This document shows, piece by piece, positions 1 through 64,000 of a DNA stretch of 64,000 bases. Every line of letters starts with the position of its first letter. Positions within the stretch are counted from its first letter, which is position 1. Under the pieces are notes generated by a model. It searched no databases. It was not told the DNA's origin and saw only the letters and a list, made by a program, of their open reading frames with translations. Made by a program: the position numbers and the translations under genes. The stretch comes from Cordylochernes scorpioides (Eukaryota; Arthropoda; Arachnida; Pseudoscorpiones; Chernetidae), in assembly GCA_030710605.1 (NCBI GenBank), contig CP092876.1, positions 67,084,115-67,148,114 of the forward strand, in the 5' to 3' direction.

Positions 1-803
1 TCTGAATCTGAGGAGAATGAAAAATACATCCTGTTGGATTTTTGGTCCCTTGTGCAAAAATTGATTTAAAGAAACATTATTTTCAGATTTAGCTGATGCA
101 TCAAACACAACTCTCATTTTTGTTGTAGTGGATTGCTCTCTAATTACTGGATGATGAGGCATGTAATAGCATCTGTACAATTCTCGCTTCACTTCTGCAA
201 TTGGGACCTTTTCCATGTGGTTTAAGTGTTCATATTCCTTCATGAATCCCCGGTATTGGTCATATAATTTCACATTCTTACACAATTTTCCTTCCAACGA
301 AAGGAACCTTCTTAAAGCCTTTTCTCTTGATTCACCCAGAAGCGGTCGATGTTGTCTGAATGGCAATTTTACCCAATACCTTCCATGGCTATCTCTGCCA
401 TGGTTATTCGAAAATAACCTTTCACAATCTTCGTCCTGTGTACAAAGATCCGGTGACGGCACAGATTCAGTTTCCCAGAATCTTTTCAATACGAATTCTA
501 GTTCTGGTTCAGATTGTAAACTCAGGTTACAGACTTCTGTATTACTCTCCGATGTTCCCATTGCTTTTCCTAGAAGTACCCAACCTAGTCTTGTATTAAT
601 AGCCATTGGCAATCCTTCTCCGAGAGATATAGGGCCATTCAACATAAGTTCAGTGTATATATCTGCTCCCAATATCATATCTATTGGGGCTTGTATGTAG
701 AACTCTGGGTCTGCCAATTTGAGGCTCTTCAAAGTTGGCCAATTAGGGTCTTTTAACCTGAAGTTCGGAATTTCTGAAGTGAGCACTCCCGAGACTACTG
801 CCT
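1..803 (-). pseudogene. BEL/Pao retrotransposon pol: end of protease and start of reverse transcriptase, cut by window edge
   Basis: Read on the minus strand, this stretch stays open to the window edge in one frame and continues the polyprotein that begins at 2294. It shows a Pao-type protease tail (GADIYTELML) and, near the window edge, the start of a Pao reverse transcriptase with the hallmark RVVFDASAK followed by SLNQFLHKGP. The catalytic RT motifs would lie outside the window. The frame differs from that of the upstream Gag-protease frame, so at least one frameshift lies near 800-850, inside the protease region. BEL/Pao elements usually have a single gag-pol frame, so I read this as a decayed copy, although an assembly indel is possible. 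Confidence 0.8.
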
Positions 804-2294
804 CTACCGAGAATTCCTCAGAATTTTCAGTGGACAAAATGTCACACTTACTGTCGATGAAGAATGCTGCACTGGTGTGTTTCCAACCCCTATAATCATC
901 CGATCTGATTTCCTTTGGACAAGTCCCAATCTTTCGCAGCATCCTTTTGTTATCATGGTGACTTGGGAACCGCTGTCCAGTAGGGATCTGCAGGTGCATA
1001 ACTTTCCGAGTCCATTTTTTATCTTGATTCTAGCTGTTGCGAGTAGTACGTGGCTATCATTGCAGTTTGCCTGTTGAGTATTAGTTAAATTGATAGCACT
1101 TTCATGTTCCTTCGGAGTTGTGTTCTCAACTTGGGCCGAAGCGCCTTCCGTGCTCGGTTTATCATAATGAATCATCGTGTGGTGCTTCCCCTTGCATACT
1201 TTGCATCGTTGGTTCAGCCTACAATTCCATGAGAAATGGCCTTTCCTCAAGCAATTGAAGCATAATTTATGACTCTTTACTACATTTAATTTTTCTTTTA
1301 AAGGCATTTTGCAAAATAAGTTGCACATGTATAGTGGATGATGCTTAGATTTGCATAGTATGCAAGTGTCCGATTTCTCAATTAGCATCCCATAGCTTTG
1401 GCATTTGGGAAATCTCGATCCGGTGGTTTCTTCCCTTTTTGAACATTCCTTGACAGCACAAGACATGCTTCTCGCTTGTCTGGAAATGAACGCTATGAAC
1501 TTGTCATAAGAAGGAAGAGTGTTGTCCACTGACAGTTCCCAATCCAACCTTAGATTTTCACTCAACTTCTGCTGGAGGAAGTGCACCAGGATCACATCCA
1601 CTAATTGATTTCTCTTCAATTCCAGCGTTTCTAAGTTTCTTATGGCTTCATTACAAACATCCATGAATTCATGGAGACACTTAGCCGATGGATTCTTAAT
1701 TGCCCGGAGAGAAAATATTTTTGACACCTGGGCATAAGCTAGCTCTCTCGGGTTATCATATCTTGATAACAGTGTATTCCATGCTTGGCCATAATTTTCA
1801 CTTAGTAATGGGAAACCCCTTATTAATCTGGCCGCTTCGCCTTTTACTGCAGAATTCAAATATTGTAACTTCTGTATGTTAGTTAACCCTGGATGTGCAT
1901 CGATGGTGTTGATCCAAGTGCCCATATCTCCATCATATATCGGTAAGTCAAATTGAGGCAATTTTATATTTGCCTGAGAGCCATTTGGCTTTATGTCCGC
2001 CAGTTTGTCTTTGAGTTTTCTCTCATTTTCTATTTTTACCCTCAAGCTTCCAATCTTGTTCATTGAACCATCATATGCCTCACTTTCTTTATCTATATCA
2101 ACTTCATCCAAAGAAAACAGCTCGTCGTAGAGTTTCTCAATTTTTTCTTTGATCTCCTTTAATTCTTCACCCATTATTTCTAAGCGTATTGTTTCACCTG
2201 CCTCAATAATTGACTCCACAGTTTCAATAAATCCATCAATTCGCCTTATTTGGCAACTTAACTTTCTTTGGAGAATCCTTTCTTCTCGAGACAT
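804..2294 (-). CDS. BEL/Pao retrotransposon Gag-protease polyprotein, frame-broken at its C-terminus
   Basis: 496-residue frame. The N-terminal ~100 residues are charged and coiled-coil-like. Residues ~110-290 fit the Pao-type Gag region (KLPQFDLPIYDGD, then HFLQQKLSENLRLDWE). Around residues 315-385 are cysteine/histidine clusters, including a classical knuckle CFNCLRKGHFSWNC (CX2CX4HX4C) and a second CKVCKGKHH. A retroviral-type aspartic protease follows, with LLDSGSQVTMITKG (active site DSG) at about residue 435. The frame ends soon after, where the expected protease continuation moves to another frame (1-803). The start chosen is the ATG just downstream of a probable primer site and LTR (2352-2640). 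Family assignment is by motif; frame loss suggests an inactive copy. Confidence 0.85.
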   Translation of the reverse strand: MSREERILQRKLSCQIRRIDGFIETVESIIEAGETIRLEIMGEELKEIKEKIEKLYDELFSLDEVDIDKESEAYDGSMNKIGSLRVKIENERKLKDKLADIKPNGSQANIKLPQFDLPIYDGDMGTWINTIDAHPGLTNIQKLQYLNSAVKGEAARLIRGFPLLSENYGQAWNTLLSRYDNPRELAYAQVSKIFSLRAIKNPSAKCLHEFMDVCNEAIRNLETLELKRNQLVDVILVHFLQQKLSENLRLDWELSVDNTLPSYDKFIAFISRQARSMSCAVKECSKREETTGSRFPKCQSYGMLIEKSDTCILCKSKHHPLYMCNLFCKMPLKEKLNVVKSHKLCFNCLRKGHFSWNCRLNQRCKVCKGKHHTMIHYDKPSTEGASAQVENTTPKEHESAINLTNTQQANCNDSHVLLATARIKIKNGLGKLCTCRSLLDSGSQVTMITKGCCERLGLVQRKSDRMIIGVGNTPVQHSSSTVSVTFCPLKILRNSR

Positions 2295-2351
2295 TTCGCA
2301 ATTGTATTCTCGCTGAGTTTTTTCTTAAATTTCTTCTGTTTCAAATCCTAA

Positions 2352-2640
2352 TCAGGCTCTTGAGGGACCATGAATCGAACTGGCTTTGGCCTCCTGGCAC
2401 TAAGGAGGAATCACCGCCTAATTCTTATTTTAACGCTGGTTTTAATTATATGCTTCTTGACTCAGCGAGCTAACTATAACTCCTTCAAACTTGAATAACT
2501 GCTATTGTCTCGTCTCACCAATTCTAATGACTCAACCACGTATACATTAATAACTCACACTTTATTTTCTAAAATTAAGATTATATACATTTCTAAAATT
2601 TACATAATTTAACAATAATTAACAAAAGTAAATTCTAACA
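2352..2640 (-). repeat. Probable BEL/Pao 5' LTR with primer-binding site
   Basis: On the minus strand, 2640-2371 begins TGTTAG and ends TTCA, and is followed immediately by TGGTCCCTCAAGAGCC (2370-2355). This has the place and TGG start of a tRNA primer-binding site. The Gag ATG is about 60 bases further on. The LTR boundaries are inferred from the TG...CA ends alone, because the 3' LTR lies outside the window. Confidence 0.45.
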
Positions 2641-2730
2641 ATTTTGCATATTTAAGGCTGGAACAGGCATATTCTAAAACTATGGTCAAAAATGTAGAAT
2701 TATCAATGATTTAAAATTAAAATATATATA

Positions 2731-4043
2731 CAGCGTCCTTTATGAAAGTAATGAGCATAATGTTATTGTGACGCGACGATAGATGGCAACACGGTAAAAC
2801 CGTGGGAAATGTGGTGAAGGAATATGCCCTTTCAATCCATCCGGTCGTCAGTTGAGTTCGAGCAGTGTGAGGGGAGATACATGCCTCCTCTTGAAGTGTA
2901 TTTTCAACTTTTGTAACATAGCGCGATGAAGCGTTCGCTTGAACAACGATACGCCATAAAGTTTTGCGTGAGGCTTGGAAAAAATGCAACCGAAACATTC
3001 CAGATGCTGCAAAAAGCCTTCAAGGACGATTGCATTTCAAGATCACAGTCTGTGAAGTGGTACAAGGCGTTCAAGGAGGGCCGGGAGGAGGTCGCCGACG
3101 AACCCCGTTCAGGACGCCCAACAACGGCCAGAACTGACGAGAACGTGATCGTGTGCTCGAAGTTTTGCGTACCGACCGTCGATTCCAGCAAATTGCTGAC
3201 ACATTACACATGTTCACATTTGTGGTACATGGGATAGTGACCGAGGATCTGCAAATGCGTAAGGTCTGTGCGAAGCTTGTGCCGAAAGTGTTGACGCAAG
3301 ACCAGAAAAAACTTAGAGTTTTTTTTGCGCTGTCAATAATTGTTGGATTTGATTCAAAATGAACCGGACTTTCTGAACTCTGTAGTAACCGGAGACGAAT
3401 CCTGGATATTTTAATACGACCCAGAGTCGAAAAGGCAGAGCTGTGCATGGCACACAAAATCATCCCCACGCCCCAAGAAAGGGCGAATGAGCAAGTCGCG
3501 CATCAAAACGATGATCATTGTCTACTTTGACATCCGAGGAATAGTCCATTGTGAGTTTGTACCGCAGGGACAAACTGTAAACTCAGACTTTTACCTGGAG
3601 GTGCTCAGGAGATTGAAACGCCGGATCGCACGCGTGAGGACTGACATTAAAGACACGGTCAAGCTCTACCATGACAATGCCACCAGCCACACAGCCTTCA
3701 TCATTACCAACTTCCTGGTCCGGAGCAATACCTCGGTGATCCCTCACCCCCCTTACAGTCCCGACTTAGCTCCATGTGACTTCTTTTTGTTTCCGCGACT
3801 CAAGAGAGAAATGAAAGGAAAACATTGGGAAACCGTGGAAAACATCCAACACCATGTTACAACGTTCCTGAGAAGCATTCCTGTCGAGGAGTTTCAGGGT
3901 GCCTTTCAGGCGTGGCAAACGCGTCTCCGCAAGTGTATTGATTCAGGAGTAATGTATTTTGAAGAATATTGATCATTTGCACAAATTACGATCAATAAAT
4001 GTATTTTGCCAGTAAATGCTCATTTCTTTCATAATGGACCCTG
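2731..4043 (+). mobile_element. mariner element, near full length, with terminal inverted repeats and TA target site
   Basis: The left end at 2731 (CAGCGTCCTTTATGAAAG) and the reverse complement of the right end (CAGGGTCCATTATGAAAG) match over about 28 bases with few differences. Both ends abut TA (2729-2730 and 4044-4045), the classic mariner target duplication. Length is 1313 bp, typical for mariner. The transposase inside is broken, so this copy is immobile unless helped in trans. Confidence 0.92.
2926..3972 (+). pseudogene. Mariner transposase, frameshifted and interrupted by a stop
   Basis: The first segment (2926-~3170) is an HTH_48-type DNA-binding domain: EQRYAIKFCVRLGKNATET, then WYKAFKEGREEV and RSGRPTT. 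The reading moves to another frame near 3153-3362 (IVTEDLQMRKV), then to a frame with VVTGDESW (first catalytic Asp) and an in-frame TAA near 3412. The last segment (3487-3972) contains LYHDNATSHTA (second Asp) and PPYSPDLAPCDFFLFPRLK (third Asp, D34D spacing). At least two lesions separate these pieces, so no full transposase can be made. Its close relative at 50330-51373 belongs to the same HTH_48 mariner group but has different ends. Confidence 0.9.
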
Positions 4044-5870
4044 TATTTTTATATTATATAATATATATATGCAAATTATTATTTGTATATTTTTAAAACT
4101 ATACTTATGACATAAAGGGAATTTCTCATTACAATATTTAAAGGAAAATTTATGAAAATATATACATCTTGGAAACCGCCAGGTTCAACGATATAATATC
4201 GAGACATCAAACTAAATTCAATAAACTCATAAAATATTGTGGTATAGAAGACTGCCTACATTTATGGGATAGTATTTGGCCATATTGTTTCGTATGTTTA
4301 TGATATTTAATGCATCTGTTTATAATTTATTACTGTTTGGATATCATAGATTCTGTTGGAAGCCAGTGTAAATATTTGTATTTATTTTTGTATTTTGATT
4401 TGTTTATGTATGTTATTTTTTAAATGTTTGATTTTTTATATATATGCATATTATATTATATCTTTGATTTATTTTCTTGGCGGATGTAAATTTAGAAGAA
4501 TTTTTGATGATTTGCATTCGTTTAGATAGATTCATTTTTTTAGTTTTCTTTTTTAATCAGTGTAGATAGTTCAGTTGGAAAATAAAAGTAATTTGGTTCA
4601 GTCGCTGTGTGGTTGTTGCTAAGTTTGGATATAGGCTTCCTTCTTGGGCAACACGTGAACCCAACCCCTGGAAAGTTGCGTGTGTATTGCATTGGATCTA
4701 CGCGGTTGCAACAGATTCTATTATAAGTCTTTAGTATTTACTATAAATATTGTCATAATAATAAAAGTTTTGTAGTGTGTGTGAAATTTGGGTTCATTAT
4801 CACCATGTTGTACAGGTATCTACTAATAGTCGCCCAATTTGACTCTGTATACTGCTCTCTTCTTAAATTAGACCACATTTTATAAAATACCGAATCAATC
4901 ATTTCTTGGTCTACCTTTTCATCCGTTTTCCAAGATTTCTTTTTTTCATATCCCCATTATTGAGTAGAGGTAAGAAACGATATTTTAAGTCAAAATAAAT
5001 TTATCAATGCCAACTATTTATAATATTTTTCAAAAATAATCTAAACTATATTATAATATTATATGCTCTACTAATTCAAATTGCGGAAATATCTATATAT
5101 TCAAAATTTTCTAAATTTCTGAACTTTTCATTCTAAATTCAAAAATTACCGCGATTGATTTCAAAATAGCATTCTCTCGGACCTTTAATTTGAAGTCAAA
5201 AAGAAGTTTTATCAAGACAAGGATTGATAAGAAGAAGGATCCGAACAAAAATGATTGTGTTTCAAGAATTTGAAAGGTAAAATATATTTGTTTTGATATA
5301 CTCTCTCTTTCTTCAGTTTAAATGGTCCGATATTTCCTCAAAAGAATCTTACTGGAAAATATTGTGCAAATATCCGAATATAATCAAAACCAAACAGTGA
5401 GAATTTTAATTTGGACAGCGAAATGTTTACAAATTTGAAGACTTAACCAAAATATGGATTTTTTAACTGAAAATAGGACCATTTTTTTCCACGTTTAACT
5501 ACAGAAAGAGCAAAAATAGAACGAGGAACATCTAGCCTTGAATAAGGAACAAGATTTATCATATAAATTAATAATACAAAATACAGTCCAACTTAGATAA
5601 TTCGAAACCCAAGGGACCAAATAAAAATTCGAATTATTCAAAAATTCGAAATAAAAACGAAAATTCTATTTATAGGAAATTATAGGGACCAAGATAAATA
5701 TTCAAATTAAAAACGTTTCAGAATTAAAGACATTCGAATTATCCAAGTTATACTGCATATTAAATTTTAGTAAGAAGATCAAATTTATAAAAAAATTCAA
5801 AGCTTTAGAGGAATTGCTTTCTAAATTATACTATTTAAAAATACATAGAGAATGTAAATTTTATTATAAA
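4044..5870. other. AT-rich non-coding stretch
   Basis: No supported gene, RNA or complete element seen. The region is dominated by A/T runs. Around 4600-4800 there is a more complex stretch with several AATAAA-like signals that might be the 3' tail of an old retroelement, but I could not assign it. Confidence 0.5.
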
Positions 5871-6042
5871 CAGTAGAACCTCCATAAAGGACACCTAATT
5901 GCAGAGCCAAAGTGTCCTTTAGGGAGAGGTGTCCTCTTACCGGAGAGTTGCTAATTGTAAAAATGGTAATTTTGAAAAGGAAAACTGTCCTTTGTGGAGA
6001 GGTGTTCGCTAGCGGGGTGTCAGTTAAAGGGAGGTTCTACTG
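5871..6042. mobile_element. MITE with CAGTAGAACCTCC inverted ends
   Basis: 172-bp element. The left end CAGTAGAACCTCCATAAAGG and the right end (reverse complement CAGTAGAACCTCCCTTTAAC) form inverted repeats. The interior repeats GGACACCTC/GTGTCCTTT motifs. Related copies lie at 60721-60883 and, partly, about 45450-45548. End sequence and size resemble pogo/Tigger-type MITEs, but no transposase is present to confirm this. Confidence 0.7.
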
Positions 6043-6979
6043 TATATCGATCAATTCTTAATACGTTGAATACAGAAACACTACTTTATCGTAAACCCAT
6101 AATTGACCTTCTAGTTTACTCTATCCATGGTTCACTAGATGTAATTACTAATATTGGCAATTATTTAAGAGTCGTTGTAAGGCTAGGTGTACTAAAACTC
6201 TTGTTCGTTTTAACGAGGGTTTACTTTTAAACAATCAAGAGAAATATATATAGTCATTGACAAAACTTAAGGAAGTTGTACCTTTATAAATATATATCGG
6301 GATTCAGATAACTCTGAAATATATTTGATACACAGTGACCTTTATTGAAGACAACAAGATATAAAAAAAAATGTAAACAAAATTGGCTCTTCCTCCTTAA
6401 AAAAAAAAACAGATCTTTTTTTTATATAAACGACTTTCCACTGCCTTAAGTTTTGTCCATGGGCGTATTTTTACGATATCGTATATTTTAAGCTGATATT
6501 TCTCAATTTTTTTTATAAGAAAAAAAAAACTACAATATTTTTGTTCGTTGTGTACATCATCAAATGGCATGGGTTCTATCTAAGTGAATGCTTGTACAAC
6601 TAATATTGTTTTAACAAAGTTGATTATTATTACTATTAGAGTAGTATTTTTTTTTTTGAAGATCATTTGTTGGTTAAAAGTTTGTTTGGAAAATATATAG
6701 ATACACATCAATTATTTATTTAATTTCCGACCTTTCAGTGATTCGCTGTCACTCTGAGGAGATTTACTGAAAAGTCAGAACTTGAAGTTCAAGTTGTAAA
6801 TAAAGCTAAAAGACTTAGATTTGAAAGACAAGACAAGTAGTTGGCTATAGGTACACTCTAGGAACCTGGGTGGTGATAAAAGAGATATTAGAAACTCTCA
6901 ATTGTTTCATATTATTGTGACAAGTCAGTAGGCTTTAGAGCATAGTCTCTTTTCTACGGGATTATCAAATATATATGTA
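6043..6979. other. AT-rich non-coding stretch
   Basis: No gene or clear element. Long T and A runs occur at 6365-6425 and 6500-6660. A short frame at 5994-6230 begins inside the MITE and resembles nothing I recognise. Confidence 0.5.
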
Positions 6980-7480
6980 CTAGCGGACGTACCCGGCTTC
7001 GCCCGGGTTTTACCCGAGTAAAGGTTTGTCTAACGAATCTCTCGATAAAGTGAACATTTTTCCCGGTCCCTTGAAAAATAATCGATAAGTTGAATAAAAT
7101 CAATATTAATTGGTTTCCTCGGTAATTGGAAGTTAAAGGAATAGTATCTTGCCTTGGAATTGTATCATTATTCTTGTCTCAAATGAATTGCCGTGTCATC
7201 CTGAATTTTGTCTTTCCTAATTTTCTACATTACAAAATCATCGTATCATCATGATAATATTTAGAGCAGATTGTTGAATTATAACAGATAAATTAGAATA
7301 TTTTTCTAGATTATTTTAAAGCGAAAAGTTATTTAAAAAATTTTATTTGCTAGAAACCTTCCCAGTACTATACTAAATAACTTCCCAAAGTTTCATGGCG
7401 TTCCAATGAGTGGTTTGGTCAGGCATAAAGGACAGTCAGACAGACACACACACACATACATTCATTTTTATATATATAGA
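6980..7480 (-). mobile_element. Small non-autonomous Helitron, family A, complete ends
   Basis: Reading the minus strand, it starts with TCTATATATATAAAAATG plus a CTGTC/TGTC-rich stretch and ends CTAG. A short GC hairpin (ACCCGG-loop-CCGGGT) sits just before the 3' end. It lies between A and T, as Helitrons do. 501 bp, no coding capacity. The family call is supported by a relative at 10931-12166 that carries a Helitron helicase fragment. Confidence 0.85.
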
Positions 7481-7483
7481 TTA

Positions 7484-7978
7484 CTAGCGGACGTACCCGG
7501 CTTCGCCCGGGTTTTACCCGAGTAAAGGTTTGTCTAACGAATCTCTCGATAAAGTGAACATTTTTTCCCGGTCCCTTGAAAAATACTCGATAAGTTGAAT
7601 AAAATCAATATTAATTGGTTCCCTCGGTAATTGTAAGTTAAAGTAATAGTATCTTGCCTATGAATTGTATCATTATTCTTGTCTCAAATAAATTGCCGTG
7701 TCATCCTGAATTTTGTCTTTTCTAATTTTCTACATTACAAAATCATCGTATCATCATGATAAAATTTAGAGCAGATTGTTGAATTATAACAGATTAATTA
7801 GAATATTTATCTTGATTATTTTTAGGCGAAAAGTTATTTCAAAAATTGTATTTGCTAGAAACCTTCCCAGTACTATACTAAATAACTTCCCAAAGTTTAA
7901 TGGCGTTACAATGAGTGGTTTAGTCAGGCATAAAGGACAGACAGACACACACACAACATACATTCATTTTTATATATA
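7484..7978 (-). mobile_element. Helitron family A, second tandem copy, 5' tip lost
   Basis: Nearly identical to the copy at 6980-7480, in the same orientation and only three bases away. Its 3' CTAG (7484-7487) and hairpin are intact. The last bases of the 5' end are missing, where the next Helitron (7979) begins inside the TATATATA run. Confidence 0.85.
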
Positions 7979-8526
7979 CTAGACGAATGGCCCGGGCAAC
8001 GCCCGGGTTTTACCCGAGTGCGTATATATTTTAAAAACGTTTTAATTCAAATACTATTCGTTACAATTATAAATTGGCGCCATGGATGTCACTCTTGTGA
8101 AACGTCCCGTTCCAAACTGTGTGTTTTTAAAATGTTTTATTTAAAATACTATTCGTTACAACTATAAATTGGCGCCGTGGATGTCTCTCTTGTGAAACGT
8201 CCCGCCCCAAACTGTGTGTCTTGAAAATATAAAAATAAAAATGTGAATTTTCATAAAGATTTCATCATGTCGATTTTTTTTTTGCATTTCACCTACTAAA
8301 TCGATAAAGATAATTACATTTGCAACATGAACTTAGGTATATTGACTAAATAGAAAACTGCATAGTAATAAAGATCATTTTTAAAGGCACCATATCGTTT
8401 TTTTTTTCAATAAAATCGAAACAAAAATTAACGATAAATAACGATAATTGCCTTAAAAAGAAATTGCCTTAAAAAAAAGAAACATTCGCGGTGATTTTGT
8501 CTTGCATTCGTTTATACAATTATTAT
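7979..8526 (-). mobile_element. Helitron family B, 3' part, 5' end missing
   Basis: Starts (as its 3' end) with CTAG at 7979-7982 and a perfect 8-bp hairpin ACCCGGGC-AAC-GCCCGGGT. The interior matches the complete family B copy at 61481-62205, including the repeated AATTGGCGCC...GGATGTC block. It stops at about 8526, where a second family B 3' end begins, so the 5' third with any tRNA is absent. Confidence 0.8.
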
Positions 8527-8811
8527 ATACGAATGACCCGGGCAACGCCCGGGTTTTACCCGATTAAATGCTTTTATTCAAATACTATTCGTTACAATTA
8601 TAAATTGGCGCCGTGGATGTCATTCTTGTATAATATATAAATGAGTTTTAAAAATTGTAAAAAAAAAAAAAATGCATCGGCCGGGAATCGAACCCGGGCC
8701 GCCCGCGTGGAAGGCGAGCATTCTACCACTGAACCACCGATGGTTATGAAAAATCCCATCCGTGAGCTTCAAACAGACAAACAGACAGAATAAGGCAAAT
8801 ATATAAGTAGA
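8527..8811 (-). mobile_element. Short Helitron (family B) carrying a tRNA-Gly gene
   Basis: ~285-bp element. The 3' side has the ACCCGGGC-AAC-GCCCGGGT hairpin and ACGAATGA, but the terminal CTAG is not visible in this copy. The 5' side reads TCTACTTATATATTTGCC (8811 downward), then a CTGTCTGTTTG-rich stretch and a tRNA-Gly. Nearly the same arrangement occurs at 58725-59006. Confidence 0.8.
8673..8743 (-). tRNA. tRNA-Gly with anticodon UCC, inside a Helitron
   Basis: 71-nt cloverleaf matching canonical eukaryotic tRNA-Gly, including GGTTCGATTCC (B box) and GGTTCAGTGG (A box region). The anticodon loop reads CTTCCAC, giving UCC rather than the GCC of sister copies (57329, 58864). The first acceptor base is C instead of G, breaking the 1-72 pair. 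A T-run follows the 3' end, as for Pol III termination. Whether it is charged and used is unknown. Confidence 0.75.
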
Positions 8812-10257
8812 TGGGTGAGAGAGAGAGAGAGAGAAGAAAGATAAACTATTTAATAATAAAAAAAATCAAATATTTTCTGGCAAACGTGTGGGCTGCATAG
8901 TGACCATTTTTCAAAATAAAAAGCAAAAACCTTTTTAATTTAAAAAGTTTTTAAAACCTATTCAACAAATTGTATTAATAATTATAATATAGTGAAGATA
9001 AAAAATTCATTGATATATTATTTTACTATAATTTTCCAATCCCATATAATCCTAACCAGCCAGTAAAATATGTACATTCTATAGTTGAACTATGTTTCCT
9101 TTTCTTGTTTTTTTTTTCTTTCTCTTTTTACTCTGTATATATCGTTATTTCCTTTGTCTCACTGCTTTGTTCTTATGCATACCTCTGGTGAATCCTGTAT
9201 AGGGTCAGTGACCCTAAATAAAGGCTTTTTTGTTGTTGTTGTTGTAGTTGAACTATGACTCCATCCAGACCTAACTCTATAAACTATCAATTCTTCCTCT
9301 GGGTACATATAAGGTTGTCCCAAAAGTTCGTAAATACCTGCAACAAATCCCAAATATATATCCGCATAATATATATATTCAATAATTGCAAGTGTTTACG
9401 AACTTTTGGATAATTTTGTAAATATTGTGGAAACGTGTGTGTACAAAACGAACACAAATATTTAGTTTTTAAACACAGATGAAGCTTTATATTCCTCTTA
9501 ATTTCTAATTGAAAGAGTATTTTGAATCATACCTCACAAATCTTTAAATGAAAATTGTACTTACATCATTCACGTAACAGTATTGCTATTCGAACTTGAC
9601 ACGGTATATGCAAATAATTTACGCTTTGCATACAATTTAGATAATTATGTGTATAAGAAGAAGCTAGAAACAACATTTATCTCTTGAAGAATGTATCAGG
9701 TAGTCATCAAAACGACGAACCAACAATAAATAAGTTGAAAATTGGTTAATGTAAGTAGCAAGTTGCTTTTATGCAAATTTCTTCCGCTAATGATTATATT
9801 TCCTAAGTAGACGCGTAGCATTAATCTGAAGGTGGGTGTCGGCATTACTTAACACCTTCCATTATTATTAGAAGATAAAAACTTATTTACCTATTTAAAC
9901 TGTTTTCAATAGCTGACGTTTTTTGTGATAATTTCTCTTCAGATGATATTAAAGGGACACACATATATTTTGATATCTGTGAAGATATTAATTTACAAAA
10001 TTTTAAACGTACCTTAATATTGTTGCAATTTCGGATTAGAGTCGGTGATGTATTTTTTAGCAGGTTTTATTATTAAATTCTCAAAACTCAATGAGAAATA
10101 AAAAAATCTTCCCTAGAATCTAGAACGAAAATCTTAACTGAATTTATATATATACATTTATCATATAGCATTAAACTAATAAACATTTTTACATATTTAC
10201 CAATAGACAATTTCTCTTCAAATTCACTCAAAAATACGAAAATTTCGCGAAAATCTA
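8812..10257. other. Non-coding stretch with LINE-tail and a MITE
   Basis: A GA-dinucleotide run lies at 8816-8835. At 9110-9245 a sequence with AATAAAGG followed by a TTG-repeat tail looks like the 3' end of a non-LTR retrotransposon. A MITE sits at 9313-9413. The rest shows no supported gene. Confidence 0.45.
9313..9413. mobile_element. ~100-bp palindromic MITE
   Basis: Inverted ends: GTTGTCCCAAAAGTTCGTAA on the left and TTACGAACTTTTGGATAA on the right. This is the size and layout of a mariner-derived MITE. A short frame that overlaps it is not a gene. Confidence 0.6.
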
Positions 10258-10930
10258 TCTATATATATAAAATTGAATGTCTGTCTATCTGTCTGTCCTC
10301 TATAGATTCAAAAACCATACATCCAATCGCCGTGAAATTTTGGGATATTATTAGGTATATCACCGGGAAGGTTTTTGAAAAATAATTTCATGAATATCTT
10401 GAATATCCTTAGAGTTATTTGCAGATTTGTAGATTTAACTAGCAAGCAGCGCCCCATTGCGACGATGTTAACAAGTTTTCTTATCATTAAGTTTGTTATC
10501 TTAAATATTATTTATCAAAAGTAAGATTATCTCAGGATGACACGGCAATTTATTTGAGACAAGAATAATGATACAATTCCAAGGCGAAGATACTATTCCT
10601 TTAACTTCCAATTACCGAGGGAACCAATTAATATTGATTTTATTCAACTTATCGAGTATTTTTCAAGGGACCGGGGAAAAAAATGTTCACTAGATAAAAC
10701 TATGATTTTCTAATGTAGAAAATTAGGAAAGACAAAATTCAGGATGACACGGCACACAGGGACCGGGAAAAAAATGTTCACTTTATCGAGAAATTCAAAT
10801 TTACGAGTTTCAAATTATCAAAATATATCTTCTTTTTTTTTATAAGTTTTTAGAGAATTGTTTTAATAAATGTTCGCTAGACAAACCTTTACTCGGGTAA
10901 TCCTCGGGCGAAGCCGGGTACGTCCGCTAG
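10258..10930 (+). mobile_element. Helitron family A, plus orientation
   Basis: Starts A|TCTATATATATAAAATTG and continues with a CTGTC-rich stretch and CCAATCGCCGTGAAATTTTG, a block shared by all family A copies. It ends with hairpin-containing GAAGCCGGGTACGTCCGCTAG at 10910-10930. The hairpin's 5' arm is altered in this copy (CTCGGGCG). The next Helitron begins at the very next base. Confidence 0.85.
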
Positions 10931-12166
10931 TCTATATATATATAAAAATGAATGTCTGTCTGTCTGTCTGTTTGTCTGTGTGTACTCTATAGATTCAAAA
11001 ACCGTACATCCAATCGCCGTGAAATTTTGGTATATTATTAGGCATATCCCCGGAAAGGTTTACGAAAAATAATGTCTTGAATATCTTTAATATCCTTAGA
11101 GTTATTTGCATATTTGTAGCTTTAACTCGCAAGCAGCGCCACCATTGAGACGGAGATAGGATTAGGTTTGCTGCTCCTGATGACCTTGGGTCATCGTGTG
11201 AGTCACAGCATGATGCTACAAAAACACTGTCTCTGGGGATTTCACAGCGTCGACAACCTGTAAGATTGCCTCTCTCATATATTATACTTTAAACATCTGC
11301 TTAATTAAAGCATTTTTCATTTGAAAGAGACTGCTCTCTTAACCCCCTTTAGACAACATTAAATGATATCCCGTTTCGTTTTTTTTTTTATGATTTGAAA
11401 GCCACCCCTCGCTTGAAGCAAATCCTTTAATCCCAAGAGACTGCGCGAAAGACTTGAACATGAAACCGCCGACGGAACGTTTTGTCCTCTACACTGACGA
11501 ATCCACTTAAAAAGATTAAATAATTGTGGGGTTAAATAAAACGTTATTCCAATTATTTTCTTCAGCTAGAAATCAATAATATTTTTATTTATTCACGTAA
11601 TTTAATTTGTTGAAATCTAAAAGGAAACACGGGAGACGGGGAGATATTTGGCCGAATGTGGAACTTGCCTTCTCATTGGTCGTGACGTCACGGTGGCTAT
11701 TGCATCATCTGGTATTGCAGCAACCTTTTTGAACGGTGGTCGAACAGCACATTCAGCGTTGAAATTGCCATTAAATATGCAGGTAATTGAAACTCCAACA
11801 TGTAATATTATGCCAAGTAGACAAGAAAGAAGCCTCGCGGGTGACCTCCGGGAACTACGTACATCTTCCATAAACGACACCATGATTTTATTCAGGATGA
11901 AACGGCACACAGGGACCGGGAAAAAATGATCACTTTATCGAGAGATTCAAATTTACGAGTTTCAATTATCGAAATCTACTTATCGAGTTTTTTTTAAGGG
12001 CCCGGGAAAAAATGTTCACTAGATAAAACGATTATTTTGTAATGTAGAAAATTAGGAAATACAAAATTCAGGATGACACGGCACACAGGGACCGGGATAA
12101 AATGATCACTTTATCGAGAGATTCAAATTTACGCGTTCCCCGGGCGAAGCCGGGTACGTCCGCTAG
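10931..12166 (+). mobile_element. Helitron family A with helicase remnant
   Basis: Starts TCTATATATATATAAAAATG directly after the CTAG of the preceding copy and ends with CTAG at 12163-12166 after GAAGCCGGGTACGTCCG. At 1236 bp it is longer than its relatives, because it keeps a fragment of the RepHel helicase coding region (about 11648-11880). That fragment ties all family A sequences here to Helitrons. Confidence 0.88.
11648..11929 (+). pseudogene. Helitron PIF1-type helicase fragment
   Basis: The 93-residue frame contains IASSGIAATFLNGGRTAHSA followed by LKLPLNMQ and ETPTCNI. This is the helicase segment typical of Helitron RepHel proteins (usual form SSGIAATLLPGGRTAHS). Only ~70 residues of a ~1400-residue protein remain. 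The Rep (HUH) domain, the Walker A motif and later helicase motifs are absent. The frame then runs into Helitron 3' DNA, so the C-terminal residues are not protein-derived. Confidence 0.85.
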
Positions 12167-12176
12167 TATATATATA

Positions 12177-12444
12177 TAAAAGGGAGATCAAGAGGAAAGT
12201 GGTGAGTTTCTTTATTGAGCTGTACACAAGCTTTCGGACGTCACCCGTCCTTCATCAGGTGTTGACATGAATAAGAAGGAGATGCTATATTTATAAGCGA
12301 CAGTTTAAAAGTATTAAAAATATTAAAAACAATCTGATGCACGCCCGCGAGAGCACATGCTAATAACAAAATATTTTCAATTTTACTCTGTATAAATATT
12401 ATTTTGAGTTTGTATAAAGAATATCAGCCCGTTGAAAATCTGTA
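12177..12444 (-). repeat. Left terminal repeat of the Penelope element
   Basis: 268 bp, inverted copy of 13076-13343. Includes a hammerhead-like motif at 12221-12267 on the minus strand. Confidence 0.85.
12221..12267 (-). ncRNA. Hammerhead-ribozyme-like motif in Penelope terminal repeat (left)
   Basis: Same 47-nt motif as 13253-13299, on the opposite strand. Core CTGATGA, a 5-bp stem II (GGACG/CGTCC, loop GGTGA), then GAAA, a self-complementary AGCT, and a TT cleavage position followed by GTGT. GTGT pairs with the ACAC before the core. An extra A lies between CTGATGA and stem II. Confidence 0.6.
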
Positions 12445-12564
12445 TACCTAAGACGAAGTGAGAAAGGCGGACAACGAGAGGCGAAGACAAAAGCAAGAAA
12501 AAACAACAATAAAAATAGAAAAAATAAAAATAAAAAATCAGCGGAATAAAGATAAAGTTAAAAG

Positions 12565-13074
12565 TTACGAAGAAGGTGTATCTGAGGTAGAATAAAAAAC
12601 AGAATATTGGGGCGGGAGGTCAATCTTTCTGTTGAGGCTGGGGGTAGTATTAGAAACAAGGGCCTCAAGAACTAAGCGTTGGTATTTGTTTGCTATATCG
12701 CTATAAATGGGGGTTGTGTTGTCGAGATTGAAGGAATGTCCGGGCTCGGCGATATGTTGGTATATGAGCGATTTTTTGTCTTTCGAGCGGATGTTACGGG
12801 CGTGTTCACTGGCTCTGATGGCGATTGTTCGGCCTGTTTCTCCAATGTAGTGTAAATCGCAATCGTTACAGGGAATTTTGTAAACGGCGTTGGAAAGGGA
12901 TTGGGGGTTACGTTTGGCGGAGCTTTTTGTGATAGGATGTCTTAAGAAGGTGTGAAGGGAAGGTGTGCACTTGTAAAAAGTGCGAATGCCGTATTTACGT
13001 AAAAAGGAACCAATACCAGAATTCGTGGTGGAGTATGGGAGGACGCAGGTGCTTTTAAATACAGGAGGTGTGGT
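12565..13074 (-). CDS. GIY-YIG endonuclease domain of a Penelope-like element (partial, no ATG)
   Basis: An open frame of 169 codons lies between stops at 13075-13077 and 12565-12567 on the minus strand. It has no usable ATG at its beginning, so simple ORF callers miss it. It encodes KIPCNDCDLHYIGETGRTI, a GIY-YIG nuclease motif preceded by the paired cysteines typical of Penelope-like elements. IRASEHARNIR and QHIAEPGHSFN follow, matching the family's R..EH and H...GH positions. The upstream RT domain is gone; the preceding bases belong to the terminal repeat. In live elements this nuclease nicks the target DNA. The C-terminus ends naturally at TAA. Confidence 0.85.
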   Translation of the reverse strand, partial: TTPPVFKSTCVLPYSTTNSGIGSFLRKYGIRTFYKCTPSLHTFLRHPITKSSAKRNPQSLSNAVYKIPCNDCDLHYIGETGRTIAIRASEHARNIRSKDKKSLIYQHIAEPGHSFNLDNTTPIYSDIANKYQRLVLEALVSNTTPSLNRKIDLPPQYSVFYSTSDTPSS

Positions 13075-13075
13075 T

Positions 13076-13343
13076 TACAGATTTTCAACGGGCTGATATT
13101 CTTTATACAAACTCAAAATAATATTTATACAGAGTAAAATTGAAAATATTTTGTTATTAGCATGTGCTCTCGCGGGCGAGCATCAGATTGTTTTTAATAT
13201 TTTTAATACTTTTAAACTGTCGCTTATAAATATAGCATCTCCTTCTTATTCATGTCAACACCTGATGAAGGACGGGTGACGTCCGAAAGCTTGTGTACAG
13301 CTCAATAAAGAAACTCACCACTTTCCTCTTGATCTCCCTTTTA
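13076..13343 (+). repeat. Right terminal repeat of the Penelope element
   Basis: 268 bp, inverted copy of 12177-12444, with the same hammerhead-like motif (13253-13299, plus strand) and an AATAAAG signal near its outer end. Confidence 0.85.
13253..13299 (+). ncRNA. Hammerhead-ribozyme-like motif in Penelope terminal repeat (right)
   Basis: ACAC-CTGATGA-A-GGACG-GGTGA-CGTCC-GAAAGCTT-GTGT. The catalytic boxes CUGAUGA and GAAA flank a stable stem II. Stem I pairs ACAC with GTGT and, past a two-base bulge, TGT with ACA. Stem III is reduced to self-complementary AGCT, suggesting that two copies act as a dimer. Type I hammerheads with tiny stem III are known from Penelope-like elements. The extra A before stem II may weaken it. 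Confidence 0.62.
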
Positions 13344-13387
13344 CACTTCAAACGTGGCTATATCTCTTCTACCATGTCAGATCCTAG

Positions 13388-14070
13388 TATATATATATAT
13401 AAAATTGAATGTCTGTCTGTGTGTACTCTATAGATTCAAAAACGATACATCCAATCGCCGTGAAAATTTGGGATATTATTAGGTATATCCCCGGGAAGGT
13501 TTTTGAAAAATAATTTCTTGAATATCTTGAATATCCTTAGAGTTATTTGCAGATTTGTAGATTTAACTCGCAAGCAGCGCCCCATTGCGACGATGATAAC
13601 AAGTTTTTTCATCTATAAGTTTTATTATCACTAAGTTTATTATTTTAAAGATTATTTATCAAAAGTAAGATTATCTCAGGATGACACGGCAATTTATTTG
13701 AGACAAGAATAATGATACAATTCAAGGCGAAGATACTATTCCTTTAACTTCCAATTACCGAGGGAACCAATTAATATTGATTTTATTCAACTTAACGAGT
13801 ATTTTTCAAGGGACCGGGAAAAAATGTTCACTAGATAAAACGATGATTTTGTAATGTAGAAAATTAGGAAAGACAAAATTCAGGATGACACGGCACACAG
13901 GGACCGGGAAAAAAATGTTCACTTTATTGAGAGATTCAAATTTACGAGTTTCAATTTATCAAAATATATCTTTTTTTTTTATAAGTTTATAGAGAATTGT
14001 TTTAAAAAATGTTCGTTAGACAAACCTTTACTCGGGTAAAACCTCGGGTGAAGCCGGGTACATCCGCTAG
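13388..14070 (+). mobile_element. Helitron family A, third plus-strand copy
   Basis: Begins in a TATATATATATATAAAATTG run after the Penelope element, followed by the family block CCAATCGCCGTGAAA. It ends GAAGCCGGGTACATCCGCTAG at 14050-14070. Its exact 5' TC is uncertain because the AT run and the Penelope flank merge. Confidence 0.8.
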
Positions 14071-14196
14071 TATTATATATTTAAAAGCTATAAATTGACG
14101 TTTATTTTTGTTTTATTAAGTTAACAGAAAGAGAGATACATTTATAACCCAGGTTTCTGGAGCGCAGAACGCCAACTACCTGGATTACCATTGTTA

Positions 14197-14544
14197 TCTC
14201 TATATATATAAAAGTCAATTTCTGTCTGTCTGTCTGTTTCGCGATAAACTCAAAAACTACTGAACCAATTGGTACCAAATTTTGCATGTCGCTTTTTATA
14301 AACCTGAGGAAAATTTTTGGATACAATTTGCTTAGTATTTTTGGCTATTTCTTTTTTTTTCATTTGAAGAACTTTTTTTTTTACGCGGAGTAATCCGGAA
14401 TGGAATGAATACCCAAATATGGTCATTTTGTATACGCATCGGTGGCTCAGTGGTAGAATGCTCGCCTGCCACACGGGCGGCCCGGGTTCGATTCCCGGCC
14501 GATGCATTTTCTTTAAACAATTCTTAAAACTCATTTATATTATA
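14197..14544 (+). mobile_element. Helitron 5' segment (family D) carrying tRNA-Gly; 3' end missing
   Basis: The TCTCTATATATATAAAAGTC start is followed by a CTGTC repeat and CGCGATAAACTCAAAAACTA, a leader different from families A and B. A tRNA-Gly lies 240 bases in. The sequence then runs through the AAACTCATTTATAT block shared with other tRNA-Gly Helitrons and stops where the next Helitron 5' end starts. A second copy of this leader-tRNA combination is at 57293-57645 (minus). Confidence 0.75.
14436..14506 (+). tRNA. tRNA-Gly (GCC) inside a Helitron
   Basis: 71 nt with GCATCGG/CCGATGC acceptor pairing and discriminator A, anticodon loop CTGCCAC (GCC), and B box GGTTCGATTCC. One anticodon-stem mismatch (A39 opposite C31) distinguishes it from the perfect copy at 57329-57399, so it may be slightly degenerate. 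Confidence 0.8.
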
Positions 14545-14743
14545 TCTTCTATATATATAAAAATGAATGTTTGTATGTTTGTTTGTTTGTTTGTTGGTTT
14601 GTATGTCCGGTATACAAATTCGCAGTAGTTCACTAATTCAAAACAAAATTTCCATACATAGGTAAAAAAATACGAGGAAAACGATAGGCTATTTTAAATT
14701 ATATATAAATTAAATATTAAAACTATATATTCAAATTATTATA

Positions 14744-15142
14744 CAGGGTGATCCAAAAGTCCCGCACTATTTAAAAAATTAATAACTCCGCGAATATTTG
14801 CGCTAGAGCAATGCGGTAAGCACCATTGTATTCAGGATGCAATGGGATTTTTTATGGCAAATAATGAAAAATTCGAAATTGATTTTAGTTACAATTTTAT
14901 TCGCCAGATGGCGCTCTACCAGAATCAGAGATTCAGCGGCCAAATTGTTTGATAAATTGAAAAATATAACTGATCGACACGTATTTTTCCTTTTTGAATA
15001 CCAGGAAAGAACCCTAATAATATCAAATAACAAATTAATAAAACACCACTTCGCCAAAAGTATGAATAATTGGTTAACGATTTTTAAATACAATCAGAGA
15101 TATGTAAAATAGGTATATGCAAATTAAAACACGTAGCAAAAA
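14744..15142 (+). repeat. Left long terminal inverted repeat of the composite element
   Basis: Inverted copy of 25556-25955. Both arms keep a 91-96-codon frame, but it is a palindromic-pair artefact with no recognisable domain. Confidence 0.8.
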
Positions 15143-15880
15143 TATTTATATTTTATATGAGGTTTTGTGAAATAGATTGAATATTTGAAAAACACTGCTG
15201 ATATCAATACACGAATTTTTGAAATGTTAATATAGTACCAAAAATTATGATGGCACTATTAATAGGATTTCTTGTTATAAGAATAGTGTAGTTTCTTGAC
15301 TGATTGGCGACCCTTGACTATTTAACTGGATATTTGTCATGATCCAACAAATGAAATATAGAGGGGAGTGTCAAAATATATTTGTCGTACTTTATTCCAA
15401 ATATCCTATGGGCTTGTCAAATGTTATCATTGTTTATTATACTGTACACAATTTTAAAAAATGTGTCCCCTCAAATAAAAATAATTTTTAAATCGACCTT
15501 TTGCGTTGAAAAACGTGGTAGTAAAATCATTTTGCATTTTTTTTTCACAGAATTTCTAAAGTTATTGGTGTACAGAAAATATTCCTTATGCTATTTCTTC
15601 TAATGAGCGAAATGCGAAAAACTAAACATAAGGGTGAAAAATTGTGTGTACCAGTGTTATTCGAGAAGTTATAACACTCAGGTTTGCACGACATAATATG
15701 TGAGCAAATGACAAACAAAATATTACTCATCACAAAAAAAAAAGAGTCAAGACGTGAGGACAGCATTTATTATCTCCATATCCCAACACAAAGAGCTGCA
15801 AAATATTGGTAGATAATATAATACAATAATACAGATAATATAATAATATATGAGGTAACTGCCTTCTCTCTTGTATTAGG

Positions 15881-16612
15881 TCACAATCCTTGCTCAATGT
15901 GGCACCCTTCATTCTCAATCACCGCCTGCAGACGATAAATGACAGAATGGACAGCATTAAATAACATATCTGTTGAAATTGATAAAACGTGGTATCTGAT
16001 AGAAGCCTTCAACATGGCCAATGTGGTAAGCCAGCATCGATAAACACACGATTTAATGTATCCCCATAAACAAAAATCGCAAGGCGTCAAGTCTGGTGAT
16101 CTTGGAGGCCACTGGTATATAAAGTGGCGACTTATCACACGATTTTCACCGAACGTATCCTTCAGCAATTGTTTGGCACCTCGGGAGATATGAGGAGGTC
16201 CTCCATCTTTCATGAATGCTATTTCGCTTAGTGCTTTTGCCCTGCAATATGGGAATACCCTTTTCTCATAACGTTCACCAGATACAAAAAACGGTTTTAA
16301 AAGTTCTTCCATTGATTTTTCAAAGAAAAATGGCCCAATAATAAAAGAAGTGAACCCACACAAAACTGTAACTCTAGGCTGGTAAAGTGGCATTTCTGTA
16401 GAAATCCTAGGGTTTTCTGTTGCCCAAATGCGGCTGTTTTGAATGTTAAATTCTCCGTTTAGAGAAAAGTGAGCATCATCTGTCCACAGAACATTCGACA
16501 GCCAGTTTTCATCAATATCAATTTGCCGGAAAACCCATGCAGCGAATTCTTGACGCATCTCAAAATCGCCAACTTTCAGCTCGTGAAATCTTTGAATTTT
16601 GTATGGGTACAC
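15881..16612 (-). pseudogene. IS630/mariner-type DDE transposase, C-terminal two-thirds
   Basis: The 243-residue frame shows MYPYKIQRFHELKVGDF, then VLWTDDAHFSLNGEFN (first catalytic Asp), FMKDGGPPHISRGAKQ (second Asp) and QWPPRSPDLTPCDFCLWGYI (third Asp). This arrangement is common in arthropod IS630/Tc1-mariner elements with a DUF4817/HTH N-terminus. The N-terminal DNA-binding part is missing: just beyond 16605 the sequence switches to plus-strand LINE code, so a LINE insertion removed or displaced it. The three catalytic acids are present but the protein is incomplete. Confidence 0.85.
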
Positions 16613-18330
16613 ACAATAGAGACATTAAGTGAAGCGTCTTCGGATATCACAATCATACTCGGTGAATTTAACGCCAAAAGTTCAATTTGGGGATCACCTG
16701 TCCAGGATAACAAAAGTCAGCAGGTTGAGGACATGCTAACCGACCTCGACCTTACACCGTTAAATAACGGAGAGAACACCTATCTATCTAAGTCCACAGG
16801 CACAGAATTAGCAATAGACATCACAGCGATAAATTACAACATCGCACCCACAACACAATGGAAAATCCTGAGAGGTGCAATCAGTGACCACAGATCAATT
16901 TTAACAACCCGAAACTTCAAAATTGAGAATGTCCATTAGAATAAAAGAACATGGAACTTTAGGAAAGCCGACTTGAAAATTATTCATAGAAAAGCTTGAA
17001 GAACTGTGCAATGAAAAATTGAATTACAGAACGCTTGACAAAAACTTGGAAAAATTCACTTCGAAAATTTGAAAAGCTGCAAAAGCATCGATACCTAGAG
17101 GTAGACGTAAAGACCTGTGGATACCTTACTGGAAGGACCACAACATCGAGGCAATGATTTCAGAGAGAGAGAGACAATATCAATGGACTTCTTAAAAAAA
17201 TAAAACAGAAGAAAACAGAAAGGAACTCATTTAAATTAGTCACAAAATAGAACAAGAAATTTAGATATACAAACAAGAAAAATGTCAGAATTCTGCGAAA
17301 AAATGGATCCAAGAAAGGACAGCCAACACTGGAATATGATTAGAGTGTTAAAGAACAATCAAAACCAACACCAATCCTCCAATACTCTAACCGATATGAA
17401 TAGAACAGCGAGAACGAGAACAAACAGATGGCTGACATAATTGCTGAATATCTTTCAAGCACTCCCAGACTCAACTACACGAATGAAGACAGGACTCTAA
17501 AAAATAATATAAACAAGTTAGTTAAACAAGCAAGAAACTACCACCAACAAGATATTTTCTCGAGAGACTTCACACTGAATGAGCTAAACTCATCAATAAA
17601 AAAATCCAAGAGGTCACCAAGAGATAATTTAATCTTTGGTCAAATGATTAAACACTTTGAAGACAAAGCTAATAATCAACTCCTACGAATACTGAACATT
17701 TCATGGTAAACTGGTAAACTACCAAAGAATTGGAAGATATCAATTATAGTGCCAATACTGAAGCCAAACAGAGATGCCAAGGAATACAAGAACTATCGGT
17801 CAATTGCTCTCACCAGCATACTTTGTAAAATTCCAGAACAAATTATCCACTCTAGGCTCATAGTCTGGCTCACTAACAATAATAAAATAAACCTCTACCA
17901 AACTGCCTATAGATCCCAGCACTGTACGACTGATCAACTATTCTACCTCTGTCAATCAATAATAGAATTTTTACAGGAAAAACCGCCAAAGAAGACCACG
18001 GCTATATTTCTTGATATGACCTCAGCTTTCGATCGAGTGTGGAGGGAGAAATTACGTGAAAAGCTGCACAACATCGGAGTAAGAGGAAAAAGCTTAATCT
18101 GGATTGCAGACTTCTAAAGGGGAAGAAGGTTAAAGGTTTGGGTCAATGGAGAATTTTCCAAGGACTGAAGAACATGGGCTGGTGTAACTCAGGGATCGGT
18201 GCTCAGTCCTCTACTCTATCTGCTATATATTAACGACATCCATTTACCTCGCTGAAGACACAAAAGTTGCCTGTTATGCAGATGATATAGCCATATGGCA
18301 CACAAGTAGCAGCATAGAAAAATCGTAAAA
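16605..18330 (+). pseudogene. Jockey-like LINE (first part): endonuclease and reverse transcriptase, decayed
   Basis: 5'-truncated copy inserted in the transposase. At 16650-16930: APE-type endonuclease C-terminal motifs (ILGEFNAKSSIWG and ISDHRSIL). At 17428-18117: RT fingers and palm with NYRSIALTSILCKIPEQII and FLDMTSAFDRVW. At 18175-18305: GVTQGSVLSPLLY and YADDIAIW (intact catalytic Asp pair), separated by stops. Several frameshifts and stops divide the frame (for example after 16939, 17709 and 18117). The element continues at 18614-18925 and again at 24590-25424, interrupted by other insertions. Confidence 0.85.
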
Positions 18331-18349
18331 AATACTGAACACATCAATG

Positions 18350-18600
18350 ACTTTCCAGTTGGTCTCGAGGACCACGCCATCACCATCTCCTCAGCGGCGA
18401 AGTACGCGATCTATGTATTCATCGTAGATCGCAAAATGCGTGGTGTCGCTGGAGACCCACTGGCGATTCTCCACCAAACTCTGCAGCGCTGGCAGAGGCG
18501 CCATATTTATTGTAAATAGTGTATATAATGCATATTATCTTTTTTAATAGTGCAGACTGTGCATGTATTGACAAGATGTCAACAAAATTATTTTAATTAT
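18350..18600. other. Unassigned GC-richer insert within the LINE
   Basis: Between the YADD region and the thumb domain lies ~250 bp not resembling LINE code. It is GC-richer in its first half, with a CTGCAGCGCTGGCAGAGGCG stretch, and AT-rich in its second. I found no clear ends or target duplication. Confidence 0.35.
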
Positions 18601-18613
18601 TATTGATGAGGAA

Positions 18614-18925
18614 TTGGAATTTTCAGAACACATAATTAGCACCTCAAATAGAGCTATCAGAAAACTAAACATTCTGAGAAGGCTATGTGGAACAAATTGG
18701 GGAGCAAAACCCAGAATTCTCAGAACAACATATACCACCTTAATAAGGCCGATAATGGAATATGCAACACCGGTCTGGGCTCCCTCAAACTCATCACTAA
18801 AAGTAAGACTAGACAGTGTTCAAGGGAAAAGCGGCCAAAATAATCGCTGGTGCTGTTTCATCCACCAACAATGAAAAAATTCAGAGAGAATATGTTCTAG
18901 ACCTACTCGCTCGAAAGCAGAAGAC
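18614..18925 (+). pseudogene. Jockey-like LINE (second part): RT thumb region
   Basis: AIRKLNILRRLCGTNWGAKP and IRPIMEYATPVWAPSN are the conserved region after the palm in Jockey-type RTs. A frameshift follows (near 18826), and the sequence ends where an R1-like LINE begins at about 18930. Confidence 0.8.
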
Positions 18926-18929
18926 AAAA

Positions 18930-21510
18930 TAAAAACAACTTGGATCGGTACTTCGGAAACGAGGAACCAGAGGACGAGATCTCTCTGACCACTTGTGGTT
19001 TGGTGGATCCGCCCTTTTCTGAGAATGAGGTGAAACTGACGGTTTTCAAGTTCGGGAAAAGGAAATATCCTGGTCCCGAAGGGATCGATAACACGGTCGT
19101 GAAAGCCCTGGTAAGGATGCACCCATCGCTTCTTTCCAGGTTATTCAATAAGTGCCTGGACACTGGTACATTTCCTGAGGCATGGAAGGTTGCCCGGGTA
19201 GTGCTTCTCGAAAAGTCTGGTAGAAAGAGTAATTCTCCTAATGATTATCGTCCGCTTTCTTTACTAGTGTGTCTAGGTATGGTCTTGGATAGCCTACTAG
19301 CTCAGCGACTGAAGCACTGGCTAGAGAGTAATGAGCTCCTTTCCTCTTTCCAACATGGTTTTAGGGTAGGGAAGTCTACAACCACAGCTCTGAACGAGGT
19401 GTTAGAGGGGGTTGAGATGGACTTAAATAAGGGTGCTTGGGGCGCGTTGATGGCGCGTTCAACTCCATGAGCTGGAACAAGCTGATGAGAAATTTGATGG
19501 ACATGGGTTGTCCTGATAATTTGTGCAGCTTGGTTCGTGACTTCCTGAGGGATAGACGGATTAGCCTCAGTTTTGGTGGGCGGAAGTTGGAAAGAAACTG
19601 TGCTAGGGGTTGCCCCCAGGGCTCTTGCCTTGGACCTATTCTGTGGAATATCCTGGTAAACACCGTTTTCCAGGAGGAGCTACCTGAGGGAGCCAGGCTG
19701 GTTCTCTATGCTAACGACCAGTTCCTCATCATTGAGGCTGCTTCGAGGGCGAAGGCTGAGAAGTGTGTTGAAACTTCTCTCCAAATTCTCTCGATCTGGG
19801 CCCATGACTCTGGCCTTAAGTTCAATGTCTCCAAAACTAAAGCCCTCAGCTTTAAGCCTAGGGACATAAGAACTAAATGGGAACACAAGCCGGCAATCCG
19901 GATGGAAGGACGGAGGGTAGCGTTGGTCAATAGGATAACCATCCTGGGGGTGGTCATTGATGACAAGATGGGTTGGCAATACCAGGCGGAGGAGATGGTG
20001 GCGAGAGGCAGGGAGGCGTTGTGCAGGCCTGTCCTGGTTGGCTCTCACCAGGGGGGGGGGGGAGAAGGAGGGTACTATTTTTAGGAACCTCTGCCTCTCC
20101 TGTGTCGAGCCAATCTTGCTATATGCTTCCGGGGCTTGGTAGCGCCGAAACAGGGATCAGAAAGTGGCAACAACTCTAGAGAGAGTGCAGAGGACAGCGG
20201 CACTCGGAATCACAGGGGGATATCGCACTACCAGCAGTGAGGCCTTTTTGGTCCTCGCTGGGCTTATTCCCCTGGGATTGAAACTAGAGGAGGAGACCAT
20301 CAGACAGAAGATCTGGGAGAACAGGAAAGATGCCCTGGGACTTGAAGCGGGGGCCCTGGAATCGAAGAGGGACCCAAGGAAGCCTCCGCAGTGGTTGCCA
20401 AAGTGGAATTGGAGTCCTAGAGGGCCGACAGGGATTGGCACGGAGGTTTTCACTGATGGTAGTAAGTCTGGAACCAATACTGGAGCTGGGGTAGTGATAT
20501 ACACTAATGGAGAGCTGATTTTCCAAGAAGGTTTAGCACTCAGAGTAGACGAATTGGTCTTTTCAGCCGAGCTGGTTGCGATCAGGGTAGCCCTCAGAGT
20601 GTGTGCCGAGAAGAACTTCAGCCCGGACCGCCTCTATTCAGATTGTATGTCGGCCCTCGTCGCCATCAATCTGGAGAAAAGGCAACTCGCGCATCAAATA
20701 ATCCAGGAGCTGGAGATGATGACGCGGGCTCCGGTGCTCCCTTGGTTTAGGAGACACAGCCTCATCGAAGGTAATGAGTTCGCAGACAGGATCGCTAAGG
20801 CAGGATGCTTTAGAGGTAGATCACTGAGGACCCCAGTGACCAAGAAAGAAGTTTATAGGAGGATCAGGGGGCAGGTCCAGGACTTATGGTTGGACAGATG
20901 GAGGAACAGTGTGAAGGGGAGAAAGGTATTCAATGGGGTAACAACACCCAAGTACCTCTGTAAGGTAATGTCCCACAAACTCATTAGGACAGTTCGGGAC
21001 ATGGGCTCTTCCCCAAGTCTCCACAGATTTAAAATTAAGAGAAACCCTGATTGCGGCTATGGAGAAAGGGATGTGAATGTACGCCACTACGTCTTGGATT
21101 GTCCAAGGGTAGTGGGTGTTCAGGAAGAGAGAAGGAGGGCGAGGGGCGCGATCGAGAGTAAGCTGCTGAGAAATCACAGCAAGCTTCTTGAGAAAGCCCA
21201 CGACGTGGCAGCTGAGCTTTTCCTCAGCTGTAAGTGAACAGAGTCGACCGGGGGCTGCCTCCCCGCGGTCCCTGCTGGACACAGTAGATAGTTTCCTATT
21301 TTGCTGTGATTAAAGGCCACCGGTATAGAAATCCTTCCAGACACGTTGTCTGGGAGGTGGTGTTTCCAGGTACAATATCCAAGCACTAGCTTGGATACCG
21401 TTACTTGGCTTATGAGTTGAACAGAATAGCAGCGAAGGGCATGCTTCGCATGCCGGCTTGTGGACCGAAAGGTCTGGGTGGCCATCTGCTTCTAGGGTGT
21501 ACCAACTGTG
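18930..21510 (+). mobile_element. R1/I-type LINE, 5'-truncated, inserted in the Jockey-like LINE
   Basis: Noticeably GC-richer than its surroundings. It carries RT, RNase H and a C-terminal zinc motif (coding part 18940-21237), then ~270 bp of 3' untranslated sequence. No poly-A tail is obvious at its end. Confidence 0.75.
18940..21237 (+). pseudogene. R1/I-type LINE polyprotein: reverse transcriptase, RNase H and zinc finger, frameshifted
   Basis: First frame (18940-19470): FSENEVKLTVFKFGKRKYPG, NDYRPLSLLVCLG and FQHGFRVGKSTTTALNE. After a frameshift near 19440, the second frame (to ~20050) has GCPQGSCLGPILWN and LYANDQFLI. Here YAND replaces the usual YADD, so one catalytic aspartate is lost. 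After a G-run near 20050 the frame shifts again (20164-21237): an RNase H domain with VFTDGSKSGTNTGAGVV, FSAELVAIRVAL, LYSDCMSAL and EGNEFADRIAKAG, then a C...H...C zinc motif (CGYGERDVNVRHYVLDC). Ends at TGA 21235-21237. Not functional. Confidence 0.88.
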
Positions 21511-24500
21511 CTTAGGTGGGATCCTCCAGTTCTTGTTTATTTTGGCTACTGTTTCTATTTCTTTAAAAGTAAGTTTATTTTTCTGTAGCAAGGGTTCTTT
21601 TGTGCCTTTTTTCGCTAGCGCATCAGCAGCTTCATTGCCTTCAATGCTAACTTGTAAGGGTATCCATTGAAAGTGAATTTTTGAGGTATTGAGAGTTTTT
21701 GGAGATAACCAATTATGTTCCTGCTTACTTTGTCTCTAAGTTCCCCTGTGTGACTCAAGTGTTGTATGACACTTCTACTATCAGTAAGAATCAATATATC
21801 GTGATGTTTAGAGTGCTTCTGATGGATTTTAAGACTTCATAGATGGCTATAAGTTCTGATCTGAAGACTGAGCAAAAATCTGGGTTTCTTCTGTTTATTT
21901 TCTAGAAGCCATTTGTGGTTTTAATGAGAGAGCCACTGCCAGTGTGTCCCAACTCGTCTCTGCTACCATCGGTATAGATAGTTATTGCATTTTTAGGAAT
22001 TTTATATTAATTATTTCTAATGATAATTGTTTTCAGTATTCTGGATTTTGGTATTGTTTGTTGGCGGGTTCGTTTAAAGTGGCATTAAAAATAACATTTT
22101 GTTAGTGGTTCGCATGGAGATATTTTTTCAGCTAAATAATATTTTTCCACTTTATATTTTAAAAATCCATTTCTTTTGGCCAGGTGGAGAGGGCCTTCTT
22201 TTTTGAGTCTTATATTGGGTTCCCAATTAAGTATGTAATTGAAAGTTCTGTGTTTGTTTTCATAACTCTTGATTTTGTTTATATATTTTGGCAGATTGTA
22301 GCTTATTCTATTCTTTAAGGGCATAATGTCTGCCTCGTAAAGTACAATATTATTAGGGCAGGTATTTCGAAGACCTGTAATAATTCTAGCTGCATTTAGT
22401 TGTATCCTTTCCAGTGTTTTTAGATTTGTTTCAGATGCTGTACCATAGATTTGATATCCACATTCCAAGATAGGTCTCATTAGAGATGTGTAAGTTAATT
22501 TTAGTGTTGTTGCTTCAGCTCCCCACTCTTCCTGAAATATATTTCAAGATTTTTAGTCGGTCTCTTCCTTTTCTAACAACTCCTTCAATATGTTTACTGG
22601 AGTTAATTTCTGGATCCAGGGTGTAGCCGAGATATTTAGGATGTTTATTATATTGCAATTGTTGTTCTTTCAGAATAATATATGGTGTTATTTTGTATAG
22701 TTTCTTATCGGTAGTAAAAAGACAGGTTTCAGATTTTTGGTGGTTAAATTCTAATTTATGTTTATTAGCAAATTTTTCTAGGTGGAGAAGATTCTTCTTC
22801 AAATCTCTTTAAGCTTTTTTCCAGTTAGTGTTGCTGCTCCATAGAATAATGTCTTCAGCGAAAAGTCCAATATTGGTTTTATGTGAAAATTTGTCTTCTA
22901 TGCCTGCAATAAATAGGGTGAAGAGAGTTGGGCTAAGGACTGATCCTTGTGGTAATCCTTGGTACAATTTGAAGGTTTTAGATAGAGTGACATTATATTT
23001 GACCCTGATGTATATATTTTTAAGGGAATAATTTATCCAAGTGATAGCTTTTCCATCAATTTTGAAATGTTTGTATAATTTTGTAATTAACTTGTTTTTC
23101 CATACCTTATCAAAAGCTTGTGTAAGGTCTAAAAAGCAGCTATGGTGTGGTTAGTTGACTTTTTGTTTTGTGCATCTTTTACCTTTTGTGTGAAAATTAA
23201 GAGTTGGTCTATTGTCCCATGTCCTTTCCTTAATCCATATTGTTCTTCTGGTAAGAGATTTCTAGTGTCGGGGTGGTAGGTGAGTCGTCTGAGTATAATT
23301 TTTTCCATTAATTTGCAGCAAATATTTGTGAGGGAGATAGGTCGGTAGTTTATTGGGTCATCAGCAGATTTGTCAAGTTTTTTAATGGGAATTATTGTTG
23401 CATTTTTACAGTCTTGAGGCAATTTTCCAGTTTTCCAGGAGTTATTGAAAATATTAAGAAGTCTTTCTTTGCCAATTTTGCCCAAGTTTGATATCATTCG
23501 GCGATGGATTCCATCTGGCCCAGGAGTCTTGTTTAGATCAGTGTTTTCTAATGCATAAGCTAGCTCTTTGTTATTGATTTTTTTCATGGAAAATATTATG
23601 AGTGCTGGTGACATTTTTACAGTCATGAATAATCTTTCGGGCCTTTTTTCAACCTTGATTTTACTACTTATTTGATATGAATTACCTAAAAGATTGGCAG
23701 CAATTTTGTCATTAGTTGCTGGTGTACCATCTGTATTCTTAATCATATTTGTGTTTTCAGTTTGTGGCTGGACTCTGTCAATTTGTTTTGCCAAATTAAA
23801 AGTTCTGTATTTGGGTTTCTTGGGTTCAAGTTTTCACAAGTTTGTTTCCATTTTTCCCTTTTCACATTTACGAATAATCTTTTTATTTTTGCAATCACAA
23901 TGTTCAGTTCAGTTCTACAATTTGTTTGGTTTTGGGTGCACTTTTTTGTAGTTCATTTCCTTTAGTTATAAGTGTTTGAATATTTTTTGCCTGGTGTGTA
24001 TAATTTGGAATCCATTTCTTAATATAACCTCTTGGTATTGAAACTTTGGCTGCTTTAATAATGGTGTTTTCGAAAGATATCATATTAGCCTTTTTGAAGT
24101 TCCAGAATTTTTCTTAATTGAGCTAGTTTTGGTCTTGGTGCTAATTTCTATCAAATTAGGCAAATGATCACTTCCAAAACCTTTTAATATTTGCTATTTG
24201 CATTTGGGTAAAATGTCAGGATAGTAAAAACTTATATCAAGGGCTTGTGCAGTATTATAGCTTGTAGGAATGATGGGTAGGATTCTCATCATTTAAGCAC
24301 ATGAAGGCATTGTCGTCAAATATGTTTGATAGTATTTTGCCTCTTGGGTTTGGCGTAGAACATCCCCATAGTTGATGTTTGGCATTAAGGTCACCTAAAA
24401 TAATAGTGTTGTCTGTAAGAAATTGAGCCATTGTTCCATCGTCAATAAATGTATTGTTTGGAGGGTCCTACATATTGTATATGTTGATGGCTTTGTTTTG

Positions 24501-24590
24501 ATTGAGGTAGACTTTGATACCTTGGGTTTCAAGGTCTAATGTGTTTGGAATATTAACGGCTATGTCCTCATAGTACAAATTATTGATTAA
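21500..24590 (-). pseudogene. Second Jockey-like LINE, minus strand: endonuclease, RT, RNase H remnants
   Basis: Reading downward: an endonuclease fragment near 24460-24350 (ILGDLNAKHQLWGC); RT N-terminus 23794-23129 (LNKTPGPDGIHRRMISNLG, DDPINYRPISLTNICCKLME, QYGLRKGHGTIDQLL); palm about 23020-22830 (LPQGSVLSPTLFTLFIAG, and LFAEDIILW, where AED stands for the usual ADD); connection and thumb 22802-22085; and RNase H tail 21690-21500 (SIEGNEAADALAKKGTKEP). Numerous frameshifts. It lies next to the R1-like LINE, tail towards it, and both interrupt the first Jockey-like LINE. Confidence 0.82.
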
Positions 24591-25424
24591 AAATGCTAGG
24601 CAACGCCCTTTAACAGCATATACAGATGGATATTCAGACCTTACCCTGAGTAATGGAGGGGCCGGAATTAACATAATACTGCAAGATGGAACAAACATCA
24701 AAATCAAAGAGGGACCAGGACAGATTTCGTCAAACTTCACTTGTGAACTGACAGCTATCTGGAAAGCCCTTGATGTATGCCTTAACCAACCATCCCTGCA
24801 TCAAGCAGAAGGAATTTTAATATACAGCGACTCCATATCCGCCCTAGAAGCAATTCAGAAGGGCAATACTAAAATCACTCAGAAAATACACTCGTTACTT
24901 ACCCAACTGGAACCCTTGGAAAATATCTGCATTCTACATTGGATCCCTGCCCATGCTGGGATCGGGGGTAATGAAATGGCATTTGAATTGGCAAAGGAAG
25001 CCAGAAAGTTGAGCCAAAGGAAAGAACAAATGTCATTATTGACGCTGATTCTTTGTCAGAGAATACAAGATAATTAAACAAAAAAAAAAAGAAAAGATCT
25101 AAATGCGAAATAAACTCTGAAAGAAAAATGACAAAACCTAAAACAAGACTTAGAACAAAACACTATAAAGGAATGACAATACATCCAGATGGCACAAGAA
25201 CCTATAGGGCATGCAACAATTGTCCTGGTGTGGAACTTACACATACCCACATATTCTCATAGCCAGCAATGGCCGCAGCCTTGCAGAAAATTGACATAGA
25301 CCCAGAGCAGCAGCTTTACACACCCAAGATAGTGGACAATGCTGCTGCTGTGATGGAGAGATGCATGGATACATCTGAGGCTCTTTATTGGACACGAAAA
25401 CAACAACGGCATTCCAGAGTAAAA
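24590..25424 (+). pseudogene. Jockey-like LINE (third part): RNase H and C-terminal zinc motif
   Basis: Resumes the plus-strand LINE left at 18925. RNase H: TAYTDGYSDLTLSNGGAGIN, FTCELTAIWKALDVC, IYSDSISALEAI and LHWIPAHAGIGGNEMA. A frameshift near 25080 leads to RACNNCPGVELTHTHIFS, the CX2C...H C-terminal motif of Jockey elements, then a tail ending with TAA near 25424. The C-terminus and 3' end are present, but the copy as a whole is broken. Confidence 0.82.
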
Positions 25425-25555
25425 TAAATTATCAGAGATAGATACATATTTTTCAAATGAATTAAAATAAATATATTCGATACTGAGTGAAAGTTGAATT
25501 TAAAATATTAGAAATTTATTATCTTTGGAAACAAACCGCATCTAAAATATCATTT

Positions 25556-25955
25556 TTTTTTGCTACATGTTTTAATTTGCATTTACCTATTTTACATATC
25601 TCTGATTGTATTTGAAAATCGTTAACCAATTCTTCATACTTTTGGCGAAGTGGTGTTTTATTAATTTGTTATTTGATATTATTAGGGTTCTTTCCTGGTA
25701 TTCAAAAAGGAAAAATACGTGTCGATCAGTTATATTTTTCAATTTATCAAACAATTTGGCCGCTGAATCCTTGATTCTGGTAGAGCGCCATCTGGCGAAT
25801 AAAATTGTAACTAAAATCAATTTTGAATTTTTCATTATTTGCCATAAAAAATCCCATTGCATCCTGAACACAATGGTGTTTACCGCATTGCTCTAGCGCA
25901 AATATTCGCGGAGTTATTAATTTTTAAAATAGTGCGGGACTTTTGGATCACCCTG
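25556..25955 (-). repeat. Right long terminal inverted repeat of the composite element
   Basis: Inverted copy of 14744-15142, ending CCCTG|TA at 25951-25957. Confidence 0.8.
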
Positions 25956-27899
25956 TACTTAGCTCACGAACAGCGCCCTCTATCAAGGTTATAAATACGT
26001 TTAAAATCGAAATCTTCTCAAAATTTTATTAATAATAGTGTGTTCGCTTAATAATTAGAATACTTGATCTAAATCGAAATATTTATAGACGCTCGCTCGA
26101 TTTGAAGATTTATATCGTAACTAATCTGACTGTAAAGTTTGGAGCGGGACGTTTCACAAGAGTGACATCCACGGCGCCAATTTATAATTGTAACGAATAG
26201 TCTTTGAATAAAACATTTAATCGGGTAAACCCGGGCGTTGCCCGGGTCATTCGTCTAGTATTTTATAAATACTATTCTCATAACATTCTCCAAGTGGTCA
26301 AAAGTCTAAAAAGCAGATTGAATGAAAACGTGATGTTGAAATACGAATTTTAAAATTGTTTCTAGATCGAATATCAGCGCTTTATCACAATTTCATCACT
26401 TTCTATTTTTACTTTTCAATTGAATTTTTCGCGAATATGCAAGTATATACAAGTACATTCTGGGGCTCAAAAATCATCCATTTTGGTTAGCAGCCTCGTA
26501 AATAAATATATTTCTACAAGTACATACAAGTAATAGACAGAATATATGCAAATATATATACGAGAAAAAATATAAAAGTATATCCTTGTAAGTATGCGCG
26601 TTTATCATTACTTTTCAAAGTTTACAAAAATCTCAGAAGTAGCGTCAAATAATAGATAAATAATATTAGTAGCCCCCTCAAGTTAAGCTTTAAAAAAAAT
26701 ATTTAATAAAAAATTATTATTCTATTTTGAAAAGTATAGGTATGACGTCATGTAATAATATTGTACGCTGTGTACCAAATTTCTGAAACATGCATGTACA
26801 CAGGCAGTTAACGATAAAAAAAAAACAATACATTTACGGTGCAGATAGCTCTCTTTTGCATATAAAACAAACATCCACTATCCTTACTGTCAAATTATAT
26901 TAACAAATATTTGCACTCTTATTTCTTTAGTGGGAAGAATGTTGTTTTTGTTAGTTAAGTAAACCGATCTACAAGCTTTCTAATTGGACGAATGTGGCCA
27001 TGCTTGTATATAAAGGGAGTTGAAGGGAATGCGTGAAGCCAGTGTGGTATAAAGTTTTGTGTAGAGACGCTTATAGTGTTCTCTGCGTGTTTTATCATTA
27101 TCTGGTGATCTGTTCACATTCCCTGTGTGACCCCAGTCCGATCCCTACCAACGCTACAATAAAGATAAGTACTGTATTTTTTAAATTTTATTTAACAAAT
27201 TGTGAGTTATTTTTAAACTCCTTTTTTTTTTTGGTGTTGTACTCTTGAGTGTACGCTTTTTGTGTGTTTAGTTACTATTACTTTAGGCCCTAGTTTATTG
27301 CATTTTGTGTTAACCCGTACAAAGTAACATTTGTCATTACTGCGAAGAAAAAATATATTGGGAGGGCTTGGCTTATTAGTGGTAAATCCTTACAATGGCT
27401 TCGCCAATTTCTGTTACTGTATTGGACGATATTACTATATATGCTACACTGAAGGTTGGAATTTTAGAAATGACATTTAAGCAAACTATGGACATAAGCT
27501 TTTAGAACAGTAGAATTACATATAAATATTTGTGTGATGTTCTATTCTAGAAGAACGAGTTTTACGAGACATGAGAAGCTTCATAGCAAAATAAACTCTA
27601 ACTTTATTATTCTCTTGACCTATACATATATATATATATCGCGCTTCTCGCGGACATGCAAATCAACCATCCTTTTAAAAGGAAACAACATGTAAAAATA
27701 TACAAAACAAAACAATATTATGCAAACATCTCGAGGTATGCGACAATTTGTATTTAGCAATTCTCTTTCTCAAACAATATATTTTTTCATCGCAGTAAGG
27801 ATAGCAGAAGTTTCTTTTATGTGTAAAAGAAACATTGTGCCTTAATGTTTTTTATTTCCTGTGTATAGATGACGCCTTATTGCTTTATAATTATTCTCT

Positions 27900-27949
<50 letters not shown>

Positions 27950-28229
27950 AATCTTTATACATTTGATATTGTGAGTCGTCTGGTAATTATTATTTTATAA
28001 TTATTATTTTCAACGTTTCCAATAGGAAGAATATTTTTCTGAATATATAGATTTATTTTGAACACGACGCGAAAAGGCATGCCCAATACCAATCATTTAA
28101 TATTAATTCAATAATCAACACGTTAAGTTGATAATTATTACTAAAATGGCATTTTTCCATCTAAAAATTTTCATTTGAGAAGCTCTGGATATGTAATTTT
28201 TCATTAATGTTGTTTTATTACGATGCACT

Positions 28230-28395
28230 AGCGCGCCATCTGTTATGAAAATTATAAACTATTCTAGACGCGGATGATTCTTTTTGAAATTAGACAATTT
28301 CTACTTACCCTCCCATTAATTTTTCCATTACAATAAGGGCAGTAGAAATTGTTTTATTTCAAAAAAAATCTTACGCGTCTAAAATAGTTTCTAAT
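28230..28395. mobile_element. Fold-back MITE with GCGCCATCTGT and CGCGTCTA motifs
   Basis: An imperfect palindrome: ACTATTCTAGACGCGGATGA near 28259 is the inverted partner of ACGCGTCTAAAATAGTTT near 28374, and ACAATTTCTACT pairs with AGTAGAAATTGT. Related to 28780-29010, 46670-46745 and 62340-62410. Confidence 0.6.
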
Positions 28396-28779
28396 GTTGT
28401 TTAATTGAATAAAAAAAACTTCATGATACTAAAGCCATTAGAAAATTTCCTAATTGTTCATCATGCAGAATCAAGAAACTCCCATAAATATATTTGCCAT
28501 TCATTTTAATAATTATTTGAAGATATTAGCATTTTTAACACTTTCCGTTATGTTCTCAGCTGATTGTAGAAATAGAGATTCTGTATCTGTGCAAATTAGA
28601 AGAGTATGGAAAGTCTGAAGCGGTAGTTTTTAAAATGAGCAAATTATTCAAAAACAATATTTAAATTCAGATTTCATTAAGTTTACCACGATATATTAGT
28701 ATAGAGTACTCTACAATACGGATTAAAGTCAATTTCTACATTCTCTCTCAAGTAAAAATAATTTTAAACAAAAAAAAAA

Positions 28780-29010
28780 AGTTCGAAACTATTATAGACG
28801 CGTATGATTCTTTTTAAAAATAAACAATTTCCTCTGTCCTTACTGCAATAAAAATAAGCAAATTCTACCGCAATTATTGCAGTAAGGACAGTAGAAATTG
28901 CTTATTTTTATTGCAGTAAGGACAGTATGAATTGTTTATTTTTAAAAATAATCATATGCGTCTATAATCGTTTAGAATTTTGATAACAGATGGCGCGCTA
29001 ATGCATCATA
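28780..29010. mobile_element. Fold-back MITE, larger copy
   Basis: CTATTATAGACGCGTATGAT near 28790 pairs with ATCATATGCGTCTATAAT near 28948. CTGTCCTTACTGCAATAAAA pairs with an inverted copy near 28900. The right side ends in GATAACAGATGGCGCGCTAA. No coding capacity. Confidence 0.65.
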
Positions 29011-29202
29011 ATATTAAAAAAAAAAAAAAAGTGTCTGCGTTGTGGCGCCATCTGAATGAAAATTTTAGAACTATTTACCGAATTTTTAACTCTATAGGAA
29101 ATAAGCGAGTGTTTTATTATTTATTGATGGGAACACATTAGAAAATATAATATTCAATCAAAAATTAATATATTTTTATATATAAAAACATCCTTAAATA
29201 AT

Positions 29203-29302
29203 NNNNNNNNNNNNNNNNNNNNNNNNNNNNNNNNNNNNNNNNNNNNNNNNNNNNNNNNNNNNNNNNNNNNNNNNNNNNNNNNNNNNNNNNNNNNNNNNNN
29301 NN
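29203..29302. other. Assembly gap
   Basis: Exactly 100 Ns, the usual size for a scaffold gap of unknown length. Order and distance across it are uncertain. Confidence 0.99.
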
Positions 29303-29485
29303 GGTTACGATTTCAAAGCATCTCACGAGAGAAGTTATGTTGGAAAAAGATAAATTAGATCAAAATAATTTATTCACCATATATATCGGTTTGCTGAACG
29401 CCAACCTTTGTCAAGTTGAAACAACGTATTTATTTCATATAAACATTCGGATTCCTAATTACAAATATTTTAAAATAATAAACAA

Positions 29486-29715
29486 TTATTCTTCACATTT
29501 ATAAAGTTTTCGGATGCGAGTAATATCGCTGAGGGTGAGGCCGTACTTCTGGAAGGGATGGGTGAGCTTCTTCTTGCCGAATTTGTCTACCATCGTCTTG
29601 GACAGGCCATCCTTGGAGAATGCCATCTCCCCGTAGATCATGATGGACTTGTAGTCGAAAGGAGTAAGAAGGCGATTCTCTTCAGGAGCCAGCTTTTTGA
29701 ACTGGGGTTCCAATC
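29486..29715 (-). CDS. Astacin-family zinc metalloprotease, last coding exon
   Basis: The exon starts after an acceptor (TTTTTTTAAAGAG at 29728-29716 on the minus strand) and ends at TAA 29486-29488. It encodes LEPQFKKL, then PFDYKSIMIYG (the Met-turn plus the conserved Tyr, usual form SIMHYG), TMVDKFGKKK, and GLTLSDITRIRKLYKC, the usual astacin C-terminal block. Its phase (first two bases complete a Gly codon) fits exactly the end of the exon at 38727, which stops after one base of a Gly codon. I therefore infer one gene with a ~9-kb intron full of transposons. Astacins are secreted endopeptidases with HExxHxxGxxH zinc binding. Confidence 0.85.
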
Positions 29716-30358
29716 CTCTTTAAAAAAAACAAATATATATCGTATATTTTAAAACTGTATAATAATGACACTTTTAGTATATGCCACATATCTCCCAATT
29801 AGTTAGAGCCGATGCCTTAAAATATCCTATCTTCTATTAAAATGTATAGTTTCTATTTGCTACCACCCCCATATTTTGTATATATGCTATATCTTTATTA
29901 ATATAACATGTACACCCTTATTTGTATTTAAACTAAAAATGGTGACGTCTAAATAAAAATCCAAAGAACGGTCAGCTGGGGACAGCTGGGGAGAGAGGAG
30001 GAAAATGGCAACGCCCAGCCCATGTGGGGCCCCCAGGGACTCTTTATAGACAATCCCTGTAAACAGGACAGATTTTGGCAGGGAGTCAGCAGTAGTATGT
30101 TCTAGAGTGTGTCCTGCAGCAGACGGCTTCTGTCTAACACACACACTCTCTTTTTCCATGTCTCGAAGATAAGCATCAAGTTTGTGTCATGGCCTCTACC
30201 TCTGTCCCGTGGGCTGTCCCCGATCCCTCTATGTGCTAACATCTAGCCCTGCCTCTGCTTCTTGTTGTCCGCGTATGGGAAGACCATCAACACTCGCCTC
30301 ACGTACACGACTGCCAGCTTATCCATACGTCGGCACATTTGCAACATTATTACATATA
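29716..30358. other. Intron DNA upstream of the last astacin exon
   Basis: Non-coding. The part from about 29970 to 30350 is GC-richer than its surroundings and may be another transposon fragment; I could not identify it. Confidence 0.5.
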
Positions 30359-31133
30359 TGTGATATCTTGGGACCTCTGGGACCAGTGTTACCTGATGCT
30401 AGACGACCCTCGATGTCAACTCTACCGTGCAGTCGTGGTGGAAGGCGACACAGCTGGGCCAAAGGTGAAATAAACAAACAGAGATTCCACTAAAAGCGTC
30501 TGACGTCAAGAAGGAATGGGATGAGGAGAGAGAGATTTTAGAGCAAGTGTTACCGTTGAAATCCAAGCGAAGACTGGCAATTCTAGGTTCTCGATTTAAC
30601 ACCACGACCTTGCTTCTTTCTAATTGGCTGACCTATTTAGGTGATTCTTTCCTAATTGGTGGGACTTTTTCACGTGGCCGTAGGCTATTGGTTGACCTAC
30701 TTAGGTATTGTCTTCTGATTGGGCCTGGCTTATCTCTTTGACGGAGGATATATATCCGGCCTTGCTACGGAAATACGGGGCGTTACTCTTAGCTTTTATG
30801 GTTTCTGCGTTATCAGATACGCCCTGTCCTGTCAGGAAGTATTGACTTGTAAATTATTTATAGTTGGGCTGGTTTTAAGCCTCTTTTGCTTGGCCTTGCT
30901 TCGACTTCTGTCCTAAGCCTGATTAGTTTTAACCTTAACTTTCTCCTGTTGGTCTCCATTCCTTCTATCTGTACAGTTGCGATACTTTATTAGATTCTTA
31001 CGCGGTACAGATTGATGTTAGTTGAGGCTTTCTATGTGCAGTACATAAGGAGTTATATACAGTCATGGGGTGGAACATGTGGTAGGAGATATCTAGACTA
31101 TTTACAACAATTCCATGGTCTTAAATCATCACA
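30359..31133 (+). repeat. 5' LTR
   Basis: Direct copy of 35049-35823, with TGTG...CACA ends. Confidence 0.85.
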
Positions 31134-34100
31134 GATGGCCCCGGATGTGAGAGGGTTCATATGGAGGGATTTAAGAGAGCGGAATAGGAAGACTGTTATT
31201 AAGGAAGTAATTTTTTTAAAAATTAATTAAAGTGAGTTGGTATATAACATGGGGTTGATTTCTGTATATCCATAAGAGGTAATAAAGCATAAACAACTAA
31301 TATTAAACATACAAGTAAAATAAAAATAGGAATAAAAGAATTAATAGAGAGCATATAATGATGATAGGAAAAAATAAAAATGATTTGATGGGAAAATCAT
31401 GATCTCTTCGTGATGGGCGTTAGAAAGGGTTGAGGGGTTAGTTATTACTTGGTTGAGGCAATGTCACTTTGACTCAAGTCCCAAACCATTTAATGTGCAC
31501 GGCGCGGAAAACCTAGGCCATGTTTCACATGTAAATTTAAGGACCGAATAAAGTTACAGTACCACAATCGAAAAGTAAGATAAGGGGATTGTTATGGGTT
31601 TTAGTAATTAGTCGTTAAGACGTACGCATGCAGGATAAATGAGGGCGTAGATCAGTGACCAGAAATCAAAGTTTTAATTAGAGTCGTCAGGGGCTTAGCG
31701 AGAAAAAGAGTAAAATAAAAAAAAAAAAATGTGCCAGCGTGTGGCATGAGAGTGCCCTGGAATAAAAAAAAATACAATTTGCACGTATCCAAGCCAGAAG
31801 TTGGGAGAAGGTAAATCTGGGGGACGATGTGTCAAGATTGTTAATTACGAAATCAAAGTAGGTCAAGTCTAGCCTGCGAAGGAGTTAAAAGTTCCTGCGG
31901 AAAAGGAATGTTAGTAATTCTTAAGAAGTAACCTTTAAAGTGGTTGTTTAAGCGGTTATTGAAGATTGCCCTGTTTTTAGATCATGATTTTTAGTTTGAT
32001 TATAAAAGAATATATCATTGAGATATGAAATTGCGAAATTAAGGCTTTGCATATAGCGTTAAAGGATTTGAAAAATCGAAAATAGAATTGCGAAGTTAAA
32101 TGCAAAGTAAATTTTAAAAAAGTAAAAATAGTGATGATATGATACAAAGATTAACACACTACAGCAGTATATAAGGGGTAATAGAAAGTGAAAATATTAA
32201 ATGAAAAAAAAAAATAATGAGCAATAATATACTCGATAGCATTGACATGGTAGCGGAAGGTGAAACAATGTAAATAACATCTAATTTATAAAGTGAGAAA
32301 AAATATAAAATGATAAATGCAAATTAGTGATATAAACATGAAACATAAACTTGAGATTATTAGATATGATATGAAAGATAAAATATAAAGTTGATTATAA
32401 AATAGAGTCATAAAGCAAAAGTAAATAAGTTTTGGTAAAGAAAAATAAAAAAAGACAATAATCTAAACTAATTGGTTGACGTAAAAAAAAACAATTATAA
32501 GAGCTATATAATGATTATATAAAGGATATTAAAATGAAAATTTTTTAAAAAATGTTCATCGAGAAGGAAGAGCAAGTAAGATTATATATAGAAATTATAT
32601 ATCGTGAAAGAATGGAAAGTTGTAGGCCAAATGTAATGTTCCTGTTTGTTTTTTTTTTTTTTTTTTTAGGATGGGTAGAGAGAGCTTTAAATTGTCCTCG
32701 ATTGATATCTTTGGTCTTGTTGGCCTAAGTTTTTCTAACTTATCGAATTTGTTTTATGTTTGACGCGACTCGTGGATCACATTGTTTCCAGCTGTGAAAC
32801 TCATCGAGTCCTAATGTTGTCGATTTTTTGTTTAAACTTATGTGTGTGTGTGTGATTTTTGTAAGTAAAATGTTGTCCTTGGATCTAAGTGTCGATGTTA
32901 AGTTGACAAGTTAATTGAGGGCGAGAGAATCTAGACCTGGTGACGGGCCGTAACAAAATGTCGGCTGTTTGTTTGCTCGTGTCCAGCGGGAGAGGAGGGA
33001 GCGAAGCTATTTTTAATGCGATTCCGGATTTAGGTCAAGGGGGGGAGCGAGGGGGCTTGCTTTCTTTCAACTTATTGGAAGTTAATTCGAACTACGTTCG
33101 GAGATATTATTTCTATAATTGTAAACGCAAAAGCGTTTTGATTTGTCACTTTTGGTGAAAAGCGTTATGGGATTGATATAGGGAGATACAGAGGTTGAAT
33201 TATTCCGTGTGTTCAAGCATTTGTTAGATTTGTGTTTGTATTTCGAAAATTCGGATATTGTATCTGTTATTAAATCGAATGGTTTTTGGCGGACTTAGTA
33301 AAAATGTTATTCAATGATATCAGGTTGGAATTGAGTGAAATTGCGACTATCGACGTGAACAATGTGTGGTTAAATAAATGTGTCACAGGCGTGGTGAAGG
33401 CGTCTTTGGCCTGAAAATTGAAAGAGTTTAGTGGTGTGGCGCTGTGACACGAAGCGAAAAAATTGTAAATGAAAAGGTGTCGCGTGAAGTCTCTGTTTTG
33501 TACAAAATCTAACCTGTTACACTAAGAATAACAAATTTACTAAAGTCATGGTTGCTGGTTGTACGAACATATCGATAATTTTTATATTGTTAGTGGATAT
33601 GACACGTTTAATGTGAGAAAAAAAAAAGATTGTGTGTGTTTAGTAGGGCGACGTGATGCAGCTTGTGTAGCTCGAAATTGGATTTGGGTGTTAAGTCGCG
33701 CATTAAAAATGGTCGTCAATTGGAAAAAGTGATGTGAGAGGGTGTTGTTTATTTTGTTGAGAGTGATTTGTCGATATTTAACTATGCGTGTAAAAGGAAG
33801 GAGTGTAGTTATGTGGGAATTTAACGATTGGAATAGTTTTGGAAGGCTGTGATTTAAGTTACTTCTGTCCAAAGATATGAAAGAAAAGGACATAGGAGCG
33901 TTGAAAATGGGATTAGTAACATTACAATAATATTAAATAAGAGTGTTGGAGTTCACCACGTGTGAGCAACCTGTTCCAGGAGGGAAAAATTTAGTAAATG
34001 GGACAGTTGTATTAACCTGTCCATGGGACACGTGTTGCTTGCACGAAGTGAATTGGTACAAGGTAGTTGGTAGAAGTACATTATATTGATACAGGAGTAG

Positions 34101-35048
34101 CTGAGAACAGTTTATAATTAGTAGAAATCGTTTTATGGAATTAAGGAATAAAATGATAAAAGGCAAGGGTGTATCGATAATATGGAATTTTAGATTCTGC
34201 GTTATGTTAACTATTTTTACGTTTAAAAAGATATAACCTATGGTGAAAACATTGTTAGATATGGCGTTAATAGTTAAGTTAAATGGATGGACAGGTATTT
34301 TTCTTTTACAAACTGATTTCTATTATTTTAAAGTATTCTGCCTAATTATAGCGATAGATGCTTCTGTATCAAGTAGTAGAGTAGGTTTACATTATTGGAC
34401 AGTGTGTTCAGCTCGAACGAGCAATAGTTCAACAAAAGTTATGTATGGAGGAACCTACTGTTGTGCTGTCTTGTATGTCGGGACAGTCCTGGTCTTGTGC
34501 CATGGTTGGAGGATCTTTGGGACAGTCAGAGTTCATTGTTTGCGCTGGGCTCGTGGTTTAGAGATGGTTGGGTGAGCAGGTAACATACGCTCGCGTGTTG
34601 GTAACTCGGAGGGGCGCTTGCAGGAGGTTTGGTGGCTTTCTCAGTCTTGTAGAATATTGTAGTTGGGCCCGATCTGCTTGGGCGTCGTAGTTGGTGAAGA
34701 AGCTCTGCGCCTCGTACGAACCATCGTAGCGATTCCACCTCTCGCGATGTCCGGTCACGGCAGAAAGCGGATGTAGCGTCGTCGTCAACCTCCCCAGGAC
34801 ATCTGACACCGGCGGCGGGGGGTGTGACGTCTTTCTGGCTGGGGACAATTTCCTGCGTCCTACCGAGGGTGGTTTCTTTCTTCGGAAAAGTGGGGTTGTC
34901 GCCACTTTCGTAGTCGGGATCGGTCTTCATGGGCTCCTTTGAATCCTCCTCTCTTCCCTGTTCCATCTTTCTGTACAGACAGTGGTCTATTTGCTTACTT
35001 GTACCTTGGCGTCCACTATCCTGTCGACTCTTCGGGACGGGGGGAGTC
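31134..35048 (+). other. Interior of the LTR element, no coding region recognised
   Basis: AT-rich in the middle (31250-32650) and GC-richer at the end (34590-35048). The open frames in either direction, including a 213-codon antisense one that runs into the right LTR, show no known domain. Confidence 0.6.
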
Positions 35049-35823
35049 TGTGATATCTTGGGACCTCTGGGACCAGTGTTACCTGATGCTAGACGACCCT
35101 CGATGTCAACTCTACCGTGCAGTCGTGGTGGAAGGCGACACAGCTGGGCCAAAGGTGAAATAAACAAACAGAGATTCCACTAAAAGCGTCTGACGTCAAG
35201 AAGGAATGGGATGAGGAGAGAGAGATTTTAGAGCAAGTGTTACCGTTGAAATCCAAGCGAAGACTGGCAATTCTAGGTTCTCGATTTAACACCACGACCT
35301 TGCTTCTTTCTAATTGGCTGACCTATTTAGGTGATTCTTTCCTAATTGGTGGGACTTTTTCACGTGGCCGTAGGCTATTGGTTGACCTACTTAGGTATTG
35401 TCTTCTGATTGGGCCTGGCTTATCTCTTTGACGGAGGATATATATCCGGCCTTGCTACGGAAATACGGGGCGTTACTCTTAGCTTTTATGGTTTCTGCGT
35501 TATCAGATACGCCCTGTCCTGTCAGGAAGTATTGACTTGTAAATTATTTATAGTTGGGCTGGTTTTAAGCCTCTTTTGCTAGGCCTTGCTTCGACTTCTG
35601 TCCTAAGCCTGATTAGTTTTAACCTTAACTTTCTCCTGTTGGTCTCCATTCCTTCTATCTGTACAGTTGCGATACTTTATTAGATTCTTACGCGGTACAG
35701 ATTGATGTTAGTTGAGGCTTTCTATGTGCAGTACATAAGGAGTTATATACAGTCATGGGGTGGAACATGTGGTAGGAGATATCTAGACTATTTACAACAA
35801 TTCCATGGTCTTAAATCATCACA
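35049..35823 (+). repeat. 3' LTR
   Basis: Direct copy of 30359-31133, preceded by a polypurine tract. Confidence 0.85.
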
Positions 35824-35996
35824 TATATATATATAGATGGAAATTTTGCCGGGAGGAAAATGATCTAAAGAGACAAGGGTCGCCTCTCCCGTCAAAATAG
35901 ACGTCTAAAACAGACGCCATCTATTGACCGTCGCCGCAACTAGCGGCCTCGGGTCGGTGACAAAGCCACAACACCAGCTTTGGCAAACTGAAAAGC

Positions 35997-36051
35997 GTCC
36001 ACCTAGAGACCATGGTTTCGGGCTGATGGCCCTCGTCAGTCTAGGGCGGAC
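35997..36051 (-). ncRNA. Type I hammerhead ribozyme, unit 1
   Basis: Minus strand: GTCC-GCC-CTAGA, then CTGACGA, stem II GGGC/GCCC with loop CATCA, GAA, ACCATGGT, C, then TCTAG-GT-GGAC. Stem I pairs CTAGA with TCTAG and GTCC with GGAC across an internal loop (GCC opposite GT). The catalytic boxes CUGANGA and GAAA are intact, the A15.1-U16.1 pair and C17 are present, and cleavage is predicted after GGTC. Stem III (ACCATGGT) is self-complementary, so two ribozymes could share an 8-bp stem. Confidence 0.85.
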
Positions 36052-36315
36052 TTTATTCCATGAGATCCACACGGGATCTAATGGAATCTTGACAATCTGC
36101 CAAAGAGGTGTTTTGCTGGCAAAGTGGCTGGGCCATATCTATGGCTAAAATATAGATGGAAATTTTGCCGGGAGGAAAATGATCTAAAGAGACAAGGGTC
36201 GCCTCTCCCGTCAAAATAGACGTCTAAAACAGACGCCATCTATTGACCGTCGCCGCAACTAGCGGCCTCGGGTCGGTGACAAAGCCACAACACCAGCTTT
36301 GGCAAACTGAAAAGC

Positions 36316-36370
36316 GTCCACCTAGAGACCATGGTTTCGGGCTGATGGCCCTCGTCAGTCTAGGGCGGAC
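36316..36370 (-). ncRNA. Type I hammerhead ribozyme, unit 2
   Basis: Identical to the unit 1 ribozyme, 319 bp away. Cleavage at both sites of a minus-strand transcript would release a 319-nt monomer. Confidence 0.85.
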
Positions 36371-36726
36371 TTTATTCCATGAGATCCACACGGGATCTAA
36401 TGGAATCTTGACAATCTGCCAAAGAGGTGTTTTGCTGGCAAAGTGGCTGGGCCATATCTATGGCTAAAATATAGATGGAAATTTTGCCGGGAGGAAAATG
36501 ATCTAAAGAGACAAGGGTCGCCTCTCCCGTCAAAATAGACGTCTAAAACAGACGCCATCTATTTTGACGGGAGAGGCGACCCTTGTCTCTTTAGATCATT
36601 TTCCTCCCGGCAAAATTTCCATCTATATTTTAGCCATAGATATGGCCCAGCCACTTTGCCAGCAAAACACCTCTTTGGCAGATTGTCAAGATTCCATTAG
36701 ATCCCGTGTGGATCTCATGGAATAAA

Positions 36727-36781
36727 GTCCGCCCTAGACTGACGAGGGCCATCAGCCCGAAACCATGGTCTCTAGGTGGAC
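36727..36781 (+). ncRNA. Type I hammerhead ribozyme, inverted unit
   Basis: Same 55-nt sequence as units 1 and 2 but on the plus strand, so transcripts of either direction contain at least one ribozyme. Confidence 0.85.
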
Positions 36782-36975
36782 GCTTTTCAGTTTGCCAAAG
36801 CTGGTGTTGTGGCTTTGTCACCGACCCGAGGCCGCTAGTTGCGGCGACGGTCAATAGATGGCGTCTGTTTTAGACGTCTATTTTGACGGGAGAGGCGACC
36901 CTTGTCTCTTTAGATGTATATATATATGAAAAAATAGTAGAGAAGTGATATTGTACTGGGTTCAGGTTATTAAAT

Positions 36976-37030
36976 TAAGAAAAAGGCATCTCCTCATCTC
37001 ATGATCAGGAGAGAGATGCCTTTTTCTTAA
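36976..37030. repeat. Short perfect hairpin
   Basis: TTAAGAAAAAGGCATCTC is followed after ~20 bases by its exact reverse complement GAGATGCCTTTTTCTTAA: an 18-bp stem with a ~20-nt loop. It could be a tiny palindromic MITE or a small structured RNA. Nothing more can be said from the sequence. Confidence 0.6.
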
Positions 37031-37944
37031 CACATATGTATGTATAAAATAAAAAAAGGTATATCCAGATCACGAGCACATGAGTTTTTTAGATGGCTGC
37101 GCGCCATCTAGTGGAACAGAAAGCAACTAAACGTTGATTTACCAACATATTGATACCAACACCTGACCTTTTCATAATATTTTTCACAAATCTATATATT
37201 AAAATAAGAAGAATATATAAATGCATGCTTTTGCGTTTGAATTCAGACAAACCAAAATTTCATTAGAATAATATTCTTGTAATTGAATACAATAAAAATA
37301 TGCTATCAAAGGATGTGTTTTTTTTTAATATTTTCATATCTAGGAAAACGGAAGCTTATTGTTTATTTCTTTTATCGCTTGTGAAATCGAGGTCGAGATG
37401 GTGACTGTTCCAATCATCGCCCAGAAAATAACTCAAGTTATATCCTTGTGTTTCAAACAAGTATCCTTTCATTTGATATGAGACCTTATAAACAGATTAA
37501 AATAATAAAAAGGGGAGAAAGTCTCTAAGAATATATCCTTAAAACACCATATCAATATGGTTTCAATCAACTGTCAAATTTGCCAATTTTCCCACCTTAA
37601 TCGACGCATTTTACATTGAGGTAAAAGAAACATTTTATCGTCACTTCTGTAAGTAAAAATGTCTATACCTATTTCAGAATATCCTCCCATGAGAGACCAC
37701 CCACAAGAGAAACCGGGAGTATCCATGCTATATAAACAGTATCATTTTTAAGATTCTACTATTTCTAAGAAATTAAACTATTGAAGCAAACCCTTTTGAT
37801 TTTAAAAATGAAATAAACTTTCTACTGTCCTTACTGCGAGGAAAAAATATTAGGAGGACTTGGCTCATTAGTGTTATATCCTATCAGCGGTATTGACAAT
37901 TTAATCGCCGATATGCTACTGTATTGTACGATTTTATTTATATA

Positions 37945-38658
37945 CTAGCGGATGTACCCGGCTTCGCCCAGGTTTTTCTCGAGGGAATGTTTGTAGTCTT
38001 GTAATAAGAAAATATACTACACCTAAAAACTATCAGAGAAAAGAGAAACCACGGAAGGTGAACAGAAAAATGCTTACAATGGATGTTATGTTTACGATAT
38101 CAAGTTAAATAAAAACAAAGATAAAATTTGCATATGTTGGTCACTATAAATTTGTATATATTTGTTAGGCGAAATTAGAAACATGATAAAACAATTGGGT
38201 ATTTAAAAACAAATGTAGAAATAAAAGTTGAAGTATAATAAACAATGTTAAAGATTAGTTTTAATTATTAATCAAGATTGTGTGTGAATATGTGAGAAAG
38301 ATGTAATATCGTTGTTGTTTTCTTGGCCGACTGTTTTACATATGGTGTTATCTTAAAATTGCTTGTTTTGAATATTTTTTAGATTGAGATTATTAGCTAG
38401 TATGTAAAAAAATTAACTCTGTTGAAATTTAATTTTGTATTTATATATAAATAAAATTAACTCTGTTGATTTTTTTTTTGTATTTAATCGATAACTGCGA
38501 AGTTATGCATGTTAATGTTAAGAAATATATTTTGATGTTAAGCAAAACCTGCTCCATCTCGTTTTACATAAATGTTGAAAATTTGGTTGAAATTGATGCA
38601 CTGTAACGAAAGTTTTTAGTGATGTCCACTTATGAAATTTCCATTTTATTAATATAGA
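37945..38658 (-). mobile_element. Helitron family C, complete
   Basis: Minus strand: TCTATATTAATAAAATGG start and CTAG end (37945-37948) with the GGGCGAAGCCGGGTACATCCG 3' block split by a short hairpin. 714 bp, between A and T, non-coding. It interrupts copy 1 of the duplication at a place that is empty in copy 2 (near 52570). Confidence 0.85.
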
Positions 38659-38726
38659 TGTGACACTGTGGGAATCGAATCTCAGTTATGACATTCAAGC
38701 AAACTACTTCACGGACATTATCTCAC

Positions 38727-39079
38727 CGGGCTGGATGTTATCCCAGAAGATGGTGAGGTAGTTATCTCGGTCCGAACGGCTCTGCTCATGGAAGAAGCCC
38801 AGGGCATGGCTGATCTCGTGGACTACGGTGCCGTGGTACTCGCAGCCCGACCCCAGGGGCTGCTTGCCGCCCGCCATCTCAGCGAACGTGTAGCACCTGT
38901 ATCACATCATTGCCACCCGGGCTTGGAGCCTGACTCGACCACTCACCCATAGCCTCTGAAGAAGTGAAGGTTATATCCTGATGGAGTGCTGAGCTCTTCA
39001 AACGTCAGACATTTTTTTGACTTGCCAGTCAAGTCCTCCATATGTTTCATAGCTTCCTTTATAAGCTTTCCGAGGTAGG
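38727..39079 (-). CDS. Astacin-family metalloprotease, two internal exons including the zinc site (copy 1)
   Basis: Upper exon 39079-38947 (acceptor TGCAG): [17 protein letters not shown] and KKCLTFEEL, the start of the astacin domain, ending FFRGYG. A 50-bp intron (38946-38897, GTGAGT...ACAG) follows. Lower exon 38896-38727: [20 protein letters not shown], then [20 protein letters not shown], a perfect HExxHxxGFxHExxR zinc and active-site signature, then [12 protein letters not shown], and a GTGAGA donor. No stops or frameshifts. Compared with copy 2 it lacks two codons after QPL. The phase joins to the exon at 29715. Earlier exons (signal peptide, propeptide) are not visible in the window. 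Confidence 0.88.
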
Positions 39080-39189
39080 CTGCAACATTTGGCAAACTCT
39101 CTCTCTCAATTTTTTTTTATATATTCACAACATATATGTATATTGAAAAGGCACATGCTACCAGGAGCACACGTCCTTTTATATGTATA

Positions 39190-39523
39190 TGTCATAATAT
39201 ATGCTCTTCCAGGAATAATAAAGTAAACCTACAGTCAACGAGAGAGAGACGTCGATAGAAAGCTAAGTTACGGCCATTTTAAACGACTGACCACATGCCG
39301 GAGGGGGCTTTGTTGGGAACCCTGCCGGACTATTTTTAGATAGTCGGGGGGGGGGGGGGGGTGGTGGCCACACAAGACGGCGTTACGCGGTGACAGCCCC
39401 ACGCGCTACCTCTCTCTCTCTCTGTTTGCTGGGTCCCATCTTCCAAACTTGTTGTTTCCTTATTTCTCTCTCCCCACATTATTATCATAATGCCACACTG
39501 AAAGTCGACAGGATCATATCACA
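39190..39523 (+). repeat. 5' LTR (copy 1)
   Basis: Contains a long G-run (39349-39361) where its partner LTR has only six Gs, and a CT-dinucleotide run. TGT...ACA ends. Confidence 0.85.
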
Positions 39524-39681
39524 GAAAGAGTCGACAGGATAAGACCTGGCCGGGAAGCAAATCCCTCATATACCAGAGTATGAAGAAACAAGAAGCCAAG
39601 CCACGATGATCGGCCAAACCCAACTCAACTGTAACCACTCCTCTTCGAGCCCTCAACCCCTTCTTCGCCAACCTTTGAACC

Positions 39682-39888
39682 GTGATCCCGAAGAAGTATT
39701 CACCTACGACGGAGATGGAGCTGCCACGCACTTCTTCCAGCACTAGATCTACCCAAGAACGACCACCGTGCCAGGGCAGGACACCGTCCACCATCATGGA
39801 CAAGACTCCGCCATATCCCTGCCGCTACTGTGATGTACAACACTGGTACGCACAGTGTCACAGACAGAACTCTCCCGAAGCTCAATGA
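39682..39888 (+). CDS. Short Gag-type zinc-knuckle protein of the small LTR element
   Basis: 68 codons, ending YPCRYCDVQHWYAQCHRQ: a CX2CX3HX4C knuckle of the kind found at the C-terminus of some arthropod LTR-element Gag proteins. The frame is conserved in the second element (53634-53840) with only three or four amino-acid changes, and it lies on the element's sense strand. It may be the remaining tail of a longer gag; no capsid domain is evident. Confidence 0.5.
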   Translation: MIPKKYSPTTEMELPRTSSSTRSTQERPPCQGRTPSTIMDKTPPYPCRYCDVQHWYAQCHRQNSPEAQ

Positions 39889-41685
39889 ACTTACCTGCGC
39901 CCTAAACCAACATAACTCGTGAGTGTAATTGTTTTAACTCCTACCATTCATTCTTTAAATAAGTCATTCCTTGTAAATTGTCCCAATATTTACATAATTA
40001 GCTCCATTTATTCTCTCCACGCCTATTAACAATGATTTTATTCTCCATACTATTCATCTAGATATTTGTAACTCATTTAATTAGTTATCTTACCAGTAGA
40101 ATTTAACAATCGTCATTTTAATTAAATAATTTCCATTTTAACGTAACTCTTCAAAAAAAAAAAAATTGGAATTCTACCTATTGATGCTTTACGATTTTTA
40201 CTATTAACAATAGATTTTTCATAATCAATTTATTTATAAAAATATGCCTCCAGCACCTAAACTTTTGTATACCTATTTGTATATGACCTCTCCTACTTGT
40301 AAGCACGGCTCACGAAAAATAATGTCTATCCCTAATCGACTCAAAATTCACCCTGTAATTCAGGCGTCGAAGAATTCCAACCACCACGTGAGCCTTGCTT
40401 ACAACCAACCCTTGGTGACTCTTATCTATCTTCCCCTTAATGTCCCACTCATTCTTACAACCTTGTCAACCTTATACCAGCTCAGGACCTTTATAGAATT
40501 ATTGATTAATCAATTATCGAACATTATTACAAACAATATTGTCATTTCAAAATCCTAATCTTCGCCCTTCATTTATGATAAAATATTTCGTAGTTCATCT
40601 CTAGCATATCCACCGACCCACACCATCTAGCCAATGGTGTGTTCGTCACAGGATGCAGATTGACTAACTGCTAGATATTTATCAAACCCTTTTCGTTCGC
40701 ACTTGAACAATCTGCATCGAGCGGCACAGTTCGCTTCTTCTTCTCGCGCCACACGTTCGCCACACGGACCCTGTCTTCAAATCTATGTTTGTCCATTGTC
40801 CAAACCAGCACGATATAGCCTACCTCCGATATTTCCCACGGAGGTACGTTAAACATCGTCGCTGATTCTGTCCGGTCCGTCATCATTTCGCGCAGACATG
40901 GGTCTTACGTACAACCCACCGCGAAATCATCGCCTTGCACAAGCTCCCACGAAGGTTCAAACACCTCGTGTCCGAGCAGCTTGTCACTTGTAACGGACAA
41001 CGCAGTCCTCGTCCCAATTTTTGGCACTGTGCGCGCATACTTTCCGCAAATTAAATATAAGTCCATTCGACTTCCTCACCTACACACGGGACTTTTCCCC
41101 TCGGACTCGCTACACAAGTAACTACATAGATAAGGTAGAATGGCCCAGGGCAAGTTTCCCCTCGCCCTGTTCGCCAAGGTTCTAACATTGTATGTAGTTC
41201 TATATTTACCTCAGTCCTGAGCTCACACAATTTCCAACCTCAACCTCATTTCTCGTACTCTACACCTATAGCATAGAAAGCCCATGCCAAGTTTCCCCTT
41301 GCCATGTCCGCCTGAAAAATAGCTTAAAGTGTAGAGTTCCACAGCCTTAATGATCTCCAGAATTTCATCATGTGTTTGTGACTCCCCTTCTCCTTGTCCA
41401 CACTCCTCAATGTCATTTCCCATATAGTACATTAGATTTTATTTTATATAGCCTTTTATAACCTTGCTATTTTCAAAGATTTCCTTAAATGTCAAACTCT
41501 CCGGTGTTGTAAAACTGCTTGTAAATAATATTTACTTGTGTACTATACAATATTTTATTTAAATAAAACTATGTCACCATTACCTTAACTAATTTCAACT
41601 GTAAAATTATTTTCTCTCTATTCCTGGCTTCTCCAGCTTCAAGTATACTTAAACCATGTTCAGCCTTCTTCAACGGGGGGCCATA

Positions 41686-42007
41686 TGTCATAATATATGC
41701 TCTTCCAGGAATAATAAAGTAAACCTACAGTCAACGAGAGAGAGACGTCGATAGAAAGCTAAGTTACGGCCATTTTAAACGACTGACCACATGCCGGAGG
41801 GGGCTTTGTTGGGAACCCTGCCGGACTATTTTTAGATAGTCGGGGGGTGGTGGCCACACAAGACGGCGTTACGCGGTGACAGCCCCACGCCCTACCTCTC
41901 TCTCTCTGTTTACTGGGTCCCATCTTCCAAACTTGTTGTTTCCTTATTTCTCTCTCCCCACATTATTATCATAATGCCACACTGAAAGTCGACAGGATCA
42001 TATCACA
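41686..42007 (+). repeat. 3' LTR (copy 1)
   Basis: Direct copy of 39190-39523. Confidence 0.85.
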
Positions 42008-42037
42008 TATATTTATTCCCAACATAAAATGTAGTTA

Positions 42038-42165
42038 CAGTAGAGGCTCACTTCAGAGAGTTCCCACAAACCAGCCTCTCCCAGAATTGGTCCCTTATTA
42101 AAGAGTATTTCATGCCAGGAGGAACCTCTAATGAGAGGCCACCTCAAAGAGCACAATTAATAACA
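42038..42165. mobile_element. MITE with CAGTAGAGGC end, right end decayed
   Basis: Counterpart of the complete element at 60344-60507 in the other duplicate. The left end and CCAGCCTCTCCCAGAATTGG core are shared, but the right inverted end is not recognisable here. Confidence 0.6.
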
Positions 42166-42562
42166 AATTAATTTACTGGCGTGCACTGTGTTTGTTTTCA
42201 AAAATATCATCAAATTTTATCTCAAATTTTATTGATAGATGACAATTGAATTTATAAATTAGAATGCATTTATTTAGTTGATATGTAAATTCGAAAAAGC
42301 ATTTTTAAAGTTTCCTCAAGAATTTTAAATAGAATGAACCTCACTTTTCCAAGCATTGCGGGAGCATATGCGCGCCTCGGCGTGTTCTTTTCATGTTCTT
42401 TTTTGTGAAACACTCTAACTATTTCCATCTCATCCAGTTTTGTAAATTCAATAACAAAATTTAAGTGAAACACTGAATGCTTCTTACTTTCGATTGCTCG
42501 ACAATATAGCAAATTTATTGAATGATGACATTGGATATTATAATTATATATATAGTTTCAAA

Positions 42563-43273
42563 TCTATATTAATAAAATGGAAATATCATTAGTGGACATC
42601 ACTAAAAACTTTCGTTACAATGCATCAATTTCAACCAAATTTTCAACATTTATGTAAAACGAGATGGAGCAGGTTTTGCTTAACATCAAAATATATTTCC
42701 TAACATTAACATGCGTAACTTTGCTGTTATCGATTAAATACAAAAAAAAAATCAACAGAGTTAATTTTATTTATATATAAATACAAAATTAAATTTCAAC
42801 AGAGTTAATTTTTTTACATACTAGCTAATAATCTCAATCTAAAAAATATTCAAAACAAGCAATTTTAAGATAACACCATATGTAAAACAGTCGGCCAAGA
42901 AAACAACAACGATATTACATCTTTCTCACATATTCACACACAATCTTGATTAATAATTAAAACTAATCTTTAACATTGTTTATTATACTTCAACTTTTAT
43001 TTCTACATTTGTTTTTAAATACCCAATTGTTTTATCATGTTTCTAATTTCGCCTAACAAATATAAAAATTTATAGTGACCAACATATGCAAATTTTATCT
43101 TTGTTTTTATTTAACTTGATATCTTAAACATAACATCCATTGTAAGCATTTTCTGTTCACTTTCCGTGGTTTCTCTTTTCTCTGATAGTTTTTAGGTGTA
43201 GTATATTTTCTTATTACTAGACTACAAACATTCCCTCGAGAAAAACCTGGGCGAAGCCGGGTACATCCGCTAG
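42563..43273 (+). mobile_element. Helitron family C, plus strand
   Basis: A|TCTATATTAATAAAATGG start and CTAG end (43270-43273). Near-identical inverted copy of 37945-38658. 711 bp, non-coding. Confidence 0.85.
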
Positions 43274-43279
43274 TATATA

Positions 43280-43749
43280 TCTATATTAATTATTAATTAA
43301 TATATTAATAAAATGCAAATTTCATAAGAGGACATCACTAAAAACTTTCGTTACAATGCATCAATTTCAACCAAATTTTCAACATTTATGTAAAACGAGA
43401 TGGAGCAGGTTTTGCTTAACATCAAAATATTTTTCCCTAACATTAACATGCGTAACTTAGCTGTTATCGATTAAATACAAAAAAATCAACAGAGTTAATT
43501 TTATTTATATATAAATACAAAAAAAAAAAAAATTCAGCAATTCATTCAACTCAATCTAAAAAAATATTCAAAACAAGCAATTTTAAGATAACACCATATG
43601 TAAAACAGTCGGCCAAGAAAACAACAACGATATTACATCTTTCTCACATATTCACACACAATCTTGATTAATAATTAAAACTAATCTTTAACATTGTTTA
43701 TTATACTTCATAATATATAATATTCGTTAGGCAAACTTTCACTCGGATA
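43280..43749 (+). mobile_element. Helitron family C, tandem copy, shortened and joined to a minisatellite
   Basis: Begins TCTATATTAATTATTAATTA seven bases after the previous copy and matches it with internal deletions. Near 43725 it switches to the 3'-like GTTAGGCAAACTTTCACTCG and runs straight into the 32-bp repeat array without hairpin or CTAG. Confidence 0.75.
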
Positions 43750-44507
43750 AATGTAATATAAAAAGCCAACAATGAAGAATGAATGTAAGATAAAAATCCA
43801 ACAATGAAGAGTAAATATAATATAAAAAGCTAACAATGAAGAATGAATGTAAGATAAAAAGCCAACAGAGTGAATGTAAGATAAAAAGCCAACAATGAAG
43901 AGTGAATGTAATATAAAAAGCCAACAATGAAGAATGAATGTAGGATAAAAAGCCAACAATGAAGAGTGAATGTAAGATAAAAAGCCAACAACGAATAGTA
44001 AATGTAATATAAAAAGCCAACAATGAAGAATGAATGTAAGATAAAAAGCCAACAACGAATAATAAATGTAATATAAAAAGCCAACAATGAAGAGTAAATG
44101 TAATATAAAAAGCCAACAGAGTGAATGTAAGATAAAAAGCCAACAATGAAGAGTGAATGTAATATAAAAAGCCAACAATGAAGAATGAATGTAAGATAAA
44201 AAGCCAACAATGAAGAGTGAATGTAATATAAAAAGCCAACAATGAAGAATGAATGTAAGATAAAAAGCCAACAATGAAGAGTGAATGTAAGATAAAAAGC
44301 CAACAATGAATAGTAAATGTAATATAAAAAGCCAACAATGAAGAATGAATAAGATAAAAAGCCAACAATGAATAGTAAATATAATATAAAAAGCCAACAA
44401 TGAAGAATGAATGTAAGATGAAAAGCCAACAATGAAGAGTAAATATAATATAAAAAGCCAACAATGAAGAGTGAATGTAAGATAAAAAGCCAACAATGAA
44501 GAGTGAA
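43750..44507 (-). repeat. 32-bp minisatellite array, about 23 units
   Basis: Unit (minus strand): TTCATTGTTGGCTTTTTATC plus TTACATTCACTC, with TTC/TAT variants and occasional shortened units lacking the CTTCATTG part. Because 32 is not a multiple of three and the unit lacks stops in all frames, it creates 240-263-codon frames in all three registers; these are not genes. The same satellite occurs in opposite orientation at 57685-58718. Confidence 0.92.
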
Positions 44508-44968
44508 TCTATCTATATATATAAAATTGAATGTCTGTCTGTCTGTTTGTCTGCACTCTATAGATTCAAAAACCATACATCCAATCGCCGTGAAATTTTG
44601 GGATATTATTAGGTTTATCACCGGGAAGGTTTTTGAAAAATAATTTCCTGAATATCTTGAATATCCTTAGAGTTATTTGCAGATTTGTAGATTTAACTCG
44701 CAAGCAGAGCCCCCATTGTGACGATGATAACAATATATCGAGAGATTCAAATTTACGAGTTTCAAATTATCAAAATATATCTTTTTTTTTTAAATAAGTT
44801 TTTAGAGAATTGTTTTAACAAATGTTCGCTAGACAAACCTTTACTCGGGTAAAACCCCGGGCGAAGCCGAGTACGTTTTATAAGTTTATAGAGAATTGTT
44901 TTAACAAATGTTCGTTAGACAAACATTCACTCGGGTAAAACCCGGGCGAAGCCGGGCACATCCGCTAG
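44508..44968 (+). mobile_element. Helitron family A with a duplicated 3' terminus
   Basis: TC start at 44508 or 44512, with the family block CCAATCGCCGTGAAA. A first 3' terminus at about 44838-44876 (GGGCGAAGCCGAGTACG) lacks CTAG. A second, complete one follows 90 bases later, ending CTAG at 44965-44968. Confidence 0.82.
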
Positions 44969-45589
44969 TATATATATATATGATAAATTAAACCCACAAC
45001 CTCATATTGTATATAATATAACAAGATATTATGTTGTATAATAGAAACACATCTGTAAATAATTATTCAAATGATTGACCTGTGTCATTACATCACCATA
45101 TGTAATGTACTTTGTACAAACTGAGGATGAATAAATAAATCTCTGTAATAAATTAAGAGTTGAGCTAGAGCAAAAATCGAGATGTAGAAGTCCGAACGAG
45201 GCCTAGAATATGTTAGGGCGTTTCCCTCGCCCTTTTTGCCACCGCTGAAACCCAATACATCCTCTCGGCAAAGATATATGAGCTTCCAATAGGGCCAGAA
45301 AAAAACAGTCTCTTCACCATAAGCGGGAGCCTTCGTCGGTGTGTCCAAGGTCCACCTCATCGACCATGTAGAACAGTAAGAAAATTTTATCTCCATCTTT
45401 CGCTCCTAGCTCGACTTTTATCTGTTCACGGAACTTTCCTAGTACAACTGTGTCTCTTTTAGCATCTCTCCTTTAAAAGGACACCTCTTCCCAAAAGACA
45501 CTCTGGTTCTGCAATTAGTTGTCCTTTATAGGGAGGTTTTCTATTGTAATAAATATTATTTTTATATATAAATATAATTATCAACAGGA
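44969..45589. other. Non-coding stretch with a partial MITE
   Basis: No gene recognised. The 102-codon frame on the minus strand (45088-45396) shows no known domain. A degraded MITE related to 5871-6042 lies at about 45450-45548, with GGTTCTGCAATTAGTTGTCC and GGGAGGTTTTCTATTG. Confidence 0.5.
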
Positions 45590-45731
45590 GGAAATTGATC
45601 CATAGAAGCATAGGGCGCCTCTCCCGTCAAAATAAACCCCAAAACCTGACACCATCTATTGACCGTCGCCGCAACTAGCGGCCTCGGGTCGGTGACAAAG
45701 CCACAACACTAGCTTTGGCAAACTGAGAAGC

Positions 45732-45786
45732 GTCCACCTAGAGACCATGGTTTCGGGCTAATGGCCTTCGTCAGTCTAGGGCGGAC
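45732..45786 (-). ncRNA. Type I hammerhead ribozyme, one stem II pair lost
   Basis: Same layout as 35997-36051 with CTGACGA and GAAA intact, stem I (CTAGA/TCTAG, GTCC/GGAC) and stem III (ACCATGGT) preserved. In stem II the first pair is now A opposite C, and the loop is CATTA, so activity may be reduced. Confidence 0.7.
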
Positions 45787-45966
45787 TTTATTCCATGAGA
45801 TCCTCACGGGAACTAATGGAATCTTCACAATCCACCAAAGAGGTGTTTTGCTGGCAAGGTGGCTGGGCCAAATCTATGGCTAGAATATAGATGGAAAATT
45901 TTCCGGGAGGAAATTGATCCATAGAAGCATAGGGCGCCTCTCCCGTCAAAATAAACGTCAAAACCT

Positions 45967-46021
45967 CGTCGACGAGGGCCATTAGCACGAAACCATGGTC
46001 TCTAGGTGGACGCTTTTCAGT
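45967..46021 (+). ncRNA. Decayed hammerhead ribozyme
   Basis: Inverted partial unit. The first core box reads GTCGACGA instead of CTGACGA, a stem II pair is broken (GCAC), and the 5' half of stem I is missing at the junction. Predicted inactive. Confidence 0.65.
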
Positions 46022-46170
46022 TTGCCAAAGCTGGTGTTGTGGCTTTGTCACCGACCCAAGGCCGCTAGTTGCGGCGACGGTCAATAGATGGCGTCAGGTT
46101 TTGACGTTTATTTTGACGGAAGAGGCGCCCTATGCTTCTATGGATCAATTTCCTCCCGCAAATTTTCCAT

Positions 46171-49020
46171 AGAGAGAGATGTGTGTAAAAACAAAATTAT
46201 AGTTCAGGTGATTTATTTATCAATTTGCCGTAGTGGGGGGGCCCGAGTCCGACTTCCAAGTCGTTCCGCCAAGAGATCAACACCATAGAGGTCCGTACGT
46301 CTCTTGACCTCACGGACAATACAGCAGCTACATTATTTCATTTTGTCTCCTCTCTAATTGTAAATACGTTGCTGTATCACCTCATAAGCATAAATAAATA
46401 AATTTATCAATAATATTAATAGTATTATTATGCCTTAGCGCGCCATCTGTTATCAAAATTCGAAACTATTATATATTTAAAAATATATGTAAATCTGCTG
46501 TCCTCAAAGCTTATGTCCATAGTTCATCTAAAATACCCATTCAAAGAGTCTAGCATCAATATCACTAGAAAAGGAAGATCGAAAAATGCAATATAGCAGC
46601 GGTATGGTAGATTAAACTAACGAAGCCGCTGTGAGGGTTCACCACTGATGAGCCAGGCCTTCCTATTAATTTTTCCATTGCACTAAGGACAGTAAAAATT
46701 GTTTATTTTTAAAAAGAATCATACGCGTCTATAATAGTTTCGATATATTAATAGTAAAAGTGTTTTTTTGAATCTTTGTATGTTATGGATCTGACGCTAG
46801 ATCTTATTTTGTATTGGTGAATTTTGAAGACGTTAGAATAGTTCAATTTCACCACATCGACCAAATTGAACCAGTCTTGAAATGTTCAGTCTCATTGTTC
46901 GACGGACTCTCTCTAGTCATGTAAATTAAGAGACTTTAATTAAACAACTTACTAATCAGTTTCCCCACTTCAATTTGCATTGAATCGTATTCAAGATATA
47001 CCAAAAGGTATATCATTTCACGATAACAAAATTTGCTTTATTATGATAAAAATTTCAATACGGTTTAATACTAGCTGTCATTTAAGACCTTTCGTTGAAC
47101 ACGGTCTAATTTACTACTATCATAACATTTTAAAAAAGCGCCGTAATTTTCTATATTTAAAATAATCATTTTAAAAACAAATTCACTTTAGCGCGCGCAG
47201 CAAGTTCTAGGGTCGCGAACTTGTTCGACAGCGAACTTCTACAGTAAATTTGCATATAAAATGAATTATTTTAATTACTATTAACCCAAGTTCCTGGAGC
47301 GTATCCATAAACTATAGATAAACCAAAATGATTGATATTTAAACTGCGCCTTAAGTCTTTTAGTGTTCTAATGTATAAATACTCTGATTGTGCCGCAGCC
47401 TATTGAAGCCTCTCTCAGACACAAAAATAAGTTCAATTTCCAGAGTCTACAGTTATTCTAGATAGAATGACGGTAAAATAAGAACATGTTCGCCCTATCT
47501 GACAGGGTTTGTATAGAAAAAGAGATATTTATAAACCAGGTTCCCCCCCCTTGAGCGCAGAACGCCAACTACCCGGGGCCTGTCCAGCTCACTAGTATGG
47601 ACTAGTGCCAAGCGCTTTTAATCTCGTCTTGAGTGGATTACTAAGTAGAGTCAGTTGACCAGGAAGTTCCATGCTGAGGTTGAGTCTGGCCAAAGATGTA
47701 GGATTGATGTCGGTCAGTCCAAGCAGAATAGCTGCATCCTATATAACTGACCATTATAATAATTATTAACCTGAATGCTATAAATCTGTTTATACTTCTT
47801 TTCCCAACCTCCCAATCTTGTTTACGTATCTTTGTATTTATTGTTGTTGTATGAGAGTGAAGAACACATATTTTTACAAAGCAATAGAGGTACATTTTTC
47901 TAATTTTAAAAATATATTTTATAGTATTTGAAGTGTATATGGTTCTTATTTCCCCCGCGTGCACCATTCGCTTTATCCGAACTATACATGCCATTAAGTG
48001 CATCAACCCCTCTCTGGGCGGTATTTGCCACATGTTTTTTTGAATAATTAAAAAATAAATACATTTTTTGGAAAGTTTTTATAACCATTAGGTGTGTCAG
48101 TAATTATGTAATTGGGAGGATAATATTTTGAGATTTGAGCAAAGAAGATGTATACATATATATCGTAATTTAAACAATGTGATATGTAAGTAATAGAGTA
48201 TGACGTCTTTTCTAGTCGTGTCAAAGTGACACCAGCTTGCCACCGGACACCCAGGGGATCCAGGGAGGGACAAAAAAGGGGCGTTGGTCCGGATGCTGAC
48301 AGTTAGTTAGATTACGGTGGATATTTTCGGGGAGGCCCGCTTAGTGCTAAGTCTCACGGCAGCCCTCGTGGCGGCGTTTTGGCTACCCTCTGCCCCCGCA
48401 GCTTCATGCAGGACGCCGAGATTTCCTCATTTAATCCTCAACTTTCCCCTGGTCCTGGTGCCACGTGAGACATACTAGGAGAGCGTCTTTTGATCCCAAA
48501 CTTTGTCCTTACTGTCCCGTGCGGACATCCCACTCTGCACGCCTTGCCACTCAACCCCGACTGCTTCCAACTCACTTGTTGGCTTATCTGGGTTTACGAC
48601 ATATTTAAAATATATTTAATTTTTTTAAAATTAGAATTGTTATATAAAATTAAATTTTAACTTTTTAATTTAGGAACATTTACAGCAATGAGACATCGAT
48701 TGTTCCCTAATATAAATGATTTAACTCTCTTACATTTTATGAACTCTGTCGATTAATACATGTAAATTTGTAAATATTTTTAATTCTAAGTTATAATTTG
48801 TTTGTTATTTTGTTTGTTTTCTATGTAATAGGTGCATATAGTTCAATATAGCGCCTGGTTGATTAGAAAAAAAAAAAACATTTTAATTTATAAATATTAC
48901 TCTGTGAATATTTTTTACAAAATCATTTTTTTCAATCTATTTAATCTGTATCTTTAACCTTCTTTCTCAGTTTATGATTGAGAGATATAATTTCAAAAAC
49001 ATTTAAAAATAAAAAAATAT
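46171..49020. other. Non-coding DNA, mostly duplicated sequence
   Basis: 46570-48430 matches 62255-64000. It includes fold-back MITE fragments (46430-46460, 46670-46745), a GAGCGCAGAACGCCAACTAC motif (47554, also seen near 14161 and 63250), and a GC-richer block (48230-48590) that could be part of an LTR or promoter. No convincing coding frame. Confidence 0.5.
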
Positions 49021-49038
49021 TATTAAAAATAAATCGCA

Positions 49039-49718
49039 ATGGAAGCCGTGAAGAAAGTCAAACTTACCTACCTGGCATCTATGAAGATCCACGAGACGGC
49101 CGCCAACTCAACTGCGGACTACTACTTGGACTCCCCATTGAAGACACTCTGGAAGTCACCAATTGTTTCCCCCTGCCGGAGTTGGACCCCAAGGACTTCA
49201 CCATATCTATCGCCCAAAATTACGAAAAAGTGAACGGCGACCCTCTCGTCGGATTCTTCAAGAAATCCTCCGGCAAAGAAAGCGAATGCATGGAAATTCT
49301 CCAAGAATGCCAGGATATGTTCACCACATTTCTTAAGATTGAGCTGAGGTCCGAGGAGCCAATGACGGCTCATCTAATGTTCGATTCAAAAAAGAAGAGA
49401 GACCTGACAATTACGGTGGAAGGGTCAAAACTGACCAGACAGCTTCTGCAGCAACTAGAGTGTGAACAGACGGCTCAGAGGAAGGAGGCAGCCTCACGTA
49501 TGAAAAACAGAATTGTCAGCGCCACCCAGAACTTGAGGGGAATTCTGTCCAAGAATCGCAGGACCAAGAACAAGGTGGATGAGAACGAGCGGGAGACCTA
49601 CAAGATGTCCCAGACTGCCATGGACAACCTGGGCCGTCAGGTCATCCAGAAAGCCTTCTTGGACACCCAAAGGCAATTTGTGAACGTTGCCGACGCGGAA
49701 AGCGAAAATAAAAATTGA
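49039..49718 (+). pseudogene. Divergent intronless eIF3 subunit h-like (MPN domain) gene copy with a frameshift
   Basis: The ATG at 49039 opens VKKVKLTYLASMKIHE, like the eIF3h N-terminus. A frameshift near 49100-49118 moves the homology to the frame reading NCGLLLGLPIEDTLEVTNCF (eIF3h: GVLLGLVVEDRLEITNCF). That frame runs without interruption to TGA 49716-49718, with FDSKKKRDLTITVEGSKLT and a charged helical C-terminus ending NLGRQVIQKAFLDTQRQF. Length would be about 225 residues against ~350 for eIF3h, with much of the middle diverged. Lack of introns and the frame break suggest a retrocopy, but the downstream frame is clean, so a sequence error in a working paralogue is possible. No poly-A tail or target duplication was identified. 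Confidence 0.55.
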
Positions 49719-50133
49719 ATTTGGTAGGGGTAGGTCTTGATTTTGTACACTATATGTATATAATAGGTATCTTTTTTTACAAAATATTCATACAAATAAA
49801 TCATCGTAAATATTATTTTGTTCGATACAACCTATACTTTATTGTTGAAAAAGAGCACATGGCCGAAATATTATGCTTAAGTTTTATATTTCCTCTACAG
49901 AAAGTAGTTTCTAAAAACTTTTTAAATATGTACCTATTTAGGATTGCTTGCATATTTTACCATGTGCTGATTGTGCACGACGCAACAATATATTTAAAAC
50001 TACAAAGATTAAATTTGCTCAAAATTCCTCGATTATCATAGTTAAGAAAAGAAATGCATTTTTAACCTGGATCTGATTTGTGAAAGTATACATAAAAACC
50101 TATTGAATGAAAAAAAGCCACTTATGCAATATA
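49719..50133. other. AT-rich non-coding stretch
   Basis: 3' flank of the eIF3h-like copy; no element recognised. A 108-codon frame here has no domain features. Confidence 0.5.
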
Positions 50134-51439
50134 CAAGGTATGTCCCATAAGTTCCCGGACTGGGTCCATAAGAAAATAAATTAATTAAAAATGTAAATGA
50201 ATTTGACTGTTTATTATAGAAAAAATATCTGGCTACACGGTGGTACCAATATCGAGGCGGTACTTGCGCGCGCGCCAAGGTTATTCTAATTTATTTGAAG
50301 GTCACACCTAGCGCTGCGGCGATTTTACGATGGAACAAAAATTGAAGCCGAGGATTTGCATAGAATTTTGTGTGAAACTTCGAATATCAGCAACCGAAAC
50401 TTTTGAAATGCTTAATAAAGCAGTCCTCAATGACGCCCCAAAGAGAACAACTGTTTTTGAATGGCATTCTAGATTTAAAGCTGGCAGAATTTCCATTGAA
50501 GATGATCCTCGTCAAGGACGCCCAAAATTTCAAAGGACTGATGAAAATGTGCAAAAAATCACCGATTTGATAAAAGAAAATCCTCGAACCACTTTGCTGG
50601 AGCTAGAGCAAGACACAGGCATCTCTAAAACAACGATTAGAAGGATCGTAACCGAAGATTTGAAGCTCAAAAAGACTCCTGCAAAATTCATCCCAAGATT
50701 CCTCACCAATGAGCAAAAACTGTGTCGGCTTGCAACCTGTGAGGACATGATGGAAATTGCAAGAACGGATCCAGAATGGAAAGACAAGATAATCACAGGC
50801 GACGAGACATGGGTCTTGGGGCTATGACCCTGAAACCAAACCTCAATCTGCCGAGTGGAGAGGTTAGGGTGAGCCTAGACCCAAAAAATCCAGAAACAAG
50901 GTGTTGCTGGTCGCTCTTTCGGATAACAAGGGCATTGTTCATCACCAGTATCTTCCTGCAGGCCAAACAGTTATTAAGGAAATGTATTTGGGCATTCTTC
51001 GCCGCCTAAGGGAAGCGATTCGAAAAAAAAGGCCAGAAAAATGGACTAATGGTGACTGGATCCTACACAATAACAATGTCCGCCCTCACACAGCGCACTT
51101 GGTGACGAGTGTTTTGGCGAAACCGGGACAGAAATCCTACCTCAACCACTCTATTCCCCAGACATCGAACCAAATGACTTTTTTCTGTTCCCCAAACTTA
51201 AAGCAGTTCTAAAAGGAAGACATTTTGACACCAGGGATGACATAATAGAAAAATAGCCGTTAGCATTGAAGAGCATTCCAAAAGAGGCTTATAAAAACTG
51301 TTTCGACAATTGGGAGAAACGATGGCGCTGGTGCGTTGAAGCAAGGGGGGATTACTGTGAAAAGTTTAATTAAAAAATTAAAAAAAAATCTTACCTTTTT
51401 TTTATGGACCCAGTCCGGGAACTTATGGGACATACCTTG
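50134..51439 (+). mobile_element. mariner element with long perfect-like inverted ends
   Basis: The ends begin CAAGGTATGTCCCATAAGTT and match over about 38 bases with two differences, flanked by TA at 50132-50133 and 51440-51441. 1306 bp. Distinct from the mariner at 2731 in its ends. Confidence 0.92.
50330..51373 (+). pseudogene. Mariner transposase, frameshifted in its second half
   Basis: Intact for 165 residues: HTH_48 domain (KPRICIEFCVKLRISATETF, FEWHSRFKAG, DPRQGRPKFQRTDENV), a second HTH (LEQDTGISKTTIRRIVTEDL), then IITGDETWVLG with the first catalytic Asp. A frameshift at about 50815-50830 leads to LSDNKGIVHHQYLPAGQTV in another frame, then HNNNVRPHTAH, where the second catalytic Asp is replaced by Asn. 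Further shifts occur near 51150-51250; a TAG also appears in the IIEK*PLALK part. Ends at TAA 51371-51373. Inactive. Confidence 0.9.
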
Positions 51440-52634
51440 TATTTAGGTTTTTAAACTAAAAATTAGATAAAATTCTAAAAGTTGATATATAATCTGGAAA
51501 ACTACTGTTTTCCCTGGATCGTGATCGCTCACAGCTACAGCTGGTCTGAGCGAAGTGGATAGCTCACTTACACAGGTTTTTCAAACAAAGAAAGGGCTTG
51601 AAAAAGATGAAATTATGAAAAATTATTTTTTTTTTCATTGTAGAAAATGCTCAACTTCAGACATTACCATGTCATCTGATAAACTCGCCACATACACTCC
51701 TCCTTACAGCGTCCATTAATTATACAGCTTATATGTACATACGGTATGGTGAGAGCCCAAGCTCTTCTATTGGTTCTTCTAAAGACCTAAATCAGTATGC
51801 AATGTTTTTCTAGATCAGCAGTCGCACTAAGCAATAAAATTGTATATTAAATAAAAAGTTTTACTTTAATACAAATTTAAAAAAAAAGAGAGAGAGAGAG
51901 TGTGTACGCGAGACTTTCACTAAAATATTTTAAATTCTAACCAAAAAAAATTATTGTGAACTTGATTATCAAGATATATTATTTTTTATATAATAAATTT
52001 ATCTATTTCCTTAATATATATGAAAACGTATCAGCCACACACCATAAACCCTTCAATTGAGAGAAAAATAAGATATTCAGAATATTTCACTAGACCTCGC
52101 TTGTAGCAAATCCCGCAATCAAATCTCAATTCTATATGAATTCTAAGAAATATATCTTTAAAACACACCAGATTGATATAGTTTCAGTGAACTGTCAAAT
52201 TTGCCTATTTTCCTACCTTAATCGACGCATTTTACATTGAGGTAAAAGAAACAATTTTATTGTCACTTCTGTAAGTAAAAAGATCTATACCAATTCTTGT
52301 ATAACCTCCCATGAGAGACCACCTTTAAGAGAAACCGTGTTATTTATACAGTCTCATTTAAGATTATATTATATCTAATAAATTAAACTGTTGAAGCAAA
52401 ACCTTTTGATTTTAAAAGTAAAATTGAATTCTACTGTCCTTACTGCGAAGAAATATTTTGGGAGGACTTGGCTCATTAGCGTTGAATCCTATCAGCGGTA
52501 TTGCCAATTTAATCAATGATACCGCTTTTTAGAGATATGCTACTTTATTGTACGATTCTGCTTATATATGCAACAATTTTATGTTATATCTGGTTATTTT
52601 ATTTGAGCAAACTACTTCACGGAAACCATCTCAC
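51440..52634. other. Non-coding DNA; second half belongs to the segmental duplication
   Basis: A GA run lies at 51884-51900. From about 52140 it matches 37500-37944, including TACATTGAGGTAAAAGAAAC and TTGGCTCATTAG. No gene. Confidence 0.5.
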
Positions 52635-52993
52635 CGGGCTGGATGTTAATCCAGAAGATGGTGAGGTAGTCATCTCGGTCCGAGCGGCTCTGTTCATGGA
52701 AGAAGCCCAGGGCATGGCTGATCTCGTGGACTACGGTGCCGTGGTACTCGCAGCCCGACCCCAGGGACAGGGGCTGCTTGCCGCCCGCCATCCCAGCGAA
52801 CGTGTAGCACCTGTATCACACCATTGCCACCCGGGCTTGGAATCTGATTCGACCACTCACCCATAGCCTCTGAAAAAGTGAAGGTAATCTCCTGACAGAG
52901 TGCTGATTTCTTCAAACGTCAGACAATTTTTTGGCTTGCCAGTCAAGTACTCCATATGTTTCATAGCTTCCTTTATAAGTTTTCCAAGGTAGG
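52635..52993 (-). CDS. Astacin-family metalloprotease, two internal exons including the zinc site (copy 2)
   Basis: Upper exon 52993-52861 (acceptor TGTGTTGCAG): [27 protein letters not shown], ending FFRGYG. A 50-bp GT-AG intron (52860-52811) follows. Lower exon 52810-52635: [52 protein letters not shown], then a GTGAGA donor. Open and intact. No matching last exon is seen between here and copy 1, so this copy either lacks its end, splices to the distant exon at 29715, or is an alternative exon pair of one gene. Confidence 0.87.
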
Positions 52994-53123
52994 CTGCAAC
53001 ACATTTGGAAAACTCACTCAATTTTATTTATATATATTCACAACATATATGTATATTGAAAATATAAAAGGCACATCCTCACCAGGTGCACATGTGATTT
53101 TCCAATGTATACATATATATATA

Positions 53124-55974
53124 TGTCATAATATATGCTCTTCCAGGAATAATGAAGTGAACCTACAGTCAACGAGAGAGAGACTCGATAGAAGGCAACT
53201 AAGTTACGACCATTTTGGCCACATTCCTGAGGGGGCTTTTCTTGGAACCCTGCAGGACTATTTTTAGATAGTCGGGGGGTGGCGGGCACAGAACAAACGG
53301 CCGGCCGCCTGGCGGTGCGGGTCGCGCGCCCGTCTCTCTCGCTGGCTGCCTGGGTTATTCCTCTACCAACTCGTCGTGTGATTATTCCTCTTCTCACCAC
53401 ATTATTATCACTATATTGCCACATTGAAAGTCGACAGGATCATATCACAGAAGAGTCGACAGGATCATCTCACAGAAGAGTCGACAGGACCATATCACAG
53501 AAGAGTCGACAGGATAAGACCTGACCAGAGTATGAAGAAACAAGAAGCCAAGCCACGATGATCGGCCAAACCCAACTCAACTGTAACCACTCCCCTTCGA
53601 GCCCTCAACCCCTTCTTCGCCAACCTTTGAACCGTGATCCCGAAGAAGTATTCACCTACAACGGAGATGGAGCTGCCACGCACTTCTTCCAGCACTAGAT
53701 CTGCCCAAGAACGACCACCGTGCCAGGGCAGGATACCTTCCTCCATCATGGACAAGACTCCGCCATATCCCTGCCGCTACTGTGATGTACAACACTGGTA
53801 CGCACAGTGTCACAGACAGAACTCTCCCGAAGCTCAATGAACTTACCTGCGCCCTAAACCAACATAACTCGTGAGTCTAATTGTTTTAACGCCTACCATT
53901 CATTCTTTAAATAAGTCATTCCTTGTAAATTGTCCCAATATTTACATAATTAGCTCCATTTATTCTCTCCACGCCTATTAACAATGATTTTATTCTCCAT
54001 ACTATTTTTCTAGATATTTGTAACTCATTTAATTAGTTACCTTACCAGTAGAATTTAACAATCGTCATTTTAATTAAATAATTTCCATTTTAACGTAACT
54101 CTTAAAAAAAAGGAATACTACCTATTAATGCTTTACGATTTTTACTATTAACAATAGATTTTTCATAATCAATTTATCTATAAAAAATATGCCTCCAGCA
54201 CCTAAACTTTTGTATACCTATTTGTATATGACCTCTCCTACTTGTAAGCACGGCTCACGAAAAATAATTTCTTTCCCTAAACGACTCAAAATTCACCCTG
54301 TAAGTCAGGCGTCGAAGAATTCCAACCACCACGTGAGCCTTGCTTACAACCAACCCTTGGTGACTCTTACCTATCTTCCCCTTAATGTCCCACTCATTCT
54401 TACAACCTTGTCAACCTTATACCAGCTCAGGACCTTTTATAGAATTATCGAACTTCTATATTGTCATTTCAAAATCCTAATCTTCGCCCTTCATTTATGA
54501 TAATATATTTCGTAGTTCATCTCTAGCATATCCACCGACCCACACCATCTAGCCAATGGTGTGTTTGTCACAGGATGCAGATTGACTAACTGCTAGATGT
54601 TTATCAACCCCTTTTTGTTCGCACTTGAACAATCTGCATCAAGCGGCACAGTTCGCTTCTTCTTCTCGCGCCACACGTTCGCCACACGGACCCTGTCTTC
54701 AAATCTATGTTTGTCCATTGTCCAAACCAGCACGATATAGCTTACCTCCGATATTTCCCACGAAGGTACGTTAAACATCGTCGCTGATTCTGTCCGTTCC
54801 GTCATCATTTCGCGCAAACATGGGTCTTACGTACAACCCACCGCGAAATCATCGCCTTGCACAAGCTCCCACGACGGTTCAAACACCTCGTGTCCGAGCA
54901 GCTTGTCACTTGTAACGGACAACGCCGTCCTCGTCCCAATTTTGGCACCGTGCGCGCATACTTTCCGCAAATTAAATATAAGTCCATTCGACTTCCTCAC
55001 CTACACACGGGACTTTTCCCCTCGGACTCGCTACACAAGTAACTACATAGATAAGGTAGATTGGCCCAGGGCAAGTTTCCCCTCGCTCTGTTCGCCAAGA
55101 TTCTAACATTTTATGTAGTTTTATATTTACCTCAGTCCTGAGCTCACACAATTGCCAACCTCAATCTCATTTCTCGTACTCTACACCTATAGCATAGAAA
55201 GCCCATGACAAGTTTCCCCTTGCCATGTCAGCCTGAAAAATATCTTAAAGTGTAGAGTTCCCCAGTCTTAATGATCTTCAGAATTTCATCATAGGTATGT
55301 GACTCTTCTTCTCGTTGTTCACACGCCTCCATATCATTTCCCTTATAATACATTAGATTTTGTTGTACATAGCCTTTTATAACCTTGATATTTCAAAGAA
55401 TTTCCTTAAATATCAAACTCTCCGGTGTTGTAAAACTGCTTGTAAATAATATTTACTTGTGTACTATACAATATTTTATTTACATAAAACTATGTTACTT
55501 TAACTAATTTCAACTGTAAAATTATTTTCTCTATTCCTGGCTTCACCAGTTTTAAGTATACTCAAACCATGTTCAGCCTTCTTCAACGGGGGCCATTTGT
55601 CATAATATATGCTCTTCCAGGAATAATAAAGTAAACCTACAGTCAACGAGAGAGAGACTCGTTAGAAGGCAACTAAGTTACGACCATTTTGGCCACATTC
55701 CTAAGGGGGCTTTTCTGGGAACCCTGCAGGACTATTTTTAGATAGTCGGGGGGTGGCGGGCACAGAACAAACGGCCGGCCGCCTGGCGGTGCGGGTCGCG
55801 CGCCCGTCTCTCTCGCTGGCTGCCTGGGTTATTCCTCTACCAACTCGTCGTGTGATTATTCCTCTCCTCACCACATTATTATCACTATATTGCCACAATG
55901 AAAGTCGACAGGATCATATCACAGAAGAGTCGACATGATCATATCACAGAAGTGTCGACAGGACCATATCACAT
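53124..55974 (+). mobile_element. Small non-autonomous LTR retrotransposon, copy 2
   Basis: LTRs 53124-53499 and 55598-55974 share TGTCATAATATATGCTC starts. Their ends carry two extra copies of a ~25-bp repeat (GAAGAGTCGACAGGATCATA, TCACA) compared with copy 1. The interior is highly similar to copy 1. Confidence 0.85.
53634..53840 (+). CDS. Short Gag-type zinc-knuckle protein, second copy
   Basis: 68 codons, the same CX2CX3HX4C knuckle (CRYCDVQHWYAQC) as 39682-39888, with only a few substitutions upstream of the knuckle. Confidence 0.5.
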   Translation: MIPKKYSPTTEMELPRTSSSTRSAQERPPCQGRIPSSIMDKTPPYPCRYCDVQHWYAQCHRQNSPEAQ

Positions 55975-55983
55975 ATATATATA

Positions 55984-56338
55984 CTAGACGAATGGCCCGG
56001 GCAACGCCCGGGTTTTACCCGAGTGCGTATATATTTTAAAAATATTTTAATTAAAATACTATTCGTTACAATTATAAATTGGCGCCGTGGATGTCTCTCT
56101 TGTGAAACGTCCCGCCCCAAACTGTGTGTGTCTTGAAAATATAAAAATAAAAATGTGAACGGAAAAATATGTCCAGGGTAGCCTAGTGGTCATGGCATCT
56201 GCCCGGTAAGCGGAAGGTCGTGGGTTCGATTCCCATCCCTTGACACTTTTTTTATTTCATCCATTCTGACCAAAATCTATCCGTGAACTTCACACAGTGA
56301 ACTTCACACAGAGAGAATAAGGCAATTATATAAGTAGA
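55984..56338 (-). mobile_element. Helitron family B, internally deleted, carrying a Thr-like tRNA
   Basis: 355 bp with complete ends: minus strand A|TCTACTTATATAATTGCC and ACCCGGGC-AAC-GCCCGGGC-like hairpin, CTAG (55984-55987)|T. Same 5' region and tRNA as the 725-bp copy at 61481-62205, with the middle deleted. Confidence 0.88.
56172..56244 (+). tRNA. tRNA-like gene, Thr-type anticodon GGT, inside a Helitron
   Basis: Acceptor TCCAGGG/CCCTTGA (one C-T mismatch), D-arm GCC...GGC, anticodon stem TCTGC/GCGGA with loop CCGGTAA, T-arm GTGGG-TTCGATT-CCCAT. The anticodon would be GGT (Thr). Position 33 is C instead of the near-universal U, so it may not decode. Its strand is opposite to the Helitron's 5'-to-3' direction. 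The sister copy at 61575-61647 reads AGT. Confidence 0.65.
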
Positions 56339-56399
56339 TAATCCAAATTGTGCCTTATCACACACTATTTTTTTATTTAGCCTTATTACCTTGTGTTTA

Positions 56400-57292
56400 T
56401 AATCTATATCGTAATGCCGGCGGCGCGCGCCCGTTGGCTGCCGGCGAGCACGTGACCTCCCTGTGCGCGCGCATCCGTGACAGAGCCGGCCGGCCCATGA
56501 CGGTCGTGACTATATTTGTTGATGGATGGATAATAATAATAATATAATAATAATGATAATGATAACGAGTGATAATCTACTCGGTATTGTTTATGCGATA
56601 AAACAGAATAAGAGAAGAAAAGTTTCTTTATTAGAAAAATTATAACGGTGCGAGCTTTCAGGTAAAAACCCCTTCTACAGGCGTGTGACACTATAACATA
56701 GGTAATATGGCTAAAAAGAGAATATCGTATAAGTCGCATAAACACCTTTCATATAGCTAGCTTCTGAGATTTCCATGGAAGCTAGCTATATGAAAGGTGT
56801 TTATGCGACTTATACGATAAATTCTCTTTCTAGCCATATTACCTATGTTATAGTGTCACACGCCTGTAGAAGGGGTTTTTACCCGAAAGCTCGCACCGTT
56901 ATAATTTGTCTAATAAAGAAACTTTTCTTCTCTTATTCTGTTTTATCGCATAAATGATAATGATCATAATGATGATGCGCGCGCACCCGTGACAGAACCG
57001 GCCGGCCGGCCCATGACGGTCGTGACTATATATGTTGATGGATGGATAATAATAATAATATAATAATAATGACAATGATCATAATGATGATGCGCGCGCA
57101 CCCGTGACAGAACCGGCCGGCCGGCCCATGACGGTCGTGACTATATATGTTGATAATAATAATAAAAGTATAATAATAATAATAATAATAATAATTATTA
57201 TTATTATTATCATTAGATTATGATCATGATCATAATGATGATGCGCGCGCACCCGTGACAGAACCCATGACGGTCGTGACTATATATGTTGA
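56400..57292. repeat. GC-rich/ATA tandem repeat of ~110 bp units interrupted by a fold-back
   Basis: Four copies of CATGACGGTCGTGACTATAT (near 56495, 57011, 57128 and 57267) in units with GCGCGCGCACCCGTGACAGA and ATA/GAT-rich spacers. The fold-back element at 56590-56955 sits between the first and second. CACGGTCGTGACTATATATA also recurs at 59660 and, in part, 60290. Confidence 0.75.
56590..56955. mobile_element. Fold-back pair of Penelope-type terminal repeats
   Basis: Two ~180-bp inverted arms around a ~20-bp centre (near 56770). The arms contain a hammerhead-like CTGTAGA, a G/C stem (GGGGTTTTTACCC) and GAAAGCTC, plus an AATAAAG signal at the outer side, as in the Penelope terminal repeat at 13076-13343. 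The first core box departs from CTGANGA by one base. No coding interior remains. Confidence 0.65.
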
Positions 57293-57645
57293 TAATATAA
57301 ATGAGTTTTAAAAATTGTAAAAAAAAAATGCATCGGCCGGGAATCGAACCCGGGCCGCCCGCGTGGCAGGCGAGCATTCTACCACTGAACCACCGATGCT
57401 TTAAAAAATGGCCATATTTAGGTATTCATTCCATTCCGGATTAGTCCGGGTAAAAAAAAGTTCTTCAAATGAAAAAAAGAAATAGCCAAAAATACTACTC
57501 AAAATGCAGCCGAAAATTTTCCTCAGGTTTATAAAAAGCGACATGCAAAATTTGGTACCAATTGGTTCAGTAGTTTTTGAGTTTATCGCGAAACAGACAG
57601 ACAGACAGAAATTGACTTTTATATATATATAGAGATATAGAGATA
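57293..57645 (-). mobile_element. Helitron 5' segment (family D) carrying an intact tRNA-Gly
   Basis: Inverted relative of 14197-14544: the TATATATATAAAAGTC leader with a CTGTC repeat at 57600-57630, AACTCAAAAACTACTGAACC, then the tRNA and the AAACTCATTTATAT block. No 3' hairpin or CTAG. Confidence 0.78.
57329..57399 (-). tRNA. tRNA-Gly (GCC), fully canonical, inside a Helitron
   Basis: 71 nt; all stems pair (GCATCGG/CCGATGC, CTCGC/GCGGG, CCGGG/CCCGG). Anticodon GCC, intact A and B boxes, discriminator A, followed by a T-run terminator. Best candidate in the window for a working tRNA-Gly. Confidence 0.92.
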
Positions 57646-57684
57646 TATAGAGATATAGAGATATAGAGATAGAGATATAGAGAT

Positions 57685-58718
57685 TTACTCTTCATTGTTG
57701 GCTTTTTATCTTACATTCATTCTTCATTGTTGGCTTTTTATATTACATTCACTCTTCATTGTTGGCTTTTTATCTTACATTCACTCTGTTGGCTTTTTAT
57801 TACATTTACTCTTCATTGTTGGCTTTTTATCTTACATTCACTCTTCATTGTTGGCTTTTTATATTATATTTACTATTCATTGTTGGCTTTTTATCTTACA
57901 TTGATTCTTCATTGTTGGCTTGTTATAATACATTAACTCTTCATTGTTGGCTTTTTATCTTACATTCACTCTTCATTGTTGGCTTTTTATCTTACATTCA
58001 TTCTTCATTGTTGGCTTTTTATATTACATTCACTCTTCATTGTTGGCTTTTTATCTTACATTCATTCTTCATTGTTGGCTTTTTATATTACATTCACTCT
58101 TCATTGTTGGCTTTTTATCTTACATTCACTCTGTTGGCTTTTTATATTACATTTACTCTTCATTGTTGGCTTTTTATCTTACATTCACTCTTCATTGTTG
58201 GCTTTTTATATTATATTTACTCTTCTTTGTTGGCTTTTTATCTTACATTCACCCTTCATTGTTGGCTTTTTATCTTACATTCATTCTTCATTGTTGGCTT
58301 TTTATATTACATTCACTCTTCATTGTTGGCTTTTTATCTTACATTCACTCTGTTGGCTTTTTATATTACATTTACTCTTCATTGTTGGCTTTTTATCTTA
58401 CATTCACTCTTCATTGTTGGCTTTTTATATTATATTTACTCTTCATTGTTGGCTTTTTATCTTACATTCATTCTTCATTGTTGGCTTTTTATAATATATT
58501 TACTCTTCATTGTTGGCTTTTTATCTTACATTCATTCTTCATTGTTGGCTTTTTATATTACATTTACTATTCATTGTTGGCTTTTTATCTTACATTCACT
58601 CTTCATTGTTGGCTTTTTATCTTACATTCATTCTTCATTGTTGGCTTTTTATATTACATTCACTCTTCATTGTTGGCTTTTTATCTTACATTCACTCTTC
58701 ATTGTTGGCTTTTTATAT
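57685..58718 (+). repeat. 32-bp minisatellite array, about 32 units
   Basis: Same unit as 43750-44507, in the opposite orientation (TTCATTGTTGGCTTTTTATC plus TTACATTCACTC), preceded by a GATATA run. All three plus frames stay open for up to 359 codons purely from the repeat. It lies between a Helitron 5' segment and a Helitron 3' end. Confidence 0.93.
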
Positions 58719-59006
58719 CATATACGAATGACCCGGGCAACGCCCGGGTTTTACCCGATTAAATGCTTTTATTCAAATATATTCGTTACAATTATAAATT
58801 GGCGCCGTGGATGTCATTCTTGTATAATATATAAATGAGTTTTAAAAATTGTAAAAAAAAAAATGCATCGGCCGGGAATCGAACCCGGGCCGCCCGCGTG
58901 GCAGGCGAGCATTCTACCACTGAACCACCGATGGTTATGAAAAATCCCATCCGTGAGCTTCAGACAAACAGACAAACAGACAGAATAAGGCAAATATATA
59001 AGTAGA
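58719..59006 (-). mobile_element. Helitron family B carrying tRNA-Gly
   Basis: Close match of 8527-8811: minus strand TCTACTTATATATTTGCC, CTGTC repeat, tRNA-Gly, AATTGGCGCC block, then the ACCCGGGC-AAC-GCCCGGGT hairpin. It ends against the 32-bp array without CTAG. Confidence 0.8.
58864..58934 (-). tRNA. tRNA-Gly (GCC) with acceptor mismatch, inside a Helitron
   Basis: Anticodon GCC, all other stems intact, first base C instead of G (CCATCGG), the same acceptor change as in the UCC copy at 8673-8743. The two Helitrons therefore share a common source. Confidence 0.8.
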
Positions 59007-59363
59007 TATTATATAATCTGAAATGAAATTATTTTATTTTTTAAAAACATATATTTTATTTTCATTCATTATCTGTTCTACGTTTTTTAACCATAGAATC
59101 AGAACATACTATGAAAAATATTGTTGCAAATATGTATAGTTGAACCCACCTATTTTTTAATTCACGCGCGTGCGCGATTATAGAATTCATTTTTTAAATT
59201 CAATATTACTGTGAAAAATAATTTTATATGTATTTTACTTCAAGTAATTCAAAATAAAAACTACTTGATGGGTAAATAATTATTTTTCCTATTTTCACGA
59301 CTGCACCTCCTATTCTATCTTTTTTCATCAACAAAACCAAATAATTCATAACATATATATATA
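59007..59363. other. AT-rich non-coding stretch
   Basis: Nothing recognised. Contains ACGCGCGTGCGCG (59163-59175) in otherwise A/T DNA. Confidence 0.5.
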
Positions 59364-59680
59364 CTAGCTGAATGACCCGGGCAACGCCCGGGGTTTACCC
59401 GATTAAATGCTTTTATCAAATACTATTCGTTACAATTATAAATAGGCCCCGTGGATGTCATTCTTGTATAATATATAAATGAGTTTTAAAAATTGTAAAA
59501 AAAAAAAAAATGCATCGGCCGGGAATCGAACCCAGGGCGCCCACGTGGCAGGCGAGCATTCTACCACTGAACCAAAAGCAAACGGTGACAGAATTAAGTA
59601 CGCATGACGATGATAACTGTATATTATCCGTGACAGAGGCGGCCGATGAGGAAACACGGTCGTGACTATATATAATAATA
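59364..59680 (-). mobile_element. Chimeric Helitron 3' end with truncated tRNA-Gly and a different 5' leader
   Basis: CTAG at 59364-59367 and the GCCCGGGT-type hairpin of family B, then the AACTCATTTATAT block and tRNA-Gly up to its D-arm. There, at 59575, the sequence changes to AAAAGCAAACGGTGACAGAA, continuing to a GTCGTGACTATATA end. The same chimera is seen at 60021-60300. Confidence 0.72.
59511..59574 (-). pseudogene. tRNA-Gly remnant lacking its 5' acceptor strand
   Basis: Anticodon and T arms are recognisable (GCC anticodon, B box intact). The first ~8 bases of the tRNA are replaced at the chimeric junction, and there are additional changes in the variable region. Cannot fold a full acceptor stem. 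Confidence 0.75.
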
Positions 59681-59685
59681 ATCCA

Positions 59686-60020
59686 AACTGTACCTTATCA
59701 TGGATGTGGTCTTGTTACCTTGTGTTTATAATCTATAATCCAAATTGTACCTTATCATGGATGTGGTCTTATTACCTTGTGTTTATAATCTATAATACAA
59801 ACTGTACCTTATCATGGATGTGGTCTTGTTACCTTGTGTTTATAATCTATAATTCAAATTGTGTCTTATCATGGATGTGGTCTTATTACCTTGTGTTTAT
59901 AATCTATAATCCAAACTGTACCTTATCATGGATGTTGTCTTATTACCTTGTGTTTATAATCTATAATCCAAATTGTACCTTATCATGGATGTGGTCTTAT
60001 TACCTTGTGTTTATAATCTA
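59686..60020 (+). repeat. 57-bp minisatellite, six units
   Basis: Unit contains CTTATCATGGATGTGGTCTT and ACCTTGTGTTTATAATCTAT. Since 57 is 19 codons, one frame reads the same 19-residue motif (LSWMWSYYLVF) six times; this is not a protein gene. A single diverged unit occurs at 56340-56400. Confidence 0.9.
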
Positions 60021-60300
60021 CAACGCCCGGGGTTTACCCGATTAAATGCTTTTATTCAAATACTATTCGTTACAATTATAAATTGGCCCCGTGGATGTCA
60101 TTCTTGTATAATATATAAATGAGTTTTAAAAATTGTAAAAAAAAAAATGCATCGGCCGGGAATCGAACCCGGGGCGCCCGTGTGGCAGGCGAGCATTCTA
60201 CCACTGAACCAAAAGCAAACGGTGACAGAATTAAGAACGCATGACGATGATAACTGTATATTATCCGTGACAGAGGCCACGACAGACGGTCGTGACTATA
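60021..60300 (-). mobile_element. Second chimeric Helitron piece with truncated tRNA-Gly
   Basis: Matches 59364-59680 but loses the outer half of the 3' hairpin, where the 57-bp array abuts (CAACGCCCGGGG at 60021). tRNA remnant at 60148-60210, then the same AAAAGCAAACGGTGACAG leader. Confidence 0.7.
60148..60210 (-). pseudogene. tRNA-Gly remnant lacking its 5' acceptor strand
   Basis: Same truncation point as 59511-59574, with T arm and anticodon arm retained. Confidence 0.72.
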
Positions 60301-60343
60301 TATATTATATATTTATATATTCCCAACATATAAAATGTAGAAA

Positions 60344-60507
60344 CAGTAGAGGCAAACTTCAGAGACTTCCCAAAAACGTGACCAAACCAGCCTCTCCCAG
60401 AATTGGTCTCTTTTCATAGATTCTTTCATGCCAGGAAGAACCCCTAATGAGAAGCCACCCCCAAGAGAGACCTGGCTGTAGGCGGTCTCTCATGTGAGAC
60501 TCTACTG
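60344..60507. mobile_element. MITE with CAGTAGAG...CTCTACTG-type ends
   Basis: 164 bp; left CAGTAGAGGCAAACTTCAGA, right ending GTGAGACTCTACTG, flanked by T/A-rich DNA. Counterpart of 42038-42165. Confidence 0.65.
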
Positions 60508-60720
60508 TATATAAATTTATATATTCATCTCTATTTAGAAGAATTAAAAACTTGTCTGTTACGCCTGACTCGTTTTTAAAAAATAAATGAAATATTTTAT
60601 ACTAATAAATAATAAAAAAAATCGCATCAGATACATTTTTTGTCGTTATTTATAAAATATATGTGGAATTAATATTATATTTTAACATTTTGATGATTCA
60701 ATTTAAAATATTTCGATAAA

Positions 60721-60883
60721 CAGTAGAATCTCCCTTTAGCGGACACCTTTCATTTGCAAACTGCACCTCTCTACAAAGGATAGTTTTTAATTGCAAAATT
60801 ATCATTTTTACTATTTAGCATTTCTTCTGTAAAAGGAGACTTTGGCTCTGCAATTAGGTATCCTTTATAGAGAGGTTCTATTG
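60721..60883. mobile_element. MITE related to 5871-6042
   Basis: Left end CAGTAGAATCTCCCTTTAGC, right end GAGAGGTTCTATTG, interior GGCTCTGCAATTAGGTATCC as in the other copies. 163 bp. Confidence 0.68.
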
Positions 60884-61152
60884 TATAATAAATATCAATT
60901 TTATTATTTATTAATATAATTATCAAAAAATGCTATTATCTCTCTCAAATAAAACTATTAACTTTGTTATTTTTATATTTTCAAGTCACAACATCTTCAA
61001 GTTAAAAAAATATATATTTTATTGTACATGGTTTAAAAGTTTACTATCGATAAATTTAGATTTTTGCTATTTTGTAACTTTTTCGTTGAATTCTGATTTG
61101 TATTACTATATTTTAGAAAGTGTGTGCTTGACATTAATTTTTGTTTGTTTTA
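60884..61152. other. AT-rich non-coding stretch
   Basis: Counterpart of about 45548-45590 in copy 1, then unassigned A/T-rich DNA; a 77-codon frame here is low complexity and not supported. Confidence 0.5.
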
Positions 61153-61480
61153 TCTACTTATAGCCTTATTCTGTCTGTGTGAAGTTCACTCTCTGAAGTT
61201 CACGGATAGATTTTGGTCAGAGTCATCAGTCATCAATTCTGCCATCGTTTTAAAAAATTAAAATATTAAAAAAAAGATGCCGAAACCCGGGATCGAACCA
61301 GGGACCTTTAGATCTTCAGTCTAACGCTCTCCCAACTGAGCTATTTCGGCTTATTTTATTCATTTCTATAGAAGCTTCTATCTTTATAATTATGTATATT
61401 TTCAAAAAGTCAATTCACACCTCTTCGCTGGAGACCATGGGAATACTGACTAATTCATTATGCTAACATAATCATCATCA
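61153..61480 (+). mobile_element. Helitron family B 5' segment carrying tRNA-Phe
   Basis: A|TCTACTTATAGCCTTATTC start followed by GTGTGAAGTTCAC and GTTCACGGATAGATTTTGGT as in 61481-62205, then an intact tRNA-Phe. No 3' hairpin or CTAG before the next Helitron begins at 61481, so the 3' part is lost or displaced. Confidence 0.78.
61278..61350 (-). tRNA. tRNA-Phe (GAA), canonical, inside a Helitron segment
   Basis: 73 nt with GCCGAAA/TTTCGGC acceptor, anticodon loop ACTGAAGAT (GAA), TTCGATC T-loop and discriminator A. Every stem pairs and it matches the strongly conserved animal tRNA-Phe form. It is encoded opposite to the Helitron's direction; a T-run follows its 3' end. Confidence 0.93.
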
Positions 61481-62205
61481 TCTACTTATATAATTGCCTT
61501 ATTCTGTCTGTGTGAAGTTCACTGTGTGAAGTTCACGGATATATTTTGGTCAGAATGGATAAAATAAAAAAAGTGTCAAGGGATGGGAATCGAACCCACG
61601 ACCTTCCGCTTACTGGGCAGATGCCATGACCACTAGGCTACCCTGGACATATTTTTCCGTTCATAAAGTCAATATATGATGCCAATATATATAATAATTG
61701 TATAAACGAATGCAAGACAAAATCACCGCGAATGTTTCTTTTTTTAAGGCAATTTTTGTTTCGATTTTTTTGAAAAAAAAACGATATGGTGCCTTTAAAA
61801 AATGATCTTTATTACTATGCAGTTTTCTATTTAGTCAATATACCTAAGTTTATGTTGTAAATGTAATTATCTCTATCGATTTAGTAGGTGAAATGCAAAA
61901 AAAAAAAATCGACATGATGAAATCTTTATGAAAATTCACATTTTTATTTTTATATTTTCAAGACACACACAGTTTGGGCCGGGACGTTTCACAAGAGAGA
62001 CATCCACGGCGCCAATTTATAATTGTAACGAATAGTATTTTAATTAAAACATTTTAAAAACACACAGTTTGGAACGGGACGTTTCACAAGAGTGACATCC
62101 ATGGCGCCAATTTATAATTGTAACGAATAGTATTTGAATTAAAACGTTTTTAAAATATATACGCACTCGGGTAAAACCCGGGCGTTGCCCGGGCCATTCG
62201 TCTAG
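61481..62205 (+). mobile_element. Helitron family B, complete, carrying a Thr-like tRNA
   Basis: 725 bp, A|TCTACTTATATAATTGCC at 61481 and GGGCGTTGCCCGGGCCATTC, GT, CTAG at 62202-62205 followed by T. Interior holds the tRNA-like gene (61575-61647) and two copies of the GACATCCA(C/T)GGCGCCAATT block. It is the reference copy for 7979-8526 and 55984-56338. Confidence 0.9.
61575..61647 (-). tRNA. tRNA-like gene, Thr-type anticodon AGT, inside a Helitron
   Basis: 73 nt, same as 56172-56244 except the loop reads CCAGTAA (anticodon AGT). Position 33 is C in both copies and the acceptor has one mismatch. Could be a degenerate tRNA-Thr or the tRNA head of a SINE; no SINE body is apparent. Confidence 0.62.
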
Positions 62206-62254
62206 TATACCATAAAATGCTTTATTTCAAACATTATTCGTAGGGAATAAAACA

Positions 62255-64000
62255 TTCACTTGATTAGATCGGTAGATTGAACTGGCGAAACCGCTGGGAG
62301 GGTTCACCACTGATGAACCTGGCCCTCCCATTAATTTTTCCATTGCAGTAAGGACAGTAGAAATTGTTTATTTTAAAAAAGAATCATACGCGTCTATAAT
62401 AGCTTCGATATATTAATATATATAGTAAAAGTGTTTTTTTAGAATCTTTGTATGTTATGGATATGACGATAGATCATATTCTGTATTGATAAATTTTGAA
62501 GACGTTAGAATAGTTCAATTTCACCACATCGACCAAATTTCAGGTTGAACCAGTCTTGAAATGTTCAGTCTCATTGTTCGACGGACTCTCTCTAGTCCTG
62601 TAAATTAATAAACTTTAATTAAACAACTTACTAATCTGTTTCCCCACTTCAATTTGCATTGAATCGTATTCAAGAGATATACCAAAAGGTACATCATTTC
62701 ACGATCACAAAATTTGCTTTATTAAGATAAAAACTTCAATACGGTTTAATACTAGCTGTCATTTAAGACCTTTCGTTGAACACGGGCTAATTTACTATAT
62801 CATAACATTTTTAAAAAAGCGCCATAATTTTCTCTATTTAAAATAATCATTTTAAAAACAAATTCACTTTCGCGCGCGCAGCAAGTTCTAGGGTCGCGGA
62901 CTTGTTCGACAGCGAACTTTTACAGTAAATTTGCATTTAAAATTCCAACATATAAAATGAATTATTTTAATTACTATTAACCCAAGTTCCTGGAGCGTAT
63001 CCATAAACTATAGATAAACCAAAATATTTTGATATTTTAACTGCGCCTTAAGTCTTTTAATGTTCTAATGTATAAATACTCTGATTGTGCCGCAGCCTAT
63101 TGAAGCCTCTCTCAGACACAAAAATAAGTTCAATTTATAGAGTCTACAGTTATTCTAGATAAAATGACGGTAATATAAGAACATGTTCGCCCTATCTGAC
63201 AGTGTTTGTATAGAAAAAGAGATATATATAACTCAGGTTCCCTCCCTTGAGCGCAGAACGCCAACTATCCGGGGCCTGTCCAGCTCACTAGTATGGACTA
63301 TTACCAAGCGCTTTTAATCTCGTCCTGAGTGGATTACTAAGTAGAGTCAGTTGACCAGGAAGTTCCATGCTGAGGTTGAGTCTGGCCACAGATGTAGGAT
63401 TGATGTCGGTCAGTCCAAGCAGAATAGCTGCATCCTATATAACTGACCATTATAATAATTATTAACCTGAATGCTATAAATATGTTTATACTTCTTTTCC
63501 CAACCTCCCAATCTTGTTTACGTATATTTTGTATTTATTGTTGTTGTATGAGAGGTGAAGAACACTTATTTTCAAAAAGCAATAGAGGTACATTTTCTAA
63601 TTGTGGGCGTTTTAATCTGGGCGGTATTTGCTACATATCTTTTTAAAGAATTATAAAATAAATACATTTTTGGAAAGTTTTTATAACCATTAGGTGTGTC
63701 AGTAATTATGTAATTGGGAGGATAATGTCTTGAGATTTGAGCAAAGAAGATGTATATATATATATATCGTAATTTAAACAATGTGATATGTAAGTAATAA
63801 AGTATGACGTCTTTTCTAGTCGTCTCAAAGTGACACCAGCTTGCCACCGGACACCCAGGGGATCCAGGGAGGGACAAAAAAGGGGCGTTGGTCCGGATGT
63901 TGACAGTTAGTTAGGTTACAGTGGATATTTTCGGGGGAGGCCCGCTTAGTGCTAGGTCTCACGGCGGCCCTCGTGGCCGCGTTTTGGCTACCCTCTGCTC
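62255..64000 (+). repeat. Duplicated non-coding block matching 46570-48430
   Basis: High similarity throughout, with small indels, including a fold-back MITE half (62340-62410), the GAGCGCAGAACGCCAACTA motif and the GC-richer end. No coding frame supported; a 101-codon minus frame at 63572-63877 has no domain. Confidence 0.8.

Follow-up and report, generated by a model that had tools for sequence, protein, structure and literature searches.

The closest described relatives of the element reported here are the metazoan non-LTR retrozymes. According to the accessible part of PMC7229834, they consist of tandem units of 170-400 nt that are highly self-paired, contain no ORF of note and carry a type I hammerhead with a weak palindromic stem III, and they share their genomes with Penelope elements; all of this also applies to the 319-nt family described below. 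From this co-occurrence and from shared hammerheads, Penelope has been named a candidate carrier of retrozymes (PMC7229834 and PMC7761336, in the parts accessible). The mover of animal retrozymes and the use of a circle as template are so far conjecture.

The purified reverse transcriptase (RT) of a Penelope element, Poseidon of Anolis, can cut and extend each of the two strands of AT-rich DNA and uses a pair of neighbouring internal start sites, which delimit the genomic tail; both strands are alike in their start site, hammerhead cleavage is dispensable in vitro and unprocessed RNA is the dominant substrate (accessible part of PMC11167929). For Penelope inserts of Adineta vaga, the accessible part of PMC3846280 gives pLTRs in inverted orientation, one of which bears a tail of 31 bp, and for rotifer Penelope target duplications of 8-10 bp, compared to 11-13 bp in the 319-nt family. 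As far as these sources go, the 319-nt family resembles Penelope-like elements in its two RT starts (30-40 nt apart in the latter and delimiting the tail), in inverted copies with a tail on one, in AT-rich targets, in target duplications and in a hammerhead upstream of the starts in the sense direction. In contrast to Penelope-like elements, it has no ORF for an RT or endonuclease, its hammerhead possesses a stem III and its arms circle the unit several times. The 319-nt element itself is not a Penelope element, since an ORF with a telomerase-like RT, in Penelope-like elements usually joined by a GIY-YIG endonuclease, is absent, but it may be carried by one.

The window, a stretch of 64,000 nucleotides from the pseudoscorpion Cordylochernes scorpioides (Arachnida), contains at 35831-36915 a single head-to-head inverted insertion, in which 2.30 direct units of 319 bp are followed by 1.12 inverted units. 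The left arm (35831..36563, plus strand, u1 to u95 in unit coordinates) has 733 nt, and the hammerhead sense of its units is the minus strand; the right arm (36558..36915, minus strand, u71 to u33) has 358 nt, and the arms are 100% alike. A sequence-only reading of this DNA had described direct units of exactly 319 bp, and this period was confirmed (2.3 copies with 100% matches in 35831-36563), but the inverted arm had been missed together with its hammerhead. Since 36558-36915 is an exact inverted copy of 358 bp of the direct units and brings with it a third, plus-strand hammerhead, we regard 35831-36915 as one two-armed element. Its arms overlap by 6 nt (TCTATT), a microhomology, and its outer ends differ: end A of the left arm lies at u1 (ATATAGATGG), directly after (TA)n, and end B of the right arm at u33 (..CTTTAGAT). 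The tail segment u1-u32 between the putative RT starts A (u1) and B (u33) can be drawn in the second full unit at 36150..36181 on the minus strand. A (TA)n target flank precedes the element (35823..35830), and a TA-rich target flank follows it (36916..36927) and leads into the next insertion.

According to the ORF list of the window, there is no open frame of at least 110 aa within 35831-36915. Metazoan non-LTR retrozymes lack LTRs, PBS and PPT and have larger target duplications; apart from its own units, the element shows no direct terminal repeat that resembles an LTR. The GC content of the unit is 49.8%, compared to the values of below 50% (text) or below 45% (figure legend) given for metazoan retrozymes. 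The left flank 35049-35823 is 99.9% identical to 30359-31133 (775 bp). However, the latter was rejected as a clean empty site, as the identity extends precisely to the TA run of the retrozyme and does not continue in the right flank. An older two-armed insertion of the same family is present at 45587..46170 (approximately 90% identity); its left end corresponds to neither A nor B, and it carries decayed hammerheads on the minus (45737-45780) and plus strand (45963-46007).

The proposed location of the element in an astacin intron is unproven. Zinc-motif exons of the astacin (M12A) type are located on the minus strand at 38707-38901 (Pfam E 9.5e-20) and 52615-52815 (E 6.5e-24), but a pattern search of the minus strand from 28 to 56 kb did not find the later astacin motif. 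The window further contains two 32-bp satellite arrays built from one unit in opposite orientations (43750-44508 and 57683-58716), and tRNA matches, seven of which cluster at 56172-61647 (two of them weak), with two more at 8673 and 14436.

All three hammerhead motifs of the insertion are intact. As had been read from the sequence, two lie on the minus strand with both boxes, stems I and II and a cleavage triplet, one at 36002..36045 with the predicted cut between 36008 and 36007, the other at 36321..36364 with the predicted cut between 36327 and 36326; the third is found on the plus strand at 36733..36776, inside the inverted arm. A minus-strand transcript that is cut at both hammerheads would release a 319-nt monomer (36008-36326). 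The core consists of CUGACGA, GAAA and GUC with a 4-bp stem II (GGGC/GCCC), and stem I is made of 6 bp and, beyond a bulged C, another 4 bp. The weak stem III has two pairs and the palindrome CCAUGG, similar to the axolotl hammerhead with its stem III of 1-2 bp and a palindromic tetraloop favouring dimers (accessible part of PMC7229834). The hammerhead satellites of newt and axolotl differ from the 319-nt family in sequence and host, and the likeness is at the level of the motif.

A match to the Rfam covariance model for hammerheads had been set beforehand as a test, and this test formally failed: for the 319-family motif, nothing was found at the gathering threshold, and the Rfam hammerhead families gave no match at E ≤ 5 on 35700-37100 and none at E ≤ 10 on 35985-36070. 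The Rfam model Hammerhead_HH9 matches the sister family with a unit of 338 nt (26.5 bits, E 4.5e-5), which is below its gathering score of 52. A cross-family covariance model, which we built solely from three 338-type hammerheads, returned five matches in the window in a search to E 5, and every one is a retrozyme hammerhead; three score at E 6.4e-8, and the other two (E 1e-5 and 0.024) belong to the decayed copy at 45.7-46.0 kb. Seemingly strong, but below-gathering Rfam matches to miRNA and plastid families at 36467-36620 and 36970-37032 lie on inverted repeats and were taken as chance, not as microRNAs.

In 71 of 72 copies, taken without a pairing filter, the stem I pair u175/u212 is standard (43 G-C, 24 A-U, 4 G-U, one mismatch), and a compensatory change in stem I (G-C versus A-U) separates two subfamilies of the 319-nt family. 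In stem covariation, 11 hammerhead types score above shuffled controls for four out of five measures, with the clearest difference in the paired cells (97.7% versus 85.5%). These 11 types, however, had come through a filter requiring pairing, and therefore we place the weight on the pair in 71 of 72 copies and on the cross-family model. The 319-nt circle is predicted to fold with -120.5 kcal/mol, compared to -86.2 for 200 shuffles (z -6.9), and the antisense circle is predicted to be of almost equal stability (z -5.7). This predicted fold contains stems I and II, but it pairs the GAC of the core with the GUC triplet and leaves stem III open; the lowest-energy prediction is therefore not the active hammerhead core. 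Site B falls within an unpaired stretch, and site A is located at a helix end beside one. Overall, the motif, the stem I pair and the cross-family model argue for a putative type I hammerhead with three helices, while the failure of Rfam to recognise it and the predicted fold speak against it.

The core of the unit (32 nt) has 21,648 matches with at most 3 mismatches in the 2.62 Gb genome (10,778 plus 10,870), compared to 0 matches for the reversed pattern under the same threshold, and the exact A-end pattern beginning TATATATA has 1222 matches. The 319-bp family is tandem, non-coding and dispersed over many contigs, in line with the units of about 150-450 bp of metazoan retrozymes. We sampled 60 loci, 20 from the best matches and 40 from the first listed core clusters, in addition to the two copies of the window; this sampling is biased to copies holding the exact core or a full unit. 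The resulting 69 clusters were reduced to 63 by removal of six with duplicate flanks, although for at least two of them (L028 and L052) this flag may be false, given their TA flanks; two clusters cut by the end of the locus were also excluded. The 63 clusters comprise 46 two-armed insertions and 17 that are one-armed or irregular. Among the two-armed ones, 38 have both ends at u1 or u33 and eight have an end elsewhere, with bins for A and B that were fixed after the first loci had been seen.

The classification of the element as retrozyme-like, as suggested by the initial reading, agrees with its unit size, the tandem arms, the type I hammerhead with a short palindromic stem III, the multiple copies and the self-paired unit. 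However, it is incomplete, as the element is two-armed and inverted and has fixed unlike ends in (TA)n. We consider it likely that a retrozyme of the metazoan type is mobilised in trans by a Penelope-like element, with both cut ends of the target priming on circular RNA. This reading builds on the observed ends, inversion, target, readable duplications, shared variants, read-through of the cut site and junctions.

Within an insertion, both arms carry the same variant in 147 of 151 informative cells from seven sites (33 two-armed insertions of at least 96% identity; positions 3, 6 and 35 of the unit were omitted as they touch the ends), whereas 2000 permutations reach 69.6% on average and 83.3% at maximum. 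With these three positions added and elements with fewer than three shared sites dropped, agreement amounts to 205 of 225. From the shared variants it follows that both arms of an insertion probably derive from one RNA or one RNA clone. The ribozyme cut site is passed by 61 of 76 arms, and 44 of the 76 are longer than one unit. The cut site shows no clustering of arm ends (2 ends, compared to 2.6 expected), and this test does not support a run-off on linear cleaved monomers.

These arms point to a circular or concatenated template, most likely a circle. It would be rather unlikely that the same twin-primed process takes place on linear multimeric transcripts without any circle, although a concatemer would suffice for long arms and the RNA used predominantly in vitro was unprocessed (accessible part of PMC11167929). 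The longest arm (L026), a unit-match run without inner junction or (TA)n flank, extends over 3475 nt or approximately 11 units, compared to a median of 339 nt for the sampled arms as possible sources of such transcripts, and in arms of several units 249 of 273 site cells are homogeneous, which also argues against linear multimers.

The positions of the inner junctions vary between insertions. Among 25 junctions from copies of at least 98% identity, ten show a microhomology of at least 3 nt (5.3% expected), with 21 nt in L020, and eight contain a filler of 1-9 nt. The inner positions are not uniform along the unit (p 0.004), and from their excess at about u58-u116 it appears that the RT may pause there. 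The offsets between the arms, however, are consistent with a uniform distribution (KS p 0.67), and this speaks against a snap-back of the first-strand cDNA, which would copy itself into the inverted arm, a kind of self-priming that has been proposed for Penelope (accessible part of PMC3846280). A snap-back would account for the inversion and for the variant common to both arms, but it predicts that the arms meet near one unit position, and they do so within 20 nt in one of 38 insertions (4.9 expected by chance); a fold-back loop of 0-40 nt fits five of 38 junctions (4.9 expected). As it also leaves the separate fixed start B unexplained, we regard this possibility as quite improbable.

The ends of the insertions are constant. 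One A end (u1) and one B end (u33), 32 nt apart, are present in 37 of 38 scorable two-armed insertions, while two A ends never occur and two B ends occur once (binomial p 2.8e-10). The number of 37 comprises 36 insertions as called and L015, which was mis-called through a merged neighbouring piece of the 338-nt family and in which the u1 end is evident. The sole scorable insertion of the 319-nt family with two B ends (L022:1325-2971) is an exception without explanation. The 319-nt family thus has the two starts and the one-copy tail of Penelope-like elements.

L1-type twin priming resembles the proposed process in that two target 3' ends prime on the RNA and an inversion results. In L1, one 3' end is fixed and the second start is variable, whereas the 319-nt family, like Penelope, has two fixed starts, here at a distance of 32 nt. 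A LINE in place of a Penelope-like element would be compatible with the size of the target duplications, given the similar 15 bp reported for Nematostella repeats and likened to LINEs (accessible part of PMC4918200), and with the RT and RNase H fragments present in the window, but in view of the two fixed starts we consider a LINE as mobiliser very improbable.

The sister family with a unit of 338 nt shows the same arrangement. Its ends lie at v131 and v177, 46 nt apart, and all ten two-armed insertions with both ends assigned have one A and one B end (eight of eight without the duplicated loci L057 and L059); 14 more clusters had just one assignable end. A very short insertion of this family is present in the same TA run beside the 319-nt element (36922..37030). 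Its left arm is a BLAST match at 36924-36998 with an end of type A, and its short inverted right arm, read by eye, ends in ..CTTTTTCTTAA and is of type B.

The targets of the 319-nt family are mostly (TA)n. Target duplications of 11-13 bp, e.g. TACAAATATTTT and ATTATTCGCCAA, are readable in seven of 38 insertions, and two of these seven are TA-rich. Another 26 of 38 insertions show a match of at least 9 nt that is made purely of TA, and a microsatellite alone could yield such matches; five of 38 show no target match. Among the 28 insertions with less uniform flanks, 23 match over at least 9 nt, compared to 38.6% for re-paired flanks. The AT-rich target and the duplication, as far as it is readable (7 of 38), are shared with Penelope-like elements.

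Tandem units and high copy number would also be expected of an ordinary hammerhead satellite, which spreads by recombination or DNA-level amplification and is inverted by a later rearrangement, but this is extremely improbable in view of the fixed ends, the readable duplications, the TA targets and the many contigs, and a later inversion would not give the two sides different ends (u1 and u33), alike ends being found in just one of 38 insertions. An equally remote candidate is a palindromic DNA transposon or MITE with terminal inverted repeats, whose inverted structure and TA flanks are matched here, but the termini are unlike (u1 versus u33) where identical ones and a fixed interior would be expected, arm lengths and junction position vary, and the readable duplications are of 11-13 bp.

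The window also contains a Penelope-like insertion (12178..13383), which lies in (TA)n and has inverted arms of 272 bp (99.3%) with their sense 3' ends directed outward; end B is at the left and a 41-nt tail is present at the right end only. The C-terminal open frame of the element (12568..13074, minus strand, 169 aa) has a weak Pfam match to GIY-YIG (E 0.007; 17.1 bits with a cut-off of 22.6) and no Pfam match at 0.001, and four related database proteins are from Cordylochernes scorpioides, two of them named GIY-YIG proteins. A first look at the genome gave 49,751 candidates for this frame, and 150 scored copies are at least 93% identical and have open frames of up to 823 aa. Among these 150, there are 32 neighbouring pairs within 8 kb, and 31 of them are in outward -/+ order and one is in tandem; the outward order is the one given by the proposed two-primed model. 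Rfam showed no hammerhead at the motif of the Penelope copy, and a comparison by eye of the start-site regions of the retrozyme and the Penelope element of the window gave no clear similarity. A second Penelope-like family (L042:1-1450), 46% identical to that of the window over 153 aa, has a hammerhead-like motif at approximately 1375-1410, as judged by eye. At L067:1816-1886, a 71-bp piece of the Penelope end of the window stops inside the tail in TA-rich DNA and looks like a very short insertion.

For the mobilisation in trans, we infer self-cleavage, RNA circularity, the identity of the enzyme, the overhangs and the order of the steps. The hammerhead would cut transcripts of tandem units, and the resulting monomer of 319 nt would close to a circle, as in published retrozymes. 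An RT/endonuclease of the Penelope type would cut TA-rich DNA on both strands and leave 3' overhangs of about 11-13 nt, as implied by the duplications. The two 3' ends would then prime reverse transcription at different sites separated by 32 nt, A (u1) for one end and B (u33) for the other, and the resulting cDNAs would travel round the template over variable lengths. Joining of the convergent cDNAs, often through microhomology, would result in a head-to-head inverted repeat with two fixed unlike ends and a variable junction. Judging from the shape of the insertions, the copying enzyme of Penelope would read the RNA circle from both ends of the DNA cut. A more specific version, for which we see about as much reason to believe as to doubt, is a double-ended rolling-circle reverse transcription, in which both 3' ends of the staggered break would read one circle simultaneously, each with its own start (A or B), as would be expected if one circle were gripped asymmetrically by a dimeric Penelope RT.

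Animal retrozymes are already known and Penelope has already been proposed as their carrier, but the two-armed, two-start form of a retrozyme insertion seems to be new. The accessible part of PMC7229834 contains no description of two-armed inverted insertions with two fixed ends, of TA targeting or of a variant shared by the arms. Among the titles and abstract openings searched, a partial coverage of the literature, there is no report of inverted or tailed retrozymes. As far as the texts were accessible, the word 'inverted' is absent from the main text of PMC7229834, occurs only in a reference in PMC7761336 and only in the abbreviation list of PMC4918200, and is used in the contexts of back-splicing and viroids in PMC11722881.

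The two-armed, two-start form ties retrozymes to Penelope by anatomy, and the presence of the Penelope two-start signature in retrozyme insertions makes the question of the carrier directly testable. Moreover, the arms of the retrozymes record how far the enzyme travelled round its template. If the double-ended reading of one circle is true, hammerhead circles would be natural trans-substrates of the Penelope machinery, and the tail and the inverted copies of Penelope elements themselves would share this cause.
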